Shown one piece after another: positions 1 to 64,000 of a stretch of 64,000 nucleotides of DNA. Every line of letters starts with the position of its first letter. Positions within the stretch are counted from its first letter, which is position 1. Both the position numbers and the translations under genes were made by a program. Origin of the DNA: an uncultured Spirochaetaceae bacterium (lineage in GTDB: Bacteria; Spirochaetota; Spirochaetia; Sphaerochaetales; Sphaerochaetaceae); NCBI GenBank assembly GCA_944389505.1, contig CALXMP010000002.1, forward strand, positions 186,001 to 250,000, read 5' to 3'. The notes under the pieces are model-generated. The model ran no database searches and was not told where the DNA came from. It saw only the letters and a list, made by a program, of their open reading frames with translations.

Positions 1-1128
1 CTTACAGAGTCTGAGACGATATATTCCAATGCAGAGCAGTATGCAGGGATCGTGAAGGAGCTCTCGCTCAGACGAAGCATGATCTCGCTCTCTGCAAAGA
101 TGTCCGAGGCCGCGGGCGATGATAAGAATGATGTCTACTCGCTTCTAGATGAGAGCGAGACGAAGCTGATGCAGCTTTCCGAGAATGGCTCCGTAAGCAA
201 CGACAGCTACTCCGTGTCTGCAGCTGTCACAGATATCGTCACAAGAATCCAGCTCAAGATGGAAGGGAAGCTTGATGATGATGCTATTGCTACAGGCTTT
301 TCCGTTCTCGACAAGTACTGCAATGGAGGCTTCCATCCAGAGGATTATGTCGTCATAGCAGCACGTCCTTCAATCGGTAAGACAGCATTCGCAGTCTCAA
401 TGATACGCAATATGCTCCTTGACGGAAGAAGCATCGCATTCTTCTCTCTCGAAATGCCTGCAAGGCAGATAACTGTCAGGCTTCTGGCTAATATCTCAAG
501 GGTAGAGGCGAAGAAGATCACCAATGGCGATTTCGGCGATGGTGAGTTCATCCGCGTAATGGATGCAGCAGACAGCCTCTATTCAAAGTCGCTGTATATT
601 GTAGATGTGCCGAATATAAAGCTAGGAGATCTGAGGGCAAAGGCCAGATCCCTTAAGAGGGAGAAGCACATAGAGTGCATCCTCATCGATTATATCGGCC
701 TTGTTGACCCAGGCCTTGATCAGCGCACTCCGCGCCATGAGGTTATCGCAACGGTATCGAAATCACTCAAGCAGCTTGCAAGAGAGCTGAAGATCCCTAT
801 CGTCGTGCTATGCCAGGTATCCAGGGACAGCGAGGAGAGGGAGCCTATTCTCTCCAATCTCCGTGATTCAGGCTCGATTGAGCAGGATGCAGATATCGTA
901 ATGTTCCTCCACAGAAAGAGGGTTCTTACCGAGGAGGAGAAGATGCAGAATGCGAAGGACCGCGATGGAAGGCCTGTTCTGCAGACGACGATGGTCATCG
1001 TTGCGAAGCAGAGGAACGGTGAGACGGGATCGTTCAAGGTCGGCTACAATGCATCGACGACATCCTTCGAGGAAGTCCAGCAGGACAGCATCTTCTTCAA
1101 GCCAGATGCCCCCGACAAGCGCAAGTGA
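1..1128 (+). CDS. dnaB: Replicative DNA helicase DnaB, C-terminal part (5' end cut by window)
   Basis: The reading frame is open from base 1, so the gene begins upstream; a GTG at 52 is internal, because the codons before it encode sequence typical of the DnaB N-terminal domain. DnaB is the hexameric ATPase that unwinds DNA at the replication fork. The Walker A motif ARPSIGKT has its lysine codon at 379-381. The Walker B region is LIDYIGLV, and a later stretch (DSGSIEQDADIVMFLHR) is the conserved RecA-fold region that follows. About 375 residues are visible, covering the linker and the whole ATPase domain. It ends two bases before the convergent rseP. No intein or frameshift is seen. Confidence 0.95.
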   Translation, partial: LTESETIYSNAEQYAGIVKELSLRRSMISLSAKMSEAAGDDKNDVYSLLDESETKLMQLSENGSVSNDSYSVSAAVTDIVTRIQLKMEGKLDDDAIATGFSVLDKYCNGGFHPEDYVVIAARPSIGKTAFAVSMIRNMLLDGRSIAFFSLEMPARQITVRLLANISRVEAKKITNGDFGDGEFIRVMDAADSLYSKSLYIVDVPNIKLGDLRAKARSLKREKHIECILIDYIGLVDPGLDQRTPRHEVIATVSKSLKQLARELKIPIVVLCQVSRDSEEREPILSNLRDSGSIEQDADIVMFLHRKRVLTEEEKMQNAKDRDGRPVLQTTMVIVAKQRNGETGSFKVGYNASTTSFEEVQQDSIFFKPDAPDKRK

Positions 1129-1130
1129 CC

Positions 1131-2441
1131 TCAGAAGAGATAGGCTTTTATATCAAGTGAATACATGAGTATCATAATAAGGAGTGCCATGATCATCCCG
1201 ATGATCTGCAGGATGATATAGCTCCTTGGCGTAAGCTCTCTTCCCCTTATCAGCTCTGAGAGGCAGATGAGTATCTGTCCTCCATCGAATGTGGGGACGG
1301 GGAGGAGATTGCCGGCAGCAAGCGATACGGATACGGCAGCAAGGAGCTGGAAGAGCGATCTTATGCCGCTGTATGCGCTTTCGCTGAATGCAAGAACTGT
1401 TATTCCTCCGATATTCTCCGCAGCTTTGACCGGTCCTGTGAGTACCGAGAGCGCGTCCTCGAGATGGAATGTTATAAGCGCTCCTAGTGCCTCTATTGCC
1501 GATGCCGCGATATCAAGGGAGCGGCTTATGCCGTAAAGGAGGGGAGAAGAGGAGTCACGGCTTATCCTGATGCCTCCTGCCCACGCAAATGGCAGGTTTC
1601 CATCGGTTATATTCCTCTCAATAAATTCTCCATCCCGCTCAATCACCATCGTGAAAGCATCTTTATCTATGGAGTAAAGATCAAGCTGGCTGTCTATTGG
1701 TCTGCCATCCGCTTCTATTATCCTGTCTCCTTCCTGGAAGTCCTTCGAGAGCGTGCGGCCAACGACAGGTTCGATCAGTACTGTAATTCCAAATGAAGGA
1801 TTGCCATTGATGATCATGGGCTCAAGGACCGTATCGATAAGCTCTCCATCCCGCGATATCCTTACAGGTACTTTCTCTCCCTGCCTTGATCTGAGGAAGT
1901 CCTCAATGCTCTGCCAGTCAGGGAAGACGGTATTCCCCGATGAGATTATCCTGTCTCCTTTTTCGATTCCTGGCTGCTTTGACGCTTCTGGAAAGAGCTC
2001 CGGATAGGATGATATAGGTGCAACCACAGCCGGATTCGAGATTCTCTCTACAGGTATCATTGCTGATACGGAAAGGATAAGGACAGCAAGGACTATATTC
2101 ATCAGCGGTCCTGCAAGGTAGATAATTATCCGCCTGATAGGCGTTGTCCCGAAGTATGATCCATGCTCTGTCTTCTCGAATGTCGTGCTCTTGTCCCTCA
2201 GCGCCTTCATGAGGTCCAGAGAGCCCTTCATCCTGCAGTATCCTCCGAATGGAATGGCAGATAGCCTGTACTCTGTATCAGGTCCATAGATGGAGAAGAG
2301 GCGAGGACCGAAGCCGTATGAGAGCACCTCAACATCGATACCCATCGATCTTGCTGCGATGAAATGGCCGAGTTCGTGGAGGAATATAACAAGACCGATA
2401 CCGAGAAGGCCTATGGCCATGTATATCAGGTGAATGAGCAT
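1131..2441 (-). CDS. rseP: RseP-type site-2 zinc metalloprotease (M50)
   Basis: This 436-residue membrane protease cuts substrates inside the lipid bilayer, classically anti-sigma factors or signal-peptide remnants. The first transmembrane segment carries the HELGH zinc motif near residue 22. The C-terminal third holds the second family motif, NLLPVPTFDGG, inside another membrane helix. The middle region has the charged, repetitive look of two PDZ-like domains. It is the last gene of the rpsB-to-rseP block and overlaps dxr by 16 bases, so translation is probably coupled. In T. pallidum the same neighbour order is known. No anti-sigma partner is visible nearby, so its substrate cannot be inferred here. 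Confidence 0.93.
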   Translation of the reverse strand: MLIHLIYMAIGLLGIGLVIFLHELGHFIAARSMGIDVEVLSYGFGPRLFSIYGPDTEYRLSAIPFGGYCRMKGSLDLMKALRDKSTTFEKTEHGSYFGTTPIRRIIIYLAGPLMNIVLAVLILSVSAMIPVERISNPAVVAPISSYPELFPEASKQPGIEKGDRIISSGNTVFPDWQSIEDFLRSRQGEKVPVRISRDGELIDTVLEPMIINGNPSFGITVLIEPVVGRTLSKDFQEGDRIIEADGRPIDSQLDLYSIDKDAFTMVIERDGEFIERNITDGNLPFAWAGGIRISRDSSSPLLYGISRSLDIAASAIEALGALITFHLEDALSVLTGPVKAAENIGGITVLAFSESAYSGIRSLFQLLAAVSVSLAAGNLLPVPTFDGGQILICLSELIRGRELTPRSYIILQIIGMIMALLIMILMYSLDIKAYLF

Positions 2442-3508
2442 ATCGCTTCCTCTGCCTTTATTCCCGCTTTATCTGCCATCTCCAGAATGATTTCCAGGGA
2501 TGATGGCTCAGTATGCCATCCTGCATCAAGGACCTTCTCCGTGACTTTCGGGATATCCATGAAGCCTATGCGCCCTGAAAGGAATGCATCAACCGCCATC
2601 TCATCGGCTGCCGCGAATGCGATAGGGTAGGACCGTCCCAGCTTAAGTGCTCTATAGCCGAGACCGAGCATAGGGAATCTTTTTCTGTCCCAGTCCTCGA
2701 ATGTCAGGGAGAGGGAGGAGAAATCAAGGGGACGGACAAGCTTTGCCTGAGACTGTTCCCCTGTTATGGCTGAGACTATCGGGAGCGTCATATCAGGGAC
2801 GGAAAGCAGTGCATATACAGCTCCGTCCGGGGATTCAATCATCGAATGGATAATCGATTCCTTATGCACTGTGACCGCAATATTTTCAGGAGGGAATGAG
2901 AATAGGTATGATGCCTCGATAACCTCTAGCGCCTTGTTTGCAAGCGTTGCGCTGTCAATCGTTATCTTTCTGCCCATCTTCCATGTAGGGTGGTTGAGAG
3001 CTTCATCCACCGTTATCCCAGACATATCCTTCCTATCCCTGAAAGGACCACCGGAAGCTGTGATGATGAGCCTCTCGGCCTTATGTCCTTTGAGAAGATG
3101 CCATATAGCGCTATGCTCGCTATCGACAGGTATGATGCTGATACCCATCCTATCGGCCTTGCCAAGGAGGTATCGTCCTCCGAGCACAACCGATTCCTTA
3201 TTCGCAAGCGCGATATCAATACCCATATCGATGAGGAGATCGGAGTAGCGGAGGCCTGCGATGCCCGAGACACCATTGAGCGCTATGTCAGGGGATACAG
3301 AGGAGATGAATGCCCTGATATCCTCCTCCGTTTTGTTCTCTGAAAGGAAAACAGGTACACTGAATTCAGTTCCAAGAGCATATATTGCACTATCATTGAA
3401 GGCAATAAGACCTGCTATGACGGTATCTCCCATAAGGGAAGATCTGAAAGCATTAAGGCATGTTGTACCGATCGATCCTGTAGCACCTAGGACCAGGAGA
3501 CGCTTCAT
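2426..3508 (-). CDS. dxr: 1-deoxy-D-xylulose 5-phosphate reductoisomerase
   Basis: Dxr (IspC) converts DXP to 2-C-methyl-D-erythritol 4-phosphate with NADPH, the committed step of the non-mevalonate isoprenoid pathway. The 360-residue protein has the N-terminal nucleotide-binding motif GATGSIG. It also has LANKESVVLGG, the metal and substrate motif PVDSEHSAIW, TASGGPF and the long block around KMGRKITIDSATLANK. The family's usual length is about 380-400, so it is slightly short but complete. It overlaps cdsA by 4 bases and rseP by 16. Its product feeds undecaprenyl phosphate synthesis through uppS in the same operon, which links isoprenoid precursors to envelope lipids. Confidence 0.96.
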   Translation of the reverse strand: MKRLLVLGATGSIGTTCLNAFRSSLMGDTVIAGLIAFNDSAIYALGTEFSVPVFLSENKTEEDIRAFISSVSPDIALNGVSGIAGLRYSDLLIDMGIDIALANKESVVLGGRYLLGKADRMGISIIPVDSEHSAIWHLLKGHKAERLIITASGGPFRDRKDMSGITVDEALNHPTWKMGRKITIDSATLANKALEVIEASYLFSFPPENIAVTVHKESIIHSMIESPDGAVYALLSVPDMTLPIVSAITGEQSQAKLVRPLDFSSLSLTFEDWDRKRFPMLGLGYRALKLGRSYPIAFAAADEMAVDAFLSGRIGFMDIPKVTEKVLDAGWHTEPSSLEIILEMADKAGIKAEEAICSFT

Positions 3509-4347
3509 ATGCTGAGCACTAGTGTGATAATAGCAACATAGACAGGAGCTGCCATTATTATCGAATCAACGGAATCCAGTATTCCTCCGCGGCCTGGGAT
3601 GATGGAACCGGAATCCTTAACCTCCGCAGAGCGCTTGAAAGAGGATTCGATGAGATCTCCGACCGTTCCAAGGCAGGCTGTTATGAAACCTACGATGAAT
3701 CCCTCTGCTGCGTTGTAGATGAAGACATCGGGGAAGAGCACTGCTGAGAGCACGCCGAGGATTCCTGGTATCATAAGACCACCGACAAAGCCTGCAACCG
3801 ACTTGTTCGGGCTGACCTTCAGCACTCCCTTGTTGTTCCTGCCGAACGCAATACCAAAGAAGAATGCGAACGTATCGGAGGAGAAGACAAGGAGGAAGAA
3901 GAAGAGTATGAACCAGGCAGCATTCTGGAAGAATGCAAGTCTTATGACAAATGAGGCGAAAAGCCCCGGATATATGATATTCAGCACGGTTTTGCTATTG
4001 CGTTCCCATGTCCCATGGAAGCTGTCGGAAGCTCCGGAGAAGATCTCAATGAAGAGAGTCAGCCCAATGAGGAACATAAGCGTATAGAACGTTAGCTCGG
4101 TCTCGCTGAAGTATGAGAACTGTATGTACTGCGCAAGCGGAAGAAGCGCACCTGTGTACGATGTGAATGGAAGCTTTTCCCCGTCCTTCGAGAGAAGCTG
4201 ATGCATCTCAATCGATCCAAGGAGCGTAAGTCCCATGATCAGGATGCAGAATGCCAGGTAATTGAGATGGGGAAGGAAGATGACAATGCCAATCAGAACC
4301 GGTACAGCAATGCACCCTGTCATTACTCGTTTAGCCATTGATGTCAT
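3505..4347 (-). CDS. cdsA: Phosphatidate cytidylyltransferase (CDP-diacylglycerol synthase)
   Basis: CdsA makes CDP-diacylglycerol from phosphatidic acid and CTP, the precursor of all bacterial phospholipid head groups. The 280-residue protein has about seven to eight hydrophobic membrane segments. The family signature lies near residues 230-260 as SSFKRSAEVKDSGSIIPGRGG followed by ILDSVDS. The usual HGG-x-x-DR-x-DS is RGG-I-L-DSVDS here, so the His and the Arg of the textbook signature differ, while both acidic residues and the KD pair remain. It overlaps uppS by 4 bases and dxr by 4 bases, indicating a translationally coupled unit. The assignment is secure from signature and context. Confidence 0.93.
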   Translation of the reverse strand: MTSMAKRVMTGCIAVPVLIGIVIFLPHLNYLAFCILIMGLTLLGSIEMHQLLSKDGEKLPFTSYTGALLPLAQYIQFSYFSETELTFYTLMFLIGLTLFIEIFSGASDSFHGTWERNSKTVLNIIYPGLFASFVIRLAFFQNAAWFILFFFLLVFSSDTFAFFFGIAFGRNNKGVLKVSPNKSVAGFVGGLMIPGILGVLSAVLFPDVFIYNAAEGFIVGFITACLGTVGDLIESSFKRSAEVKDSGSIIPGRGGILDSVDSIIMAAPVYVAIITLVLSI

Positions 4348-5030
4348 ACGAGTCCTCCGAATCTTCTATCCCGCTTCTGGAAATCAGATATGATTGTATC
4401 AATCATATTCTCATCCCAATCTGGCCAGAGTTTATCATAAAAACCGATTTCTGCATAGCTTGACTGGAGAAGAAGGAAACCGGAGAGCCTTTTCTCTCCT
4501 CCGGAGCGTACAATGAAATCGGGTAGGGGAACCTCGGGGTTGTCGAGATAGCGCATCAAAGTGCTGCAGCTCAATGTCTTCTCTCCAGCTTCTGAGGCGC
4601 GGGATATAGCTCTCTCGATCTCATCCTCGCCTCCGTAGTTCAGCGCAAGCTGGATAGTCATCCCGGTATTCATAGCGGTAGCGCTGACTGCTTCATCCAG
4701 CGCATTAAGGACATTCTCAGAGAGCCCTTGCCTTCTTCCGAGATGGAGTATCCTGAAGCCCTTGTTGCTGATTGACTTCAGGTTCTCCCTGAAGCCTGAT
4801 GTGAAAAGACCCATCAGGAATGCTACTTCCTCGATGGGCCTCTTCCAGTTCTCGGTAGAGAAACAGTAAAGCGTGAGGAAGCGGATACCGCGCTCAGATG
4901 CATGCTCAGCTATCCTGACTGCAGTCTCAGCGCCTGCCTTATGGCCTTCGGAGCGCCGGAGCCCTCTCTGGAGCGCCCAGCGTCCGTTGCCATCCATTAT
5001 TATGGCAAGATGATCCAGCTTCCCCTTCAC
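4344..5030 (-). CDS. uppS: Undecaprenyl diphosphate synthase (cis-prenyltransferase)
   Basis: UppS condenses isopentenyl diphosphate onto farnesyl diphosphate to make the C55 carrier lipid for peptidoglycan and other surface polymers. The 228-residue protein opens with LAIIMDGNGRWA, the diphosphate-binding motif with its catalytic aspartate. It also carries TLYCFSTENWKRP and, near the C-terminus, RSGGEKRLSGFLL, equivalent to the family's R-T-S-G-E-x-R-L-S-x-F. The start codon is GTG at 5028-5030, directly abutting the frr stop with no spacer. Alternative starts would remove the catalytic motif. Confidence 0.95.
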   Translation of the reverse strand: MKGKLDHLAIIMDGNGRWALQRGLRRSEGHKAGAETAVRIAEHASERGIRFLTLYCFSTENWKRPIEEVAFLMGLFTSGFRENLKSISNKGFRILHLGRRQGLSENVLNALDEAVSATAMNTGMTIQLALNYGGEDEIERAISRASEAGEKTLSCSTLMRYLDNPEVPLPDFIVRSGGEKRLSGFLLLQSSYAEIGFYDKLWPDWDENMIDTIISDFQKRDRRFGGLV

Positions 5031-5585
5031 TTAGATTTCCATTATCTCCTTTTCCTTGGCATCGGCGATCTTTCCGATCTCTGCAATAGCATTGTCGGTC
5101 AGCTTCTGGATCTTTGTTTCGCCTTCCTTCTGCTGGTCCTCGCTGATGTCACCGCTCTTCTGGAGCTTCTTCAGCTCCTCCATAGCGTCGCGGCGGATAT
5201 TCCTTACAGCAACCCTTGCACCCTCAGCAGTTGCCTTGGCGCTCTTTGCGAGCTCCTTTCTCCTGTCCTCTGTAAGGGGCGGGAATGCAACTCTGATGAG
5301 CTTTCCGTCGTTGTTCGGATTGAGTCCGAGCTCAGACTTCTGGATTGCCTTCTCGATTGCAGGGAGAACGGTCTTGTCCCAGGGCTGGATCACAACGAGC
5401 CTGGCCTCTGGAACACTGATCGAAGCGACCTGGGAGAGGGGAGTCTCAGCTCCGTAGTAATCGACCTTGATCTTGTCGAAGAGGGAAGCTGAAGCCCTGC
5501 CAGTCCTGAGCATCGCGAATTCAGCGCTGAGTGCCTCAGTGCTCTTCTTCATCCTCTGCTCACAGTTGTCGATAACACTCTGCAT
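5031..5585 (-). CDS. frr: Ribosome recycling factor
   Basis: RRF splits post-termination ribosomes together with EF-G. The 184-residue length matches the family (about 185). The N-terminus contains LRTGRASASLFDKIKVDYYG, a well-conserved block. The C-terminus is helical and charged (EELKKLQKSGDISEDQ), forming the three-helix bundle. An AGGAGG Shine-Dalgarno lies inside the last codons of tsf, upstream of the ATG at 5583-5585. It sits between tsf and uppS, an order also found in many other bacteria. Confidence 0.97.
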   Translation of the reverse strand: MQSVIDNCEQRMKKSTEALSAEFAMLRTGRASASLFDKIKVDYYGAETPLSQVASISVPEARLVVIQPWDKTVLPAIEKAIQKSELGLNPNNDGKLIRVAFPPLTEDRRKELAKSAKATAEGARVAVRNIRRDAMEELKKLQKSGDISEDQQKEGETKIQKLTDNAIAEIGKIADAKEKEIMEI

Positions 5586-5596
5586 CGGGAACCTCC

Positions 5597-6451
5597 TCAG
5601 CCGTTGACACCAGCCTGGTATACGAAGTAGGAGACGATCTCAAGCTTAGCTCCATGAGCCTTGCCGACCTCGCCGAGCATCTGTGTGACAGACTTCGTAT
5701 CGTCCTTTACGAATGGCTGGTCAAGGAAGCAGACTTCCTTGTAGAGCTTGGAGAGCTTTCCTCTCACGATGCCCTCTCTGACCTGCTCTGGCTTTGCCAT
5801 GAGCTTCTCATCGGACTCAACCTGCTTGCGGAAGATCGAGAGCTGCTCCTCCTGGTATGCTGCATCAACAACCTTGTCCGAAAGGAACTGAGGCTTGTAT
5901 GCTGCTGCGTGGAGAGCAAGATTGTGTGTGAACTCTGCGACCTCTGCATCGGAGAAGATCTCCGGCTTGTCGGACTTGAGGACAACGAGAACGGATACAG
6001 CACCATCGCCATGGACATATGTCGATGCATACTCATCTGCTGCGATGTCAACGACATTGAACTTAACAAGGTGCATGTTTTCCTTGATGATTGCGATAAG
6101 AGCCTCGACCATGCCTGTGAGCTCATCGTTGATCTCTGTGTATCCCTTCTCAAGGATTACGGAGCAGAGGTCATCGCCAAGCTTTGCGAAGTCTGCGTTC
6201 TTTGCAACGAAGTCAGTCTCGCAGGAGAGCGAGAGGATGACAGCCTTGCCATTTCCTGTCTTTACGAAGACGCGGCCATTCTCGGTAGCTCTGTCCTGTC
6301 TCTTAGCAACTGCTGCAAGACCCATCTCCTTGAGGATCTTCTCAGCCTTGGCAAAGTCGCCATCAGCCTCGGAGAGTGCCTTCTTGCAGTCCATCATACC
6401 TGCTCCGGTGATATCCCTGAGCTTCTTTACATCTGCTGCACTGATTGCCAT
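5597..6451 (-). CDS. tsf: Translation elongation factor Ts
   Basis: EF-Ts is the nucleotide exchange factor for EF-Tu. The start is the ATG at 6449-6451 (protein begins MAISAADVKKLR), because an AGGAGG site lies directly upstream and the typical EF-Ts N-terminus begins there; a longer frame into rpsB has no family similarity. The 284-residue protein has the UBA-like N-terminal domain with TGAGMMDCKKAL and the core motif SCETDFVAKN that contacts EF-Tu. It follows rpsB after 13 bases, the near-universal rpsB-tsf pair. Confidence 0.97.
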   Translation of the reverse strand: MAISAADVKKLRDITGAGMMDCKKALSEADGDFAKAEKILKEMGLAAVAKRQDRATENGRVFVKTGNGKAVILSLSCETDFVAKNADFAKLGDDLCSVILEKGYTEINDELTGMVEALIAIIKENMHLVKFNVVDIAADEYASTYVHGDGAVSVLVVLKSDKPEIFSDAEVAEFTHNLALHAAAYKPQFLSDKVVDAAYQEEQLSIFRKQVESDEKLMAKPEQVREGIVRGKLSKLYKEVCFLDQPFVKDDTKSVTQMLGEVGKAHGAKLEIVSYFVYQAGVNG

Positions 6452-6464
6452 ATTGTCCTCCTGA

Positions 6465-7340
6465 TTATTTTGTGAAGTAGTCCTCTTCGTCCTCTTCCTG
6501 CTCGTCTGCGCTGTCCTCTTCCTTCTCCTCTGCAGGAACATAGTTGGAGTAGTCGACATCCTCGTCGTCGGACTTCTCATCCTTGTCCTCTACAGGAGCA
6601 GCGTTGATTGCAGCCTCCTCATCCTCATCGTCGAGTGACTCGATGATCTGGATTCCAGCCTCGCTATCTGCGTCGATGACAGCATTAGCGATGATCTCAA
6701 CAAAGAGGGAGATTGCGCGGATTGCATCATCATTGCCCGGGATAGGGTATGTGATGTCCGTAGGATCGCAGTTTGTATCGACAACGGCGATGACAGGGAT
6801 GCCAAGCCTCTTTGCCTCTGCAACTGCAAGAGCTTCCTTCTTCGTATCGATGATGAAAAGTGCTCCTGGGAGCTCCTTCATGTCCTTGATTCCGCCGAGG
6901 TTCTTCTCGAGCTTGTTCTTTTCCTTTGTATAGAGAGCAACTTCCTTCTTTGTGAGGGAATCGAATGTTCCATCAGCTTCCATTCTCTCGATTCTCTTGA
7001 GAGTTGCGATGCTCTTCTTGATTGTTGTGAAATTGGTGAGCATTCCACCAAGCCAGCGATTTGAAACATAAGGCATTCCGCATCTCTTTGCCTCTGTCTC
7101 GATAGCCTGCTGTGCCTGCTTCTTTGTTCCGACAAACAGAATCTGCTTGCCATTCTTTACCTGTGTCCTGACAGCCTCATATGCCTCAACGATGCAGGCA
7201 GATGTCTTCTGCAGGTCAATGATGTGGATCCCGTTCCTCTCTGTGAAGATGAAGCGGGCCATCTTCGGATTCCATCTCTTTGTCTGATGTCCGAAATGTA
7301 CGCCTGACTCAAGCAGGCTCTTCATGGTTACTACAGCCAT
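6465..7340 (-). CDS. rpsB: 30S ribosomal protein S2 with long acidic C-terminal tail
   Basis: S2 binds the small-subunit head-body junction and helps recruit S1. The N-terminal 225 residues are standard S2: [41 protein letters not shown] and [11 protein letters not shown]-like strands. Roughly the last 60 residues form an extension rich in Glu and Asp with few hydrophobics (blocks such as [14 protein letters not shown] and [14 protein letters not shown]). Typical bacterial S2 stops near residue 230-255, so the tail is an unusual addition, presumably disordered. Its repetitive GAG/GAC composition does not disturb the frame. It is the first gene of the minus-strand operon; a promoter and a leader hairpin precede it. 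Confidence 0.96.
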
Positions 7341-7359
7341 AGTAATCCTCCATACGCCT

Positions 7360-7374
7360 GACGGATATACCGTC
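7360..7374 (-). promoter_or_regulatory. Perfect hairpin in the rpsB leader
   Basis: Five base pairs, GACGG with CCGTC, enclose a five-base loop and lie about 20 bases upstream of the rpsB start in the presumed leader transcript. S2 is known to autoregulate rpsB-tsf in other bacteria through its leader, so this hairpin may be part of such an element. That role is inference; the stem itself is seen directly. Confidence 0.4.
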
Positions 7375-7431
7375 CCCAGCTCTGTATCTCACCCATACGG
7401 GCGGAAATTCTGCATTCTGCAGTCGGATGTT

Positions 7432-7461
7432 AATATCTCATGTAATCGATGGGTTGTTCAA
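7432..7461 (-). promoter_or_regulatory. Putative sigma-70 promoter for the rpsB operon
   Basis: On the minus strand TTGAAC (7456-7461) and GATATT (7432-7437) are separated by 18 bases. The predicted transcript starts near 7425, giving a leader of about 85 bases before rpsB. A weaker plus-strand candidate (TTGTTC at 7454-7459, TAACCT at 7477-7482) overlaps it and could serve the divergent lipoprotein gene. Confidence 0.45.
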
Positions 7462-7557
7462 GTGGTTTTCATGATGTAACCTGAAATGGTCAGAATTGTT
7501 TATTGTTTTGTTCGGACAAAGAAGGTGCTTTGCACATTCTCCTGGAGGATGGAGTTT

Positions 7558-8400
7558 ATGAAACGGTATGGAATACTGCTTCCTATAGCGGTTGCGCTTC
7601 TATTTGCAGCCTCATGCTCGCTTGATCAGCTTGGTGATTCGCTCACTGCGATGGGCACGAATATACTTGGCCCTGCGCCTGTTGACGCCACAGGTGTCAC
7701 TAATATTGCGGATAATACCACGACCGCGGATCTTTCTTCCGGTAGCGGCCCGATAAAGACGAATGATGATGGCTCCATTTCAATCCATACAGGTAATAAG
7801 GATGTAAGGATTGAAGGAATCAATCTGACAGAGGTCGATTCCATTCTTTCCAACCTCTCGGCGAATGAGATTGCATCAATTGGCATGACGCTGGAAGTGC
7901 AGGGTGACAGTACAGCACTCTTCGATGCGATGAAAGCCCCCGTCTCCGATGAGACTGTCCTCGATGGACTTCATGGCACGGCTAGCATCTTCTCTGGGAT
8001 AATCGATTCAATCTCTTCCCAGCTTGGGAACCTTCCTTCAGAGGTCGGTGAACCGATAAAGAAGATTAGCTCAGGCCTTAAGGCTCTATCCTCCGGTCAG
8101 GCGACCAAGGGCGATCTCCTCCTTCTCCAGATAACACAGAGCCTTGTCTTCGATGTCCTTGATGTAGTTACCGATGCAAATGGTGAGCTTCTTACCGATT
8201 TCAATATTGAGATGCTCGAGGGCGAATCGGTCCAGTCTGTCATAAGCTCGGCCGGTGTGCTTATCGGATTTGCCCAGGTTCTGCAGAATGGCAATGAGAC
8301 AGCCGGCAACCAGTCTCTGATAACAACGGTCAATGGCCTTCTGGATCAGCTCCAGGACTATATTGATAACCTTGGAAATGCAGGAGGTGAGGCTGTATGA
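7558..8400 (+). CDS. Lipoprotein of unknown function
   Basis: The start at 7558 is chosen because GGAGG lies about ten bases upstream and the protein then begins with a clean lipoprotein signal: KR, a hydrophobic stretch and the lipobox FAASC with Cys at residue 20. A longer frame from 7486 would bury this signal. The 280-residue mature part is rich in Ser, Thr, Asp and Leu, with repeated helical stretches (LSSGQATKGDLLLLQITQ) and no recognised catalytic motif. The stop overlaps the start of the next gene by 4 bases, so lipoprotein and barrel are made together. A role as periplasmic partner of the barrel is possible but inferred only from context. Confidence 0.8.
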   Translation: MKRYGILLPIAVALLFAASCSLDQLGDSLTAMGTNILGPAPVDATGVTNIADNTTTADLSSGSGPIKTNDDGSISIHTGNKDVRIEGINLTEVDSILSNLSANEIASIGMTLEVQGDSTALFDAMKAPVSDETVLDGLHGTASIFSGIIDSISSQLGNLPSEVGEPIKKISSGLKALSSGQATKGDLLLLQITQSLVFDVLDVVTDANGELLTDFNIEMLEGESVQSVISSAGVLIGFAQVLQNGNETAGNQSLITTVNGLLDQLQDYIDNLGNAGGEAV

Positions 8401-9602
8401 AGAAAGCCATAGCTGTTCTTATAATCTCTTCTCTTGTTTTCTCCCTTTCAGCTGTCGCCAATCCTGGAACAGATTCCGCATATGCGGCTATAAAATCCCC
8501 ATTCGAGCTCTCTGATACACGTTTCTCAGCAATGGGAAGCGCGGGAATCGCGATACAGGAGGGAGTATCTGCGCTCTATCGCAACCCTGCAGGTCTTGCG
8601 GAGGGTAGCCTCGATATCGATCTGCCATCCATAACATTCACGATGTACAATCCAGCGAAGATACTCTCAAGCGGTGTAATCCAGGATCTTACATCAGGAG
8701 GTGATCAGGCGCTCAACAAGGGACTTGAGTTCCTTGAATCCCTCGGTGTCTACAACAAGCTTTTCCAGATGGATGCAAGCGCAGGATTCACTGCAAAGGG
8801 ATTCGGCTTCGGCTTTGCTATCCAGGATATAATCCATACATATAATGGAAGCGGAAGCTTCGCGGCATCATCATCGCTTCTCAATCAGATGAATGCCGTG
8901 CTCTCTCTTGGCTATGGCTACAGGTTCAATCTTCCTATGGACTACTCCATCGACGTAGGTCTTGCCATTAGATTCAACTATATCGCATTCACGAATACGA
9001 TAGGGGCAGGCAACGTTCTTGGCATGGTCTCTGGCGGTGAGGGCAACCCATTCGAGACAATTCTTCAGGAGACTCCGATGATGGCCGGATTCTCCATTCC
9101 TATAGATATCGGTGTGACAGCCAATATGCCTCTCGGCTTCTCTGTCAGCATCGCGGCGAGGAACATCAATGGAAGATACTATATGACTGCCATTGATTCC
9201 ATCTCAGAATGGTCAAGGAATCCGTTCGGATCCGGTTCCTCGAACAAGTTCACATTCGACTCCGACTGCCACCTAGATATAGGTGTTGCCTGGCAGTGGG
9301 ATGAGGCGTGGTGGTTCAAACCTACGATCGCGCTCGATTTCGTCGATCTCATCGGCTTCAAGGATGATACGTCATTCTCATTCAGAAGCTTCATGAAGCA
9401 TGTGAATATCGGGGCGGAGTTTGAGTTTGTCAATTCCATCGCACTTCGCGCAGGTCTTACAGGCGGCTACCTCTCGCTCGGTCTTGGCATCGATCTCCAT
9501 GTTCTCAGAGTCGACTGCTCGTACTACTGGCAGGAGCTGGGTGAGGTCGCAGGCGCAAAGGGAACCGACGCATTCGCCATCAATTTCAAACTTGGTTGGT
9601 AG
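8397..9602 (+). CDS. Outer-membrane beta-barrel protein, UPF0164/FadL-like family
   Basis: The 401-residue protein has a Sec signal peptide (KKAIAVLIISSLVFSLSAVA, cut after AVA or nearby). The segment after it, RFSAMGSAGIAIQEGVSALYRNPAGL, is typical of FadL-related and PorV-like barrels: a small-residue N-terminal hatch followed by N-P-A-G-L. The rest alternates polar and hydrophobic residues as in beta strands and ends INFKLGW, with a terminal aromatic residue suited to BAM recognition. Treponemes carry several UPF0164 paralogues of this kind, implicated in hydrophobic nutrient uptake. It is the second gene of a two-gene operon ending at a clear terminator. Confidence 0.8.
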   Translation: MKKAIAVLIISSLVFSLSAVANPGTDSAYAAIKSPFELSDTRFSAMGSAGIAIQEGVSALYRNPAGLAEGSLDIDLPSITFTMYNPAKILSSGVIQDLTSGGDQALNKGLEFLESLGVYNKLFQMDASAGFTAKGFGFGFAIQDIIHTYNGSGSFAASSSLLNQMNAVLSLGYGYRFNLPMDYSIDVGLAIRFNYIAFTNTIGAGNVLGMVSGGEGNPFETILQETPMMAGFSIPIDIGVTANMPLGFSVSIAARNINGRYYMTAIDSISEWSRNPFGSGSSNKFTFDSDCHLDIGVAWQWDEAWWFKPTIALDFVDLIGFKDDTSFSFRSFMKHVNIGAEFEFVNSIALRAGLTGGYLSLGLGIDLHVLRVDCSYYWQELGEVAGAKGTDAFAINFKLGW

Positions 9603-9624
9603 AGCAGTTTCTGCCATTGGGGAT

Positions 9625-9666
9625 AGGGACTTAGGAGCATTGCACGGCTTCCAAGTCCCTTTTTTC
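9625..9666 (+). terminator. Rho-independent terminator after the barrel gene
   Basis: AGGGACTT (9625-9632) pairs with AAGTCCCT (9653-9660), with some further pairing in the loop. A run of T residues follows to 9665. It lies 23 bases after the stop of the outer-membrane protein gene. Confidence 0.85.
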
Positions 9667-9704
9667 TTCTCTGAAAATACAGATTCTGCAGTATCTGTTT
9701 TCGT

Positions 9705-9733
9705 TTGACGCCTCCTGAAAGTCATCTTAGACT
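9705..9733 (+). promoter_or_regulatory. Putative sigma-70 promoter for hppA
   Basis: TTGACG (9705-9710) and TAGACT (9728-9733) are separated by 17 bases. The predicted start near 9740 gives a leader of about 45 bases before the hppA ATG. Confidence 0.6.
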
Positions 9734-9783
9734 GAGAATGTGATCCAGCGTGGCTGGATGTCCTCGCTGGAAAGGTGGTTCAA

Positions 9784-11859
9784 ATGGCTCTTTCAGCAGG
9801 TTTTTTCTACTTTCTTTCATTCGTTGCAGCGGCAATCGCATTCCTCTTCGCTCTCTATCTGTATCTCTGGGTCAAGAAGCAGAAGGTTGAGAACAGGAAG
9901 ATCATCGAGGTCTCAAAGCTCATAAGCGAGGGAGCTTCTGCTTTCATCAGCAGGGAATACAGGATACTTGCCATCTTCGCTGCTGTACTGGCCCTCATAA
10001 TCTTCATACTGCTTCCTGAGCCGATCTGGAAGGGGAATATCGGGGATAATATCTCCATGGCCATAGCCTATATAGCCGGTACGGTTCTCTCTGCAATCGC
10101 AGGCAAGATCGGCATCATGGTCGCTACATTATCGAACGGAAGGACTGCTGAGAGCGCGGAGACAGGTCTTAAGAATGCATTCCTCATCGGTTTCCGCGGA
10201 GGCGCTGTCATGGGACTCCTTGTAGTAGGATGTTCCCTTGCTGGCGTAGCCCTTGTTCTTATGGTATTCGGCGATGCCTCAATCATCCTGGGCTTCTCTT
10301 TCGGAGCAAGCTCCCTTGCTCTGTTTGCTAAGGCCGGAGGCGGAATATTCACAAAGACTGCTGATGTTGCGGCAGACCTTACAGGCAAGGTTGAGCTTGG
10401 GATCCCGGAGGATGATCCAAGAAATCCCGCTGTCATCGCTGATAATGTCGGTGATAATGTCGGTGACGTTGCAGGCATGGGTGCTGATCTCTTCGACTCG
10501 AATGTCGCAGCGACAGCCTCAGCGCTTGTCATAGCAAGCGGATTAGCCGACCCAGAGAATGCGATCAAGATGGTCTTCTGCTATATGATCCTGGGCCTTG
10601 TCTCATCGATGATCGGAATCGCGAATGCAAGGGTAGGCAAGAACGGAAGCCCGACAAGGGCACTGAATGCCTCGACATATACAACGACAGCTGTCTTCCT
10701 TGTCCTGACAGCAGCCGCGACGGCTCTCATCGATGGATTCTCATGGAGAGTGTGGGGCGCTTCATCTGTAGGACTTCTTGTCGGGGTAATAATAGGAATA
10801 ACGACCGATTACTTTACAGATGATACCAAGCCGATAGTCCAGCGCGTTGCAAAGGCATCGGCCTCTGGTCCTGCATTCACGGTTCTCTCAGGTACTGCAT
10901 ATGGCTTTGTATCGGCACTGCCTGCAATGGTTGGTATTGCGATATCAGCACTGGCAGCATACAAGCTCTGTGCGCCGATTGGCGATGGATATGCGCTCTT
11001 CGGCATATCGATGGCAGCTGTTGGAATGCTTTCAATCGTCGGCATGATCATCTCCAATGATGCATATGGTCCTATCGTCGATAACGCAAGAGGTCTTGCG
11101 GAGATGGGTGGACTAGGCGAGGAGACGATAAGGATAGCCGATGAGCTCGATAGCGCAGGCAATACGGTCAAGGCTGTCACAAAGGGCTTCTCGATTGGAG
11201 CTGCGGGACTTACGGTTATATCACTCCTGGGAGCATTCATGTCTGAGGCGAATGCAGTCCTCGCCGAGCGTGGCATGGAGCTTATCACAGGCTTCGATAT
11301 CATGGATCCGACCGTATTCTTCGGCGTGCTTATAGGATCTGCTATCCCAGCGCTCTTCTCGGCAATGCTCATCCTTGGAGTGGATAGGAACGCAGAGCGC
11401 ATGGTCTCTGAGATCCACCGCCAGTTCAATTCAATCCCTGGACTCAGAGAAGGCAATGCATCCCCTGATTACTCCCTCTGTATAGATATCGCGGCATCGG
11501 GAGCGCTTAAGGAGCTGATACCCGCAGGACTTGCAGCAATAATCGCAACATGCCTTGTTGGATTCATCGGAGGGCCAGAGGCAATTGGAGGATTCCTCCT
11601 TGGAAACATCGTATCCGGACTTCTCCTCGCGCTCTTCATGTCCAACGCAGGTGGTCTCTGGGATAACTCCAAGAAGTATGTCGAAGCTGGCAATGAAGGA
11701 GGGAAGGGCAGCAATGCGCATAAGGCCGCTGTCATCGGCGATACGGTAGGAGATCCCTATAAGGATACTGCAGGACCTTCCATCAACACGCAGATTACTG
11801 TCGTATCACTTGTTTCCTCTCTTCTTGTATCGCTCTTCGTATCATTCTCTATATTCTGA
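9784..11859 (+). CDS. hppA: Membrane proton-pumping inorganic pyrophosphatase
   Basis: This enzyme couples hydrolysis of pyrophosphate to ion export across the cytoplasmic membrane. The ATG at 9784 follows AGGTGG at a good distance and is preferred to a GTG at 9775. The 691-residue protein has about 15-16 hydrophobic helices. The substrate site is DDPRNPAVIADNVGDNVGD from about residue 209, and the second acidic site is GDTVGDPYKDTAGPSIN near the C-terminus. In the segment GNTVKAVTKG, lysine 463 occupies the position that is Ala in K+-dependent enzymes. By family knowledge this predicts a K+-independent, proton-pumping type rather than a Na+ pump. It is a single-gene unit with its own promoter. 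Confidence 0.96.
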   Translation: MALSAGFFYFLSFVAAAIAFLFALYLYLWVKKQKVENRKIIEVSKLISEGASAFISREYRILAIFAAVLALIIFILLPEPIWKGNIGDNISMAIAYIAGTVLSAIAGKIGIMVATLSNGRTAESAETGLKNAFLIGFRGGAVMGLLVVGCSLAGVALVLMVFGDASIILGFSFGASSLALFAKAGGGIFTKTADVAADLTGKVELGIPEDDPRNPAVIADNVGDNVGDVAGMGADLFDSNVAATASALVIASGLADPENAIKMVFCYMILGLVSSMIGIANARVGKNGSPTRALNASTYTTTAVFLVLTAAATALIDGFSWRVWGASSVGLLVGVIIGITTDYFTDDTKPIVQRVAKASASGPAFTVLSGTAYGFVSALPAMVGIAISALAAYKLCAPIGDGYALFGISMAAVGMLSIVGMIISNDAYGPIVDNARGLAEMGGLGEETIRIADELDSAGNTVKAVTKGFSIGAAGLTVISLLGAFMSEANAVLAERGMELITGFDIMDPTVFFGVLIGSAIPALFSAMLILGVDRNAERMVSEIHRQFNSIPGLREGNASPDYSLCIDIAASGALKELIPAGLAAIIATCLVGFIGGPEAIGGFLLGNIVSGLLLALFMSNAGGLWDNSKKYVEAGNEGGKGSNAHKAAVIGDTVGDPYKDTAGPSINTQITVVSLVSSLLVSLFVSFSIF

Positions 11860-11865
11860 TACAAA

Positions 11866-11889
11866 GGCTGCTGTTCTTCTGCAGCAGCC
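11866..11889 (+). terminator. Hairpin after hppA (no clear U tract)
   Basis: GGCTGCTG (11866-11873) pairs perfectly with CAGCAGCC (11882-11889) across an eight-base loop, six bases after the hppA stop. No T run follows, so it may protect the mRNA 3' end or act with the next hairpin rather than terminate alone. Confidence 0.45.
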
Positions 11890-11921
11890 AGATGGCTTAA
11901 CCGCTTGAGGAATGAAGCAAA

Positions 11922-11948
11922 ATCCCTCCTGGCATAACCGGGAGGGAT
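11922..11948. terminator. Hairpin between convergent hppA and TRAP genes, probable bidirectional terminator
   Basis: ATCCCTCCTGG and CCGGGAGGGAT form an 11-pair stem with one G-U pair in the plus-strand RNA, around the loop CATAA. On the minus strand the stem is followed by TTTTGC, and on the plus strand by a T-rich stretch after a few bases. It serves the end of the TRAP operon (minus) and backs up hppA (plus). Confidence 0.75.
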
Positions 11949-11971
11949 AGAAGTTCATTTTAGAATCTTTC

Positions 11972-13960
11972 TCAGAAGGATATTTTCAGTCCTTCCTTCT
12001 TTGCCATCATGCACTGGAATGCGATTGTTCCAGCAAGGATTGCAAAGCCGAGCAGGTCTGTGATAGTTCCAGGATAGACCATCATGAGACCACCGCAGGC
12101 AAGAAGCACGCGGAGCGGTATAGGAATGTTCCTGATGAAATATCCATTGAGCGCTGCAGCGATCGAGAAGATGCCAAGAAGCGATGTGATTACTATCTGG
12201 ACAACCTGGAATGCTGAATCAACGTCGATGAAGAGCATTGCAGGGCTGAGCGCGAAGATATACGGAACGATGAATGCCGCAATGGCAAGACGTGTCGCAT
12301 TGAGTCCTGTCTTCATCGGATTCGCCTTTGCAATAGCCGCACCTGCATATGCCGCAAGCGCAACCGGCGGCGTTATATCCGCAACGATGCCGAAGTAGAA
12401 TACGAAGAAGTGCGCTGCCATTGTCGCAACACCGAACGGCTCTCCGATGAGGATTGGGGCGCAGATCGATGCCATGATAAGGTAGTTCGCCGTAGTCGGA
12501 ACACCCATTCCGAGAATGATGCAGCAGACCATTGTGAAGAAGAGCGCGAGAATCAGGTGACCGCCTGAAAGAAGCTCGATAGCTCCCGCAAGCTTTCCTG
12601 CAAGGCCTGTAACGGTGATGCATCCCGAGATGATTCCCGCAAGTCCACATGCTACGACAACTGTAATCGATCCTCTTGCTCCGCCTTCGAATGCCTCACA
12701 GATCCTGGAGAATGTAAGGCGGTGGGTTGGATTGATCAGTCCGACAAGGATAGCGACTCCGATAGATATCGTTGCAGAGTATGCCATTGTGAACGTGTTG
12801 GTAGATACCAGGTATACAAGCGCGACGAGCGGTGCAAGGAGGTATATCTCCCTGACAAGCTCTCTCGGCTTCGGGAGCTCATCTTTTGGTATTCCCTTCA
12901 TGCCCATCTTCTTCGCTTCAAGATGAACCGCGATGTAGATGCCGGTGAAGTAGAGTACAGCAGGGAGTATTGCCATAAGCGCAATGCGTGCATATGGCTG
13001 TCCTGTATACTCAGCCATGAGGAATGCAGCTGCTCCCATGATAGGAGGCATTATCTGTCCACCGGTTGAGGCTGCGGCCTCTACAGCTGCTGCGAACTCA
13101 GGCCTGTATCCCATCTTCTTCATCATCGGGATCGTTATCGAGCCAGAGCCGACCGTGTTCGCAACTGATGAGCCTGATGCCATGCCCTCAAGCGCTGATG
13201 CAACGACCGCGACCTTCGCAGGGCCGCCTGTGAAGCGTCCTACAGCTGTGTTCGCAAAGCGTATGAAGAAGTCTGCGACACCAGTTCGTTCGAGGAATGC
13301 TCCGAAGATGATGAAGATCACGATGAATTTCGCACAGGTATTGACCGGTGTTCCGAAGATTCCATTAGTGGTGTAGAAGAGGGTTCTGACAACCTGGAAG
13401 AGATCCTGGCCAGAGGCGAATGTGTAGATCAGGAGCACACCTGCGACACAGAGAATCGGAAGTCCGACACATCTTCTGCAGAGCTCTACAAGTGCCAGTA
13501 TTCCTATGATTCCTATGATCATGTATGAGGGTCTTGCCATGATGCGGGCAGAGAGCCTGATGACATCCATTGCCCTGATTGCATAGTAGAAGTACGCACC
13601 CGACCCTAGGACCATGATGATAATATCATACCATGGTATGTGGTTCGGCCTCATGATTCCCTTCTTGACAGGGAATGTCAGGAATCCGAGGAGTACGATC
13701 ATACCGACGAAGATTGCAAGACGGCGCTCCGGGAGCGTTGTGAGGAAGATCGCATCGATGATGCAGTAGACAGCAAAAGCCGCCATTATGGCACCTACGA
13801 TGATCTTCGGGGTGCCTTCCCATATCCTCTGGTTAGACTCCCTGTCATACTTGCGCATCACAGCCTCGACATCGGCTGCTGTTCCCACGGAATCATCGTA
13901 TTCTTCAATGATTACCGTTTCCTTTTCCTTCTTCTTTCCATGTCCGATTAGTTTTGACAA
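11972..13960 (-). CDS. TRAP transporter permease, fused small and large subunits (TAXI type)
   Basis: The protein has 662 residues. After a charged cytoplasmic N-terminus of about 50 residues come four helices corresponding to the small DctQ-like subunit (about 50-190). The large DctM-like subunit follows, with about 12 helices (about 190-650). The large subunit carries GGQIMPPIMGAAAFLMAEYTG and, later, GMGVPTTANYLIMA and GIVADITPPVALAAYAGAAIA, conserved in TRAP fused permeases. Such permeases import organic acids using a Na+ or proton gradient. The substrate is unknown. It lies downstream of its TAXI binding protein; AAGGAG precedes the start. The intergenic hairpin between them may set their expression ratio. 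Confidence 0.94.
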   Translation of the reverse strand: MSKLIGHGKKKEKETVIIEEYDDSVGTAADVEAVMRKYDRESNQRIWEGTPKIIVGAIMAAFAVYCIIDAIFLTTLPERRLAIFVGMIVLLGFLTFPVKKGIMRPNHIPWYDIIIMVLGSGAYFYYAIRAMDVIRLSARIMARPSYMIIGIIGILALVELCRRCVGLPILCVAGVLLIYTFASGQDLFQVVRTLFYTTNGIFGTPVNTCAKFIVIFIIFGAFLERTGVADFFIRFANTAVGRFTGGPAKVAVVASALEGMASGSSVANTVGSGSITIPMMKKMGYRPEFAAAVEAAASTGGQIMPPIMGAAAFLMAEYTGQPYARIALMAILPAVLYFTGIYIAVHLEAKKMGMKGIPKDELPKPRELVREIYLLAPLVALVYLVSTNTFTMAYSATISIGVAILVGLINPTHRLTFSRICEAFEGGARGSITVVVACGLAGIISGCITVTGLAGKLAGAIELLSGGHLILALFFTMVCCIILGMGVPTTANYLIMASICAPILIGEPFGVATMAAHFFVFYFGIVADITPPVALAAYAGAAIAKANPMKTGLNATRLAIAAFIVPYIFALSPAMLFIDVDSAFQVVQIVITSLLGIFSIAAALNGYFIRNIPIPLRVLLACGGLMMVYPGTITDLLGFAILAGTIAFQCMMAKKEGLKISF

Positions 13961-13981
13961 TATTATTCTCCTTAAAAATCA

Positions 13982-14012
13982 GGAAAGGAGGCTGCATAGC
14001 AGTCTCCTCTCC
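13982..14012 (-). promoter_or_regulatory. Strong intercistronic hairpin between TRAP binding protein and permease
   Basis: A 14-position stem (13982-13995 with 13999-14012) contains one mismatch and one wobble around a three-base loop. Read on the minus strand it is followed by TCCTGATTTTT. This resembles a leaky terminator or a 3'-end protector that leaves more binding-protein mRNA than permease mRNA, a common arrangement in solute-binding-protein transporters. Confidence 0.6.
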
Positions 14013-14029
14013 TGTCTGCGAGGGAATGA

Positions 14030-14995
14030 TTATTTGACAGGAACTGTATATCCCTTCTCTGTAAAGTACTTTGCTGCACCCGGATGATAAGGAACAGTCG
14101 TGATGGATGCTGCGAAGTCGAGATCGAGCTCAGCGCCCTTTGCGTGTGCCTTTGTGATCTCTTCCTTATCCTCCATGATGGTTGAGATGATATTGTATGC
14201 ATCATCCTCAGAGACATCATTGCGTGCGATGATGACAGCGCCTACTGCGACAGTCTGGCAATCCTCATCCGTACCATAGACAGATGCTGCGATTGTGTTC
14301 GGGCTGTAGTATGGGGATGCCTCCATGAGGATATCCATATGCTCATCATCGATGGAGACAAGCTGTACATCCTGTGTGCTTGCAAGTGTTGAGATAGCGA
14401 CTGTAGGAGCGCCAGCTACGACGAATGCTGCATCAATCTTTCCATCCTGGAGAGAGTCAACGCTATCGCCGAAGCTCTGGTATGTCGGCTTGATATCATT
14501 CTCTGTAAGTCCATAAGCTGCAAGGATATCAAGAGCATTGTAGTAAACACCAGAACCTGATGATCCGATTGAAACAGCCTTGCCCTTGAGATCAGCGACA
14601 GTCTTGATGTTAGGATTGAGCGTTACAATCTGGACCTGCTCCATGTAAAGTGCACCGATTGTCGAGAAGCTATCGATCTTGCCTGTCTCAGCGAAGAGGT
14701 TCGTACCATTGTATGCATAGCTCATGACATCGGTCTGGACGAATCCGAGCTGATACCTGTTCATATCCATCATCTCGATGTTGTCCTGGCTTCCTGCGCT
14801 TACGACAGCTGTGACCTTCGTATCGGTCTCGCTGGAGACTCTCTGCGCGAGGACGTTTCCGAATCCATAGTATGTACCCTGGTCGCCGCCAGTACCGAAC
14901 ATGAGATTGCCAGAGGATTCGGATGAGCCGGATGCAATCAAAGGAACGGAGAGCGTCAGGATAAGAGCAAACAGAACTGCAATGGTCTTCTTCAT
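14030..14995 (-). CDS. TAXI-family TRAP transporter solute-binding protein
   Basis: The 321-residue protein starts with a signal peptide (KKTIAVLFALILTLSVPLIASG) and then the TAXI hallmark MFGTGGDQGTYYGFG. Further family blocks are AVVSAGSQDNIEMM, GKAVSIGSSGSGVYYNA and FVVAGAPTVAISTLA. It captures its ligand in the periplasm and hands it to the fused permease encoded next. The signal region has no cysteine, so it is not a standard lipoprotein; the sequence ASGSSESSG fits signal peptidase I cleavage instead. An AGGAGG site lies upstream of the ATG. The ligand of this family is often glutamate or other carboxylates, but nothing here identifies it. Confidence 0.93.
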   Translation of the reverse strand: MKKTIAVLFALILTLSVPLIASGSSESSGNLMFGTGGDQGTYYGFGNVLAQRVSSETDTKVTAVVSAGSQDNIEMMDMNRYQLGFVQTDVMSYAYNGTNLFAETGKIDSFSTIGALYMEQVQIVTLNPNIKTVADLKGKAVSIGSSGSGVYYNALDILAAYGLTENDIKPTYQSFGDSVDSLQDGKIDAAFVVAGAPTVAISTLASTQDVQLVSIDDEHMDILMEASPYYSPNTIAASVYGTDEDCQTVAVGAVIIARNDVSEDDAYNIISTIMEDKEEITKAHAKGAELDLDFAASITTVPYHPGAAKYFTEKGYTVPVK

Positions 14996-15006
14996 ATGAA
15001 CCTCCT

Positions 15007-15025
15007 AAAGAGGACAGGCCTCTTT
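15007..15025 (-). promoter_or_regulatory. Small hairpin just upstream of the TAXI gene ribosome-binding site
   Basis: AAAGAGG (15007-15013) pairs with CCTCTTT (15019-15025) around five bases. On the minus-strand transcript its 3' arm runs up to the AGGAGG site, so it could influence ribosome access. The function is inferred from position only. Confidence 0.35.
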
Positions 15026-15048
15026 TTCTGATTTTTCAAAGCTATATA

Positions 15049-15082
15049 GTTATATATTCAGATATTAGATTCTGAATATATA
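15049..15082 (-). promoter_or_regulatory. TRAP operon promoter overlaid by a long palindromic operator
   Basis: A perfect 12-base inverted repeat has arms at 15051-15062 and 15071-15082 with an 8-base spacer. It sits exactly on a minus-strand promoter: TTCAGA (15071-15076), 16 bases, then TATAAC (15049-15054). A dimeric repressor bound there would block RNA polymerase. The regulator is unknown and no regulator gene is adjacent. Confidence 0.6.
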
Positions 15083-15136
15083 TGTTAAGCTTCTGTTACA
15101 TCGTCCGGGAATAGGGAAGTTTTGTCAATAGATTCC

Positions 15137-15176
15137 AAAACTGAATTGAATAATAATTCGATTATTATGCAGTTTT
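15137..15176 (-). terminator. Terminator after brnQ
   Basis: AAAACTG (15137-15143) pairs with CAGTTTT (15170-15176), and inside it ATAATAAT (15150-15157) pairs with ATTATTAT (15161-15168). On the minus strand the stem ends in TTTT. It lies 12 bases beyond the brnQ stop. Confidence 0.65.
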
Positions 15177-15187
15177 TGATATGTTTT

Positions 15188-16450
15188 TTACATATCTTTG
15201 CATTTTGAATCCTTTACGAGCATCCCGATCAGTGCGCCAATGACAGCAGGAAGCACCCAGCTGAATCCTGTTCCTGACAGCGGCAGGACTCTCATTCCCG
15301 CAGTCTCCATGACGGACACGGTTGCAGCTGCGATGACCGCGATTCTTGTGCTCCACAGCGTGAACGGCTTTGGAAGGAATGCTGATACGATCAATACGAT
15401 CACTATCGGGTACAGGAGCGACAGCACAGGGGAGGACAGGGAGATAATGAGATTCAGCCCTATGTTCGAGACTATTGCGGAGAAGAGGGCGAAGACAATC
15501 ACCAATGTCCTGTATCCGACTTCAGGGAAGAGCTTGGAGAAGTACTCGCCGCATGATGAGAGAAGTCCTATGCACGTGTTAAGGCAGGCTGCGATGAATA
15601 CAGCCGCAAGAAGCACGAGTCCTGTGCGTCCGAATGCATGGAGCGCTGCAGAGGAGAGCACGGAGGCACCGTTGTCTGCTATGAGGCCATGGCTTCCTGA
15701 AAATCTTCCGATCATGGCAATTGCAAGGTAGACAACAAGGAGCATTGCTCCAGCAAGCACACCTCCGATTGCCTCGATATGCCTGCATTCCTTCTTGCTG
15801 CTGTAACCAAGCTCCCTTATATTCAGCGCAACGATGATGCCGAATACAAGGGCTGCGATTGCATCCATTGTCTGATAGCCATCGATGAGGCCCGTTGCAA
15901 GTGGTGCATTCTGGTAGCGGAGGACTGCAGGGAATGATACCGATCCCATTCCTTCGGAGAAGCATCCGATTGAGAGGATTGCGATCAGGATAAGCAGAAG
16001 AGGGCAGGTTATCCTTCCAAGGACCTTCGTCAGCTTCTCAGGTTTCATCGCTATAGCGGAGGCAACAGCGAAGAAAACAGCTGAATAGATTATCGAGAGC
16101 ATCCTTGAGTCATTGCCGATGGCCATCGCTGCCATCTCAAAGCTTGCAGATGCCGTACGTGGAATCGCAAGACATGGACCTATGGCAAGGTATATCGCTA
16201 TCGTGAATGCCCTTCCGAATGCAGGGTGGATCCTTGAGGAGAGATTCTCAAGCCCATCGGTTCTCTCCACAGCCATAAGCCCGATGACAGGTAGTCCTAT
16301 AGCAGTGATTGCGAATCCTATGAAAGCAGGAACGAAGTGCTCTCCTGCCTCAATGGCCAGAAACGGAGGAAAGATGAGATTCCCTGCTCCGAAGAACATC
16401 GAGAATATGGTAAGCGGTATCAGAATGCGTCTTTTATCCATTGAAGCCAT
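15188..16450 (-). CDS. brnQ: Branched-chain amino acid carrier BrnQ (LIVCS family)
   Basis: BrnQ imports leucine, isoleucine and valine with Na+ or protons. The 420-residue protein has about 12 hydrophobic helices and the family N-terminus MFFGAGNLIFPPFLA. Further blocks such as GPCLAIPRTASASFE and GYQTMDAIAALVFG are typical. The first ATG (16448-16450) has no Shine-Dalgarno, but TAGAAT (16457-16462) ends six bases before it, so a leaderless mRNA starting at the ATG is likely. A second in-frame ATG at 16441 also lacks a Shine-Dalgarno. It stands alone between two terminators. Confidence 0.92.
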   Translation of the reverse strand: MASMDKRRILIPLTIFSMFFGAGNLIFPPFLAIEAGEHFVPAFIGFAITAIGLPVIGLMAVERTDGLENLSSRIHPAFGRAFTIAIYLAIGPCLAIPRTASASFEMAAMAIGNDSRMLSIIYSAVFFAVASAIAMKPEKLTKVLGRITCPLLLILIAILSIGCFSEGMGSVSFPAVLRYQNAPLATGLIDGYQTMDAIAALVFGIIVALNIRELGYSSKKECRHIEAIGGVLAGAMLLVVYLAIAMIGRFSGSHGLIADNGASVLSSAALHAFGRTGLVLLAAVFIAACLNTCIGLLSSCGEYFSKLFPEVGYRTLVIVFALFSAIVSNIGLNLIISLSSPVLSLLYPIVIVLIVSAFLPKPFTLWSTRIAVIAAATVSVMETAGMRVLPLSGTGFSWVLPAVIGALIGMLVKDSKCKDM

Positions 16451-16456
16451 ATAAAG

Positions 16457-16462
16457 ATTCTA
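16457..16462 (-). promoter_or_regulatory. -10 hexamer of a probable leaderless brnQ promoter
   Basis: TAGAAT on the minus strand matches five of six consensus bases and ends six bases before the brnQ ATG. No good -35 is seen at 17 bases, so the call rests on the -10 and the lack of a Shine-Dalgarno. Confidence 0.4.
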
Positions 16463-16625
16463 CAGCAGGGAAGACGTAAAAGAAATAAGGAGTTAGAATG
16501 CGGGTATGTGCAGTGATGACCGTAATGAAAAGTCCTCCGATGAATCCAGAAGCTCTGCCTGGTCCCCCGATGATGATATCGTCCTGGAATGGGCTGGAAG
16601 GGCAGAGGGGATATCTGAAGAGCAA

Positions 16626-16656
16626 TGAAAAGCTTCCCCGCATGATGCCAGGAAGC
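16626..16656 (-). terminator. Terminator after argG
   Basis: On the minus strand GCTTCC (16651-16656 on plus) pairs with GGAAGC (16632-16637), followed by TTTTC. It lies 13 bases past the argG stop. Confidence 0.6.
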
Positions 16657-16669
16657 CTGTCTGTTTGAT

Positions 16670-17893
16670 TCAGTTCTTCGCATCCCTCATTGCAGATGCC
16701 ATGAGCCTGATTGCATTGATGTTTATGAAGCCCTTGCAGTCAATCGGATGATAGCCGCCAGCCTTGTCCATCGATCCGAGGTCCTCGTTGTAGAGGGAGC
16801 AGGGGGATTCGATTCCAGCGTTGATCACATTGCCCTTGTAGAGAGCGACTGTTGCCTTGCCTGTGACGTTCTTCTGGCTCTCCTCGAAGAGTGCTGTGAG
16901 CATGTTGAACTCAGGAGCTCCCCAGTAGCCGTTGTAGATAAGCTCTGCGTATTTCGGAGAGAGCATGTCCCTGAGGTGCATAGCTTCCTTGTCCATGCAG
17001 AGACCCTCGAGGTTGTGGTGAGCCTTCCATAGGATCTCGCATCCCGGAGTCTCATATACGCCCCTGGACTTGATGCCGATGAACCTGTTCTCGACCATAT
17101 CGACCCTGCCGATTGCATTGTCATGGCCCATCTTGTTCAGGTACATGATCATCTCAACAGGCTCTGTGACAACAGTGCCATCGTTCTCGTTCTTCACAGA
17201 CACAGGTGTTCCATCCTTGAACTCGATTGTGAGTATCGTCTCCTTGTCTGCAGCCTTCTGCGGGGAGAGTGTGAGGGAATATACATCCTCAGGACACCTC
17301 TTCGAAGGATCTTCAAGAATTCCCGCTTCATGGGAGATGTGGATCATGTTCTCATCCTCGCTGTAAGGCTTCTTTGTCGTGGCCTTCACAGGGATTCCGT
17401 TCTCCTCAGCGTACTTGAGCATATCGCTTCTGCCCTCGAACTGTGAGAGCCACTCCTCATCCTTCCATGGGCTGATGATCTTAACGTCGGGCATGTTCAT
17501 GTAGTAGCCGAACTCGAACCTTACCTGGTCATTGCCCTTGCCTGTAGCTCCATGCGCTACGTACTTCGTGCCTTCCTTCTTTGCAATCTCGATATGCCTC
17601 TTCGCGATTATAGGCCTTGCAAGCGAGGTGCCGAGCATATATGTTCCCTCATAGATCGTATTGGCCTTGAGGGCAGGGTAGATATAGTCAGTGACAAGAG
17701 GCTTCTTGAGATCTTCTATATATACCTTCGAAGCGCCAGTTGCATAAGCCTTCTCCTCAATGGCCTTGTAGTCTTCGTTCTGTCCTACATCAGCAACGTA
17801 TGCGATTACATCGAATCCCTTATTTGCAAGCCATTTGAGGATAACCGAGGTATCCAGACCGCCAGAGTATGCAAGTATGACTTTATCTTTCAT
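16670..17893 (-). CDS. argG: Argininosuccinate synthase
   Basis: ArgG joins citrulline and aspartate with ATP to form argininosuccinate, the penultimate step of arginine synthesis. The start is the ATG at 17891-17893, with TAGGAG upstream; an in-frame codon further up (17911) would add six residues ahead of the conserved start. The 407-residue protein begins [18 protein letters not shown], the PP-loop ATP site. Further family blocks are [16 protein letters not shown] and [15 protein letters not shown]. Length matches the family (about 400). No argH or other arginine gene is in the window, so this is a solitary gene. Its promoter region carries several ARG-box-like palindromes and a structured RNA further upstream. 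Confidence 0.97.
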
Positions 17894-17916
17894 TTGTTTA
17901 TCTCCTAACAACTGCC

Positions 17917-17944
17917 ATTATGCATATTCATAAATTTCTTTCAA
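17917..17944 (-). promoter_or_regulatory. argG promoter
   Basis: On the minus strand TTGAAA (17939-17944), 16 bases, CATAAT (17917-17922). The predicted start near 17910 leaves a leader of about 18 bases containing the TAGGAG ribosome-binding site. Five of six bases match consensus in each hexamer. Confidence 0.7.
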
Positions 17945-18008
17945 GTGATTTTTGAATATTTATGCATAAATTCGGTAAAAAAGGAAAATTCATGCATATT
18001 GTATGAAT
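17918..18008. promoter_or_regulatory. Cluster of three ARG-box-like palindromic sites
   Basis: Site 1 (17918-17933) has arms TTATG and CATAA and lies inside the argG promoter spacer. Site 2 (17953-17966) is TGAATATTTATGCA, close to the Bacillus ARG box form TGAAT-N4-ATGCA. Site 3 (17988-18008) has ATTCAT and ATGAAT arms nine bases apart. Centres are about 35-38 bases apart. ArgR/AhrC hexamers bind paired boxes of this kind to repress arginine synthesis. Repression of argG by an ArgR homologue is therefore inferred; the argR gene is not in this window. Confidence 0.6.
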
Positions 18009-18027
18009 ATAGGAGTGGATCATGGGC

Positions 18028-18069
18028 TGAAAAAAATAACCTCCAGGCCGGTGAGACAATCTGGAGGTT
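18028..18069 (-). terminator. Intrinsic terminator of the small RNA upstream of argG
   Basis: On the minus strand AACCTCCAG and CTGGAGGTT form a nine-pair stem (plus coordinates 18061-18069 and 18038-18046) with a 14-base loop, followed by one A and seven T residues. This is the strongest intrinsic terminator on the minus strand of this region. Confidence 0.85.
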
Positions 18070-18146
18070 TGCATCCCGGACTACACCGGAACGTCTATGG
18101 CGGTCCCTCTTCTAGGCAACCCGACTGCACGTCATTTAAGCCACTG
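18030..18146 (-). ncRNA. Structured small RNA or riboswitch-like leader, family not recognised
   Basis: A minus-strand transcript of about 117 bases is bounded by a promoter (18153-18180) and the terminator at 18028-18069. GGGTTGC (18116-18122) can pair with GCAAACC (18066-18072) with one mismatch, closing a domain. That domain holds a small hairpin CCGGTG-x-x-x-TCCGG-like (18076-18089) and an ACCG/CGGT stem. The AACC of the closing strand is also the start of the terminator stem, so domain closure and terminator are mutually exclusive. The terminator loop (CACCGG, 18048-18053) is complementary to the hairpin CCGGTG. No match to SRP, 6S, SAM, TPP, FMN, T-box or glycine elements could be recognised. 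It may regulate argG about 135 bases downstream or act as a free sRNA. Confidence 0.6.
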
Positions 18147-18152
18147 ATTAGC

Positions 18153-18180
18153 TTATAACATGAGCTGAGATATTTGTAAA
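18153..18180 (-). promoter_or_regulatory. Promoter of the small RNA
   Basis: TTTACA (18175-18180) and TTATAA (18153-18158) on the minus strand are 16 bases apart, giving a start near 18146. Confidence 0.6.
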
Positions 18181-18257
18181 TACATGATTTATATAAAAAA
18201 TCAATAATTTGATATCATTGCTCTAAGAAACGCAATGTATTGCCAATATGCCTGCCG

Positions 18258-18286
18258 TTGCCTTTATTCCCTATTTTCCTTACATT
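18258..18286 (+). promoter_or_regulatory. Probable leaderless promoter for the membrane protein at 18294
   Basis: TTGCCT (18258-18263), 17 bases, TACATT (18281-18286), and the ATG seven bases later. No Shine-Dalgarno precedes the ATG, so transcription would begin at or next to it. Confidence 0.5.
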
Positions 18287-18293
18287 ATTCTGC

Positions 18294-19058
18294 ATGAAAG
18301 GATTTTTCATAAAGAAGGCCTTCTTTGACGGCTGGGATAACCTGATTGCGATTTGTCTGATCAATATCGCATATCTCGGTCTGATCTATCTTGGTTTCAT
18401 AGTGTTCATGGGAGTTCCCTCGCTTTCTGCGCTGGCGATTCCCGTTCTGCTGCTTGTGATCTCCATATTCATGGGAGCAAGCGCATCGGCTGTCCATAAT
18501 TACTCTGATTATAAAGGCGATACATGGAGTGCCCTCAGGTATGGGCTTGTGAGGAATATAAGGCATTCGCTCTTCTTTGCTCTTCTTCTGATACTCGCAG
18601 TGCTGAATATTATCCTGATAATCCCGTTCTATCTGTCATACGGCAATGCCTTTGGCATCCTTATCTCTGTAGTACTTCTCTGGATCGAGCTTATACTCCT
18701 TCTCTGCCTGCCGTATTACTTCCCGCTGATGAACCATCTTCCGGCAGACAGGCCGCTGAAGACAGCGAAGAAGTGCTTCATCATCGTTGGAGATAACTTC
18801 GGGTTCACCATCTTCTTCTTTCTGTACAATATCGTGTGCGCAGCCATGTCTGTCTTCACGATGGGCATCATCCCCGGCATAACGGGCATGCAGCTTGCTG
18901 CAGAGGATGCCATCAGGCTCATGATGATGAAGTATGACTATCTTGAGGAGAATCCCGATGCGGACAGGAAGCATATCCCATGGGAGGATATCCTCTATGA
19001 TGAAAAGGAGAAGGTCGGTCCGAGATCGCTCAAGAACATGATCTTCCCGTGGAAGTAG
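18294..19058 (+). CDS. Multi-pass membrane protein of unknown function
   Basis: The start at the ATG 18294 gives a 254-residue protein beginning KGFFIKKAFFDGWDNL. Upstream TTG 18240 would add a hydrophobic leader but has no supporting signal. Five to six hydrophobic helices lie between about residues 20 and 215, and the last 40 residues are charged and probably cytoplasmic (HIPWEDILYDEKEKVGPRSL). The architecture loosely recalls YesL/DUF624-like membrane proteins, but I recognise no diagnostic motif. It ends three bases before the CYTH gene, so it heads an operon of four genes. Upstream signals suggest a leaderless transcript. Confidence 0.7.
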   Translation: MKGFFIKKAFFDGWDNLIAICLINIAYLGLIYLGFIVFMGVPSLSALAIPVLLLVISIFMGASASAVHNYSDYKGDTWSALRYGLVRNIRHSLFFALLLILAVLNIILIIPFYLSYGNAFGILISVVLLWIELILLLCLPYYFPLMNHLPADRPLKTAKKCFIIVGDNFGFTIFFFLYNIVCAAMSVFTMGIIPGITGMQLAAEDAIRLMMMKYDYLEENPDADRKHIPWEDILYDEKEKVGPRSLKNMIFPWK

Positions 19059-19061
19059 GCT

Positions 19062-19610
19062 ATGAGGGAAATCGAGCTTAAGGCGCATGCTGGTAATTAC
19101 GCATCGGTAAGGAAGAACCTTGAGAAGCTCCATGGGGAAGGGAAGGAGGTCCATAAATCGGACCATTACTTCAGACGCCCCGGCGAGAGCATCCAGGCTA
19201 TGAGGATCAGGTCATACAATGGCATTATCGAGATGACCTGCAAGAAGACATCTCTAGACGGGAATGGCGAGAACAACTTCGAGTATGAGTTCCAGTCCTC
19301 CCCTGATCAGCTTGAGCCTGCAATCCGCTTCTTCCATGCCCTCGGCCTTGAGGATTTCTTCATTAAGAAGAAGGATGGTCTTGAGTGGTATGGGGACGGG
19401 GCACATATCGAGCTTCTGTCCGTCAATGATCTTGGGTGGTTTCTGGAGATCGAGATACTGCTTCCCTTTGATGCACCTGAAGAGGATGTTGCAAAGGCGG
19501 GCAGGGATATCCACAGGATTCTCCATAGCGCAGGGCTTTCGGAGGAGGATATCGAGGTGCGTTCATACCGTGAGATGATACTGGAGGGTGGAAATGGAAT
19601 TCAGGGCTAG
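19062..19610 (+). CDS. CYTH-domain protein (CyaB-like class IV adenylate cyclase / triphosphatase family)
   Basis: The N-terminus MREIELKAH carries the ExExK signature of the CYTH (CyaB-thiamine triphosphatase) fold. Conserved Arg and Lys residues that line the triphosphate tunnel follow (YFRRPG, AMRIRSY, EMTCKK), then ELLSVNDLGWFLEIE. Members hydrolyse triphosphates or make cAMP using divalent metals; which reaction applies here cannot be told. The 182-residue length is typical. The next gene starts inside its 3' end (17-base overlap), suggesting coupling. It is cytoplasmic, with no signal. Confidence 0.85.
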   Translation: MREIELKAHAGNYASVRKNLEKLHGEGKEVHKSDHYFRRPGESIQAMRIRSYNGIIEMTCKKTSLDGNGENNFEYEFQSSPDQLEPAIRFFHALGLEDFFIKKKDGLEWYGDGAHIELLSVNDLGWFLEIEILLPFDAPEEDVAKAGRDIHRILHSAGLSEEDIEVRSYREMILEGGNGIQG

Positions 19611-19869
19611 CCATATACTTGTAAAGGACCAGGCGACAGCGGAGCGTCTCTATGAGCGTGTGAAGAAGGGAGAGTCCTTCCAGTCGCTTGCGCATCAGTA
19701 CTCCACATGCCCTTCGAAATCGAAGGGAGGGGACCTTGGGTGGTTCGGAGAGGGTAAGATGGTTCCTCAGTTTGAGAACGCTGTGAGGAAGATGTCTGTC
19801 GGAGCTATCTCGAAGCCTGTGAAGACGCAATTCGGCTACCACATCATAAAGAAGACCGGGGTAAGATGA
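19594..19869 (+). CDS. Single-domain parvulin peptidyl-prolyl isomerase
   Basis: The ATG at 19594 has GGAGG six bases upstream and is preferred over the GTG at 19588. The 91-residue protein is essentially one parvulin domain: [17 protein letters not shown], then [19 protein letters not shown] and the closing FGYHIIKKT. These are the hallmarks of PpiC/Pin1-type rotamases that isomerise X-Pro bonds. There is no signal peptide, so it acts in the cytoplasm, unlike the SurA-like protein at 29155. It overlaps rnhA by 4 bases (ATGA). Confidence 0.92.
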
Positions 19870-20309
19870 AGAAGGTCACCATATACACCGATGGAGCATG
19901 CTCCGGCAATCCAGGCCCCGGCGGGTGGGGGGCTATCCTTTCATATAACGGACATACGAAGGAGCTTTCGGGCGGAGATCCCGCTACGACGAACAACCGC
20001 ATGGAGCTGATGGGCGCTATCTCTGCGCTTGAGGCCCTGACAGAGCCTTGCGAGGTTGAGCTCTACTCCGATTCAAAGTATCTTGTCGATTCAGTTACGA
20101 AAGGTTGGCTCTCATCTTGGGTTAAGCAGGGATTCCTCAGAAAGGGAAAGCCCGTTCCCAATACCGATCTCTGGAAGCGCCTTCTTGTCCTGCTCGACAG
20201 GCATCAAGTGGCATTCATCTGGGTCAAGGGCCATGCTGAGAATGAGTTCAACAACAGATGCGATGAGCTTGCCGTTGCCCAGTGGAAGAGCATCAGGTCC
20301 AGCTTATAA
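19866..20309 (+). CDS. rnhA: Ribonuclease HI
   Basis: RNase HI cuts the RNA strand of RNA-DNA hybrids, removing primers and R-loops. The 147-residue protein begins [21 protein letters not shown] with the first catalytic Asp. The catalytic Glu lies in NNRMELMGA, the second Asp in [10 protein letters not shown], and the His-Asp pair in [15 protein letters not shown]. All four catalytic residues are present, and length is normal. The gene overlaps the parvulin gene by 4 bases and the convergent TPR lipoprotein gene by 17. Confidence 0.97.
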
Positions 20310-20916
20310 GCCCTTCGCCGTTAAGTATCCTGAGAGGATCGTATAGGGCAGGCGGTACATTCCATGGTCTTTCAGGAAGCTTCTCCTCATCGGATGTCTT
20401 GTCGATTGAATCGTAGAATTCGCTGTAATCGGCCATGACGGAGAGCGCCTCCGGATCGGACGGCGTGCGTCTGAGTATCTCCATGGCCATGTCCTTTGCC
20501 TTCTCGTCCATGCCCATATCGCGGTAATAGAGGGCAAGTATTCCCCTTATATCATTATTGCCGGGATCGGCATCGAGAATGGAGAGAAGCTCTCTCTCAT
20601 AGCTTGCCAGCATCCTAGCTTCCCTGTATGCATAGGCCTTGAGGTATCTGAAGCGGAGCATATCGGGATAGAGCTCGAGCGCTTTGTCAGCTGTCTCTAT
20701 CGCCTTCTCGTATTCACCGGCTTCAAGGTAGGAATAGGCGAGGTTGTAGTAGAGCTTCTCCGAATCTGAATGCTCCAGCCCCCGCTCATAGACAGCTGCG
20801 GCCTCAAGCCCTGTAAGCTGATACCCTTCCTCCAGATATGGATCGATACTCAAGCTGCTGCATCCTGCAAGGATGGCCGCTGTAAAGATAAGTATTGCTG
20901 AGACTCTGCTGCCCAT
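20293..20916 (-). CDS. TPR-repeat lipoprotein
   Basis: The 207-residue protein has a lipoprotein signal with lipobox LAGC (Cys 19). Three to four tetratricopeptide repeats follow, for example [38 protein letters not shown] and [20 protein letters not shown] lipoproteins act as protein-interaction scaffolds in the periplasm, often with BAM or lipoprotein machinery, but no partner can be named. The ATG has no well-placed Shine-Dalgarno. TAACAT ends six bases before it and TTGATT lies 18 bases further up, so a leaderless transcript is likely. Its 3' end overlaps rnhA by 17 bases. Confidence 0.85.
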
Positions 20917-20922
20917 GCTGGA

Positions 20923-20952
20923 ATGTTACTCCATTGTCACATGGGGAATCAA
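20923..20952 (-). promoter_or_regulatory. Probable leaderless promoter of the TPR lipoprotein gene
   Basis: TTGATT (20947-20952), 18 bases, TAACAT (20923-20928) on the minus strand, with the ATG six bases downstream. Confidence 0.5.
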
Positions 20953-20981
20953 CGATGCATGGTGATTATAATCGCTTTATC

Positions 20982-20990
20982 TGCTATACT
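20982..20990 (+). promoter_or_regulatory. Extended -10 of the adk promoter
   Basis: TGCTATACT is an extended -10 (TG-n-TATACT). The -35 region is poor, which extended -10 promoters tolerate. GAGGTG then precedes the ATG at 21008. Confidence 0.5.
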
Positions 20991-21007
20991 CACCATGAGG
21001 TGAATAT

Positions 21008-21637
21008 ATGAATATTGTGCTTTTAGGCCCTCCGGGGGCAGGAAAGGGAACGGTTGCGGCTCTTCTCAAGAAGGAGCTCGATGTACCGCATATCTCAACA
21101 GGTGATATCTTCCGCGAGAACATCAAGAACGGAACAGAGCTCGGAAAGAAGGTCGAGGCGATCATGGCTTCCGGCGGTCTTGTTCCAGATGATGTCACAT
21201 GCGAGATGGTCCGCGACAGGCTTTCAAAGGATGATACAGCCAATGGCTATATCCTCGATGGCTTCCCGAGGACGATTGCCCAGGCTGAGGCTCTTTCCGG
21301 CATCGATGATATCGACTATGTGCTGAACTTCGTGCTTGACGAGGAGGAGATCGTTAGAAGGCTTTCCGGCCGCCGTCTCTGCAAGTCAACAGGAAGGATC
21401 TATCACATCGTAACGAATCCTCCGAAGAAGGAAGGAATCGATGATGAGACAGGCGAGCCGCTGATCCAGCGCGATGATGACAAGCCCGAGGCCATCAGGC
21501 ACCGCCTCGAGGTCTATAAGGCTTCCACAGAGCCTCTCATCGGCTACTATAAGGAGAAGGGTCTCCTTGTCGATATCGATGCATCGGTATCTCCCGAGGA
21601 AGTGCTTGCTTCGATAATCAAGGCTGTAAATCGCTGA
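21008..21637 (+). CDS. adk: Adenylate kinase
   Basis: Adk converts ATP plus AMP to two ADP. The P-loop GPPGAGKGT lies at residues 7-15, followed by STGDIFRENI, DGFPRTIAQAE and RLSGRRLCK. The 209-residue protein has a long LID domain (RLCKSTGRIYHIVTNPPKK) without the four-cysteine zinc site of Gram-positive enzymes. The start is preceded by GAGGTG. It is a monocistronic unit between the TPR gene and the glycosidase. Confidence 0.97.
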   Translation: MNIVLLGPPGAGKGTVAALLKKELDVPHISTGDIFRENIKNGTELGKKVEAIMASGGLVPDDVTCEMVRDRLSKDDTANGYILDGFPRTIAQAEALSGIDDIDYVLNFVLDEEEIVRRLSGRRLCKSTGRIYHIVTNPPKKEGIDDETGEPLIQRDDDKPEAIRHRLEVYKASTEPLIGYYKEKGLLVDIDASVSPEEVLASIIKAVNR

Positions 21638-21656
21638 TTTTATGCATTTTATCCTG

Positions 21657-21682
21657 CCCTGGGTGATATAATATGCCCAGGG
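21657..21682 (+). promoter_or_regulatory. GH13 gene promoter with operator arms flanking the -10
   Basis: A perfect TATAAT (21667-21672) lies between CCCTGGG (21657-21663) and CCCAGGG (21676-21682), an inverted repeat with a 12-base spacer. A dimeric repressor on these arms would cover the -10. The -35 is weak (GCATTT), hinting at an activator or low basal activity. The transcript would start near 21679, leaving about ten bases before the ATG. Confidence 0.6.
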
Positions 21683-21688
21683 TATTCT

Positions 21689-23563
21689 ATGCTTGATATA
21701 AAGGTATTCTCATCTTTTTCGGATATCTTCGTCTCTCCGCTCTTCCCGAAGGAAGGCGATGAGATCTCGCTTTCGATTGCATTCTCATCCCCGCCAGATG
21801 GAGTCCTGTTAAGGGCTGACAGCGCATCAGGCTATCTCTGGTCCTATCCGATGTCAGAGGATGGAACGGTAAATGGCGCAAGGCGCTATACCGCGCGATG
21901 CCGCATCCCCGCATCCCAGGAGATATTCCATTACTTCTTCGTATTCTTCTACCGCGGAAGGAGCTATTACTACTCCCAGCGAGGTGTCGCAAGGAGCGTT
22001 CCTCCCGTCATTGACAGGTTCTCGCTGATTCCTTCGGTCGATGCCCCTTCCTGGGTTGCATCGTCAACGTGCTATCAGATATTCCCTGACCGCTTCTTCT
22101 CCGGAGATCCCTCCGCAGGAGCGAAGGATGGCGAGTATGAGTATGATGGCGGCAGAGTGACGACCCCCGAGTGGGACTCTGTCCCGAAGAACTTCGAGAG
22201 CTCCCGCTGCCTCGATTTCTACAATGGAGACCTTAAAGGAATAGCCGACAAGGCCGATTATCTTTCATCGCTTGGAATCACTGCAGTCTATATCAATCCA
22301 GTCAATGATGCGCGGACTGTCCACCGCTACGATGCTGCCGATTTCTTCCACACTGATCCGAAGCTTGGTGGTGATGAGGCTCTCCAGAATATGATCAGGG
22401 TTCTCCATGAGCATGGGATACGCGTGATCCTCGACATCTCGATAAACCATACAGGCATATGCTCCGAGTGGTATAAAAAGGCCGTCTCAGATCCAGATAG
22501 CGAAGAGGCATCTTTCTATGCCCATGACAGCAATGGAGGAATAAGGTTCTGGAACGGAGTCGGAACGCTCCCTGAGCTCGATTACCGCTCAGAGCGTCTT
22601 AGAGATCTAATATACAGGAATCCTGATTCCGCTATGCAGAAGTTCATAAGGCCGCCATTCGGCATTGATGGATGGAGGCTCGATGTCGCCCCGGAGGTTG
22701 GACGCTCGGGCGATGTGCAGCTCTCTCCTGAGATCTGGAGGGATGTCCGTGCATCGCTCAAGGGAATCAGGCCCGATCTCTACCTCGTCGGCGAGGACTG
22801 GGATGATAGCCGCATCTATCTCTCCGGAGACATGTGGGATGGGACGATGAACTACTTCGGGGCAGGGCGCATCATCCGCAGCTGGATGGGCGAGAGGGAC
22901 AGATTCCTCTCCGCAGGCTGGGGCTTCGATCCGGAACGGGAGGCTGAGTGGAGCGGAGGAGAGACTGCAGAGGCTCTCTGCAATGCCATCATGGCTGTCC
23001 CTTCGCAATCTGCATTCTTCCAGATGAACCTCTTTGATTCCCATGATACCCCAAGGCTTCATAGCAATGCCGCGATAATGGATCCGGTCCTGTACCATGG
23101 CGCTGTCATAGCGCTCTTCATGCTTCCAGGCATGCCCTCCATATACTATGGCGATGAGATAGGGATTGGAGGAAGGATGGGCTCCCCAGAAGGCTGCCGC
23201 TATCCTATGGAATGGAATGAGGAGAGATGGGACCGGGAGCGCCTCAGGCTCTATTCGGAAATGGCCAGCATCAGGAAGATGGATTTCTTCCCGTATTCCG
23301 CATTCAGAGCCGAGGAGATAGACAATGATGCATTCGTGCTCTTCCGTATAGGGCGTGGCAAGGCAATTGCTGCTATAATAAACAGATGCCCACGCGAGCG
23401 CCATGTCACGATTGACAGCTTCATGCTTCCGCATGGCAGCTGCAGGATCCTCTATGGCGATGCCGATGCATCGGTCTCAGATGGTTCTCTGACTGTCAGG
23501 CTTGCCGCGAAGGAGAGCGCTGTTCTCTATCTAGCAGATACTTCGGTGCCTGAGAAGAGCTGA
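21689..23563 (+). CDS. GH13 alpha-glucan hydrolase (neopullulanase/cyclomaltodextrinase-like)
   Basis: The 624-residue enzyme has an N-terminal beta-sandwich of about 110 residues, as in GH13_20 cyclomaltodextrinases. A TIM barrel follows (YQIFPDRFFSGDPS near residue 130) and a short C-terminal sandwich ends it. Conserved region I is DISINHTG. Region II, GWRLDVAPEVG, holds the nucleophile Asp; region III, LVGEDWDD, the acid Glu; region IV, FDSHDTPR, the third Asp. No signal peptide is present, so it degrades short maltodextrins or stored glucan in the cytoplasm. ATG 21689 is chosen; AGGG lies upstream. It stands alone with a palindrome-flanked promoter. Confidence 0.9.
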   Translation: MLDIKVFSSFSDIFVSPLFPKEGDEISLSIAFSSPPDGVLLRADSASGYLWSYPMSEDGTVNGARRYTARCRIPASQEIFHYFFVFFYRGRSYYYSQRGVARSVPPVIDRFSLIPSVDAPSWVASSTCYQIFPDRFFSGDPSAGAKDGEYEYDGGRVTTPEWDSVPKNFESSRCLDFYNGDLKGIADKADYLSSLGITAVYINPVNDARTVHRYDAADFFHTDPKLGGDEALQNMIRVLHEHGIRVILDISINHTGICSEWYKKAVSDPDSEEASFYAHDSNGGIRFWNGVGTLPELDYRSERLRDLIYRNPDSAMQKFIRPPFGIDGWRLDVAPEVGRSGDVQLSPEIWRDVRASLKGIRPDLYLVGEDWDDSRIYLSGDMWDGTMNYFGAGRIIRSWMGERDRFLSAGWGFDPEREAEWSGGETAEALCNAIMAVPSQSAFFQMNLFDSHDTPRLHSNAAIMDPVLYHGAVIALFMLPGMPSIYYGDEIGIGGRMGSPEGCRYPMEWNEERWDRERLRLYSEMASIRKMDFFPYSAFRAEEIDNDAFVLFRIGRGKAIAAIINRCPRERHVTIDSFMLPHGSCRILYGDADASVSDGSLTVRLAAKESAVLYLADTSVPEKS

Positions 23564-23569
23564 ATCATA

Positions 23570-23598
23570 TTGCCCTAAAATCCGTTTTATGAGATAAA
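23570..23598 (+). promoter_or_regulatory. Possible guaB promoter
   Basis: TTGCCC (23570-23575), 17 bases, GATAAA (23593-23598). AAGGAG follows before the guaB ATG. Matches are moderate. Confidence 0.35.
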
Positions 23599-23621
23599 TG
23601 ATAGGCCAAGGAGAATAATCC

Positions 23622-25130
23622 ATGGCCTATTTCTTTGATGAGCTTTCACGCACATTCAGTGAATACCTGCTCGTTCCCGGATATTCCTCATCGGAATGCG
23701 TTCCTTCGAATGTCTCGCTCCGCACACCTCTTGTGAAGTTCAGGAAGGGTGAGGAGAGCGCTATCTCCCTGAATATACCTATGGTGAGCGCCATAATGCA
23801 GTCCGTCTCCGGAGAGCGCATGGGTGAGGCTCTTGCCAGGGAAGGCGGCATCGCATTCATCTATGGCTCTCAGAGCGCTGAGAGCGAAGCGGAGATGATC
23901 CGCCGCGTTAAGGCGTACAAGGCGGGCTTCGTCGAATCGGATAGCAATCTCACCCCTGACAGCACCCTGGGCGATGTCCTTGCAGTGACAAGGAGAACGG
24001 GGCACTCCACCATCGCCATCACCTCGGACGGTACTGCAAGGGGAAAGCTCGAGGGCGTTGTCACCTCCCGTGATTACAGGCTTTCAAGGATGAGCGAGGA
24101 CGATAAGGTCTCATCATTCATGACTCCTGTATCAAAGATCATCTACGGCCGTGAGGGCATAACGCTCTCCGAGGCCAATGACATCATCTGGGAGCATAAG
24201 CTCAACCAGCTCCCGATCCTCAGCGAGGATGGCCATCTTGTATCCTTCGTCTTCAGGAAGGACTATTCAACACATAAGGAGAATCCGCTTGAGCTTCTCG
24301 ATTCCAGAAAGCGCTATATCGTCGGTGCAGGTATAAACACCAGGGACTATGAAGAGAGGGTGCCCCTCCTTGTCGATGCCGGGGTTGATGTGCTCTGCAT
24401 AGATTCCTCCGAAGGATTCTCCGAATGGCAGAAGCGTACCCTTTCCTGGATCAGGGAGAAATACGGCGATAGCGTCAAAGTCGGTGCCGGCAATGTCGTT
24501 GACGGGGATGGCTTCCGCTTCCTAGCCGATGCTGGTGCTGATTTCGTAAAGGTTGGTATAGGCGGCGGCTCCATATGCATCACACGTGAGACTAAGGGAA
24601 TCGGAAGAGGGCAGGCATCAGCTCTGATAGATGTCGTGAAAGCGCGTGATGAGTACTTCGAGAAGACCGGTGTATACATCCCTGTCTGTTCCGACGGAGG
24701 CATTGTCTTCGATTACCATATGACGATAGCCCTCGCGATGGGTGCGGATTTCGTGATGCTGGGACGCTACTTCGCCAGATTCGATGAATCACCGTCAGCG
24801 CTTGTCAATATAAACGGCAACTACCTCAAGGAGTACTGGGGAGAGGGATCGCAGCGTGCACGCAACTGGCAGCGCTATGACCTCGGAGGCGACAAGAAGC
24901 TCTCATTCCCTGAAGGGGTTGACTCCTATGTACCGTATGCAGGTCCGCTGAAGGACAATGTCGCCCTTACCGTATCGAAGATAAAGTCGACGATGTGCAA
25001 CTGCGGAGCGCTCTCTCTGGAGGAATTCAGGAATAAGGCAAGGCTTACGATCGTCTCCCCGACATCGATAGTCGAGGGTGGTGCGCACGATGTCATCCTG
25101 AAGGACAAGCTTCAGATGGATATTAAGTGA
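23622..25130 (+). CDS. guaB: IMP dehydrogenase, Tritrichomonas foetus type
   Basis: GuaB oxidises IMP to XMP with NAD+, committing purines to guanine nucleotides. AAGGAG precedes the ATG. The 502-residue protein is a TIM barrel with two CBS domains inserted (about residues 100-220). The active-site loop is [10 protein letters not shown] with Cys at residue 319, and the flap holds WQRYDLGG with Arg 418 and Tyr 419. These are exactly the residue numbers of the T. foetus enzyme (C319, R418, Y419, from memory). Other stretches such as [20 protein letters not shown] and [12 protein letters not shown] also recall that enzyme. The CBS domains and flap exclude GMP reductase. It is a single-gene unit ending at a weak terminator. 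Confidence 0.95.
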
Positions 25131-25133
25131 CAA

Positions 25134-25156
25134 AATACCTGAAAGGTATTATATTC
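25134..25156 (+). terminator. Weak terminator after guaB
   Basis: AATACCT (25134-25140) and AGGTATT (25144-25150) form a seven-pair stem with a three-base loop, followed by ATATTC. Confidence 0.45.
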
Positions 25157-25174
25157 ATGGCTGACAGCACTATG

Positions 25175-25215
25175 TTGTCATAATTGCCGTAAAGTGATAT
25201 CTTGCAGGAGATATC
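25175..25215 (+). promoter_or_regulatory. gap promoter with GATATC repeats
   Basis: TTGTCA (25175-25180), 17 bases, TATCTT (25198-25203). GATATCT (25196-25202) and AGATATC (25209-25215) form a seven-base inverted repeat over the -10 and start region. A third GATAT-like site follows at 25217. The repeat may be an operator controlling the glycolytic operon; this is inferred. Confidence 0.5.
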
Positions 25216-25218
25216 TGA

Positions 25219-26271
<1,053 letters not shown>

Positions 26272-26305
26272 TTTCAATCCGGCGCTTTATGCCCGGGCAT
26301 AAATA

Positions 26306-26334
26306 CGGGCCTGCCGGAAAGCAGGCCTGTTTTC
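26306..26334 (+). terminator. Terminator-like hairpin between gap and pgk
   Basis: CGGGCCTGC (26306-26314) pairs with GCAGGCCTG (26321-26329, one G-U) around a six-base loop, followed by TTTTC. It probably terminates part of the transcripts and lets the rest read into pgk, since pgk lacks an obvious promoter in the 79-base gap. Confidence 0.7.
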
Positions 26335-26350
26335 ATAAAGGAAGGTTTTC

Positions 26351-27529
26351 ATGAAGCTTAATACAATCAATGAAGCGGATCTCAAGGGAAAGAAAGTCCT
26401 TATCCGCGTCGATTTCAATGTACCTCTCAAGAACGGCGTCGTAACAGATGCTACAAGAATCAAGGCAGCACTCCCGACAATCAAGTACATCCTTGACAAC
26501 GGTGCTTCCCTTGTTGTTATGACACACCTCGGACGCCCTAAGGGACAGAAGAATCCTGACTTCTCCCTTGCTCCTGTCGCAGCAGAGTTCTCGAAGCTTC
26601 TCGGAAAGGAAGTGAAGCTCGCTCCGGATGTAATCGGACCAGAGGTTGAGAAGGAAGTCAAGGCACTCCAGCCTGGCCAGGTCCTTCTTCTTGAGAATGT
26701 CAGATTCTACAAGGAAGAGGAGGGCAATGACCCGGAGTTCGCAAAGACTCTCGCTTCCTATGGCGATATCTACTGCAACGATGCATTTGGAACAGCACAC
26801 CGCGCACATGCATCGACAGAGGGTGTTTCCCACTATCTCCCATCCTATGCTGGATTCCTCATTGAGAAGGAAGTCAAGTTCATGGCTCCTCTTCTTGAGA
26901 ACCCTGACAAGCCATTCGTTGCAATCATCGGCGGATCGAAGGTCTCTTCCAAGATCACTGTTCTCGAGTCACTTGTCCGCACATGCGACACAGTCGTAAT
27001 CGGCGGAGGCATGGCATATACATTCCTCAAGGTACAGGGCCACAAGATCGGCAAGTCCCTTGTCGAGGATGACTATCTCGAGACAGCTTCCTCCTTCCTC
27101 AAGAAGGCAGCAGAGAAGGGTGTCGAGGTCATTCTCCCTGTGGATCATGTCGCTGCTGCAGAGTTCGCAGAGACAGCTGAGCCTGTCTATGTCGACGGCG
27201 TGGATATCCCAGATGACCTCATGGGTATGGATATCGGTCCTAAGACGACAGAGAAGATCGTTGCTGCAGTCAAGAAGGCAAAGTCAGTCGTATGGAACGG
27301 ACCGATGGGCGTATTCGAGTTCGCAGCTTTCGCTAAGGGCACCGAGGAAGTCGCAAAGGCTCTCGCAGCATCCGATGCTACAACCGTCGTTGGCGGCGGA
27401 GACAGCGTTGCTGCAATCAACAAGTTCGGTCTTGCTGACAAGATTTCGCATGTATCGACAGGCGGTGGAGCTTCCCTTGAGTTCCTCGAGGGCAAGGAGC
27501 TTCCTGGCATCAAGGCACTGGAGAAGTAA
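26351..27529 (+). CDS. pgk: Phosphoglycerate kinase
   Basis: Pgk transfers phosphate from 1,3-bisphosphoglycerate to ADP. The 392-residue protein has the signature [15 protein letters not shown], then [10 protein letters not shown], and the nucleotide end [13 protein letters not shown] followed by [14 protein letters not shown]. Length is normal (about 390-400). AAGGAAGG lies just upstream of the ATG. tpiA begins two bases after the stop. Confidence 0.97.
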
Positions 27530-27531
27530 TC

Positions 27532-28290
27532 ATGAGAAGAGCATATATAGCTGGAAACTGGAAGATGAATCTCACTCCCTCCGAGGGAGCGAAGTATGCA
27601 GCCTCGCTTGCTGAGGCTGTAAAGAAGGAGCAGCCGGACTGCCGTGTCATGATCGCTCCGTCTTTTGTATCCATCCCTGCTGTTCTCGAGGCGGTCAAGG
27701 GCTCTGATATCATCGTGGCAGCTCAGAACATGGCAAACCATCTCTCCGGTGCATATACCGGTGAGGTTTCCCCTGAGATGCTCCTTGATCTCGGCGTGAA
27801 GACTGTTATCCTCGGCCATAGCGAGAGAAGGCAGTACTACGGTGAGACAGATGAGATCATCAACTCGAAGGTTCTTCTTGCTCTCTCCCTCAAGATGGAT
27901 GTCGTCCTCTGCGTAGGCGAGACACTCGAGGAGAGAAAGTCCGGAAGGCTTGAGGAAGTCCTGAAGAGGCAGCTTGAAGTCGGCCTCAAGGATGTTCTCC
28001 CTGAGGAGATGTCCCACATCACAATCGCTTACGAGCCTGTATGGGCAATCGGAACAGGCGAGACTGCAACACCTGAGGATGCAGATGGCGCACACAGCTT
28101 CATCCGCTTCACAGTAGCATCTTTGTACTCCGATGATATTGCTAAAAACCTGATTATACAGTATGGTGGTTCTGTTAAGGCCGGTAATGTAAAGGCCCTG
28201 ATGGCAAAGGAGAATGTCGATGGAGCGCTTGTCGGAGGTGCATCCCTAACGCTCGAGCAGTTCCTGCCCATCATAACATACAGCAAGTAA
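27532..28290 (+). CDS. tpiA: Triosephosphate isomerase
   Basis: TpiA interconverts dihydroxyacetone phosphate and glyceraldehyde-3-phosphate. The 252-residue barrel begins RRAYIAGNWKMN with the catalytic lysine. The electrophile His is in ILGHSERRQ and the base Glu in AYEPVWAIGTGETA. IIQYGGSVKAGN and GALVGGASL bind the phosphate. It is third in the glycolytic operon, closely spaced on both sides. Confidence 0.97.
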   Translation: MRRAYIAGNWKMNLTPSEGAKYAASLAEAVKKEQPDCRVMIAPSFVSIPAVLEAVKGSDIIVAAQNMANHLSGAYTGEVSPEMLLDLGVKTVILGHSERRQYYGETDEIINSKVLLALSLKMDVVLCVGETLEERKSGRLEEVLKRQLEVGLKDVLPEEMSHITIAYEPVWAIGTGETATPEDADGAHSFIRFTVASLYSDDIAKNLIIQYGGSVKAGNVKALMAKENVDGALVGGASLTLEQFLPIITYSK

Positions 28291-28301
28291 TGGAGTAAGA
28301 G

Positions 28302-28658
28302 ATGAGTATTTTAGGTATCATACTGCTTGTGCTTTTCTGCATTGTCGCTCTGCTTCTCATCTTCCTTGTCACCGTACAGGATGAGAACAGCGTAGGTCTT
28401 GGAGGAATCTTCGGAGGTGGTTCTGAGTCCGCTTTCGGTTCAGGTACTTCTTCCTTCATAACCAAGGCAACAGTAACCCTGGCAATAGTATTCATGGTTC
28501 TTTCGCTTGTCGTCGCTATCGTGAACAAGACGAGCGATTCAGTTCCTGAGGCTACAGCTGCTGCTGTTTCTGCAGAGTCCTCTGCAGCAAGCGGAAGCTG
28601 GGTTGATCAGGCAGCAAGCACAGCAGAGGCTGAAACGGATACAGTTTCTGCTCAGTGA
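28302..28658 (+). CDS. secG: Preprotein translocase subunit SecG
   Basis: SecG is the small non-essential subunit of the SecYEG channel. The 118-residue protein has two membrane helices (about 3-24 and 53-75) joined by the conserved loop TVQDENSVGLGGIFGGGS. The final 40 residues are rich in Ala, Ser and Thr and resemble a flexible tail. GGAG lies upstream. Placement after tpiA is common in bacteria. A strong terminator follows. Confidence 0.92.
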   Translation: MSILGIILLVLFCIVALLLIFLVTVQDENSVGLGGIFGGGSESAFGSGTSSFITKATVTLAIVFMVLSLVVAIVNKTSDSVPEATAAAVSAESSAASGSWVDQAASTAEAETDTVSAQ

Positions 28659-28675
28659 TTCCTTTTTTCCGGAAT

Positions 28676-28714
28676 GCCGGCTTCCCTTATGTGGCTAGCC
28701 GGCTTATATTTTCT
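28676..28714 (+). terminator. Terminator after secG
   Basis: GCCGGCT (28676-28682) pairs with AGCCGGC (28697-28703), followed by TTATATTTTC. It ends the gap-pgk-tpiA-secG operon. Confidence 0.75.
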
Positions 28715-28730
28715 TTAAAGGAGGAGTTGG

Positions 28731-29153
28731 ATGCAGGTTTGTATCCTATATGCTGGAAAATCACGCGAAAGCGATAGGCTGAAGGCGGTTTCCGAGGCTC
28801 TTGCCAGAGGACTTGCCGGCAATGGCCATATTGCTGATGTCGTGAATATGCGCACTGAGGAGATGAGGCTCACAATCTATGATTATGTGATCATAGGTAC
28901 TGAGCCTGTTTCTTTCTTCTCTGCATCTGTTCCCGGTGAGATTGCGAAGTTCCTCGCTGCGGCAGGAGCGGTCTCCGGTAAGAGATGCATGGCGTTTGTA
29001 ACCGGAAGCGGACTTAGGAAGAACAAGACGCTTCTCAATCTTATGAAGGCAATGGAAGGCGAGGGCATGATACTCAAGCTTTCCGAAGTGATAAAGAATC
29101 CTGATGAGGCCCAGGCTATCGGAAAGCGCCTCAATGTTGAGAGGAACTTATAA
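28731..29153 (+). CDS. Flavodoxin-fold protein, function unknown
   Basis: The 140-residue protein begins VCILYAGKSRESDRLKAVSEALA, with a beta-strand, phosphate-like loop and helix as in flavodoxins. YDYVIIGTEPVSFFSASVPGEI corresponds to the second flavin loop and RCMAFVTGSGL to the next strand. The canonical T-x-T-G-N-T loop is replaced by AGKSRESD, so FMN binding is uncertain. GGAGG precedes the ATG. It is first in the five-gene unit that runs through nusB and map. Confidence 0.65.
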   Translation: MQVCILYAGKSRESDRLKAVSEALARGLAGNGHIADVVNMRTEEMRLTIYDYVIIGTEPVSFFSASVPGEIAKFLAAAGAVSGKRCMAFVTGSGLRKNKTLLNLMKAMEGEGMILKLSEVIKNPDEAQAIGKRLNVERNL

Positions 29154-29154
29154 T

Positions 29155-30195
29155 ATGAAGAGATTTTCCACTGTATTGCTGCTTCTTCTCGCAGCATCCG
29201 TGCTCTTTGCAGCATCAATGATCTCGGAGCCTGCTGCCACAGTCAATCTTATCCGCAACAGCGTTATAACCGTTGAGGATCTCAATGCAGAGGTTGAGAG
29301 ATACAGGAACGCGGGCATGACGGATGTCACCGTTCAGGACGTTCTCCAGACGATGATCAATGATGAGGTCTTCATCCAGGGCGCAGAGCGCGATGGCATC
29401 ACGATAAATGACCGCCAGATTGATTCGCTCTACAGGCAGGTTTTCAACAATGCAGTGCAGCAGGCAGCTGCTGTCGGACAGACAGTCACCGAGGATCAGT
29501 TCCAGGCTGAGGTCATAAGGCAGTTCGGCTCGCTTGAGAACTACAGGGAATCCCTTAAGAACCAGCAGATACTCAACATGTATCTCATGCAGGAGAGAGG
29601 TGAGGAGCTGCAGAATGTGCAGGAGCCTTCCGAGAGCGATATCCAGAGCTTCTTCAGGCAGAACCAGCAGACATTCTTCCAGCCAGAGGCTGTAAAGCTT
29701 TCGCATATCTACAAGGTGAAGACAGGCAATGCCGATGAGGATGCAGCTAAGAAGGCAGAGCTTGAGACCGTCAGCGCAGAGATCTCCTCAGGTGCTATCA
29801 CGTTCGAGAAGGCTGTGCAGCTCTACAGCGAGGATGACGGCTCCAGAAGCAATGGCGGTGAGATCGGCTGGCTTACAATCAACAACACAGTCGCAAGGCA
29901 GGGCTGGGGCGATGCATTCTGCGATGAGGTCATGCTGATGGATGCTGGCGATGTATCCGGAGTTCTTGAGTCAAATACCGGCTACCATATCGTCAAGGTC
30001 GCTGTACATACGCCAGGAAAGCTTCTTTCCATCAATGATCCAGTGTCCCCTCAGGACCAGACGACTGTCCACGACTACATCTATCAGATACTTCTCACAA
30101 GGAATTCACAGATCGCAGCTTCCCAGGCTCTTGAGTCACTGCTTGCAGAGCTCAGAGGCGAGGCTAGGATCAATATTCTATACAAGGGCAACTGA
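29155..30195 (+). CDS. SurA-like periplasmic chaperone with parvulin domain
   Basis: The ATG at 29155 is chosen because it starts a clean signal peptide (KRFSTVLLLLLAASVLFAAS); an earlier frame from 29104 would bury it. The 346-residue protein has a SurA_N-like helical domain with VTVQDVLQTMINDEVFIQGAE. A parvulin domain follows at about residues 180-285 (VKLSHIYKVKTGN, GGEIGWLTINN, NTGYHIVKV), then a helical tail. SurA-type proteins escort outer-membrane barrels to BAM and isomerise prolines. The many barrels in this window would be its clients by inference. Confidence 0.88.
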   Translation: MKRFSTVLLLLLAASVLFAASMISEPAATVNLIRNSVITVEDLNAEVERYRNAGMTDVTVQDVLQTMINDEVFIQGAERDGITINDRQIDSLYRQVFNNAVQQAAAVGQTVTEDQFQAEVIRQFGSLENYRESLKNQQILNMYLMQERGEELQNVQEPSESDIQSFFRQNQQTFFQPEAVKLSHIYKVKTGNADEDAAKKAELETVSAEISSGAITFEKAVQLYSEDDGSRSNGGEIGWLTINNTVARQGWGDAFCDEVMLMDAGDVSGVLESNTGYHIVKVAVHTPGKLLSINDPVSPQDQTTVHDYIYQILLTRNSQIAASQALESLLAELRGEARINILYKGN

Positions 30196-30626
30196 TGAAA
30201 AGACACCGCGACAGGGAGATTGCCGTCTCGACGCTTTACTCCCTTGATTTCAATGGCAGCCTCTCTCCTGATGCAGAGTTCGATCCCTTCCAGGGAATGA
30301 ACGAGGAGGAGGTCGCCTCTCTTGATGAGGATGATAAGGTATTCATCCGCTTTCTTATCTATGGAACGATCGAAAATCTCGAGGCAATCGATGCGCTTAT
30401 CTCAAAGTATTCGCTGAACAGGCCTATCGAGAGGATTGATTTCGTCGACAGGAATATCCTCCGCATAGCTTTCTACCAGCTTGCCTTCTCACGTGATGTC
30501 CATCCTGCGATTGTCATCGATGAGGCAGTCAAGCTTTCCCAGGAGCTTTCGAACGATGTTTCCTTCCGTTTCATCAATGGTATACTTGATGCATACAGGA
30601 AGGATAACCTCAAGGAGGAGAGATGA
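30195..30626 (+). CDS. nusB: Transcription antitermination factor NusB
   Basis: NusB binds boxA RNA with S10 in rRNA antitermination. The 143-residue all-helical protein starts KRHRDREIAVSTLYSLDF and ends in the conserved FVDRNILRIAFYQLAF, IVIDEAVKLSQEL and FRFINGILDAYRK. The start overlaps the preceding stop by one base (TGATG), and its 3' end overlaps map by 4 bases. Length matches the family. Confidence 0.95.
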   Translation: MKRHRDREIAVSTLYSLDFNGSLSPDAEFDPFQGMNEEEVASLDEDDKVFIRFLIYGTIENLEAIDALISKYSLNRPIERIDFVDRNILRIAFYQLAFSRDVHPAIVIDEAVKLSQELSNDVSFRFINGILDAYRKDNLKEER

Positions 30627-31378
30627 TCCAGCTTAAGTCGGAGAGCGAGATAGACGGAATCAGGACAAGCGGACACATGCTTGCCGAGATGTTCGAGGAG
30701 ATCGGGCCTCAGATTCAGGCTGGCATGAGCACGTGGGATGTCGATAAGCTCTTCCATGACTGGATGAAGAGGCATCATGCAGGCGCTCCATGCGTAGGCT
30801 ATATGGGCTATCCTGCAGCGACATGCGTCTCCGTCAATGATATGGTTATCCATGGAATCCCTTCAAAGAACGAGATACTCAAGGACGGGGATATCGTGTC
30901 TGTAGATATCTGTCTTGAGAAGAATGGATTCATAAGCGATTCCACCCATACATATGAGATAGGAACCGTATCTCCCGATGTCCATAAGCTCAATGTAGAG
31001 ACGGAGAAGAGCCTCTATCTCGGCATTGAGGCGGCAGGAAAGCCTGGCGCAAGGATCCAGGATATAGCTGCAGCTGTCTCAGGCCACTGCCGCAAGTTCG
31101 GTTATGGGGTTGTCAGGGATTACTGCGGGCATGGCGTTGGCTTCGAGATGCACGAGGATCCGGAGATTCCGAACTATGTCTCACTCATGAATCCCAATCC
31201 ACGTATCAGAAAGGGAATGGTATTCGCTATCGAACCCATGATAAACATGGGAACATATAAGATCATCACGGAGCCCGATGGCTGGGGCGTCAAGACTGCT
31301 GACGGAAAGCCTGCATGCCATTGGGAGCATACTGTAGCCATGACGGATTCCGGGCTGGAGATACTTACCCGGATCTGA
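30623..31378 (+). CDS. map: Type I methionine aminopeptidase
   Basis: Map removes N-terminal methionine from nascent proteins. The 251-residue pita-bread fold protein has the two metal Asp residues in VSVDICLEKNGFISDS, the His in DYCGHGVGFEMHEDP, and the two Glu residues in AIEPMIN and HWEHTVAM. CVSVNDMVIHGIP is the conserved substrate loop. It overlaps nusB by 4 bases. The N-terminus has no extra zinc-finger domain. Confidence 0.97.
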   Translation: MIQLKSESEIDGIRTSGHMLAEMFEEIGPQIQAGMSTWDVDKLFHDWMKRHHAGAPCVGYMGYPAATCVSVNDMVIHGIPSKNEILKDGDIVSVDICLEKNGFISDSTHTYEIGTVSPDVHKLNVETEKSLYLGIEAAGKPGARIQDIAAAVSGHCRKFGYGVVRDYCGHGVGFEMHEDPEIPNYVSLMNPNPRIRKGMVFAIEPMINMGTYKIITEPDGWGVKTADGKPACHWEHTVAMTDSGLEILTRI

Positions 31379-31389
31379 AAGGAGGGGAT

Positions 31390-32004
31390 ATGGCTAAGGA
31401 CTTCATCACATGCGATATGATCAGGGATGCAGCGCTCAAGCTTGTCCGCAGGATGCACATGGAGGACCATTTCGTCCCGGATGTGATCTATGATTCGCTC
31501 AGAGGCGGCGCGTACATGGCAAATGTCATGAGTGAGTACTACAAGCTCATAGCGAAGAAGGAGGGAAGGAATCCTGTCTTCTATGCCGCTGTTGTCGCAC
31601 GCTCATACGGATCTGTCCAGGAGCACTCCAGCCATGTTGATATCGATGGATGGACATGGAGCCCGAAGAACCTCAGAAAGGGGCAGAAGATCCTCATTGT
31701 CGATGATATCTTCGATACGGGAATGACCGTCAATGCTCTTGTCGGCTGCGTGATGAAGGAAGGGATTCCAAGAGAGGATATAAAGGTCGCGGTCTATGAC
31801 TATAAAGTCCCTCTTTATAAGAAAGAGCCTCCGCTTGCCATCCAGCCCGATTACTGGTGCCGGAAGCACATCCTGAAGAAGCCGGAGGATTCAAGGTGGA
31901 TCCACTATACGTGCCATGAGTTCATCGGCCTGACCCATGATGAGGTCGATGAGGTCTACAAGGATCCTGAGGTGAGGGCAATCCTTCACGAGATCCTTGA
32001 ATAA
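31390..32004 (+). CDS. Type I phosphoribosyltransferase (hypoxanthine/xanthine type likely)
   Basis: AAGGAGG precedes the ATG at 31390; a longer frame would extend into map. The 204-residue protein has the PRPP-binding motif KILIVDDIFDTGMTVN and an earlier flexible loop (VVARSYGSVQEHSSH). The C-terminal part (QPDYWCRKHILKKPEDSRWI) resembles xanthine or hypoxanthine-guanine phosphoribosyltransferases. Such enzymes salvage purine bases with PRPP. The exact base is not decided by sequence. It ends the operon at a strong terminator. Confidence 0.85.
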   Translation: MAKDFITCDMIRDAALKLVRRMHMEDHFVPDVIYDSLRGGAYMANVMSEYYKLIAKKEGRNPVFYAAVVARSYGSVQEHSSHVDIDGWTWSPKNLRKGQKILIVDDIFDTGMTVNALVGCVMKEGIPREDIKVAVYDYKVPLYKKEPPLAIQPDYWCRKHILKKPEDSRWIHYTCHEFIGLTHDEVDEVYKDPEVRAILHEILE

Positions 32005-32010
32005 GAGAGA

Positions 32011-32039
32011 AGCCGGAGGAGTCAGTCTTCCGGCTTTTT
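32011..32039. terminator. Terminator shared by the phosphoribosyltransferase and antiporter genes
   Basis: AGCCGGA (32011-32017) pairs with TCCGGCT (32029-32035), followed by TTTTTC on the plus strand. The stop codon of the convergent antiporter gene lies in the loop. Confidence 0.85.
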
Positions 32040-33338
32040 CCTTCCCATCATCCAGCAGACAGGAATGAGATAGAGATAGCATGCGGCTGCTATCGAGCTC
32101 ATAGGCGCTCCGATGACTGAAAGCGGTACGCTTCCTGCAATTGACCATGGAATGAGCGGTGCGATTACGATGACTGTGTTCTCAAGCGCTATCGCCATCT
32201 TCCTTTTATCTTTCTCAAGGTCGGTACAGAGCTGATGGGTCAGCATCGTTGCAAGGGTCTGGTTGCAGGATATCATGGCAGTGAGTGTCGATACTGCAGT
32301 AATTGTGATTCTTGATGGAATCCTTGATTTGAGGAGCTTTCCCTTCATCCCATCAAGCATGCCTGTCTCATGGAAGATACCTGAGTATGATGAGGATATC
32401 GCTACGATGATGGCAACATTCACCATCGATACGATTCCTCCGCCATTGAGCATTATCCCAAGTTCTGTCGAATCTGCTTCATAGCCTGTAATAAGCATGG
32501 GAATGAGTTTTGCAGGAGATATCTTCTCATAGAATATCGCAATGATAACAGCAGATAGGATGCTTGCAGCCATTGTCCGTCTCGTGCTGAAGTGGAGCAG
32601 TGAGAGAATAAGCATGATAAGTGCTGGAAGCAGTGGGATGAATCCTATTCGGAAGCTCTCCATGAACAGCGTTGTCAGTCCTGTATCTATTGTATTTCCG
32701 GTAACCGATAGAAAACTCATCACGCAGTATGCGGCAAATGAGAGTATGAATGGGATAACCGATGTCCTTACCATCCCTGGTATATTGCTGTTGACATCTG
32801 TCTTCGTCAGATCAGCCACAAGCAGTGCGCTTGTCGATACAGGTGAGCATCTGTCTCCGAAGAATACGCCGGAAAGGATTGCTCCACCTGCAAGCATCGG
32901 ATTCATACCGATTGCATCGGATATCGTCATGCATATGATTCCGACTGTTGCAGCACTTCCGAAGGATGTTCCTGTCAGGAATGATATGAGCGAATTGACA
33001 AGAAATGCCGCGCCAAGGAACCACTCAGGACGAATTATAGGCATTGAGTATGTGATCACGGCAGGAATCGTTCCTGCCAGGCGCCATGAGGCTGTGAGCA
33101 TCCCGATCAGCACGAAGGCAAGGAGTATGTTCCTTGCCCCATATATTCCTTCAAGAGAGATTCTCAGAATCCTCTTTGCCGATAATCCATGCATGTATGC
33201 ATGTATGAAGAATATCGCATACCCTGCAATAAGCGCCCAGATGATGGATATGCCCAGTGTTATCGATAACAATAGAACAGCAATGAAGGCCAGAATCGCC
33301 ATAAGCGAAATAGTAAGTAATGTGATGATCATGGTCAA
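32022..33338 (-). CDS. NhaC-family Na+/H+ antiporter
   Basis: The 438-residue protein has about 11-12 membrane helices. It carries SFLTGTSFGSAATVGIIC and the family block SGVFFGDRCSPVSTSALLVA, close to the NhaC/MleN pattern of G-x-x-F-G-D-x-x-S-P. A later stretch, AMISCNQTLATMLTHQL, is also typical. Members exchange Na+ for protons, some with malate or lactate. The start is uncertain: a TTG at 33336-33338 or an ATG two codons on, neither with a Shine-Dalgarno. Lysine and arginine codons are less biased than in neighbours. No promoter could be assigned with confidence. Confidence 0.88.
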   Translation of the reverse strand: MTMIITLLTISLMAILAFIAVLLLSITLGISIIWALIAGYAIFFIHAYMHGLSAKRILRISLEGIYGARNILLAFVLIGMLTASWRLAGTIPAVITYSMPIIRPEWFLGAAFLVNSLISFLTGTSFGSAATVGIICMTISDAIGMNPMLAGGAILSGVFFGDRCSPVSTSALLVADLTKTDVNSNIPGMVRTSVIPFILSFAAYCVMSFLSVTGNTIDTGLTTLFMESFRIGFIPLLPALIMLILSLLHFSTRRTMAASILSAVIIAIFYEKISPAKLIPMLITGYEADSTELGIMLNGGGIVSMVNVAIIVAISSSYSGIFHETGMLDGMKGKLLKSRIPSRITITAVSTLTAMISCNQTLATMLTHQLCTDLEKDKRKMAIALENTVIVIAPLIPWSIAGSVPLSVIGAPMSSIAAACYLYLIPVCWMMGRKKPED

Positions 33339-33499
33339 TGAATAATCATGTCAAAGCTGGTGCTCGACATAAGATCTGTACCCGACAAATCATTTTTAAA
33401 TCAACATCGCTGTTTTTGAATCAGAAAAAGGAGAGAGTATATCAGAAGCAGCCTTGATCCCATTTGTGATTTCAAGAAAGCGCGGGATAGATAATATAT

Positions 33500-33679
33500 T
33501 CACTTATTGATACCGTACTTTTCTCTGAAAGCTTTTATCTTTTCATCTGAAGGAGTGAATATGGGTTTGGGGGCAGGACAATCATTTTTCAGCGTAGGGT
33601 TCCTGAAGGCTTCCCACACAGCTTTTTCTCCCCATCCGGGAGCAGCTTTCAGTATTTTTCCGAAAGATTCAGTAGCCAT
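33500..33679 (-). CDS. Small uncharacterised protein, 59 residues
   Basis: AAGGAG stands seven bases before the ATG at 33677-33679, and the frame runs 59 codons to TGA at 33500-33502. The product is basic and polar with no membrane segment (KILKAAPGWGEKAVWEAF, FTPSDEKIKAFREKYG). I do not recognise a family. Lysine is mostly AAA, unlike surrounding genes that prefer AAG, so it may be recently acquired or weakly expressed. It lies between the antiporter and the terminator of the lipoprotein gene; a TATATA sits upstream at about 33700. Confidence 0.6.
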   Translation of the reverse strand: MATESFGKILKAAPGWGEKAVWEAFRNPTLKNDCPAPKPIFTPSDEKIKAFREKYGINK

Positions 33680-33721
33680 TCCATTTCTCCTTCATGAAAT
33701 GATATATAGCAAAACCAATGA

Positions 33722-33760
33722 AAAAGAAATAAGGCAGCACATGATTCCATGTACTGCCTT
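33722..33760 (-). terminator. Terminator after the lipoprotein gene at 33785
   Basis: On the minus strand a 13-pair stem (33748-33760 with 33731-33743, one G-U) has a four-base loop and is followed by a T-rich tract TTATTTCTTTTTC. Confidence 0.85.
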
Positions 33761-33784
33761 ATGAATGCTTATTGCATTGTTGTA

Positions 33785-34960
33785 TTAAAGGAAGTCGGAA
33801 AGCATATAGCCTGATCCGGATCTTATCTTCTCAAGCCTCTGCGTACCTGATGCTTCAGGGCGTACGACATAGAAGCCATTGTCCTGGGTTATCATCAAGT
33901 ATTCCCTGTTGCTTCCGTTCTTTCCAGCGAAGCAGAGTGGGACGACATCGGCATCCTCTGTGACGGAGATGATCGAAGGCCTGGACTTGTTGTTCGATTC
34001 GGATGTGTCGTTTATGTCCTCCCTCCAGTAGATGCCATTGTCAGAGAGATAGCCGACAACGCTGTTTCCATCCCTGTAGATTGTCAGGTAGTTAACCTCC
34101 CTGTCGAGGACATCGAACCGCAGATCGCTCTGCCTTAGCCTGCCGTCATATCCGTTTTCCTTATATGATGTGTCGATAGCACAGATCTCACCGCTTGCAA
34201 GAGCTGCATAGTTGCCATCTGATCCCATAGGGTAGTCACGGGAATCGTGGGCAGTGTAGATCTTCGACATTGTGCCATCAATGATCACATAAAGATCATT
34301 CATGTTATCAGGAAGACCCTCGATCTCCGGATCATCTGTCGTGGCTTTTAGAACACCATCGCCGATCATCTGTGAATTGGAAGGTACAGAGAACTGCGAT
34401 GAGAGTGACATCGATGTGCCATTGATTTCCAGCTGTGCATAGTGAGCAGGGCTTAGGTTGTTCTCGCCCTGGAGCTTATAGAGGATCTGGATCTTATCCG
34501 GGGCGATACGTGAGACCGCGAAGGAGGTTATATCACTTACGCCTGTGATCGTGCATTTATTGTCTGTCATGGCTTTATTGAGTTCATCAAGCGTTATCTC
34601 TCCGCTCTCAGGAACTCTCACGCGGAAGAACTGATAGAGCTTTGTAGTGCTATCCTTGTATGCCATATAGAGGTAGCCATCCTGGAATACGATCGGGAAT
34701 GGATCATCCTTCGAGGACTCAAGGACCTTCTCGTACCTGATCTCATAGCCGTTGCCATTGCTGCGCTGGACTGAATAAGCCTTGTATATATCCCAGTCAC
34801 GCTCAAGATAGATGCGTGTTCCATCATTTCCGAGGTAGCTCTGGTTATAGCTCTCCTCTTCCTCCGCAAACTGATATGCCCACTGCAGGACACCTCTGGA
34901 GGAATCATTGCATGATACTGCGAGTAGTATGATGAATATCGAAAGAAGCAGTTTCTTCAT
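33785..34960 (-). CDS. Lipoprotein of unknown function
   Basis: The 391-residue protein has a lipoprotein signal ending LAVSC (Cys 17). The mature part is rich in Asp, Ser, Asn and Tyr, with recurring strand-like segments such as QDGYLYMAYKDSTTKLYQF and NYLTIYRDGNSVVGYLSD. This pattern suggests a beta-propeller or other all-beta fold, but no repeat can be aligned with confidence. It is the second gene of a two-gene unit with an outer-membrane barrel, 11 bases downstream of it, and may be its surface or periplasmic partner. Confidence 0.75.
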   Translation of the reverse strand: MKKLLLSIFIILLAVSCNDSSRGVLQWAYQFAEEEESYNQSYLGNDGTRIYLERDWDIYKAYSVQRSNGNGYEIRYEKVLESSKDDPFPIVFQDGYLYMAYKDSTTKLYQFFRVRVPESGEITLDELNKAMTDNKCTITGVSDITSFAVSRIAPDKIQILYKLQGENNLSPAHYAQLEINGTSMSLSSQFSVPSNSQMIGDGVLKATTDDPEIEGLPDNMNDLYVIIDGTMSKIYTAHDSRDYPMGSDGNYAALASGEICAIDTSYKENGYDGRLRQSDLRFDVLDREVNYLTIYRDGNSVVGYLSDNGIYWREDINDTSESNNKSRPSIISVTEDADVVPLCFAGKNGSNREYLMITQDNGFYVVRPEASGTQRLEKIRSGSGYMLSDFL

Positions 34961-34971
34961 TGTCTCCCCCC

Positions 34972-35580
34972 TTAATGCCTGTAGATGACCGATACCATCA
35001 GCGGTACGGTAGCATAGAGCGAATTCTTCTTTGCTGAATCGCCTGATACGCCATAGATCTCAGGTACCATATGGAATCCTGCCGTAATGCCAGCACCCCA
35101 TTCATTCGTGAAGAAGTACCTCATGCCGATCTCGAATGTGACTCCGAGGTTGATGCTTGAGTAGTCGCTTATTGCGATGTAATCAAGGCCGATTCCGAGC
35201 GATATCGGTATCTCGAAGTCTCCCTGGAGCGGAACATATGTGAACTTCAGGAGGATAGGGACTGATGTATAGACATCATTGCTCCTTACGAAGTCGAAGT
35301 GGTATCCCAGCTCGCCTCCGATAGCGAAGTACTCATTCAGGAAGACCTGGTAGGATATGGATCCGAAGCCTCCTACCGTATGGTGCGTCTGTCCATCGCC
35401 TGCGCCGAATCCGAATGTGAGAGGGAATTCGGGATCGTTCGGATTGTAGTAGAAGAAAGGAATAGTCGGACCTGCTGATATCGTGAATACCTGCGAGCCC
35501 GTATCATAGTATGTAGGCAATGCAGCGAGATACAGCGGCAATGCCAATAGCAGCAATATGATAGCTGTCAGTTTCTTCAT
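34972..35580 (-). CDS. Small outer-membrane beta-barrel protein (OmpW/TP0733-like)
   Basis: GAGGAG lies just upstream of the ATG at 35578-35580. The 202-residue protein has a Sec signal (KKLTAIILLLLALPLYLAAL). About eight amphipathic strands follow, for example YFAIGGELGYHFDFVRSND, LGIGLDYIAISDYSS and WGAGITAGFHMV, ending VPLMVSVIYRH. This is the size and look of eight-stranded OmpW-type barrels, like TP0733 of T. pallidum. No ligand can be inferred. It is first of the unit and has a near-consensus promoter. Confidence 0.75.
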   Translation of the reverse strand: MKKLTAIILLLLALPLYLAALPTYYDTGSQVFTISAGPTIPFFYYNPNDPEFPLTFGFGAGDGQTHHTVGGFGSISYQVFLNEYFAIGGELGYHFDFVRSNDVYTSVPILLKFTYVPLQGDFEIPISLGIGLDYIAISDYSSINLGVTFEIGMRYFFTNEWGAGITAGFHMVPEIYGVSGDSAKKNSLYATVPLMVSVIYRH

Positions 35581-35598
35581 CGGTTGCTCCTCTAGGCG

Positions 35599-35627
35599 AT
35601 TATACATGAACGCGATACTTCATTCAA
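35599..35627 (-). promoter_or_regulatory. Near-consensus promoter for the barrel and lipoprotein genes
   Basis: On the minus strand TTGAAT (35622-35627), 17 bases, TATAAT (35599-35604). It lies back to back with the folD promoter. Confidence 0.8.
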
Positions 35628-35633
35628 ACAGAC

Positions 35634-35662
35634 TTGTTGGCCTCGCGCTTACTCTCTATAAT
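35634..35662 (+). promoter_or_regulatory. Leaderless folD promoter
   Basis: TTGTTG (35634-35639), 17 bases, TATAAT (35657-35662), and the folD ATG begins seven bases later. The expected transcription start is the A of that ATG or the base before it. No Shine-Dalgarno is present. Confidence 0.65.
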
Positions 35663-35669
35663 TCCCCAT

Positions 35670-36545
35670 ATGAGAAGATTAGGTTGCAGAAAGGTTGCGG
35701 ATGCCGTTCTCGAAAGTATCCGGAAGAGGACTGAAGTATTCACTGGTGAAGGAAATAGCGTTCCATCGCTTGCGGTAGTGCTTGTGGGAGAGGATCCTGC
35801 GAGCATGACATATGTCAGGAAGAAGGCCGAGGCAGCAGCGTCTCTGGGCTTTATGCATTTTCAGTATAATCTTGATGCAGATACCGAGGAGAAGGATCTT
35901 CTTGCCCTGATCGATGAGCTCAATGCAAGGGATGATGTCGATGGAATACTCGTCCAGCTTCCTCTCCCGAAGGGTATCGATACCGATAAGGTCATCGACA
36001 GGATCGCTCCAGAGAAGGATGTCGATGGATTTACGCCTGTGAACCTTGGAAGGCTTGCAATAGGCAATGATGCATTCGTTCCATGCACACCTAAAGGGAT
36101 CATGAAGACCCTTGAATACTATGGCATAGAGACTGCTGGCAGGAATGTCACCGTGATAGGCAGGAGCAATATCGTAGGAAAGCCCATGGCCCTGCTTCTG
36201 ATGCAGCGCGGAGCGGATGCAACTGTGACGGTATGCAATACGAAGACAAAGGATCTTAAGGAGCATACGCTCTCTGCTGATATCATAATAGTGGCAGCAG
36301 GACACCCTGGCACAATCGATTCCAGCTATGTGAAGGACGGGGCTGCTGTCATCGATGTCGGTGTGAACAGGATTGAGGACCCGACAAGGGAGAAGGGCTT
36401 CAGGCTCACAGGGGATGCCGACTATGATTCCTTCAGCGACCGCGATGTCTCGATAACCCCTGTTCCGGGAGGTGTCGGGCTTATGACCGTCTCCATGCTT
36501 ATGGAGAACACGCTTGAGGCTGCCATCAGGAGAAGAGGAAAGTGA
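35670..36545 (+). CDS. folD: Bifunctional methylenetetrahydrofolate dehydrogenase/cyclohydrolase
   Basis: FolD interconverts methylene-, methenyl- and formyl-tetrahydrofolate for one-carbon supply. With the ATG at 35670 the protein has 291 residues. It shows ASMTYVRKKAEAAASLGF (active-site Tyr and Lys), DGILVQLPLP, EKDVDGFTPVN and the Rossmann motif VIGRSNIVGKPMA. The usual family N-terminus is replaced by a short RRLGCRKVADAV. An upstream codon at 35634 coincides with the -35 and cannot be the start. It overlaps miaB by 4 bases (GTGA). Confidence 0.95.
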   Translation: MRRLGCRKVADAVLESIRKRTEVFTGEGNSVPSLAVVLVGEDPASMTYVRKKAEAAASLGFMHFQYNLDADTEEKDLLALIDELNARDDVDGILVQLPLPKGIDTDKVIDRIAPEKDVDGFTPVNLGRLAIGNDAFVPCTPKGIMKTLEYYGIETAGRNVTVIGRSNIVGKPMALLLMQRGADATVTVCNTKTKDLKEHTLSADIIIVAAGHPGTIDSSYVKDGAAVIDVGVNRIEDPTREKGFRLTGDADYDSFSDRDVSITPVPGGVGLMTVSMLMENTLEAAIRRRGK

Positions 36546-37831
36546 AGTATCTTATAGAGACCTATGGGTGTCAGCTGAATAAGGCCGAGTCCGATGCGCT
36601 TGAGATTCTCCTGAAGGGAAGGGGAATCGAGAAGACCGAGAATCCCGATGAGGCCGATGCCGTTATCCTCAACACATGCTCTGTAAGGAAGACTGCTGAG
36701 AACAGGATCTGGGGACGTCTGGGGTTCTATTCCGCTGAGAAGAGGAAGCATGGCACAAGGATAATCGTCACAGGCTGCATGGCAGAACGTCTCAAGGAAG
36801 ATCTTAAGAAGGATGCTCCATATGTCGATGCAGTCATAGGAACGAACGATAAGGCCTCCATCCCTGATTTCATCGTATCGGGAAGCATTCCTTCCCTTGA
36901 TCACTATAGTTTCCAGCGTTCTTATTATCAGGAGGGGGCATACTCAAGCTATGTGCCTATAATGAATGGCTGCAATAACTTCTGCTCATACTGCATCGTT
37001 CCGTATGTAAGGGGCAGGGAAGTCTCAAGGCCTGTTGAGGATATCATAGAGGAGATAAAGGCGCTTGAGGAAAGGAATGTCAGGGAGATAACCCTTCTCG
37101 GGCAGAACGTGAATTCATACTCATCGGAATATAATGGCTCCCATGTCGATTTCCCGACGCTCCTTGAGATCATCGTGCCATATATGGAGAGCATCCAGTT
37201 CGTGCGCTTCGAGTCTCCCCATCCTAAGGATTTCTCTGACCATCTTATCGATGTCATCGCACGTGAGCGCCGTATTGCCAGCCACATCCACCTTCCGATG
37301 CAGTCAGGCTCTACGCGTATCCTTTCCCTGATGAACAGGAAGAATACCAGGGAGAGCTTCATATCTCTTGTCGGGAAGATGCGGGAAAGGATTCCGGGGC
37401 TTACATTCTCAACAGATGTAATGGTTGGCTTCCCTTCAGAGACGGAGAAGGAGTATGAGGAGACGCTCTCCATGATGGAGATCATGGGATGCACGGAAGC
37501 GTTCATGTATTACTTCAATCCACGCGAGGGGACAAGGGCTGCCTCGATGGATGGCCAGATTGAGGACGAGGTTAAGATCAGGCGTCTCGAGAGGCTTATC
37601 AATGAACAGCTTGAAAGGCAGAAGAGGATAAAGGAATCGATGATACCGTTCTCCGCCCGTGTGCTTGTCACAGGCAGGAGCCGTGATGACGAGGGCATGT
37701 ATCTCGGGCGGAGCGAGCACAATGACTACTTCGTCTTCTCCTCTTCATCGCCGCTTAGTGATGGAGACATCGTCAAAGTTAATGCCGATGAGCTCAGCGG
37801 CAATACTTTCAGGGGGCATAAAGTTGAGTGA
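36542..37831 (+). CDS. miaB: tRNA-2-methylthio-N6-dimethylallyladenosine synthase MiaB
   Basis: MiaB is a radical-SAM methylthiotransferase acting on tRNA position 37. The 429-residue protein has the N-terminal UPF0004 domain with its three cysteines (TYGCQLNKAESD, LNTCSVRKTAENR, VTGCMAERLK). The radical-SAM motif CNNFCSYCIVPYVRGRE and a C-terminal TRAM domain follow. It starts with GTG overlapping folD. Its last codons overlap the sirtuin start. Confidence 0.95.
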   Translation: MKYLIETYGCQLNKAESDALEILLKGRGIEKTENPDEADAVILNTCSVRKTAENRIWGRLGFYSAEKRKHGTRIIVTGCMAERLKEDLKKDAPYVDAVIGTNDKASIPDFIVSGSIPSLDHYSFQRSYYQEGAYSSYVPIMNGCNNFCSYCIVPYVRGREVSRPVEDIIEEIKALEERNVREITLLGQNVNSYSSEYNGSHVDFPTLLEIIVPYMESIQFVRFESPHPKDFSDHLIDVIARERRIASHIHLPMQSGSTRILSLMNRKNTRESFISLVGKMRERIPGLTFSTDVMVGFPSETEKEYEETLSMMEIMGCTEAFMYYFNPREGTRAASMDGQIEDEVKIRRLERLINEQLERQKRIKESMIPFSARVLVTGRSRDDEGMYLGRSEHNDYFVFSSSSPLSDGDIVKVNADELSGNTFRGHKVE

Positions 37832-38591
37832 TTACTCCGCATTCTTTGATCTCTACAGTAAATCGAGAAGAATCGTTGTCCTGACAGGAGCAGGGGTCTC
37901 GACGCTCTCGGGCATCCCTGACTTCCGCTCCTCGGGAGGCCTTTATTCAAAGGAGTTCGGGAATATGAGCGTTGAGGAGATACTCGAGATAGGGTTCTTC
38001 CGCCTCCATCCCGATGTCTTCTACTCATGGGCTCGCGATAACTGGTACCAGATGGATAGCTATGAGCCGAATATAATCCACAGGACTCTTGCTGAGATGG
38101 AGCGGAGGGGGAGGCTCACGGAGGGCATCTTCACCCAGAATATCGATAACCTCCATCAGAGGGCAGGATCAAAGAAGGTCTATGAGCTCCATGGAAGCGT
38201 ACGCTTCGGCTACTGCATGGAGTGCCACCGCCAGTATGGGTATGACGAGATTGCGCGCTCTGTGAATGCAGGAGCTGTTCCCGTATGCGCATCATGCGGT
38301 GGCGTGATCAAGCCCGATATCGTATTCTACGGCGAGCCTCTTGACTCATCCATGCTGATGAGAGCGGAGAATGCCTTTGCCAATGCCGACCTTGCGATAG
38401 TCCTCGGCTCCTCCCTTGTCGTCAACCCGGCAGCATCCCTGCCTTATATCTCCGCAAGGAATGGCAAGGATATCGTGATTGTGAACAGGCAGAGGACATA
38501 CATCGATGACTATGCCGCTATCCGGTATGATGATCTTGAGGAGTTCTTCAGCGCTTTCAGCGATTACCTCGTGTCGCATGAGGGAAAATAG
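37824..38591 (+). CDS. Sirtuin NAD-dependent protein deacylase
   Basis: Sirtuins remove acyl groups from lysine using NAD+. A TTG at 37824 preceded by AGGGGG gives a 255-residue protein that overlaps miaB by 8 bases; no ATG or GTG is better placed. The NAD site is TGAGVSTLSGIPDFRS. TQNIDNLH follows, then the catalytic His in YELHGS. Two zinc Cys pairs lie in GYCMECHRQY and VCASCGG, and the substrate groove is IKPDIVFYGE, with VLGSSLVVNPAA near the end. All key residues are present. Because the class-defining residues are unclear, deacetylase versus desuccinylase is left open. Confidence 0.92.
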   Translation: MSDYSAFFDLYSKSRRIVVLTGAGVSTLSGIPDFRSSGGLYSKEFGNMSVEEILEIGFFRLHPDVFYSWARDNWYQMDSYEPNIIHRTLAEMERRGRLTEGIFTQNIDNLHQRAGSKKVYELHGSVRFGYCMECHRQYGYDEIARSVNAGAVPVCASCGGVIKPDIVFYGEPLDSSMLMRAENAFANADLAIVLGSSLVVNPAASLPYISARNGKDIVIVNRQRTYIDDYAAIRYDDLEEFFSAFSDYLVSHEGK

Positions 38592-38612
38592 GCACTCTGC
38601 TTGTTTTCTCTC

Positions 38613-38641
38613 TTGATGATTCGCAATTTCTTTGTTACTTT
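38613..38641 (+). promoter_or_regulatory. Possible ssrA promoter
   Basis: TTGATG (38613-38618), 17 bases, TACTTT (38636-38641). The -10 is weak. It would start transcription a few bases upstream of the mature tmRNA 5' end, which RNase P could trim. Confidence 0.3.
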
Positions 38642-38656
38642 ATTGCCGTAAAGCAT

Positions 38657-39023
38657 GGGGGTGTTCTGGTTTCGACTGGCTTTGCTATGCCATAGACTGC
38701 GGGTCAAGAGCTGACTTGTTAAACCGGCACCAAAAATTAAATGCAAAGAAAGAAGACGAGTACGTCTCTGACGAAGCATTTGCTCTTGCTGCTTGATCGC
38801 AGTTCTGAGCGGGAATCTCTGGGTTAAGCCTCTGGCACTCTGATTCCTTTACCGAAGGGGGCTTTCTCCCAGGCAGTTCGCCGGGCAGGGGAGGAGATTA
38901 AGGCGATGCACCGGATGAACGCTTGTTCTGCTGCCTTAGTCCGGCCAAGATAGAAGCAGGACTATATCCGTAGACGTTTATGGGTGGACTGTTAGGACGG
39001 GAGTTCGAGTCTCCCCACCTCCA
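38657..39023 (+). ncRNA. ssrA: Transfer-messenger RNA
   Basis: tmRNA rescues stalled ribosomes with SmpB. The 5' end GGGGGTGTTCTGGTTTCGAC and the 3' T-arm GGGAGTTCGAGTCTCCC are diagnostic. GGGGGTG (38657-38663) pairs with CACCTCC (39016-39022) as the acceptor stem, with A39023 as discriminator. The terminal CCA is not encoded (TTG follows). The tag frame starts at GCA 38743. The mature RNA is about 367 bases. The TetR gene begins only 12 bases downstream with no terminator between, so they may share a transcript. Confidence 0.95.
38743..38796 (+). other. tmRNA proteolysis-tag reading frame
   Basis: The resume codon GCA at 38743 opens 17 codons encoding AKKEDEYVSDEAFALAA, ending at TGA 38794-38796. 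The final ALAA is the classic ClpXP recognition end. This is a tag inside ssrA, not a separate gene. Confidence 0.9.
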
Positions 39024-39035
39024 TTGCAGAGAGTT

Positions 39036-39605
39036 ATGGCTGAGAAGGTTGATGTAAGAATAGTCAAAACGAAGGAGCGCCTGAAAAGAGCGCTTCTTGA
39101 TCTTCTGAAGACAAAGTCCGTTTCCGAGATCTCCGTAAGCGAGATCTGCAAGAAGGGCGAGGTCAACCGCAATACCTTCTACTGCCATTATGACTCTGTC
39201 CAGGACCTTCTTTCGGAAGTCGAGGGTCTTTTCCTCCAGGAGCTTAGCACGAGCATCAAGATCTCCGGGGATACCCTTAATTCTGTCTCTGACCTTGTGT
39301 ATCTGATACTCCGGATTGCAAGAGCAAACAACGACCTATGCTCCCTGCTGTTCTCTGAGAACGGCGACAAGAAGTTCCTTGCCACGATCCTAACATTCGC
39401 GCTTCCATCTGCTGTGGACAACTGGTCCGATGAACTAGGGATAAGCCGCCGCGATGCGGAGATTCTCTACTATTTCATATCAGGAGGCGCAGTCCGCGTG
39501 ATAGAGCAGTGGGTGGCTGGAGGCTTCACCGAGAATGAGAAGATGATTGCGGAGAAGCTCAATGCAATCATCCTTGGAGCACAGAGCGCCATCGCAGCTC
39601 AATAG
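39036..39605 (+). CDS. TetR/AcrR-family transcriptional regulator
   Basis: The ATG at 39036 is used; a TTG at 39024 would start next to the tmRNA end. The 189-residue protein has an N-terminal helix-turn-helix (LKRALLDLLKTKSVSEISVSE, then ICKKGEVNRNTFYCHYDSVQ, about residues 15-55). A helical ligand-binding domain ends in GGFTENEKMIAEKLNAII. TetR proteins usually repress an adjacent operon; no transporter lies beside it, so the target is unclear. It sits between ssrA and convergent smpB, overlapping smpB by 7 bases. Confidence 0.85.
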   Translation: MAEKVDVRIVKTKERLKRALLDLLKTKSVSEISVSEICKKGEVNRNTFYCHYDSVQDLLSEVEGLFLQELSTSIKISGDTLNSVSDLVYLILRIARANNDLCSLLFSENGDKKFLATILTFALPSAVDNWSDELGISRRDAEILYYFISGGAVRVIEQWVAGGFTENEKMIAEKLNAIILGAQSAIAAQ

Positions 39606-40057
39606 CTGTTGATTTCCCTAAGCTGCCTTCTTGCATCCCTGTTGAGATCCCTCTCCCTGATTGCGTCCTTCTTGTCCCTGACATTCTTTCCGCGTGCAAG
39701 CGCTATCTTCATCTTCACAAGATTTCCCTTAAGGTAGATTTCAAGCGGAACGATTGTGAGTCCTCTCTCGTTGACCTTCCTAGTGAACTTCTTTATCTCC
39801 TGCTTGTGAGCAAGGAGAACGCGGTTCCTGTCCGTCTTATGGTTGAAGATATTCCCATGGGAGTAGGGCTGGATGAGGAATCCGATGAGTATGAGCGAGC
39901 CGTTCTTCGGGACGATGTAGCTATCTGAGAATGAGCACTTGCCCTCGCGCACGGACTTGACCTCCGTGCCGACGAGCGCTATGCCTGTCTCAAGCTCCTC
40001 AAGTATCTCATAGTTGAAGTATGCCTTCTTGTTCTTCTGTATAAGCTTCGTTTCCAC
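39599..40057 (-). CDS. smpB: SsrA-binding protein SmpB
   Basis: SmpB carries tmRNA into the stalled ribosome. The GTG at 40055-40057 is the natural start (protein begins ETKLIQKNKKAYFNYEI), because upstream sequence belongs to the preceding gene. The 152-residue protein shows GIALVGTEVKSVREG, the central barrel motif, and ends with a basic helix (RDKKDAIRERDLNRDARRQL) that occupies the mRNA channel. It overlaps the upstream stop by one base (TAGTG). Its partner ssrA lies within 1 kb on the other strand. Confidence 0.95.
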   Translation of the reverse strand: METKLIQKNKKAYFNYEILEELETGIALVGTEVKSVREGKCSFSDSYIVPKNGSLILIGFLIQPYSHGNIFNHKTDRNRVLLAHKQEIKKFTRKVNERGLTIVPLEIYLKGNLVKMKIALARGKNVRDKKDAIRERDLNRDARRQLREINSY

Positions 40058-41469
40058 TATCTTACCCCGATTCTGAAGCCAGCATAGACGGAGCATGCGC
40101 TTCTGTCCATAGCACCCGATGTATCCGCATCGACCATATCCGGCGTATTGATCCAGCTTCCGCCCTTTACGACGGCATCATCGTATGGATAGAGGGAAGC
40201 GAGTCTCTCCGCATCCTCTGGTACGAAGTGAGCGAGTGGGATGAATGATGTTGAGGTGAACTCCCAAAGCTGTCCCATCATCGCTTTCGGCGCTGTATTG
40301 TCATTGTCGATTGACAAGAGGGACGATGTGTATAGCTTTTCAGATGCAGAGTATGCTGCGAGCGTCCACTCCGCCTCCGACGGAAGGACTATGTTCATCC
40401 CGGTCTTCTCAGATAGCCATCTGCAGTAGGCATCGGCCGCATGCCAGCTGATGCTCCTGATGGGAAGCCCGGAGCGGACCGATGTGGAGAGCGTGACATC
40501 GGAAAGGTAGTTCCCGTCTGCCATGCCATCGGCGATGAGCGTATCCTTATTGGACTTTGCCCAGTAGGGATTTTCTGCAACGAAGAGCGCATACTCGTAC
40601 TCTGAGACAGGATCGGCGGCAATGCTGAACTCTCCGGTCTCCGCTTTGACGAAGCGGTCCTTGGACTCTGGGTAGGAAACTGATGCCGTATTGCCCATCA
40701 CAAAACTTGCAGGGCTGTATGTGAAGAGCCCTGAGTCATATACAGGAGGCTCGATTGCTATAGCCTCTTTTGCTGGTGCTTCCGGCGCATTCCCGTCAAG
40801 CACTGCTATTATCGTCCTGAGAGCGTCAGAGCTGTATGGGATACCTGCATTATCGAGAATCTTCAGTGATTCTCTGAAATCATTCTCCATCTCATCCGAT
40901 GTGATATGCATCGCCATGTAGAGAAGCGGATCCGAGACATCGGAAAAGCCAAGGGTCACGGCATTCTCCGCGAATGGAGTGAATATCGGGGGATAGTGGT
41001 AGCTTTCGGTGTAGCTGAGGATGCGTGACCATCTCGCAGCTTCCCTTGCCGCATTCTCCGTCACAGCTCTTTCTATCTCCCCGGAGTATCCGATTGCGTA
41101 TTCTATAGGGGTAATCCTATGGTGGAACAGGGTAAAGAAGAGCTGATCTGGAATGCTGATCTCAGCAGAGCCTGCATCGGCGCCGAGGATGCTGAATGAG
41201 AACTCATGATGCCCTGAGGGGACGAAGTAGACCGATCCCTCTGTCGAGCCAAGGTATTTCCCATCCATGTAGACAGCAGTATTGCGCGTATTGATATCGA
41301 AAGAGACATAGCTTCCGTTGGAAAGGATTCCTGGAAGCATGCATATGATGAAGAAAAGCAGCAGGACCGCTCCGGCAAGTCCGCAGAGGATGATTGCTCC
41401 GGGCCGTATGCCATGAAAAGGCTTAAGGTGTACCGGCTCGACCTCCGGCAGCTCTATCTTTTTTCCCAT
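40057..41469 (-). CDS. Membrane-anchored FGE-sulfatase (SUMF1) domain protein with PEGA-like segment
   Basis: A cytoplasmic N-terminus of about 27 residues is followed by one membrane helix (about 28-50). A PEGA-like beta segment comes next (NTAVYMDGKYLGSTEGSVYFVPSGHHEF). The C-terminal half is an FGE-sulfatase fold (FVMGNTASVSYPESKDRF, SISWHAADAYCRWLSEKTG, VLPSEAEWTLAAY, VVKGGSWIN, FRIGVR). Most bacterial members are not sulfatase activators, and no sulfatase is nearby. The function is thus unknown, probably a periplasmic binding or carbohydrate-related role. It is coupled to smpB. A promoter ends six bases before its ATG, so it looks leaderless. Confidence 0.82.
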   Translation of the reverse strand: MGKKIELPEVEPVHLKPFHGIRPGAIILCGLAGAVLLLFFIICMLPGILSNGSYVSFDINTRNTAVYMDGKYLGSTEGSVYFVPSGHHEFSFSILGADAGSAEISIPDQLFFTLFHHRITPIEYAIGYSGEIERAVTENAAREAARWSRILSYTESYHYPPIFTPFAENAVTLGFSDVSDPLLYMAMHITSDEMENDFRESLKILDNAGIPYSSDALRTIIAVLDGNAPEAPAKEAIAIEPPVYDSGLFTYSPASFVMGNTASVSYPESKDRFVKAETGEFSIAADPVSEYEYALFVAENPYWAKSNKDTLIADGMADGNYLSDVTLSTSVRSGLPIRSISWHAADAYCRWLSEKTGMNIVLPSEAEWTLAAYSASEKLYTSSLLSIDNDNTAPKAMMGQLWEFTSTSFIPLAHFVPEDAERLASLYPYDDAVVKGGSWINTPDMVDADTSGAMDRSACSVYAGFRIGVR

Positions 41470-41475
41470 AGAGCT

Positions 41476-41505
41476 AAAATAAGCTCAGAGCTCCGGAATT
41501 GTCAA
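41476..41505 (-). promoter_or_regulatory. Leaderless promoter of the FGE-smpB operon
   Basis: TTGACA (41500-41505), 18 bases, TATTTT (41476-41481) on the minus strand. The ATG starts six bases downstream. Confidence 0.6.
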
Positions 41506-41506
41506 C

Positions 41507-41535
41507 TTGCCATCCCTCCGCTCTATGAGTAGGAT
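41507..41535 (+). promoter_or_regulatory. Probable leaderless promoter of lepB
   Basis: TTGCCA (41507-41512), 17 bases, TAGGAT (41530-41535), then six bases to the ATG. AGGA inside the hexamer might instead serve as a weak Shine-Dalgarno. Confidence 0.45.
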
Positions 41536-41541
41536 TAGCAT

Positions 41542-42549
41542 ATGAACCGATTTCTTTCATTCCTTGAGAGGAGGGCGGAAGCCTACCTTACGAGGAAGAA
41601 GCAGATAAAGGAATATAGCAGGACGAAGAAGCATACGGTCCTTGGTGAGATCTGGAGCTGGGTCGATGCGCTTATTTTCGCGATATTCTGGGTGATCATC
41701 ATCAACCAGTACCTCTTCCAGCTTTTCGTGATTCCGTCACCGTCAATGGTCCATACCCTTGAGGTCGGCGATAGGGTAATCGTCAACAAGGACAGCTATG
41801 GCGTTGAGCTCTATCCTGCAGGGAAGAAGGTCTTTACGGATGACAGGCGCGTCCAGCGCGATGAGATAATAACATTCTACAATCCCGAATATGACTCAAA
41901 GGGCCCGTTCTTCGATATCCTCTCGCAGGTTGTCTACATGGGAACGCTGACGCTTGTGAATATAGACAGGAACGACGATGGAACACCTGCGGAGAGGCTC
42001 TATGTCAAGCGTGCCGCGGGCATGGGCGGCGATACGATTGTCTTCGATGATGGCAATGTTTTCATAAAGCCTTCTGGAACAGATGAGTTCATCCCAGAGG
42101 AGCTCTTCCGCGAGAGGACAGGACTTGCATCAGGTCCCCATAGATCTGTCAATCCAGAGTACTATCCTGGACTCAGGGCTGCAGGTGCGATCACAGCATA
42201 CCATGAGATGGGCTATGATCCATTCCTTCCGCGTGAGCTCTATGACTCATATATGTCGCTTCAGGGCACTGGCTATGACTATGTCTTTGACCGCTATGCG
42301 CTTGAGAAGGCGAGGACGGAGACGCTTGCCTCCTTCGATCCTTCGGATATGTCCCTCCGCTCAGACAGCGCTGTCTATCAGAATGGAATCTACGTCCCGT
42401 CAGGACATGTCCTCCCTCTTGGCGATAATCGTGATAATTCCAGGGATGGAAGATACTTCGGACCTGTTGAGGAATCGAGGATAAACGGACGTGTCGTCGG
42501 CAGATTCTGGCCTCTCTCGAGAATCTCATCCCTCGCGGACAATGAATAG
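41542..42549 (+). CDS. lepB: Signal peptidase I
   Basis: LepB cuts Sec and Tat signal peptides at the membrane surface. The 335-residue protein has a long charged N-terminus and one membrane helix (about 45-62, ALIFAIFWVIIINQYLF). The catalytic Ser is in PSPSMVHT and the catalytic Lys in YVKRAAGMGGD, with the closing box LPLGDNRDNSRDGR then YFGPV. About 130 residues separate the Lys region and the closing box, a large insert comparable in size to E. coli LepB. It heads lepB-hemW-exported protein, with hemW two bases after its stop. Confidence 0.95.
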   Translation: MNRFLSFLERRAEAYLTRKKQIKEYSRTKKHTVLGEIWSWVDALIFAIFWVIIINQYLFQLFVIPSPSMVHTLEVGDRVIVNKDSYGVELYPAGKKVFTDDRRVQRDEIITFYNPEYDSKGPFFDILSQVVYMGTLTLVNIDRNDDGTPAERLYVKRAAGMGGDTIVFDDGNVFIKPSGTDEFIPEELFRERTGLASGPHRSVNPEYYPGLRAAGAITAYHEMGYDPFLPRELYDSYMSLQGTGYDYVFDRYALEKARTETLASFDPSDMSLRSDSAVYQNGIYVPSGHVLPLGDNRDNSRDGRYFGPVEESRINGRVVGRFWPLSRISSLADNE

Positions 42550-42551
42550 CT

Positions 42552-43670
42552 ATGGAAGGACTTGATCGGACAAGGCCTCTGTCTCTCTATATCCACGTGC
42601 CGTTCTGCCATACTAAGTGCGGCTACTGCGCATTCTACTCCGTTCCGGAACGCTTGAGATGCGATGGGGATGTTGGGAGGTATACGGAGCGGACGATTGC
42701 CTCGATTGAGAGGCTCACTGCCGAGTATGATAAGCCATTCCATACCGTATTCATAGGAGGAGGCAATCCTGGGACTATTGGCAGGGAACGCCTTGAGAGC
42801 ATACTCCGCGCTGCGCTTGTCCATGGCAGGCCTGAGGAGTGTACATCTGAGATCAATCCGGAGGATCTCAGTGAATCATTTCTATCAATCGATGCCATAG
42901 ACAGGATCTCAGTCGGTATACAATCGATGGATGAGGGGGTCCTTAGAACACTTGGGAGGAATGCCTCGGCAGAGGATAACAGAAGAGCCCTCTCTATGCT
43001 TTCAGGCTCCGGCAAGAGATTCAATGCTGATATCATAACAGCAGTTCCGGGAGAGAGCGTGGAAACTTCTCTTTCGGATATCGAGACGATAGCAGGCTAT
43101 GGGGCCGGGCATATATCATACTACTGCCTCACCTTTGAAGAGGGCACTCCTCTTGCATCGAGGCTTGAGCCCGTCGGTGAGGATCTTGAGATAGAGTTCC
43201 TTAAACGTGGATGGAAGAGGCTCAGCGAGCTTGGATACAGGCACTATGAGGTGTCTAACTTCGCAAAAGCAGGCGATGAGTGCCTCCATAACAAGGTCTA
43301 CTGGGAGCTTGGACAGTATATCGGGATAGGACCTGGGGCAGAGAGCTCGATAGGCTGGGGAAGAGCTGTATCGCTGAGGGAGCCTGAGGATCTGAGGTCT
43401 TACAATGATGGGCTTAATGGAACCGGTGCCCGCCTGACTCCTGAGGAGACAGAGGAGGAATTCCTGATGACAGCGCTCAGAACGTCAGAGGGAATAGACA
43501 AGAGAATCTATTCGGAGCGCTTCGGCTATGATTTCGACTCCAGGTATGGGGATGCGGTATCATCGCTCGATGCGGCTCTCTACAGGGATAGCAGCCAGTC
43601 ATTCAGCCTTACCGAGGATGGTTTCCTGCTTCTTGATACGGTTATCCTTACGCTTGCCGGGATTATCTGA
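42552..43670 (+). CDS. hemW: HemW-like radical-SAM protein (heme chaperone)
   Basis: The 372-residue protein begins with YIHVPFCHTKCGYCAFYS, the CxxxCxxC cluster of the HemN/HemW group. FIGGGNPGTI and ADIITAVPGESVETSL are typical of the barrel. The HemW C-terminal domain (EEEFLMTALRTSEGID) is present. HemW proteins insert heme rather than oxidise coproporphyrinogen, and the HemN-specific N-terminal extension is missing here. It is cytoplasmic and second in the lepB operon. Confidence 0.9.
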   Translation: MEGLDRTRPLSLYIHVPFCHTKCGYCAFYSVPERLRCDGDVGRYTERTIASIERLTAEYDKPFHTVFIGGGNPGTIGRERLESILRAALVHGRPEECTSEINPEDLSESFLSIDAIDRISVGIQSMDEGVLRTLGRNASAEDNRRALSMLSGSGKRFNADIITAVPGESVETSLSDIETIAGYGAGHISYYCLTFEEGTPLASRLEPVGEDLEIEFLKRGWKRLSELGYRHYEVSNFAKAGDECLHNKVYWELGQYIGIGPGAESSIGWGRAVSLREPEDLRSYNDGLNGTGARLTPEETEEEFLMTALRTSEGIDKRIYSERFGYDFDSRYGDAVSSLDAALYRDSSQSFSLTEDGFLLLDTVILTLAGII

Positions 43671-43676
43671 TAGCAT
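43648..43676 (+). promoter_or_regulatory. Possible leaderless promoter of the exported protein at 43683
   Basis: TTACGC (43648-43653), 17 bases, TAGCAT (43671-43676), then six bases to the ATG. The -35 is poor. Confidence 0.3.
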
Positions 43677-43682
43677 ATTGCC

Positions 43683-44135
43683 ATGAGACGGATCACTGCA
43701 GTTCTTATTGTTATGGTATTCTCCCTGTCGCTGCTTTCGGCATTCGATCCATATGCAGCAGCTCTTGGCAGGCCTCAGCCAGCGCCTGTGCATCACTACC
43801 GCAGATTCTCACCCTCAGAGCTTGAGGTCTCCCTGCTCTCTGACGCGCTCGGAATACGCTATAACAATGCGGAGAGCATCCTCCGCCTTCTCCATCATGC
43901 AGAGGAGATCGACAGGAGGCAGGGCTCGGTGAGGGATGCTGCCTACGGGGTAATTTCATCGCTTAAGGATATCTATGATATCAGAAGACCTCACGGTGAT
44001 GAGGATGACGCACTCCGTTCCCTTTCCCATTCCCTTGACAGGATACTGGATGGCCGCGGCTCCTGGGCAGATCTCGAGAGGGCAGTGAAGAGGAATCTTC
44101 CTACAATACTCAGGGCTCTCATGCGTCACGAATAA
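43683..44135 (+). CDS. Small exported protein of unknown function
   Basis: The 150-residue protein has a Sec signal (RRITAVLIVMVFSLSLLSAF). Its mature part is helical and charged (ESILRLLHHAEEIDRRQGS, DALRSLSHSLDRILDG, LERAVKRNLPTILRALM) and rich in Arg and His. No family is recognised. It follows hemW by 12 bases and could be read from that operon, though a -10-like hexamer ends six bases before its ATG. It is probably periplasmic. Confidence 0.7.
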   Translation: MRRITAVLIVMVFSLSLLSAFDPYAAALGRPQPAPVHHYRRFSPSELEVSLLSDALGIRYNNAESILRLLHHAEEIDRRQGSVRDAAYGVISSLKDIYDIRRPHGDEDDALRSLSHSLDRILDGRGSWADLERAVKRNLPTILRALMRHE

Positions 44136-44156
44136 GCTTAGCTACCATGATTAATA

Positions 44157-44186
44157 TTGACAGCAATTTTCCCATTGTGGTATGTT
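44157..44186 (+). promoter_or_regulatory. Promoter of the yebC-ruvCAB-queA operon
   Basis: A perfect TTGACA (44157-44162) and TATGTT (44181-44186) are 18 bases apart. AAGAGGTG follows before the yebC ATG. Confidence 0.7.
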
Positions 44187-44225
44187 GCTTTGGTAATCAA
44201 TCGGAATTCATTAAGAGGTGTAGAT

Positions 44226-44966
44226 ATGTCTGGCCACAGTAAATGGGCAACTATAAAGCACAAGAAGGGTATTGCTGACGCAAAGCGCGGTCAGAAATTC
44301 ACAAAGCTGATCAAGGAGATCACTGTAGCGGCAAAGGATGGAGCCGATCCGGATTCGAATGCCCGCCTCAGGACTGCTATCCTCAAGGCAAAGGCTGAGA
44401 ACATGCCTAAGGACAACATCGACAGGGCAATCAAGAAGGGAAGCGGCGAGCTTGCCAACTCTACATTCTATGAGCTCACATATGAAGGCTATGCCCCGGG
44501 CGGAGTTGCAATCATCATCGATACTCTTACAGACAATAAGAACAGGACTGCAGCTGATGTGAGATCCACGCTTACAAAGCTTGGCGGCTCCCTTGGCGCA
44601 ACAGGCTGTGTCAGCTACATGTTCCAGACAAAGGGAGTCATCACATACGATGCTTCGAAGTACACGGAGGACCAGGTTCTCGAGGCTGCTCTTGAGAATG
44701 GAGCTGACGATGTCTCTACAGAGGATGGCGTGATCGAGGTTACGACAAGCTCTGCTGATTTCGCACAGGTTCTCGAGGCTATGCAGAAGGCCGGATTCGA
44801 GCAGGACAGTGCCGATGTACAGCGTGTCGCTGATCAGACCGTCACACTCGACAACGAGAAGGCCAACAAGGTTCTCAAGATCGTAAGCAGGCTTGAGGAT
44901 CTCGATGATGTGCAGCAGGTTTCAACGAACCTTGAGCTGCCTGAGGACTTCCAGGAAGAGGAGTGA
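44226..44966 (+). CDS. yebC: YebC/PmpR-family protein
   Basis: The ATG at 44226 begins the invariant MSGHSKWATIKHKKG; an earlier in-frame start at 44157 lies on the promoter. The 246-residue protein shows DPDSNARLRTAILKAKAENMPKDNI, YEGYAPGGVAIII and GGSLGATGCVSYMF. Family members act as transcription regulators or as ribosome-rescue factors at proline-rich stretches (YebC-type). Location ahead of ruvC is classic. It overlaps ruvC by 4 bases. Confidence 0.95.
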   Translation: MSGHSKWATIKHKKGIADAKRGQKFTKLIKEITVAAKDGADPDSNARLRTAILKAKAENMPKDNIDRAIKKGSGELANSTFYELTYEGYAPGGVAIIIDTLTDNKNRTAADVRSTLTKLGGSLGATGCVSYMFQTKGVITYDASKYTEDQVLEAALENGADDVSTEDGVIEVTTSSADFAQVLEAMQKAGFEQDSADVQRVADQTVTLDNEKANKVLKIVSRLEDLDDVQQVSTNLELPEDFQEEE

Positions 44967-45454
44967 TAGTCCTTGGCGTAGATCCAGGACTTGCGGATAC
45001 GGGCTGGGGTGTTGTCGAATTCGATGGACAGCGCTACCGGCCTGTTTCTTTCGGTACGATCAAGACAAGTCCTGAGGAGAATCAGCAGAAGCGCATCTAT
45101 ACCATTGCGGAGGATTTAGGAACGCTTGCAGCGCGCTTCTCCGCCGATGTTGTCGCAATGGAGGATATCTTCTTCACGAAGAACATAACCTCAGCAATCC
45201 CCGTCGCCAAGGTCATCGGAGCGGCGATACATAAATTCACAGAGCTCTCCCTTCCCGTCCATCTCTATTCACCTCTGGATGTGAAGATGGCTGTAACCGG
45301 CATGGGACGGGCAGAGAAGAACCAGGTGCAGGAGATGGTAAAGATACTCCTGAATCTGAAGGATATACCGAGGCCGGACCATGCAGCCGATGCTCTTGCA
45401 GACTGCATATGCTATTGCACCCATAACGCGCTCAAGGTTACAATCCGGTCATGA
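44963..45454 (+). CDS. ruvC: Holliday junction resolvase RuvC
   Basis: RuvC nicks Holliday junctions symmetrically in concert with RuvAB. The 163-residue protein starts with GTG (GTGA overlap) and begins VLGVDPGLADTGWG with catalytic Asp. MEDIFFTKN holds the Glu and HAADALADC the C-terminal acid pair. All catalytic acids are present and length matches the family. It overlaps ruvA by 4 bases. Confidence 0.96.
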   Translation: MIVLGVDPGLADTGWGVVEFDGQRYRPVSFGTIKTSPEENQQKRIYTIAEDLGTLAARFSADVVAMEDIFFTKNITSAIPVAKVIGAAIHKFTELSLPVHLYSPLDVKMAVTGMGRAEKNQVQEMVKILLNLKDIPRPDHAADALADCICYCTHNALKVTIRS

Positions 45455-46071
45455 TCAATTCCATTACAGGGAGGATCACGAAGATCGCTCCCGATTACGC
45501 TTACATACTTCTTCCATCAGGAGTGGAGTACAGGGTGGAGATCTCCTCGAATGCTTCGGCGGTCTTCTCATCCCTGCCTGATAAGGAGAATGCACGCATC
45601 CTCTGCTATCTCCAGCACAGGGAGGATGCTATGACGCTCTTCGGATTCTCCTCCGAGGAGGAGCGCTTCTGCTTCGAGCAGCTCCAGACCGTTCCCGGCA
45701 TCGGAGCAAGGCAGGCTCTGAGGATACTTTCCGGCATCACGGTCCAGAATCTCATAAAGTCCCTCGATGCGCAGGATGTGAAGACACTTGCGAAGGTGCC
45801 TGGCATCGGACCTAAGACAGCGCAGAAGCTTGTGCTGCAGCTGAGGAATGTACTCGTGCTCGAGGATGATGAGGCAGAGCCGAAGGCTGAGACGCCTTCC
45901 CAGTTCAGGGATCTCATTGATTCGCTTGCGGAGATGGGATTCGAAAGGAAGCAGATCGTGAGGACGCTCTCGGAGGTAATGTCCGAGAATTCGCTCATAA
46001 TCCAGGGCAAGGATGCCCGTGAAGCAGAGAGCTTCCTCTTCCCGCTCGTCCTTAGGAGGCTTTCCAGATGA
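45451..46071 (+). CDS. ruvA: Holliday junction branch-migration protein RuvA
   Basis: RuvA tetramers bind the four-way junction and hold RuvB motors. The 206-residue protein begins [18 protein letters not shown] (OB-like domain). Two helix-hairpin-helix motifs follow, at about residues 73-85 ([14 protein letters not shown]) and 108-122 ([19 protein letters not shown]). A C-terminal RuvB-binding domain completes it. It overlaps ruvC and ruvB by 4 bases each. Confidence 0.96.
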
Positions 46072-47135
46072 TTGTCGAGAATGGAATTGATAAAGCCGAT
46101 GAGATCATCCTCAAGAGCGCTGAGAGACCTGTCGATGCCTCCTATCAGGAGGAGGACAGGGCCGAGAACATGCTCAGGCCGCAGTATCTTGAGGACTTCC
46201 AGGGTCAGCAGCGCATAAAGGACAACCTTTCTGTATTCATAAAGGCCGCAAGGGCGCGTAACGATGCCCTGGACCATACATTCATCGTAGGCCCTCCAGG
46301 GCTTGGCAAGACAACGCTTGCATCGATCATCGCAAATGAGATGCACAGCGAGATAAGGATGACAAGCGCTCCTGCGCTGGATAAGCCTAAGGATCTTGCC
46401 GGAATACTTACCAACGTATCGGAGAACTCTGTCTTCTTTATCGATGAGATCCACCGTCTCAAGCCGGCGCTTGAGGAGATGCTTTACATCGCGATGGAGG
46501 ACTTCGAGATAGACTGGGTCATAGGTCAGGGACCTGCTGCAAGGACGATGAGGATCCCTCTTCCCCATTTCACGCTTATCGGGGCGACTACGAAGGCAGG
46601 TTCTGTCTCCTCTCCGCTTGCTTCCCGCTTCGGGATCAACCTCCATATCGATTTCTATGGTCCGGAGGAGCTCTCCTCGATAATCTCCCGCTCCGCGCAC
46701 ATCCTCGAGACGGATATCACAGAGAGGGCTGTGGAGATGCTTGCAAGGTGCTCAAGGGGAACTCCGAGAATAGCGAACAGGCTTTTAAGGAGGCTCAGGG
46801 ACTTCGCCATTGTCCTCGGCAATGGAACCATCACAGAGGATATCGTGCACGAGGGGCTTGATAGGCTAGGCATCGACGAGAACGGTCTTGAGCGCATGGA
46901 CAGGAATATCCTCAGGACAATCATAGAGTTCTACGGCGGCGGACCTGTAGGTGCTGATACGCTGAGCATCTCGGTGGGTGAGGCGGTCGAGAGCCTTGAG
47001 GATTACTACGAACCGTACCTTATACAGCAGGGCTATCTGAAGAGAACACCCCGCGGACGCTGTGTCACAGGCAAGGCCTATGATCTTCTGGGCCTCAAAG
47101 GAGGTGGGAATGCTGACCAAGGATTACTATTTTGA
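46068..47135 (+). CDS. ruvB: Holliday junction DNA helicase RuvB
   Basis: RuvB is the AAA+ ring motor of branch migration. The 355-residue protein has [18 protein letters not shown], Walker [10 protein letters not shown], Walker [12 protein letters not shown] and the sensor motif [21 protein letters not shown] winged-helix C-terminus ends it ([17 protein letters not shown]). It overlaps ruvA by 4 bases, and queA begins inside its 3' end. Confidence 0.97.
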
Positions 47136-48150
47136 TCTTCCATCTGAGCTTATAGCGCAGGAACCGTCCGAGAGACGCGGAGCTGATAGGCTTCTTCTCC
47201 TGGACAGGGCACGCGGATGCTATGAAGATCATATGATGGAAGATTTCCCGTCGCTTCTCCACAAGGACTCCGTCATCGTCGTCAACAGCTCCAAGGTACG
47301 CAAAGCACGTGTATATGGCACCGCGGAGACCGGTGGGATAGTGGAGTTCCTCTTTCTGTCCCCTAATGCCGATGGCAGCTGGAAATGCATGGTCAAGAAG
47401 GCTAAGAAGCAGAGGGAGGGCAAGCGCTATACCTTCATGGACAGGGATGGCAATGCTGTCGCTGAGGGCATGATCGAACGCGTTAACGCTGATTCGACAA
47501 GGGATGTCGTCTTCTCATCTTCAATCGATGAGTCCTTCTTCGATAAGTGCGGTCATGTTCCTCTTCCTCCATACATCAAGAGGGAGGACAGCTTCAGCGA
47601 TGAGTCCAGATACCAGACCGTATACGCAAGGACCCCGGGCTCTGTTGCCGCACCGACTGCAGGGCTTCATTTCACGAAGGAGCTGATGGATCAGGTGAGG
47701 GGAATGGGCATTCCCATCTATGAGGTGACACTCCATGTAGGGGCTGGCACGTTCCTTCCTGTCAGGACGGAGAATATCGAGGACCACCATATGCATACAG
47801 AGCACTATGAGATCTCATCGGAGACTGCCAATGCTCTCAATGAGGCGAAGAAGGCAGGAAAGCGGATCGTTGCTGTCGGTACGACATCGGTGCGTACGCT
47901 TGAGAGCGCTTCAGATGAGAATGGAATGCTTACCAGGCTCTATGGTGATACAGATATCTTCATAAAGCCGGGCTACCGCTTCCGCTTCATAGATGATCTC
48001 CTGACGAACTTCCACACGCCCGAGTCAACGCTCCTGATGCTCGTCTCGGCACTTGCTGGAAAGGATGAGATATTCAGCGCATATAAGCATGCCATAGCTG
48101 AGCGCTACCGCTTCTTCAGCTATGGGGATGCGATGTTCATCAGAGGCTGA
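47110..48150 (+). CDS. queA: S-adenosylmethionine:tRNA ribosyltransferase-isomerase
   Basis: QueA forms epoxyqueuosine in tRNA by transferring ribose from SAM. AAGGAGG stands seven bases before the ATG at 47110, inside the end of ruvB (26-base overlap). The 346-residue protein shows [45 protein letters not shown] and [15 protein letters not shown], all diagnostic. It converges on tmk with an 11-base overlap. Confidence 0.96.
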
Positions 48151-48757
48151 GGGCAGATAGCTCTTTGCGTATCCTGCTTTCAACTTCCTCCTCTGATAGG
48201 GCGCCATCGACAGTTATGAGCCTGACGCCATCTGGCAGGGAGGAGAATGCTGCGATGTAGTTATCCCTTACCTTTGAAAGGAATGAGGCCCTGTCGAAGA
48301 GCTCCTTCTCTCCGCCACGCTTTTCGATGCGCTCCATGCAGACGTCGACAGGTGTATCGATGAAGACGATGACCTGAGGAAGCGGGAACCTGTTTATCGA
48401 GAGGATGAAGGATGGATCGCATTCGACGCTCTGGTATGCGATTGAGGAGTAGAAGTATCTGTCCGATATAACGATGCGTCCCTCCTCGGACATCCTCAGT
48501 ATGCCATGGCTTTCGCTGAATATATGGTCATGCCTGTCGGCAGCATACAGGAGGGCAAGCGCCTCAGGCGTTGTGACGACCTTCTTCTGCAGTACCTTCC
48601 TTACAAGCTGGCCGATCGGATTGTCCGTAGGCTCGGCAGTGAGATAGTACTCCCTCTTGTTGAACTCATAATATCTTGCGAGATTGCGTATCTGCGTCGT
48701 CGTTCCAGCTCCGTCGAGCCCTTCGAAGACGATGAATGAACCGAGAATCTTATCCAT
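48140..48757 (-). CDS. tmk: Thymidylate kinase with non-canonical P-loop
   Basis: Tmk phosphorylates dTMP to dTDP. GAGGAG precedes the ATG. The 205-residue protein has FEGLDGAGTTTQ as its P-loop, with Thr at position 19 where Lys is expected. DRYFYSSIAYQ is the DR(Y/F) motif and AEPTDNPIGQLVR binds dTMP. The LID region (MERIEKRGGEKELFD) is short. Apart from the Lys-to-Thr change, all landmarks are present, so it is probably active by a variant mechanism rather than degraded. It lies head-to-head with tamB. Confidence 0.9.
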   Translation of the reverse strand: MDKILGSFIVFEGLDGAGTTTQIRNLARYYEFNKREYYLTAEPTDNPIGQLVRKVLQKKVVTTPEALALLYAADRHDHIFSESHGILRMSEEGRIVISDRYFYSSIAYQSVECDPSFILSINRFPLPQVIVFIDTPVDVCMERIEKRGGEKELFDRASFLSKVRDNYIAAFSSLPDGVRLITVDGALSEEEVESRIRKELSALSL

Positions 48758-48828
48758 ACAGCTCCTCTTATGCGGGATATGGTTTCCCCATGGTGGATGA
48801 AAGTATTATAATCCCTGTTGAGGTGCCG

Positions 48829-51800
48829 ATGAAATACCACTCACCATTCTCTACGATTATTATATCGATTGCTGTGCTTCTGGTATTCCTTGCAGTTGCT
48901 CTTCTGACCGTTGCGGCACTCTCGATGACCAGCCCGACGCTCATCCTCGCGAATGAGCTGATGGAGAAGCTCGAGGCATCCGATTCGGATATATCCATCT
49001 CATTCGGATCGATTGACAGGAATCTCAGGGATGGTGTCTTCATATCGGATCTATCGGTAGGATACAGGGGGGAGGAGGCCGCATCGTTTGAGCGGCTGAC
49101 TGCCCATATGGGGCTTTTCCAGCTCATCAGATTCGCGGTTCTCGGAACTGGCAACCTCAGTATCGAGGCAGAGGGCGGAAGCATATCGATAACCGAGGAG
49201 ATGCTTGAAGGGGGAGGAGGAAATCATGAAGGAGGTCTTCCTGATCTTGGTTTCCTTGACAGGTATTCGATATCCTTCCATCTCCATGGATTCGATATCT
49301 CACTTCCGGGAGGGTTGTCGATCGATGATGCGGAGGCATCGCTCTACCTCGACCATGGCATAAGCGGTTTTTCGGGCAATCTTATGACCGGTGGTATTGC
49401 CTATGATGGAGAGGACTTCTCCTTCGACCTCTCATCGCTTCTTATTACGGCTTCCTATGATTCAGGCCTCGCTCTTGCATTCTCCGCGGACAGCGCATCA
49501 TTCACATCCGATGACATCGGCGGAGAGGCTTCGGATGTTGTCGTTCGTCTCTCCCTGGAAGATGATTTCAGCATAGGAGAGCTCTCATTCTCCGTATCAT
49601 CCCTCTCCGGAAGCGCAGATGATGCGGTATTCAGCACCGGTCAATCCTCCGCTTCATACAGCTCCTCAGGGATGGCAAGCATCGTTCTTACGGAGATAGG
49701 CGCAGAATACGGGGAGTACAGCATCACCGCATCCAGGCTTGATGCGCTCAGGACGGACAGGGCTGCCGGTGATTTCATCATCTCCGATCTCTCCGTCTCC
49801 TCTGATGGGAATATCTTCTTCACATCTCCCCGTATCGAGGTCGGCGGCAATGCGGATGAGCGCAGGGTATCACTCTTTGCGGAAAGCTCCGAGGTATCGA
49901 TGCCGGACAGCGCCGGTGGGTATATCGGAAGCATAGTGCTTGGATCATTCAATGGCATCCTGACGGAGAACAGCGGAATATACTCCTTCGAGTCCGGTGC
50001 ATCTATCAGCACGGTATCCGATCTCGATGTCATAAATAGCTCTTCTGCAGATCTCTCTGTATCAGGCACATTCACTGCCGATGGCCTGATAGACGCAGAG
50101 CTCCATGCCAGCTCTGTGCGTCTCCCTATGGTCAGCGATCCGTTCAGCGCCGATCTTTCCTACAGGAACAATGAGATAAGGGTGAATGCATCATTTGCCG
50201 ATTCGCTCGAGCTCAGGGGACTATGGGGACAGTCGAAGTATCTCTACATCGATATGGATGACCTTAAGCTCTCCGAGTTCAGACCATATGCCGAGGCCTT
50301 CGCTCCGATACTTCTTCCGTACATAGGGGAGAGAACAGAGGTGGCCGGAACGGTATCGGTGCTCTTTGCTCCAGATAGCTCTGGAGTGCTTAATGGCCCT
50401 GTATCAGCCTCGCTGATCCTCTCCGACCTGAGGTTCAACCAGTACTCATTCTCGCTTGCTGCATCGCTTTCAGCCGAGCTTGTCCCGGGTCGTCTCTCGG
50501 TGTCCTCGCTTACCATTACATCGGACTTCATAAGGGCCGAATGGAATGGCTATGTCGATCTTGGCAGGCTTCTCCCTGCAGGGGACTTCTCCGTTACGCT
50601 GACTGAGACCGGCACGGAGGTATTCCGTGGAAACCTCTCGCTCTCAGAGACGAATGAGTACTACTTCAGCGCCATGATCCCGCGCTTCTCAGAGAGCTGG
50701 TTCAGGGGCAGGGTAGACTTCACCGTCGACGGACTTGTCCGTTCTGCAGCAACGTTCAGAAGCGGAAGAACGGAGTATCCGTTCGATCTCACCGTCGATC
50801 TGATAAATCAGCGCATAACACTGAACAACGAGGCCCTGGATATCCAGGTGGATTATGGCGATACGATCCATGGAATCGCATCGTTCAGGTCATTCGCGCT
50901 GCCAACCCCCTCCGATGATATAAGCCCATGCACGCTCTCTGGCGATATCGATGGTTCATTCTCCTTCTCCGGACAGAGGCTTTCGGTCATTACCGATTCA
51001 TTCCAGATTGTCAATATGAGGCATCTGCCTACAGCCCCCGATCTTTCCTTCGCAGCTTCTATCGGGAACGAGGGAATGGAGATCACGGATATAATCCTCG
51101 CTGGTGTTGAGACCGAGCCGCTGAGAGGCTCTGTAAGCATATCATTCGCAGATCCGTCATTCGCACTCTATCTCTCTTCCTCTAGATCAACAGGCAGGGA
51201 GGAGATACTGGCATCTGTCACATCGGGAGAGGGCATATATGCAGGCATACTCGAGATGAGGTCATTCAACCTTGCACGCATAGGCCTTCCGGGCTTTACG
51301 GGCTCGATAAGCCTCTCCGGCCGTGGCCAGAACCTCGAGGATATCGTCTTCGCTGGCAGTGTCGATGCCGAAAGCTATGATATGGCGAATGATCCGAGGA
51401 CGCTCAAGGCATCGCTGAGGATCGACAGCAGATCGCTCGGGCTTGATGATATCGAGTACAGCAATGGCCTTCTCTCGATATCATCGGAGAGCCTGGAGTT
51501 CTCTTCGGAGACAGGTCTCTTCAGTACGGAAACAGAGGTCTCATATGCCCTTAGGAATGAGGATAGGGATTACCCTGTATCGGCAGCATTCTCGCTCTCA
51601 GGATATTTTGCAGAGGGACCGAATATCGCTGAGGCGCTGATAGCATTCAGAGACGGAGGAGAGTCCTATGCGGATATCGTCCTTTCGTATCTTGATCTTG
51701 ATAACAGGATAAGGACGGGGAAGAGGGATGCTCATATCGAATACAGCAGTGGCCGCCTTGATATCTCAGGCTCGCTTGCCGATGGTTATATCGACATACC

Positions 51801-53385
51801 CGGCCAGAGCTTCAGCATCTCGGCCGATCTTGCCCCTGCCGCTGTCTTCTCCGTATCCGGAAAGCTCGGTGAGGACGCCTCAGTCTCTGCTGACATTGAA
51901 AGCTTTGAGGTCAGCATAGCGAATCTCTTCATGAATGAGCCTTCTGTCATCTTCTATGATCCAGCCCCTGTCAGAGGATATATCGACGCGGTGAAGGATG
52001 GAAGCGACTGGGATCTGACAGGATTCCTCGAGGCAGACAGCGCTGCATTCGATGTCTTCTGGATGCCCGGCGAGCGCGTCATACTCCATAATCCGACATT
52101 CACTATCTGGGATAATCTCATCCAGTCCAATGTCGATGACTGCACAGTCCTCGATCTTGAGACGCTTGAGCGCATTCCGGGACGTGTATCGCTCTATCTC
52201 GATCTATCCGACAACCTCTCATTCGAAGGCTGGGGCGTCGATGTCTGGGCATATGATGGGAAGGAGGTCGGCATAAGGCTTCCTATGCCTCAGTCCAATG
52301 TCGATATCTTCGGTTCTGTCTCGGGACACCTTGTCATACAGTCTGACGGGCGCACCGTCTATCTTGGAGGAGACCTCACAGCCGATGATCTCACGATGTC
52401 GCTCGGTATGGCTCCTCTTCCTGACTGGTGGGGGAGCGATAAAGCCACACGCATCGACTTCAATCTCCTTCTGAGGGAGAATGTACGATTTGTATTCCCG
52501 ATGGGACCTGACCCGATACTCACCGCAACACTTGCCGAGAACCAGCACCTGCATGTCATCATCGATGAGTTCGGAGATATGGATATATCTGGCAACCTTG
52601 AGATACGCTCTGGCGAGTTCTTCTACTTCCAGAAGAACTTCTACATCACAGAGGGGAGCATCGGATTCAGGAACAGAGGCTATGGAGAAGGGGGATTTGA
52701 TCCCATCATCAACCTCAGGGCAAGGCTCAGGGACTTCGATTCCGAAGGCCGACAGGTCGATATCTTCCTGATCCTCCGCAATTCGACGCTGGATAACATC
52801 AGCCCGACGTTCGAGAGCTCCCCGTCGAAGGATATCAATGAGATAATGACGATCCTCGGAGGTGCGATCCTGCCTTCTACCGCCTATGGCGAGATCTCCG
52901 TATCGTCGGTATTCTCCCTTGTCTCTGCCTCTGTCGATATCCTCTCTAGGATGGGTGTTATCAGGCCAGTGGACAATGGGCTCGAGCAGTCGATAAGGCA
53001 GTCGCTCTCGCTCGATACATTCTCCCTCCATACGAACATCGTTGAGAACATCCTCTACGATACGGTCTCGCTTGTCTCCTCGAATCTCTATGAGGAGTCG
53101 CTATCGCCGATGGCAAGGTATCTCGACGGAACGACATTCTATCTTGGAAAGTACCTGACGCCAACGCTCTACCTGGAGGGCATGATCCACCTTTCTGCGG
53201 CCAGGAACCATGATGAGAGGAAGCATACATTCATTGCCGATGATCTCAATATAGATATCGAGGTATCGCTCGAGTGGGAGACTCCTATGTGCACATTCCA
53301 GGTCTTCACACAGCCTGTGAACATCACGTTCTATGATATAATCGATTCATTCGGCTTCGGCTTCTCGAAGCGTATTGTATGGTAA
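48829..53385 (+). CDS. tamB: TamB-like translocation/assembly module protein
   Basis: TamB-type proteins span the periplasm from the inner membrane as a long beta-helix and help move lipids or insert outer-membrane proteins. I chose the ATG at 48829 because GAGG lies five bases upstream and TATAAT (48807-48812) would start transcription near 48819; ATGs at 48736 and 48790 are possible. The 1518-residue protein has one N-terminal helix (TIIISIAVLLVFLAVALLTV). A very long Ser- and Asp-rich beta-repeat region follows, then the conserved DUF490 end (GSFSFYFQKNFYI-like block around FFYFQKNFYITEGSIGF). Order with bamA is conserved in spirochaetes. Confidence 0.85.
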   Translation: MKYHSPFSTIIISIAVLLVFLAVALLTVAALSMTSPTLILANELMEKLEASDSDISISFGSIDRNLRDGVFISDLSVGYRGEEAASFERLTAHMGLFQLIRFAVLGTGNLSIEAEGGSISITEEMLEGGGGNHEGGLPDLGFLDRYSISFHLHGFDISLPGGLSIDDAEASLYLDHGISGFSGNLMTGGIAYDGEDFSFDLSSLLITASYDSGLALAFSADSASFTSDDIGGEASDVVVRLSLEDDFSIGELSFSVSSLSGSADDAVFSTGQSSASYSSSGMASIVLTEIGAEYGEYSITASRLDALRTDRAAGDFIISDLSVSSDGNIFFTSPRIEVGGNADERRVSLFAESSEVSMPDSAGGYIGSIVLGSFNGILTENSGIYSFESGASISTVSDLDVINSSSADLSVSGTFTADGLIDAELHASSVRLPMVSDPFSADLSYRNNEIRVNASFADSLELRGLWGQSKYLYIDMDDLKLSEFRPYAEAFAPILLPYIGERTEVAGTVSVLFAPDSSGVLNGPVSASLILSDLRFNQYSFSLAASLSAELVPGRLSVSSLTITSDFIRAEWNGYVDLGRLLPAGDFSVTLTETGTEVFRGNLSLSETNEYYFSAMIPRFSESWFRGRVDFTVDGLVRSAATFRSGRTEYPFDLTVDLINQRITLNNEALDIQVDYGDTIHGIASFRSFALPTPSDDISPCTLSGDIDGSFSFSGQRLSVITDSFQIVNMRHLPTAPDLSFAASIGNEGMEITDIILAGVETEPLRGSVSISFADPSFALYLSSSRSTGREEILASVTSGEGIYAGILEMRSFNLARIGLPGFTGSISLSGRGQNLEDIVFAGSVDAESYDMANDPRTLKASLRIDSRSLGLDDIEYSNGLLSISSESLEFSSETGLFSTETEVSYALRNEDRDYPVSAAFSLSGYFAEGPNIAEALIAFRDGGESYADIVLSYLDLDNRIRTGKRDAHIEYSSGRLDISGSLADGYIDIPGQSFSISADLAPAAVFSVSGKLGEDASVSADIESFEVSIANLFMNEPSVIFYDPAPVRGYIDAVKDGSDWDLTGFLEADSAAFDVFWMPGERVILHNPTFTIWDNLIQSNVDDCTVLDLETLERIPGRVSLYLDLSDNLSFEGWGVDVWAYDGKEVGIRLPMPQSNVDIFGSVSGHLVIQSDGRTVYLGGDLTADDLTMSLGMAPLPDWWGSDKATRIDFNLLLRENVRFVFPMGPDPILTATLAENQHLHVIIDEFGDMDISGNLEIRSGEFFYFQKNFYITEGSIGFRNRGYGEGGFDPIINLRARLRDFDSEGRQVDIFLILRNSTLDNISPTFESSPSKDINEIMTILGGAILPSTAYGEISVSSVFSLVSASVDILSRMGVIRPVDNGLEQSIRQSLSLDTFSLHTNIVENILYDTVSLVSSNLYEESLSPMARYLDGTTFYLGKYLTPTLYLEGMIHLSAARNHDERKHTFIADDLNIDIEVSLEWETPMCTFQVFTQPVNITFYDIIDSFGFGFSKRIVW

Positions 53386-53491
53386 GCCGGAATATGTTCT
53401 TTGCATGAAGAGTGCCGTATTGTCCGCATGATTCCATAATGGATGTAGTCTCCATCGCCTAATTCTGATATCATAACTGGAGGAGTTTATC

Positions 53492-56026
53492 GTGAAGAAC
53501 CTCAGCAGGATCCTTCTTTCCCTTCTTATTCTTCTTCTGCTGGTGCTGCCTGCAGCGGCCGCGGATGAGGGGAACTGGTGGGAAGGCAAGGCTATGACCG
53601 ATTTCACCTATGCCGGATTGCAGAATGTCTCGGAGGCAACGCTCAACAGCCTCCTTTCACCATATCTGATGGAGCCTTTCTCCAACTCGCTGTTCTCTGA
53701 GATTAACAGCGTTCTCTATGCGCAGCCCTGGCTTTCATATGTCTCGTCAGAGGCTCTGGCTGAGGGAGAGGAGCAGAACCTCGTCATAAGATTCAACATC
53801 ACGGAAAATCCGATGATCGCCTCTGTGGATGCTGTCGGCATGGACAGGATAGGCAGAAGAACGGTGCTCGGTGCCCAGGAATACTCTTCCGGTGATTTCT
53901 TCACGCCCGGAAGGCTTCAGACAAACGCTGATGCGATAAAGGATTACTATCTTTCACATGGCTACAGGGATACAAGCGTAGAGGTCTCCTTCACAGAGGA
54001 TAAGGAGAAGAATACTGTCAGCATCCTCTACACGATAAGCGAGGGTAAGCAGTACAAGGTCCGCGATATCCTCTTCGAGGGCATCTCCGGTCTTTCCGCC
54101 GATGATATCCAGAAGGTGATGACGCAGAAGGAGCGCTCGTTCTTCAATGGCGGCAATTTCGTACAGGCGAATATAGAGACAGACAAGAATGCTGTTGTTG
54201 CTCTCTATGGCCGTGAGGGCTATCCCGATGCCAAGGTCGTTTCCGTCGATGTCGTACCTACCGGCGAGGAGGATGAGAAGACGATATATGTCAATCTCAT
54301 CTATACGATAGCCGAGGGCGATAGATGGACTATCGGGCCGGTATCGTTCTCAGGCAACTCGATCTACTCCGATGACCAGATATCCGCTCTCATTACGATG
54401 AGGGAGGGCGATCCATACAATGCCGAGTCGATAGCAAGGCAGTATGAGGCGATTTCATCCCTCTACTACGACAATGGCTACATCCGCTCATTCATCGATT
54501 TCCGTGAGACTAGGGATACTGCTGCACATACCATCAGCTATGATATCCAGATCAGCGAGGGTACGCAGTCGATTGTCGAGGAAATCATAATCACAGGTCT
54601 TACGAAGACCAAGCCATATGTTCTTGAGCGTGAGATAACCCTCAAGGTCGGGGATGTATTCTCCCGTTCAAAGCTTATAAGAAGCCAGCAGAACCTGATG
54701 AACACAGGTCTCCTGACTACCGTCCGTGCGGATCTCCTCTATGGTGAGACACCTAATGGAGTCGTTGTCGAGTTCGTGGTCGAAGAGGGCAACCAGATGG
54801 AGCTTCAGTTCGGAGCTACGTTCGGTGGCACGGTGGACGGGTTTCCCATCTCTGGGTTCCTGCAGTGGGCCGATAGGAATCTGGCAGGGACTGGCCGTGA
54901 TCTCTCTATCGGGACAACGCTATCTCCCGATACACAGTCTGTATCCATATCACTTTCTGATGATTGGGTGGGGGATCAGAGATGGGCAAACGGAATAACA
55001 TTCTCCGTAGAGCACAGCCTCAGGGATGATACGCTTCAGCGCGGCAGAGGTTCTGGATACTACGATGGACGCGATGAGCATAGGGAGACATTCCCACTCG
55101 GCTTCGATTCTGCCGCCTCATGGTATTCCTCCGACAATCCTCTCTATCCAACGGACTCCTACCTGATGGAGTATGATTACTGGAGAATCACCCTTGGATA
55201 CAATACAGGATATACATTCGCATTCGATCCAGGTTCACTGACGCTCTCCGCAGGTATTTCGTTCGGACTCAACCATGCAGTATATGATGAGAACAGATAC
55301 GATCCGTATGAGGAGCTCATCATGAAGTACCACGATGGATGGCAGTGGTCGAACAGGCTTACGCTCTCCATCACATGGGATGGAAGGGATCTCATAAGGA
55401 ACACGACAAGAGGCTATCTCCTCTCTGCATCGTATACATATGCTGGCGGTATCCTCGGAGGACTCTCGAACTACAACAGGCTTTCGCTTAGCGCTGCTGC
55501 ATTCCATTCGCTCTACAGCTATACGAATGAAGAAGGTCAGCAGAAGAGCCTCGTACTCTCGTTCTCGACATCGGTATCGGTAATGCTTGATCAGTTCTGG
55601 CCGCGCAACGGCGCATGGGACTGGTACAATGCGAAGATGGGCGCGACACGCTATGAGATGCTCTATATCGATGGAATGAACATTGGACGTGGATTCGATG
55701 TTCAGTATGATAAGGCGTTCCTATGGCATAACCAGCTCGAGCTTACGTTCCCGATCGTTTATCAGGTCCTTGCCGCAGAGGCATTCGTCTCAGCTACCGG
55801 TGTCACATCGGAGCTCTCAGCGCTTAACCAGTTCACGAATATCGACTGGTACTTTGCAGGCGGAATCGGCGTGAGGATGCAGATCCCGGGATTCCCGCTC
55901 GGACTGTATATAGTGAAGAACGCCACATGGACCCATACAAAGGGCTTCCAGTGGGATTCAGGGTTCCTCTTCCAGGATTCGCTCGGACTGAAGATCGTTC
56001 TTGCGATCACGACATCGCTGTACTGA
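53492..56026 (+). CDS. bamA: Outer-membrane assembly factor BamA
   Basis: BamA folds and inserts beta-barrels into the outer membrane. GGAGGAG precedes the GTG start. The 844-residue protein has a signal peptide (LSRILLSLLILLLLVLPAAAA). Five POTRA domains follow (about residues 30-430, e.g. YKVRDILFEGISGLSADDI and WTIGPVSFSGNSIYSDDQI), then a 16-strand barrel. The loop-6 motif is NIGRGFD, corresponding to the family's (V/I)RGF. The last residues KIVLAITTSLY end in an aromatic. mutS starts in its stop codon. Confidence 0.95.
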   Translation: MKNLSRILLSLLILLLLVLPAAAADEGNWWEGKAMTDFTYAGLQNVSEATLNSLLSPYLMEPFSNSLFSEINSVLYAQPWLSYVSSEALAEGEEQNLVIRFNITENPMIASVDAVGMDRIGRRTVLGAQEYSSGDFFTPGRLQTNADAIKDYYLSHGYRDTSVEVSFTEDKEKNTVSILYTISEGKQYKVRDILFEGISGLSADDIQKVMTQKERSFFNGGNFVQANIETDKNAVVALYGREGYPDAKVVSVDVVPTGEEDEKTIYVNLIYTIAEGDRWTIGPVSFSGNSIYSDDQISALITMREGDPYNAESIARQYEAISSLYYDNGYIRSFIDFRETRDTAAHTISYDIQISEGTQSIVEEIIITGLTKTKPYVLEREITLKVGDVFSRSKLIRSQQNLMNTGLLTTVRADLLYGETPNGVVVEFVVEEGNQMELQFGATFGGTVDGFPISGFLQWADRNLAGTGRDLSIGTTLSPDTQSVSISLSDDWVGDQRWANGITFSVEHSLRDDTLQRGRGSGYYDGRDEHRETFPLGFDSAASWYSSDNPLYPTDSYLMEYDYWRITLGYNTGYTFAFDPGSLTLSAGISFGLNHAVYDENRYDPYEELIMKYHDGWQWSNRLTLSITWDGRDLIRNTTRGYLLSASYTYAGGILGGLSNYNRLSLSAAAFHSLYSYTNEEGQQKSLVLSFSTSVSVMLDQFWPRNGAWDWYNAKMGATRYEMLYIDGMNIGRGFDVQYDKAFLWHNQLELTFPIVYQVLAAEAFVSATGVTSELSALNQFTNIDWYFAGGIGVRMQIPGFPLGLYIVKNATWTHTKGFQWDSGFLFQDSLGLKIVLAITTSLY

Positions 56027-58623
56027 TGGCAGAGAAGGGTGAGAAGCTGACGCCGATGATGCGCCAGTATATGGAGATAAAGGAAAAGCATCAGGATATG
56101 GTGCTTTTCTTCCGTCTCGGCGATTTCTACGAGATGTTCGGCGACGATGCGATCGAGGTATCGAAACTGCTGAATCTGACGCTGACGAAGCGTGTGACGA
56201 TGCCGATGTGCGGCATTCCCTACCATGCAGTCAAGAACTATCTCAGAAGACTTCTCGATGCAGGGAAGAAGGTGGCTATCTGCGAGCAGCTCTCGCTTCC
56301 TGACAAAGCCGGGGAGATAGCGGAGCGCGAGGTTACCGAGATATTCACACCTGCCACCGTTGTCGATGATGACTACCTCGATAGTCTTTCCTCCTCATTT
56401 GTCCTTGCTGTGAACGAGGATCGAAAAGGGCTCTATCTTGCCTGGAGCGATGTCTCCGCAGGCAGCTTTTACGTCAGGACGCTTCCCCCTGAGAAGGATC
56501 TCTCAGGGCTCGAGTCCGTGCTGTCATCCGTCTCCCCGAAGGAGATTGCCGTATCGGATGATCTCTATTTCATGGAGAAGCGCCTGAGATCGATCCTTGA
56601 CAATTCCGGTGCGATGGTCACAAAACTCCCTTCCTGGTATTTCTCCCTTCGCGAGGGCAGAAAGGAGACGGAGGCACAGTTCCCGCCATCCGCGCTTGAG
56701 TCATTCGGAATCGGTTCCGATGATATGGTGCTTACAGCATCCGGCGCTCTTCTCAGGTATATAAGGGACAACATGAAGGCCGATCTCCCGCAGCTGAGGG
56801 GTATAGAGCGCATCGGTGATGGATCATTCCTTTCGCTCAATGCAGCCGCGGTAAGGAATCTTGAGCTGATAGCACCTCTCAATGGGGGCAGGGATGGATC
56901 GCTTTTCCATGCTATAAACAGGACAAGGACAGCATCCGGCGCAAGATTCATGAAGGATCAGATCCTCCATCCGCTCTGTGACAGGGCAGCGATTGAGGAA
57001 AGGCTGGGATGGGTCGGAAGGTTTGTAGATGACGGGAAGGAGCTTTCCAGAGTCAGGAATATACTCTCATCTGCGTCGGATCTCGAGCGTCTGAGCACAA
57101 AAGCCTCGATGAGGAGGACAACGCCCCGCGATCTGATCTCCATAGCCGATACGATTGCGTCATTCTTCGAGCTGGTATCGGAGAGGGTGGAGTACCTTGT
57201 GCTTGCCCCTTCGTTCGAGGACTCATTCTCTGAGCTCATCTCTTTCTCCGATGAAGTGACCCGCGCCATAAACAGGGAGTGCACGAACCTGAACAATCCT
57301 GGGACCATAATCCTCGACGGCTATGATCAGGATCTCGACAGGGAGAGGGCATTGATGTCGAGCGGGACGGCTGTTCTCGATGACTATGTATCCAGAATCC
57401 GTGAGGAGACGGGCATTCAGACGATGAGGACCGGTGAGAACAGGATCATCGGGGCATTCATCGAGGTTTCGAAGGGACAGCTGGACAAGGTCCCTGACTA
57501 CTTCATCCGCCGCCAGACTCTTGTGGGCGGAGAGCGGTTCACGACCCCTGAGCTTGAGGAGATAAAGGGCAGGATCAGCTCCGCTGAGGCCAATGCATCA
57601 TCGCTTGAGAGGGAGATCTTCCAGAGATTCTCCGACCGGGCATTCTCCATATATGATGAGATATCGAGGATGGGAAGGATTCTCTCCCTCCTTGATTACT
57701 ACTCATCCCTTGCATTCCTTGCAAGGGAATGCGGATATACACGCCCGGAACTGATCGATGATGGGGATATCGTGATAGAGGATGGGCGCCATCCGGTTGT
57801 CGAGTCCTTCACAGGAAGGGCTGAGTATGTCTCAAACTCATTCTCATCCGAGCCATCGCGCTTTTCACTGATAACAGGTCCTAATATGGCTGGAAAGTCA
57901 ACGTACCTGAGGCAGATTGCTATAATCACACTGATGGCCCATATGGGATCATTCGTCCCAGCTTCCCGCGCTGTCATACCTCTTACCGATAAGATCTTCT
58001 GCAGGGTCGGTGCGAGCGATAATCTCTCCCGGGGAGAGTCGACATTTCTCGTTGAGATGTCAGAGACTGCGATGATACTCCGCTCCGCAACAAGGCGTTC
58101 CCTTGTCATAATGGATGAGATAGGAAGGGGAACAAGCACAGAGGACGGAATGTCGATAGCATTCGCTGTCATGGAGTATATGAAGAAGCTCGGTGCAATC
58201 ACGCTCTTTGCGACCCACTACCACGAGCTGACGATGCTCGATACCTCAGGCATTCAGCTTCTGCATATGGCTGTTAGGGAGGAGCGTAGCACGATAACAT
58301 TCCTCAGAAAAGCCGAGCCCGGTGTATCTGCATCCAGCTATGGCATCCATGTCGCGAAGCTTGCAGGGATTCCGAAGGAGGTCATACGGGATGCTGCGCA
58401 GTTCCAGAAGAGGCATTTCGCCGATTACTCCTTCGATACATCGCAGGGCGATCTCTTTATTGACAATGAACCAGTGAGGGAGCCTGGCACGGAAGAGGAG
58501 GTCATCGATGATATCATGGCATTCGATACCGACTCATCAACGCCTCTTGAGGCGCTCATGTTCATCAATGGCCTGAAGGGAAAACTGGAAAGGCGCCCTG
58601 TTGACACTGACCGGCACATCTGA
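56026..58623 (+). CDS. mutS: DNA mismatch repair protein MutS
   Basis: MutS recognises mispairs and small loops. The ATG at 56026 overlaps the bamA stop by one base (TGATG) and has no Shine-Dalgarno, so it relies on reinitiation; an earlier frame from 55927 lies within bamA. The 865-residue protein has the mismatch wedge FFRLGDFYEMFGDDA, Walker A GPNMAGKSTYLRQ and Walker B MDEIGRGTSTEDG. FATHYHELT follows in the ATPase domain. It ends before a clear terminator. Confidence 0.97.
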   Translation: MAEKGEKLTPMMRQYMEIKEKHQDMVLFFRLGDFYEMFGDDAIEVSKLLNLTLTKRVTMPMCGIPYHAVKNYLRRLLDAGKKVAICEQLSLPDKAGEIAEREVTEIFTPATVVDDDYLDSLSSSFVLAVNEDRKGLYLAWSDVSAGSFYVRTLPPEKDLSGLESVLSSVSPKEIAVSDDLYFMEKRLRSILDNSGAMVTKLPSWYFSLREGRKETEAQFPPSALESFGIGSDDMVLTASGALLRYIRDNMKADLPQLRGIERIGDGSFLSLNAAAVRNLELIAPLNGGRDGSLFHAINRTRTASGARFMKDQILHPLCDRAAIEERLGWVGRFVDDGKELSRVRNILSSASDLERLSTKASMRRTTPRDLISIADTIASFFELVSERVEYLVLAPSFEDSFSELISFSDEVTRAINRECTNLNNPGTIILDGYDQDLDRERALMSSGTAVLDDYVSRIREETGIQTMRTGENRIIGAFIEVSKGQLDKVPDYFIRRQTLVGGERFTTPELEEIKGRISSAEANASSLEREIFQRFSDRAFSIYDEISRMGRILSLLDYYSSLAFLARECGYTRPELIDDGDIVIEDGRHPVVESFTGRAEYVSNSFSSEPSRFSLITGPNMAGKSTYLRQIAIITLMAHMGSFVPASRAVIPLTDKIFCRVGASDNLSRGESTFLVEMSETAMILRSATRRSLVIMDEIGRGTSTEDGMSIAFAVMEYMKKLGAITLFATHYHELTMLDTSGIQLLHMAVREERSTITFLRKAEPGVSASSYGIHVAKLAGIPKEVIRDAAQFQKRHFADYSFDTSQGDLFIDNEPVREPGTEEEVIDDIMAFDTDSSTPLEALMFINGLKGKLERRPVDTDRHI

Positions 58624-58655
58624 TAAAAAATAGCTAAGTTTCATTAAAGTGATTT

Positions 58656-58682
58656 AAGGGACCCGCAAGCGGTCCCTTTATT
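58656..58682 (+). terminator. Terminator between mutS and rimP
   Basis: AAGGGACC (58656-58663) pairs with GGTCCCTT (58671-58678) around seven bases, followed by TTATT. It separates the BAM/MutS unit from the translation operon. Confidence 0.8.
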
Positions 58683-58698
58683 AATGATTTGGAGGAAT

Positions 58699-59184
58699 AT
58701 GCTGACAGATAACGCATTGACTGATCCGCTGTATGGTGAGATAGATGGCCTGATGTCCGCCATAGGACTGAGGACCGTTGAGGCTGTATCCTCTGTGCAT
58801 CAGGGGATGAGGTCCATGAGGGTCGTCGTGTACAAGGAGGACGGCGAGGTCAATACCGATGACCTTGCAGCTGCCTATAATCTGATATACCCCCGCTATA
58901 GCATCATCTATTCAGACAGGGATCTCCAGCTCGAGGTCTCATCGCCCGGGCTGCAGAGGAATTTCAAGGATTATATGGAGTTCTCTGTATTCACAGGGAA
59001 GAGCGTCAGGGTATACAGCGTACCGGAATCAAGTTATATAACAGGTAAGATCGAGAGTGCGGACAGCAGCTCTGTAACGCTCTCTGATTACCTTGTCGAG
59101 GACAGGAAAGAGAAAGGGGACCGTATCACGATTCCCTTCAGCGATATAGCCAAAGCCAAGCTAGAATACAGATGGGAGGCGTAG
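58699..59184 (+). CDS. rimP: Ribosome maturation factor RimP
   Basis: RimP helps mature the 30S subunit. GGAGG lies just upstream of the ATG at 58699; an earlier ATG (58684) lies on the Shine-Dalgarno side and is less likely. The 161-residue protein shows LRTVEAVSSVHQGMRSMRVVV, the pattern SDRDLQLEVSSPGLQR, and an SH3-like C-terminal domain (GKSVRVYSVPESSYITGKI). It heads rimP-nusA-infB-rbfA-truB, an order typical of bacteria. Confidence 0.92.
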   Translation: MLTDNALTDPLYGEIDGLMSAIGLRTVEAVSSVHQGMRSMRVVVYKEDGEVNTDDLAAAYNLIYPRYSIIYSDRDLQLEVSSPGLQRNFKDYMEFSVFTGKSVRVYSVPESSYITGKIESADSSSVTLSDYLVEDRKEKGDRITIPFSDIAKAKLEYRWEA

Positions 59185-59188
59185 TAAA

Positions 59189-60688
59189 GTGCTGGATCTA
59201 ACAAATGAAATCAATTCGATGATCGAAGATAGCCGAATGGATGAGACAAAGGTTATGTCTCTTATCCATGACATGCTTGTCAGCGCATACAAGAGGAAGT
59301 TCGGAACCGATGAGAATGTCGAGGTACGCTTCTTCCCGAATGACAGGGGTGAGGATAACAGGTGCGTCGAGCTCTATTCCGTAAAGGAAGTCGTCAATGA
59401 GGAGGACTGGTTCGATAGCGTCAAGCAGATTCCGTATGATGAAGCTGCGGAGCTTGTCGATGATGTCGAGGTAGGCGATTCCCTTGAGATTCCTGTGGAC
59501 CCAAGGACATTTGAATACTCCGCTGTCCAGTCTGCCAAGCAGCGCTCCCAGCAGGTTGTGAAGGAATACAATACAGACAAGGTATATGTCGATGCCAAGG
59601 CCATGGAGGGCAAGCTCGTGATCGGTGAGATCAAGAGGCAGCTCCGCAATGGCGACTACATGGTCAACCTTAACCTTGAGAATACCGATGCGCTCTTCCC
59701 TGTCCGCGGACAGAGCCCCAGGGAGACATATGAGACGCAGGAGAAGCTGAAGTTCTTCGTCGAGCGCGTCGATAAGGGCGAAGGCGAGGAGAGAAGGGGC
59801 AGGGATGGCCAGATGCAGAAGAAGAAAGGCGGTGTCCGCATCCTCCTTTCCCGTGCATCGAAGGACTTCATCAAGGCTCTGATTGAGAATGAGGTTCCTG
59901 AGATCTCCTCAGGCGATGTCGAGATCAAGGCAATCGCAAGGCATGCGGGTATCAGGACGAAGATCGCTGTTGATACACATAAGACAGATGTCGATCCTGT
60001 CGGTTCGACGGTAGGAAAGTCCGGAACGAGGATCCAGACTGTCATGACGGAGTGCGATGGCGAGAAGATCGATGTCGTGCGCTATACCGATGATCCACTC
60101 GCATTCATCGCCAATGCACTTATTCCAGCGCAGGTCAGGCGTGTCGTTACAATCGATCCTGCTACGAAGCACGTCGTTGCGATTGTCGATGACAACCAGC
60201 TCGGCATAGCAATCGGCCAGGGCGGCGTCAACGTAAAGCTTGCGAAGATGCTGACGGACTGGAATATCGAGGTGAAGACTCAGGATCAGTTCAATGAGAT
60301 GGAGCAGACGATGGAGATCTACCGCAATGTCGATAATCTCTTCAAGTCTGATGAGGAAGAGGAGAAGGAGGAAGAGCCTGCTGTAACCAACCAGGAGCTT
60401 GGCATCGATCCGGATGATACTCCTCTTACGGATATCGGACTGCCTGACAGCCTTGTCAGAAAGCTCCATGATGTCGACATCTGGTCAATCGAGGAGTTCT
60501 TCGATTACAGTGATGAGGAGCTCCGCGATAAGGGGCTTACCGATGAGGAGATTGAGTCTGTCCGCGGCAGCGTAGTCATTGCCGAGGATGAGGATGAGAG
60601 CGAGTTCGAGTGCCCGATATGCCATGAGATGCTCAAGGCAGGTACAACGGTCTGCCCGAAGTGCGGTGCTGAGTTCGAATTCGAGTGA
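59189..60688 (+). CDS. nusA: Transcription factor NusA with C-terminal zinc ribbon
   Basis: NusA modulates pausing, termination and antitermination. The GTG start is at 59189. The 499-residue protein has an N-terminal polymerase-binding domain (MIEDSRMDETKVMSL, SAYKRKFG), an S1 region, KH1 and KH2 (VGSTVGKSGTRIQTVM, QLGIAIGQGGVNVKLAKML). An acidic linker and a helix-hairpin-helix-like unit follow (IGLPDSLVRKLHDVDIWSIE). The last 30 residues add CPICHEMLKAGTTVCPKCG, a zinc ribbon with two Cys pairs, which is not in classical NusA. The gene follows rimP after four bases. Confidence 0.95.
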   Translation: MLDLTNEINSMIEDSRMDETKVMSLIHDMLVSAYKRKFGTDENVEVRFFPNDRGEDNRCVELYSVKEVVNEEDWFDSVKQIPYDEAAELVDDVEVGDSLEIPVDPRTFEYSAVQSAKQRSQQVVKEYNTDKVYVDAKAMEGKLVIGEIKRQLRNGDYMVNLNLENTDALFPVRGQSPRETYETQEKLKFFVERVDKGEGEERRGRDGQMQKKKGGVRILLSRASKDFIKALIENEVPEISSGDVEIKAIARHAGIRTKIAVDTHKTDVDPVGSTVGKSGTRIQTVMTECDGEKIDVVRYTDDPLAFIANALIPAQVRRVVTIDPATKHVVAIVDDNQLGIAIGQGGVNVKLAKMLTDWNIEVKTQDQFNEMEQTMEIYRNVDNLFKSDEEEEKEEEPAVTNQELGIDPDDTPLTDIGLPDSLVRKLHDVDIWSIEEFFDYSDEELRDKGLTDEEIESVRGSVVIAEDEDESEFECPICHEMLKAGTTVCPKCGAEFEFE

Positions 60689-60697
60689 TAAAGGGAT

Positions 60698-63385
60698 ATG
60701 ATGTCAGAGGATAAGAAGAACGAAGAGAAGACCACGAAGGTCAATGTCATCAGGAGAGCCGCTCCCCAGCATAAGGCAGAGGAGCCGGTTCAGCATCAGG
60801 CTGAGGCTGAGAAGAAGGTTATTGTTCTCAAGAAGAAGCCTGTAGTGGTCAAGGTCAAGGAGAAGGAGGAGGAGAAGAAGCCTGCTCCGCTTGATTACAG
60901 ACCAGGGAACAAGGTCGAGCTCGCCTCAAGCGATATCAGGACACCTGTTATCACAAGGCCTGCGAATCTCCCTCCTCTCGAGCCTGTGAAGAAGGCAGAG
61001 GCGAAGAAGGAGAAGGAAAAAGAGAAAGAGAAGGAAGCTCCGAAGAAGGATGAGCATCAGAATGTCCTTACTGGCAAGAGCTTCATGACGAATACTGCTG
61101 TCCATCATCAGAACTCAAGGATACAGTCTCCTCTTCATAATGGCCCTGTCATCATCAAGAGCGCAGACCTTCCTCCTGTTCCCGGACAGAAGGTCGATGG
61201 GGGACAGGCAGCCCAGCCATCACGTCCAAGGGTTGCAGGTATAGTCGGAGGACGTCCTGCAGGCGGAAGGCAGCAGGGCAATATGAGGCCACGCTTCCAG
61301 AATGGCCAGAAGCAGGGACAGTTCAGACCTGGGCAGAATGGTCAGAGGATGCCTCGTCCGGGCCAGAGCTATACGCCGGGCGGAGACAGACCGGGCTTCA
61401 GGCACGATGGCGGACAGCGTCCCGGCTTCGGCAATAGGCCAAGACCGATGGGTGCAGGTGCGGCACCGGGACCGGAGCTTAACCAGAAGGGACCTGGGAA
61501 GAGACCGCAGGGAAGCCAGTCAAAGCGCAAGGACTATGATAAGTACTCACGCGATGAGGAACTTGATTTCCAGTTCCAGAAGAAGAAGCGCGAGGAGCAG
61601 AAGCTTGCTGCTGTGCCTAAGTCCATCGATATCATGGAGAACATCACCGTCGCAGATCTTGCGAAGAAGATGAATCTCAAGGCCAGCGATATCATCTCGA
61701 AGCTCTTCAAGATGGGACTGATGGTCACTATCAACCAGCAGATCGATCATGAGACTGCTGAGATCATCGCATCTGAGTATGACTGCCAGGTGCATCTCGT
61801 CTCGCTCTACGATGAGACAATCATCGCGCAGGATGAAGATAGACCTGAGGATATGAAGCCAAGAGCTCCTATCGTTACGATCATGGGCCATGTTGACCAT
61901 GGTAAGACGAAGCTTCTCGATGCTATACGCTCATCAAACGTCGCAGAGGGAGAGTTCGGAGGAATCACTCAGCATATCGGTGCATACAAGGTGAATGTCC
62001 CCGGCAAGGGCGATATCGTATTCCTCGATACACCGGGACATGCAGCATTCTCAATGATGAGAGCCCGCGGAGCACAGGTGACGGATATCGTTGTCCTTGT
62101 CGTAGCTGCGAATGATGGTGTTATGCCGCAGACGAAGGAAGCTATCGACCACGCAAAGGCTGCGAAGGTCCCAATCATCGTCGCAATCAACAAGTGCGAT
62201 CTTCCTGAGGCTAATCCCGACAGGGTCATGCAGCAGCTCTCTGAGCTTGGTCTTGTCCCTGAGGAGTGGGGCGGGCAGACGCTCTACTGCAGGATATCGG
62301 CCCTGAAGAAGGAAGGAATCGATGAGCTTCTTGATACGATCCTCCTCCAGTCGGAGATGCTTGAGCTGAAGGCTAACCCTGATTGCAGGGCAGTCGGAAA
62401 GGTCCTCGAGTCCAGGATTGACCAGGGCAGGGGTATTGTTGCGACAGTCATCATCGAGAAGGGTACACTGCATCAGGGAGACTACTATGTTGCCGGCATC
62501 TACCCAGGACGCGTCAGGGCGATGTTCGATGACAAGGGCAAGAAGATAAAGGAAGCAGGTCCTTCCGATCCTGTTGAGATCATCGGTCTTTCCGATATCC
62601 CATCCGCAGGCGATCCGTTCCAGGTTACCGAGGATGAGAAGCAGGCAAGGATGGTCGGTGCGAAGAGGCAGGAGCTCGAGAGAATCGGAGAGGGTGCTGG
62701 AAGGAATAAGATCACCCTCGAGAATCTCAATGAGAAGATCAGGGAAGGCCAGGTCACAGATTTCAACGTCGTCATCAAGGGCGATGTGCAGGGCTCTGTC
62801 GAGGCGCTTCAGGGTGTTCTTGAGAAGCTCTCAACTCCTGAGATCAAGCTCAATGTGCTCCGTGCATCCGCAGGTGCGATCATCGAGTCGGATATCACGC
62901 TGGCATCGGCATCCGATGCTATCGTCATCGGCTTCAATGTCCGTCCGACACCGCGTGCACAGGCTCTTGCTGAGCAGGAGAAGGTCGAGATCAAGAAGTA
63001 CAATGTCATCTACGATGTCGTTGATGATATCAAGGCAGCGATGGAAGGCATGCTCTCGCCTGAGATCAAGGAAGTCGATATCGGCAAGGTCGAGGTCCGC
63101 GATACATTCAAGGTGCCTAAGGTCGGTGTCATCGCCGGATGCTATGTGCTCGACGGCAAGGTCAAGCGCAACAGCCTTGTCCGCGTAATCCGCGATTCTA
63201 TCCAGATCAACAAGGATATGATCAGGATCTCCTCACTCAAGAGATTCAAGGATGATGCGAAGGAAGTTGCAGAGGGCTTCGAGTGCGGTATCGGGCTTGA
63301 GAACTGGCAGGATCTCCAGATCGGCGATATCCTCGAGATCGTAGAGACAGAGGAAATCAGAAGGAAGCTTGAAGTAAATGAGTGA
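60698..63385 (+). CDS. infB: Translation initiation factor IF-2
   Basis: IF-2 brings fMet-tRNA to the 30S P site with GTP. The 895-residue protein opens with a long low-complexity region (about residues 1-300): first K/E-rich, then Gly, Gln, Arg and Pro ([16 protein letters not shown] and similar). The conserved IF2_N block [18 protein letters not shown] follows. GTPase motifs are [23 protein letters not shown] and NKCD. ATG ATG at 60698 offers two adjacent starts. The stop overlaps rbfA by 8 bases. Confidence 0.97.
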
Positions 63386-63737
63386 GTTCTCGCAGTCAAG
63401 GCTTGAGTCAAGGATCATGGAGGCTATCTCCTCCATGATTGTCTCTGGCCAGATCAAGAATCCCCATCTCTCCGTATTCACATCCGTCACGCGCGTTGAG
63501 CTCGCTCCGGACAATACGGCAGCAAGAATCTATGTCTCCTCTATGCCAGAGGAGCGTATAGACCCCTCTGTCCGTGCTCTCAACAGCGCAAAGGGCTTCA
63601 TACAGCACAGGCTTGCTGATGTCCTCAGGACAAAGAACACGCCGGTTCTTGAGTTCTTCCGCGATGACAGCTACAGGGAAGCTGACCGCGTGAATAAGCT
63701 TATCGATGAGGCTATGAAGGAGACTTCCGGCAGATGA
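63378..63737 (+). CDS. rbfA: Ribosome-binding factor A
   Basis: RbfA is a late 30S maturation factor. The 119-residue protein has the KH-like fold signature SVFTSVTRVELAPDNTAARIYVS. It also has RALNSAKGFIQHRLADVLRTKNTPVLEFFRDDSY. Length is normal. It overlaps infB (8 bases) and truB (4 bases). Confidence 0.95.
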   Translation: MSEFSQSRLESRIMEAISSMIVSGQIKNPHLSVFTSVTRVELAPDNTAARIYVSSMPEERIDPSVRALNSAKGFIQHRLADVLRTKNTPVLEFFRDDSYREADRVNKLIDEAMKETSGR

Positions 63738-64000
63738 TGCGGGTGATCCTTGCTGATAAGCCTGAGGGAATCACATCCTTCTCGTTTATCAGGAAGCTTG
63801 GAAAGGAGCAGTTCAGGGGAGAGAAGATAGGCCATGCAGGGACGCTGGATAAGTTCGCTTCAGGGCTTATGATCGTTCTTGTCGGCAATGCAACGAAGCT
63901 CTCTCCGCTCTTCACATCATTCGATAAGGAATATATCGCATCGATCCGGTTCGGAAGCGAGACCGATACGCTCGATCCGGAAGGCAGTGTCGTCCGTGAA
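63734..64000 (+). CDS. truB: tRNA pseudouridine synthase B, N-terminal part (3' end beyond window)
   Basis: TruB makes pseudouridine 55 in tRNA. ATG ATG at 63734 and 63737 are both in frame; the first gives the 4-base ATGA overlap with rbfA. The visible 89 residues show LADKPEGITSFSFIRKLG, the catalytic block GHAGTLDKFASGLM (Asp in GTLD), and YIASIRFGSETDTLDPEG. The frame is open to base 64000. It is the last visible gene of the rimP operon. Confidence 0.95.
   Translation, partial: MMRVILADKPEGITSFSFIRKLGKEQFRGEKIGHAGTLDKFASGLMIVLVGNATKLSPLFTSFDKEYIASIRFGSETDTLDPEGSVVRE

Follow-up and report, generated by a model that had tools for sequence, protein, structure and literature searches.

A previously unlisted small RNA family, restricted to one spirochaete genus, encoded beside argG

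The window analysed here, a stretch of 64,000 nucleotides from an uncultured Spirochaetaceae bacterium, very probably carries a stand-alone gene for a non-coding RNA of about 117 nt, kept in single copy genus-wide, equipped with its own promoter and terminator and presumed to act in trans through one hairpin, P3. The RNA is a real, previously unlisted and genus-restricted family, ordinary in kind and new as a family. An earlier note on this DNA had described an unrecognised structured RNA upstream of argG and had proposed either a switch controlling that gene or an independent small RNA; the comparison of relatives favours the second proposal and speaks against the first.

Results

Transcription unit and predicted fold

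The element lies on the minus strand and consists of the following parts.

18175 to 18180, minus strand: −35 box TTTACA, kept in all relatives listed
18152 to 18160, minus strand: extended −10 element TGtTATAAG with a 17-nt spacer; TG and a TATAAT-like hexamer occur in most relatives
18030 to 18148, minus strand: predicted small RNA of about 117 nt, its start placed from the −10 box and its end from the T run
18140 to 18144, minus strand: 5′ strand of P1, GUGGC, pairing with 18101 to 18097; two-sided changes in four of five pairs
18097 to 18101, minus strand: 3′ strand of P1, GCCAU, partner of 18144 to 18140
18122 to 18134, minus strand: hairpin P2, UGAC/GUCG with a variable loop; two-sided changes in three of four pairs, the fourth invariant
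18102 to 18121, minus strand: hairpin P3, GGUU, a bulged G and CCU against AGG and GACC; nearly invariant
18072 to 18093, minus strand: hairpin P4, CGUUCCGG/CCGGGAUG; two-sided changes in five of eight pairs
18030 to 18069, minus strand: intrinsic terminator AACCUCCAG/CUGGAGGUU with a tail of A and seven U, read from the sequence

The promoter appears to be of the sigma-70 type and to belong to the small RNA itself. Its −10 hexamer can be read in two equally good ways, as TTATAA (18158-18153) at 16 nt from the −35 box, the reading given in the earlier note, or as TATAAG (18157-18152) at 17 nt, with the extended TG at 18160-18159. From the −10 box a start site near 18148 is predicted. In the terminator, AACCTCCAG (18069-18061) pairs with CTGGAGGTT (18046-18038) and is followed by A and seven T; a simple terminator scan missed it because the loop is longer than 8 nt. 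The other elements named in the earlier note were also found in the window, namely the strands GGGTTGC (18122-18116) and GCAAACC (18072-18066), and CACCGG in the terminator loop with CCGGTG in the P4 hairpin. A terminator was found in every relative listed except L019, and its sequence is unrelated between clades even though the terminator itself is kept. In one clade (L025, L026, L027, L222, L224, L226 and L229) the terminator is set off from P4 by about 30-39 additional nt, and this insert could form an extra hairpin, UCGC...GCGA.

The RNA is modelled as a three-way junction of P1, P2 and P3, after which come hairpin P4 and the terminator. Positions 18134-18131 pair with 18125-18122 in P2, 18121-18114 with 18108-18102 in P3, where G18117 is bulged, and 18093-18086 with 18079-18072 in P4. 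The minimum-energy and centroid folds of the window transcript both return P1 to P4 and the terminator, bar one P2 pair; the stretch 18180-18028 includes the promoter and folds differently from the transcript. Aligned relatives share a core running from CAGTGGCTTAAATGGC to GCCAGGTTGCCTAGAAGAGGGACTGCCATAG, followed by a variable hairpin and a variable terminator.

Covariation

The folding energy of 18148-18028 is only moderately unusual (z −1.84), and the mean z of the cores, −1.1, is mildly so. In these alignments it is the comparison across species, rather than folding energy, that lifts the RNA well above chance. Collecting homologues and testing their pairings had been proposed in the earlier note. 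In an alignment of 46 rows, fitted to the covariance model and including two chance matches, 95.1% of cells were paired as opposed to 39.8-54.5% for slid structures, and two-sided change was seen in 12 pairs and 114 cells, where shuffles gave 8.5 and 32.7. When 27 cores were aligned freely with MAFFT, 93.8% of pair cells were standard pairs (slid structures 40-53%) and 10 pairs showed two-sided change, with 49 such cells against 16.2 in shuffles. Mapping the changes onto a tree built from neighbouring proteins showed that individual pairs changed again and again, 7-60 at least five times, 18-28 six times and 19-27 twelve times, so that the covariation signal is not one inherited event.

P1, P2 and P4 are supported by the compensatory changes observed among the aligned sequences. 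The P3 helix is likely on the strength of the predicted fold and the alignment, and is not proved by covariation: 97% of its cells are paired and none shows a two-sided change, all variation being G-U/G-C exchanges and other one-sided changes.

Distribution

The same RNA occurs once per genome across the genus, whose named members are Candidatus Ornithospirochaeta; 44 sequences were examined. A DNA similarity search placed the element in most congeneric genomes. The covariance model matched 33 of the 35 congeneric genomes of the class sample, once in each, with E values from 1e-10 to 1e-19; in the other two (G027 and G033) the contig ends at this locus. Three further congeners (G005, G013 and G022) also carry the RNA. 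Outside the genus no confident match was obtained in 395 genomes of the class and 393 of the phylum, in a search whose first pass and filters may lose weak matches. Candidate homologues outside the genus, two weak ones in G046 and G414 (22-23 bits) and others in the sister genus, look like chance, and in the G046 alignment P3 is broken. Among the matches listed in a contig pattern scan, 36 loci were rescored, and none of named non-spirochaete origin fitted the model. A mobile or phage origin was considered and rejected, since plasmid and phage collections held no match to the RNA and viral contigs scored at chance level only.

The Rfam search suggested in the earlier note matched no family. 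Against Rfam 15 the window copy reached no gathering threshold and had no convincing hit even with E relaxed to 10, and six diverged relatives gave a single weak match, in L022 and on the opposite strand. No description of this RNA was found in openly licensed papers. Together with the compensatory changes in P1, P2 and P4, these searches bear out the description of an unrecognised structured RNA. The sole Rfam match in the window at the gathering threshold is a tmRNA gene at 38657-39026.

The RNA is not a small protein gene, since no reading frame stays open through every core and the loops differ in length by single bases. A conserved small peptide was also considered: a short ATG...TAG frame ends in the conserved CCATAG in L006 and some others, and is broken elsewhere by loop lengths and missing ATGs.

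Genomic neighbourhood

The features flanking the RNA in the window are the following.

16670 to 17893, minus strand: argG, argininosuccinate synthase (Pfam PF00764 and PF20979), a neighbour outside the element
17917 to 17944, minus strand: promoter of argG itself, TTGAAA-16-CATAAT, downstream of the RNA's terminator
17953 to 17966, minus strand: TGCATAAATATTCA, an ARG-box-like element of argG; the promoter sequence around it is also kept in the sister genus, which lacks the RNA
18294 to 19058, plus strand: divergent membrane-protein-like ORF of unknown family, adjoining the RNA in almost every genome

The argG promoter of the window sits between the terminator of the RNA and the start of argG. 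Four sister-genus genomes have the membrane-protein-like ORF and argG directly divergent with no RNA between them, and the argG promoter is the same (a TTGAA-type −35, GCATAAT as −10 and TGCATAAATATT upstream); argG therefore has its own promoter. The element TGCATAAATATTCA resembles an ARG box, and control of this promoter by ArgR is likely from the sequence. The whole promoter region (17917-17966), with TGCATAAATATTCA and TGAATATGCATAAT as ARG-box-like repeats, is conserved in the sister genus.

Downstream of the RNA the gene content is inconstant. argG follows directly and on the same strand in 31 of the 44 sequences, is separated from the RNA by another gene in two (a cupin-like ORF in L005, a lipoprotein-like ORF in L015) and is not found nearby in 11. 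The ORF names, those of the two intervening ORFs included, were read by eye, not taken from a family search. The argG-less loci have rpsB at 150-165 nt in L012 and L019, a convergent ORF resembling DUF970/PstA in L028 and L029, a convergent VanZ-like ORF in L217-L221, a gene for a Cys/Met-type PLP enzyme and then a metA-like gene in L222, and another ORF in L011. The DUF970/PstA-like ORF, by eye like a c-di-AMP receptor, is itself followed by rpsB. The next gene is convergent in seven of the 44 sequences, and on the tree of neighbouring proteins the downstream neighbour changes at least seven times. The upstream, divergent side, made up of the membrane-protein-like ORF and a CYTH-domain protein, is more constant; L019 lacks both and L012 lacks the former. 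The ORF at 18294-19058 matched nothing in Pfam and, above cut-off, nothing in NCBIfam; a search of 28 genomes from inside and outside the family found it in 27.

Discussion

A stand-alone RNA and its possible mode of action

A promoter and a terminator of its own, as read from the DNA, compensatory changes and the lack of a common reading frame mark the element as a small RNA gene. It has the general layout of stand-alone bacterial sRNAs, in which an own promoter is followed by a structured 5′ domain and an intrinsic terminator, and resembles them in size, gene layout, genus-level distribution and the combination of a conserved structure with a variable terminator. It differs from them in that no Rfam 15 family matches, neither Hfq nor CsrA was found and no long, exposed and conserved seed is present.

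We infer that the RNA is expressed. It would be transcribed from its own promoter and ended at its own intrinsic terminator, would fold into the P1-P2-P3 junction, P4 and the terminator, and may then act in trans; the near-invariant P3 segment, GGUUGCC...AGGGACY, would be where a protein or target RNAs make contact. P3 is the most constrained part of the molecule: its helix is weak, has one bulged G and keeps its G-U pairs, and this pattern suits either a shaped site that a protein may recognise or a seed that may be released when P3 opens. No direct evidence supports action by base pairing: the RNA has no long unpaired stretch that is conserved, and across 21 genomes of the genus no extended antisense match to P3 recurs; a long antisense target of P3 was accordingly rejected, the remaining near-matches looking sporadic.

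More tentatively, and with rather less than even confidence, the RNA could be the first representative of a new structured-RNA class, confined to one genus of gut spirochaetes in which Hfq and CsrA are not detectable, and could present the surface of P3 and the junction to a dedicated protein or a small ligand. Its role would then be one of titration or housekeeping and not that of an antisense sRNA.

Control of the downstream gene

A structured RNA that ends in an intrinsic terminator, often before a biosynthesis gene, is what terminator-type riboswitches and T-box or amino-acid attenuators also look like, and the position of the RNA raises the question of control in cis. Its broadest form is an attenuator with an inconstant target, an aptamer domain regulating whichever gene happens to lie downstream. 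The rpsB loci could be read in this way, as the RNA lies 150-165 nt upstream of that gene in L012 and L019 and no terminator was recognised in L019, and so could L222, where by eye the gene for the Cys/Met-type PLP enzyme and the metA-like gene follow. However, the downstream genes share no theme and face the other way in seven genomes, and no conserved alternative pairing couples the terminator to the core. We give this reading only a small chance. A leader of ribosomal protein S2 was rejected as well, since rpsB adjoins the RNA in two lineages only; in the family's other genera, the region before rpsB yielded no homologue of the RNA.

The narrower form, put forward in the earlier note, is a riboswitch or attenuator of argG in which a domain closed by GCAAACC blocks the terminator and lets the polymerase read into the gene. 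The two pairings do share AACC in the window, and the co-directional arrangement in 31 of 44 sequences could still mean a functional link in those. Against this stand the 11 sequences with no nearby argG, the two with an intervening gene and the seven with a convergent next gene, as well as the separate argG promoter, which by sequence is also kept in the sister genus, where the RNA is missing. If an alternative pairing controlled the terminator, each core would be expected to prefer the terminator arm of the same species. Own arms averaged −7.6 kcal/mol and swapped arms −7.9, and 89% of permutations were as good or better; in addition, one clade has the insert of about 30-39 nt ahead of its terminator. 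The GGGUUGC-GCAAACC helix, proposed to exclude the terminator, is itself interrupted in the window (five uninterrupted pairs), reaches four to five pairs in most relatives and is not kept among them. The invariant GGUUGCC strand makes better sense as one arm of P3, a helix that the minimum-energy prediction contains as well. The proposed loop-loop contact is matched by sequence in the window, but the match is confined to the window's small clade and a 7-base run in L004 and L005, and is not general. In contrast to known terminator-type switches, the RNA thus has an inconstant downstream gene, no conserved anti-terminator and an argG promoter set apart; a constant co-directional gene is likewise not seen, nor, judging by sequence, a dependence on read-through. 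Control of argG is therefore very improbable, and the comparison across genomes indicates that the RNA is independent of argG, a bystander and not its switch.

Other identities

A diverged housekeeping RNA that Rfam missed, for example 6S, would also be a single-copy, genus-wide small RNA with a strong conserved promoter, and the Rfam model found no 6S in this genome, a miss that says little since the same model found 6S in 5 of 14 control genomes. 6S RNA (RF00013) is defined by a long rod with a central bubble. The present RNA differs in architecture and length, being a short three-way junction with hairpins of about 117 nt, and no Rfam family, 6S included, convincingly matches any member tested. 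SRP RNA and RNase P RNA were rejected as identities, both being present elsewhere in the genome. The probability of a diverged housekeeping RNA is very slight. A CsrA sponge acting through AGGGA, which is invariant in P3, or an Hfq-dependent antisense RNA, with which the U-rich 3′ end would agree, is hardly credible, as neither CsrA nor Hfq was detected in this genome, which is 96% complete.

Significance

The stand-alone RNA described here adds a well-supported family that Rfam lacks, in a lineage in which regulation by RNA is almost unstudied and the usual helpers of small RNAs, Hfq and CsrA, are undetectable. It also illustrates clearly how synteny across many genomes can tell a riboswitch from a bystander RNA: here the gene downstream changes and the RNA remains, and argG has a promoter of its own even where there is no RNA.
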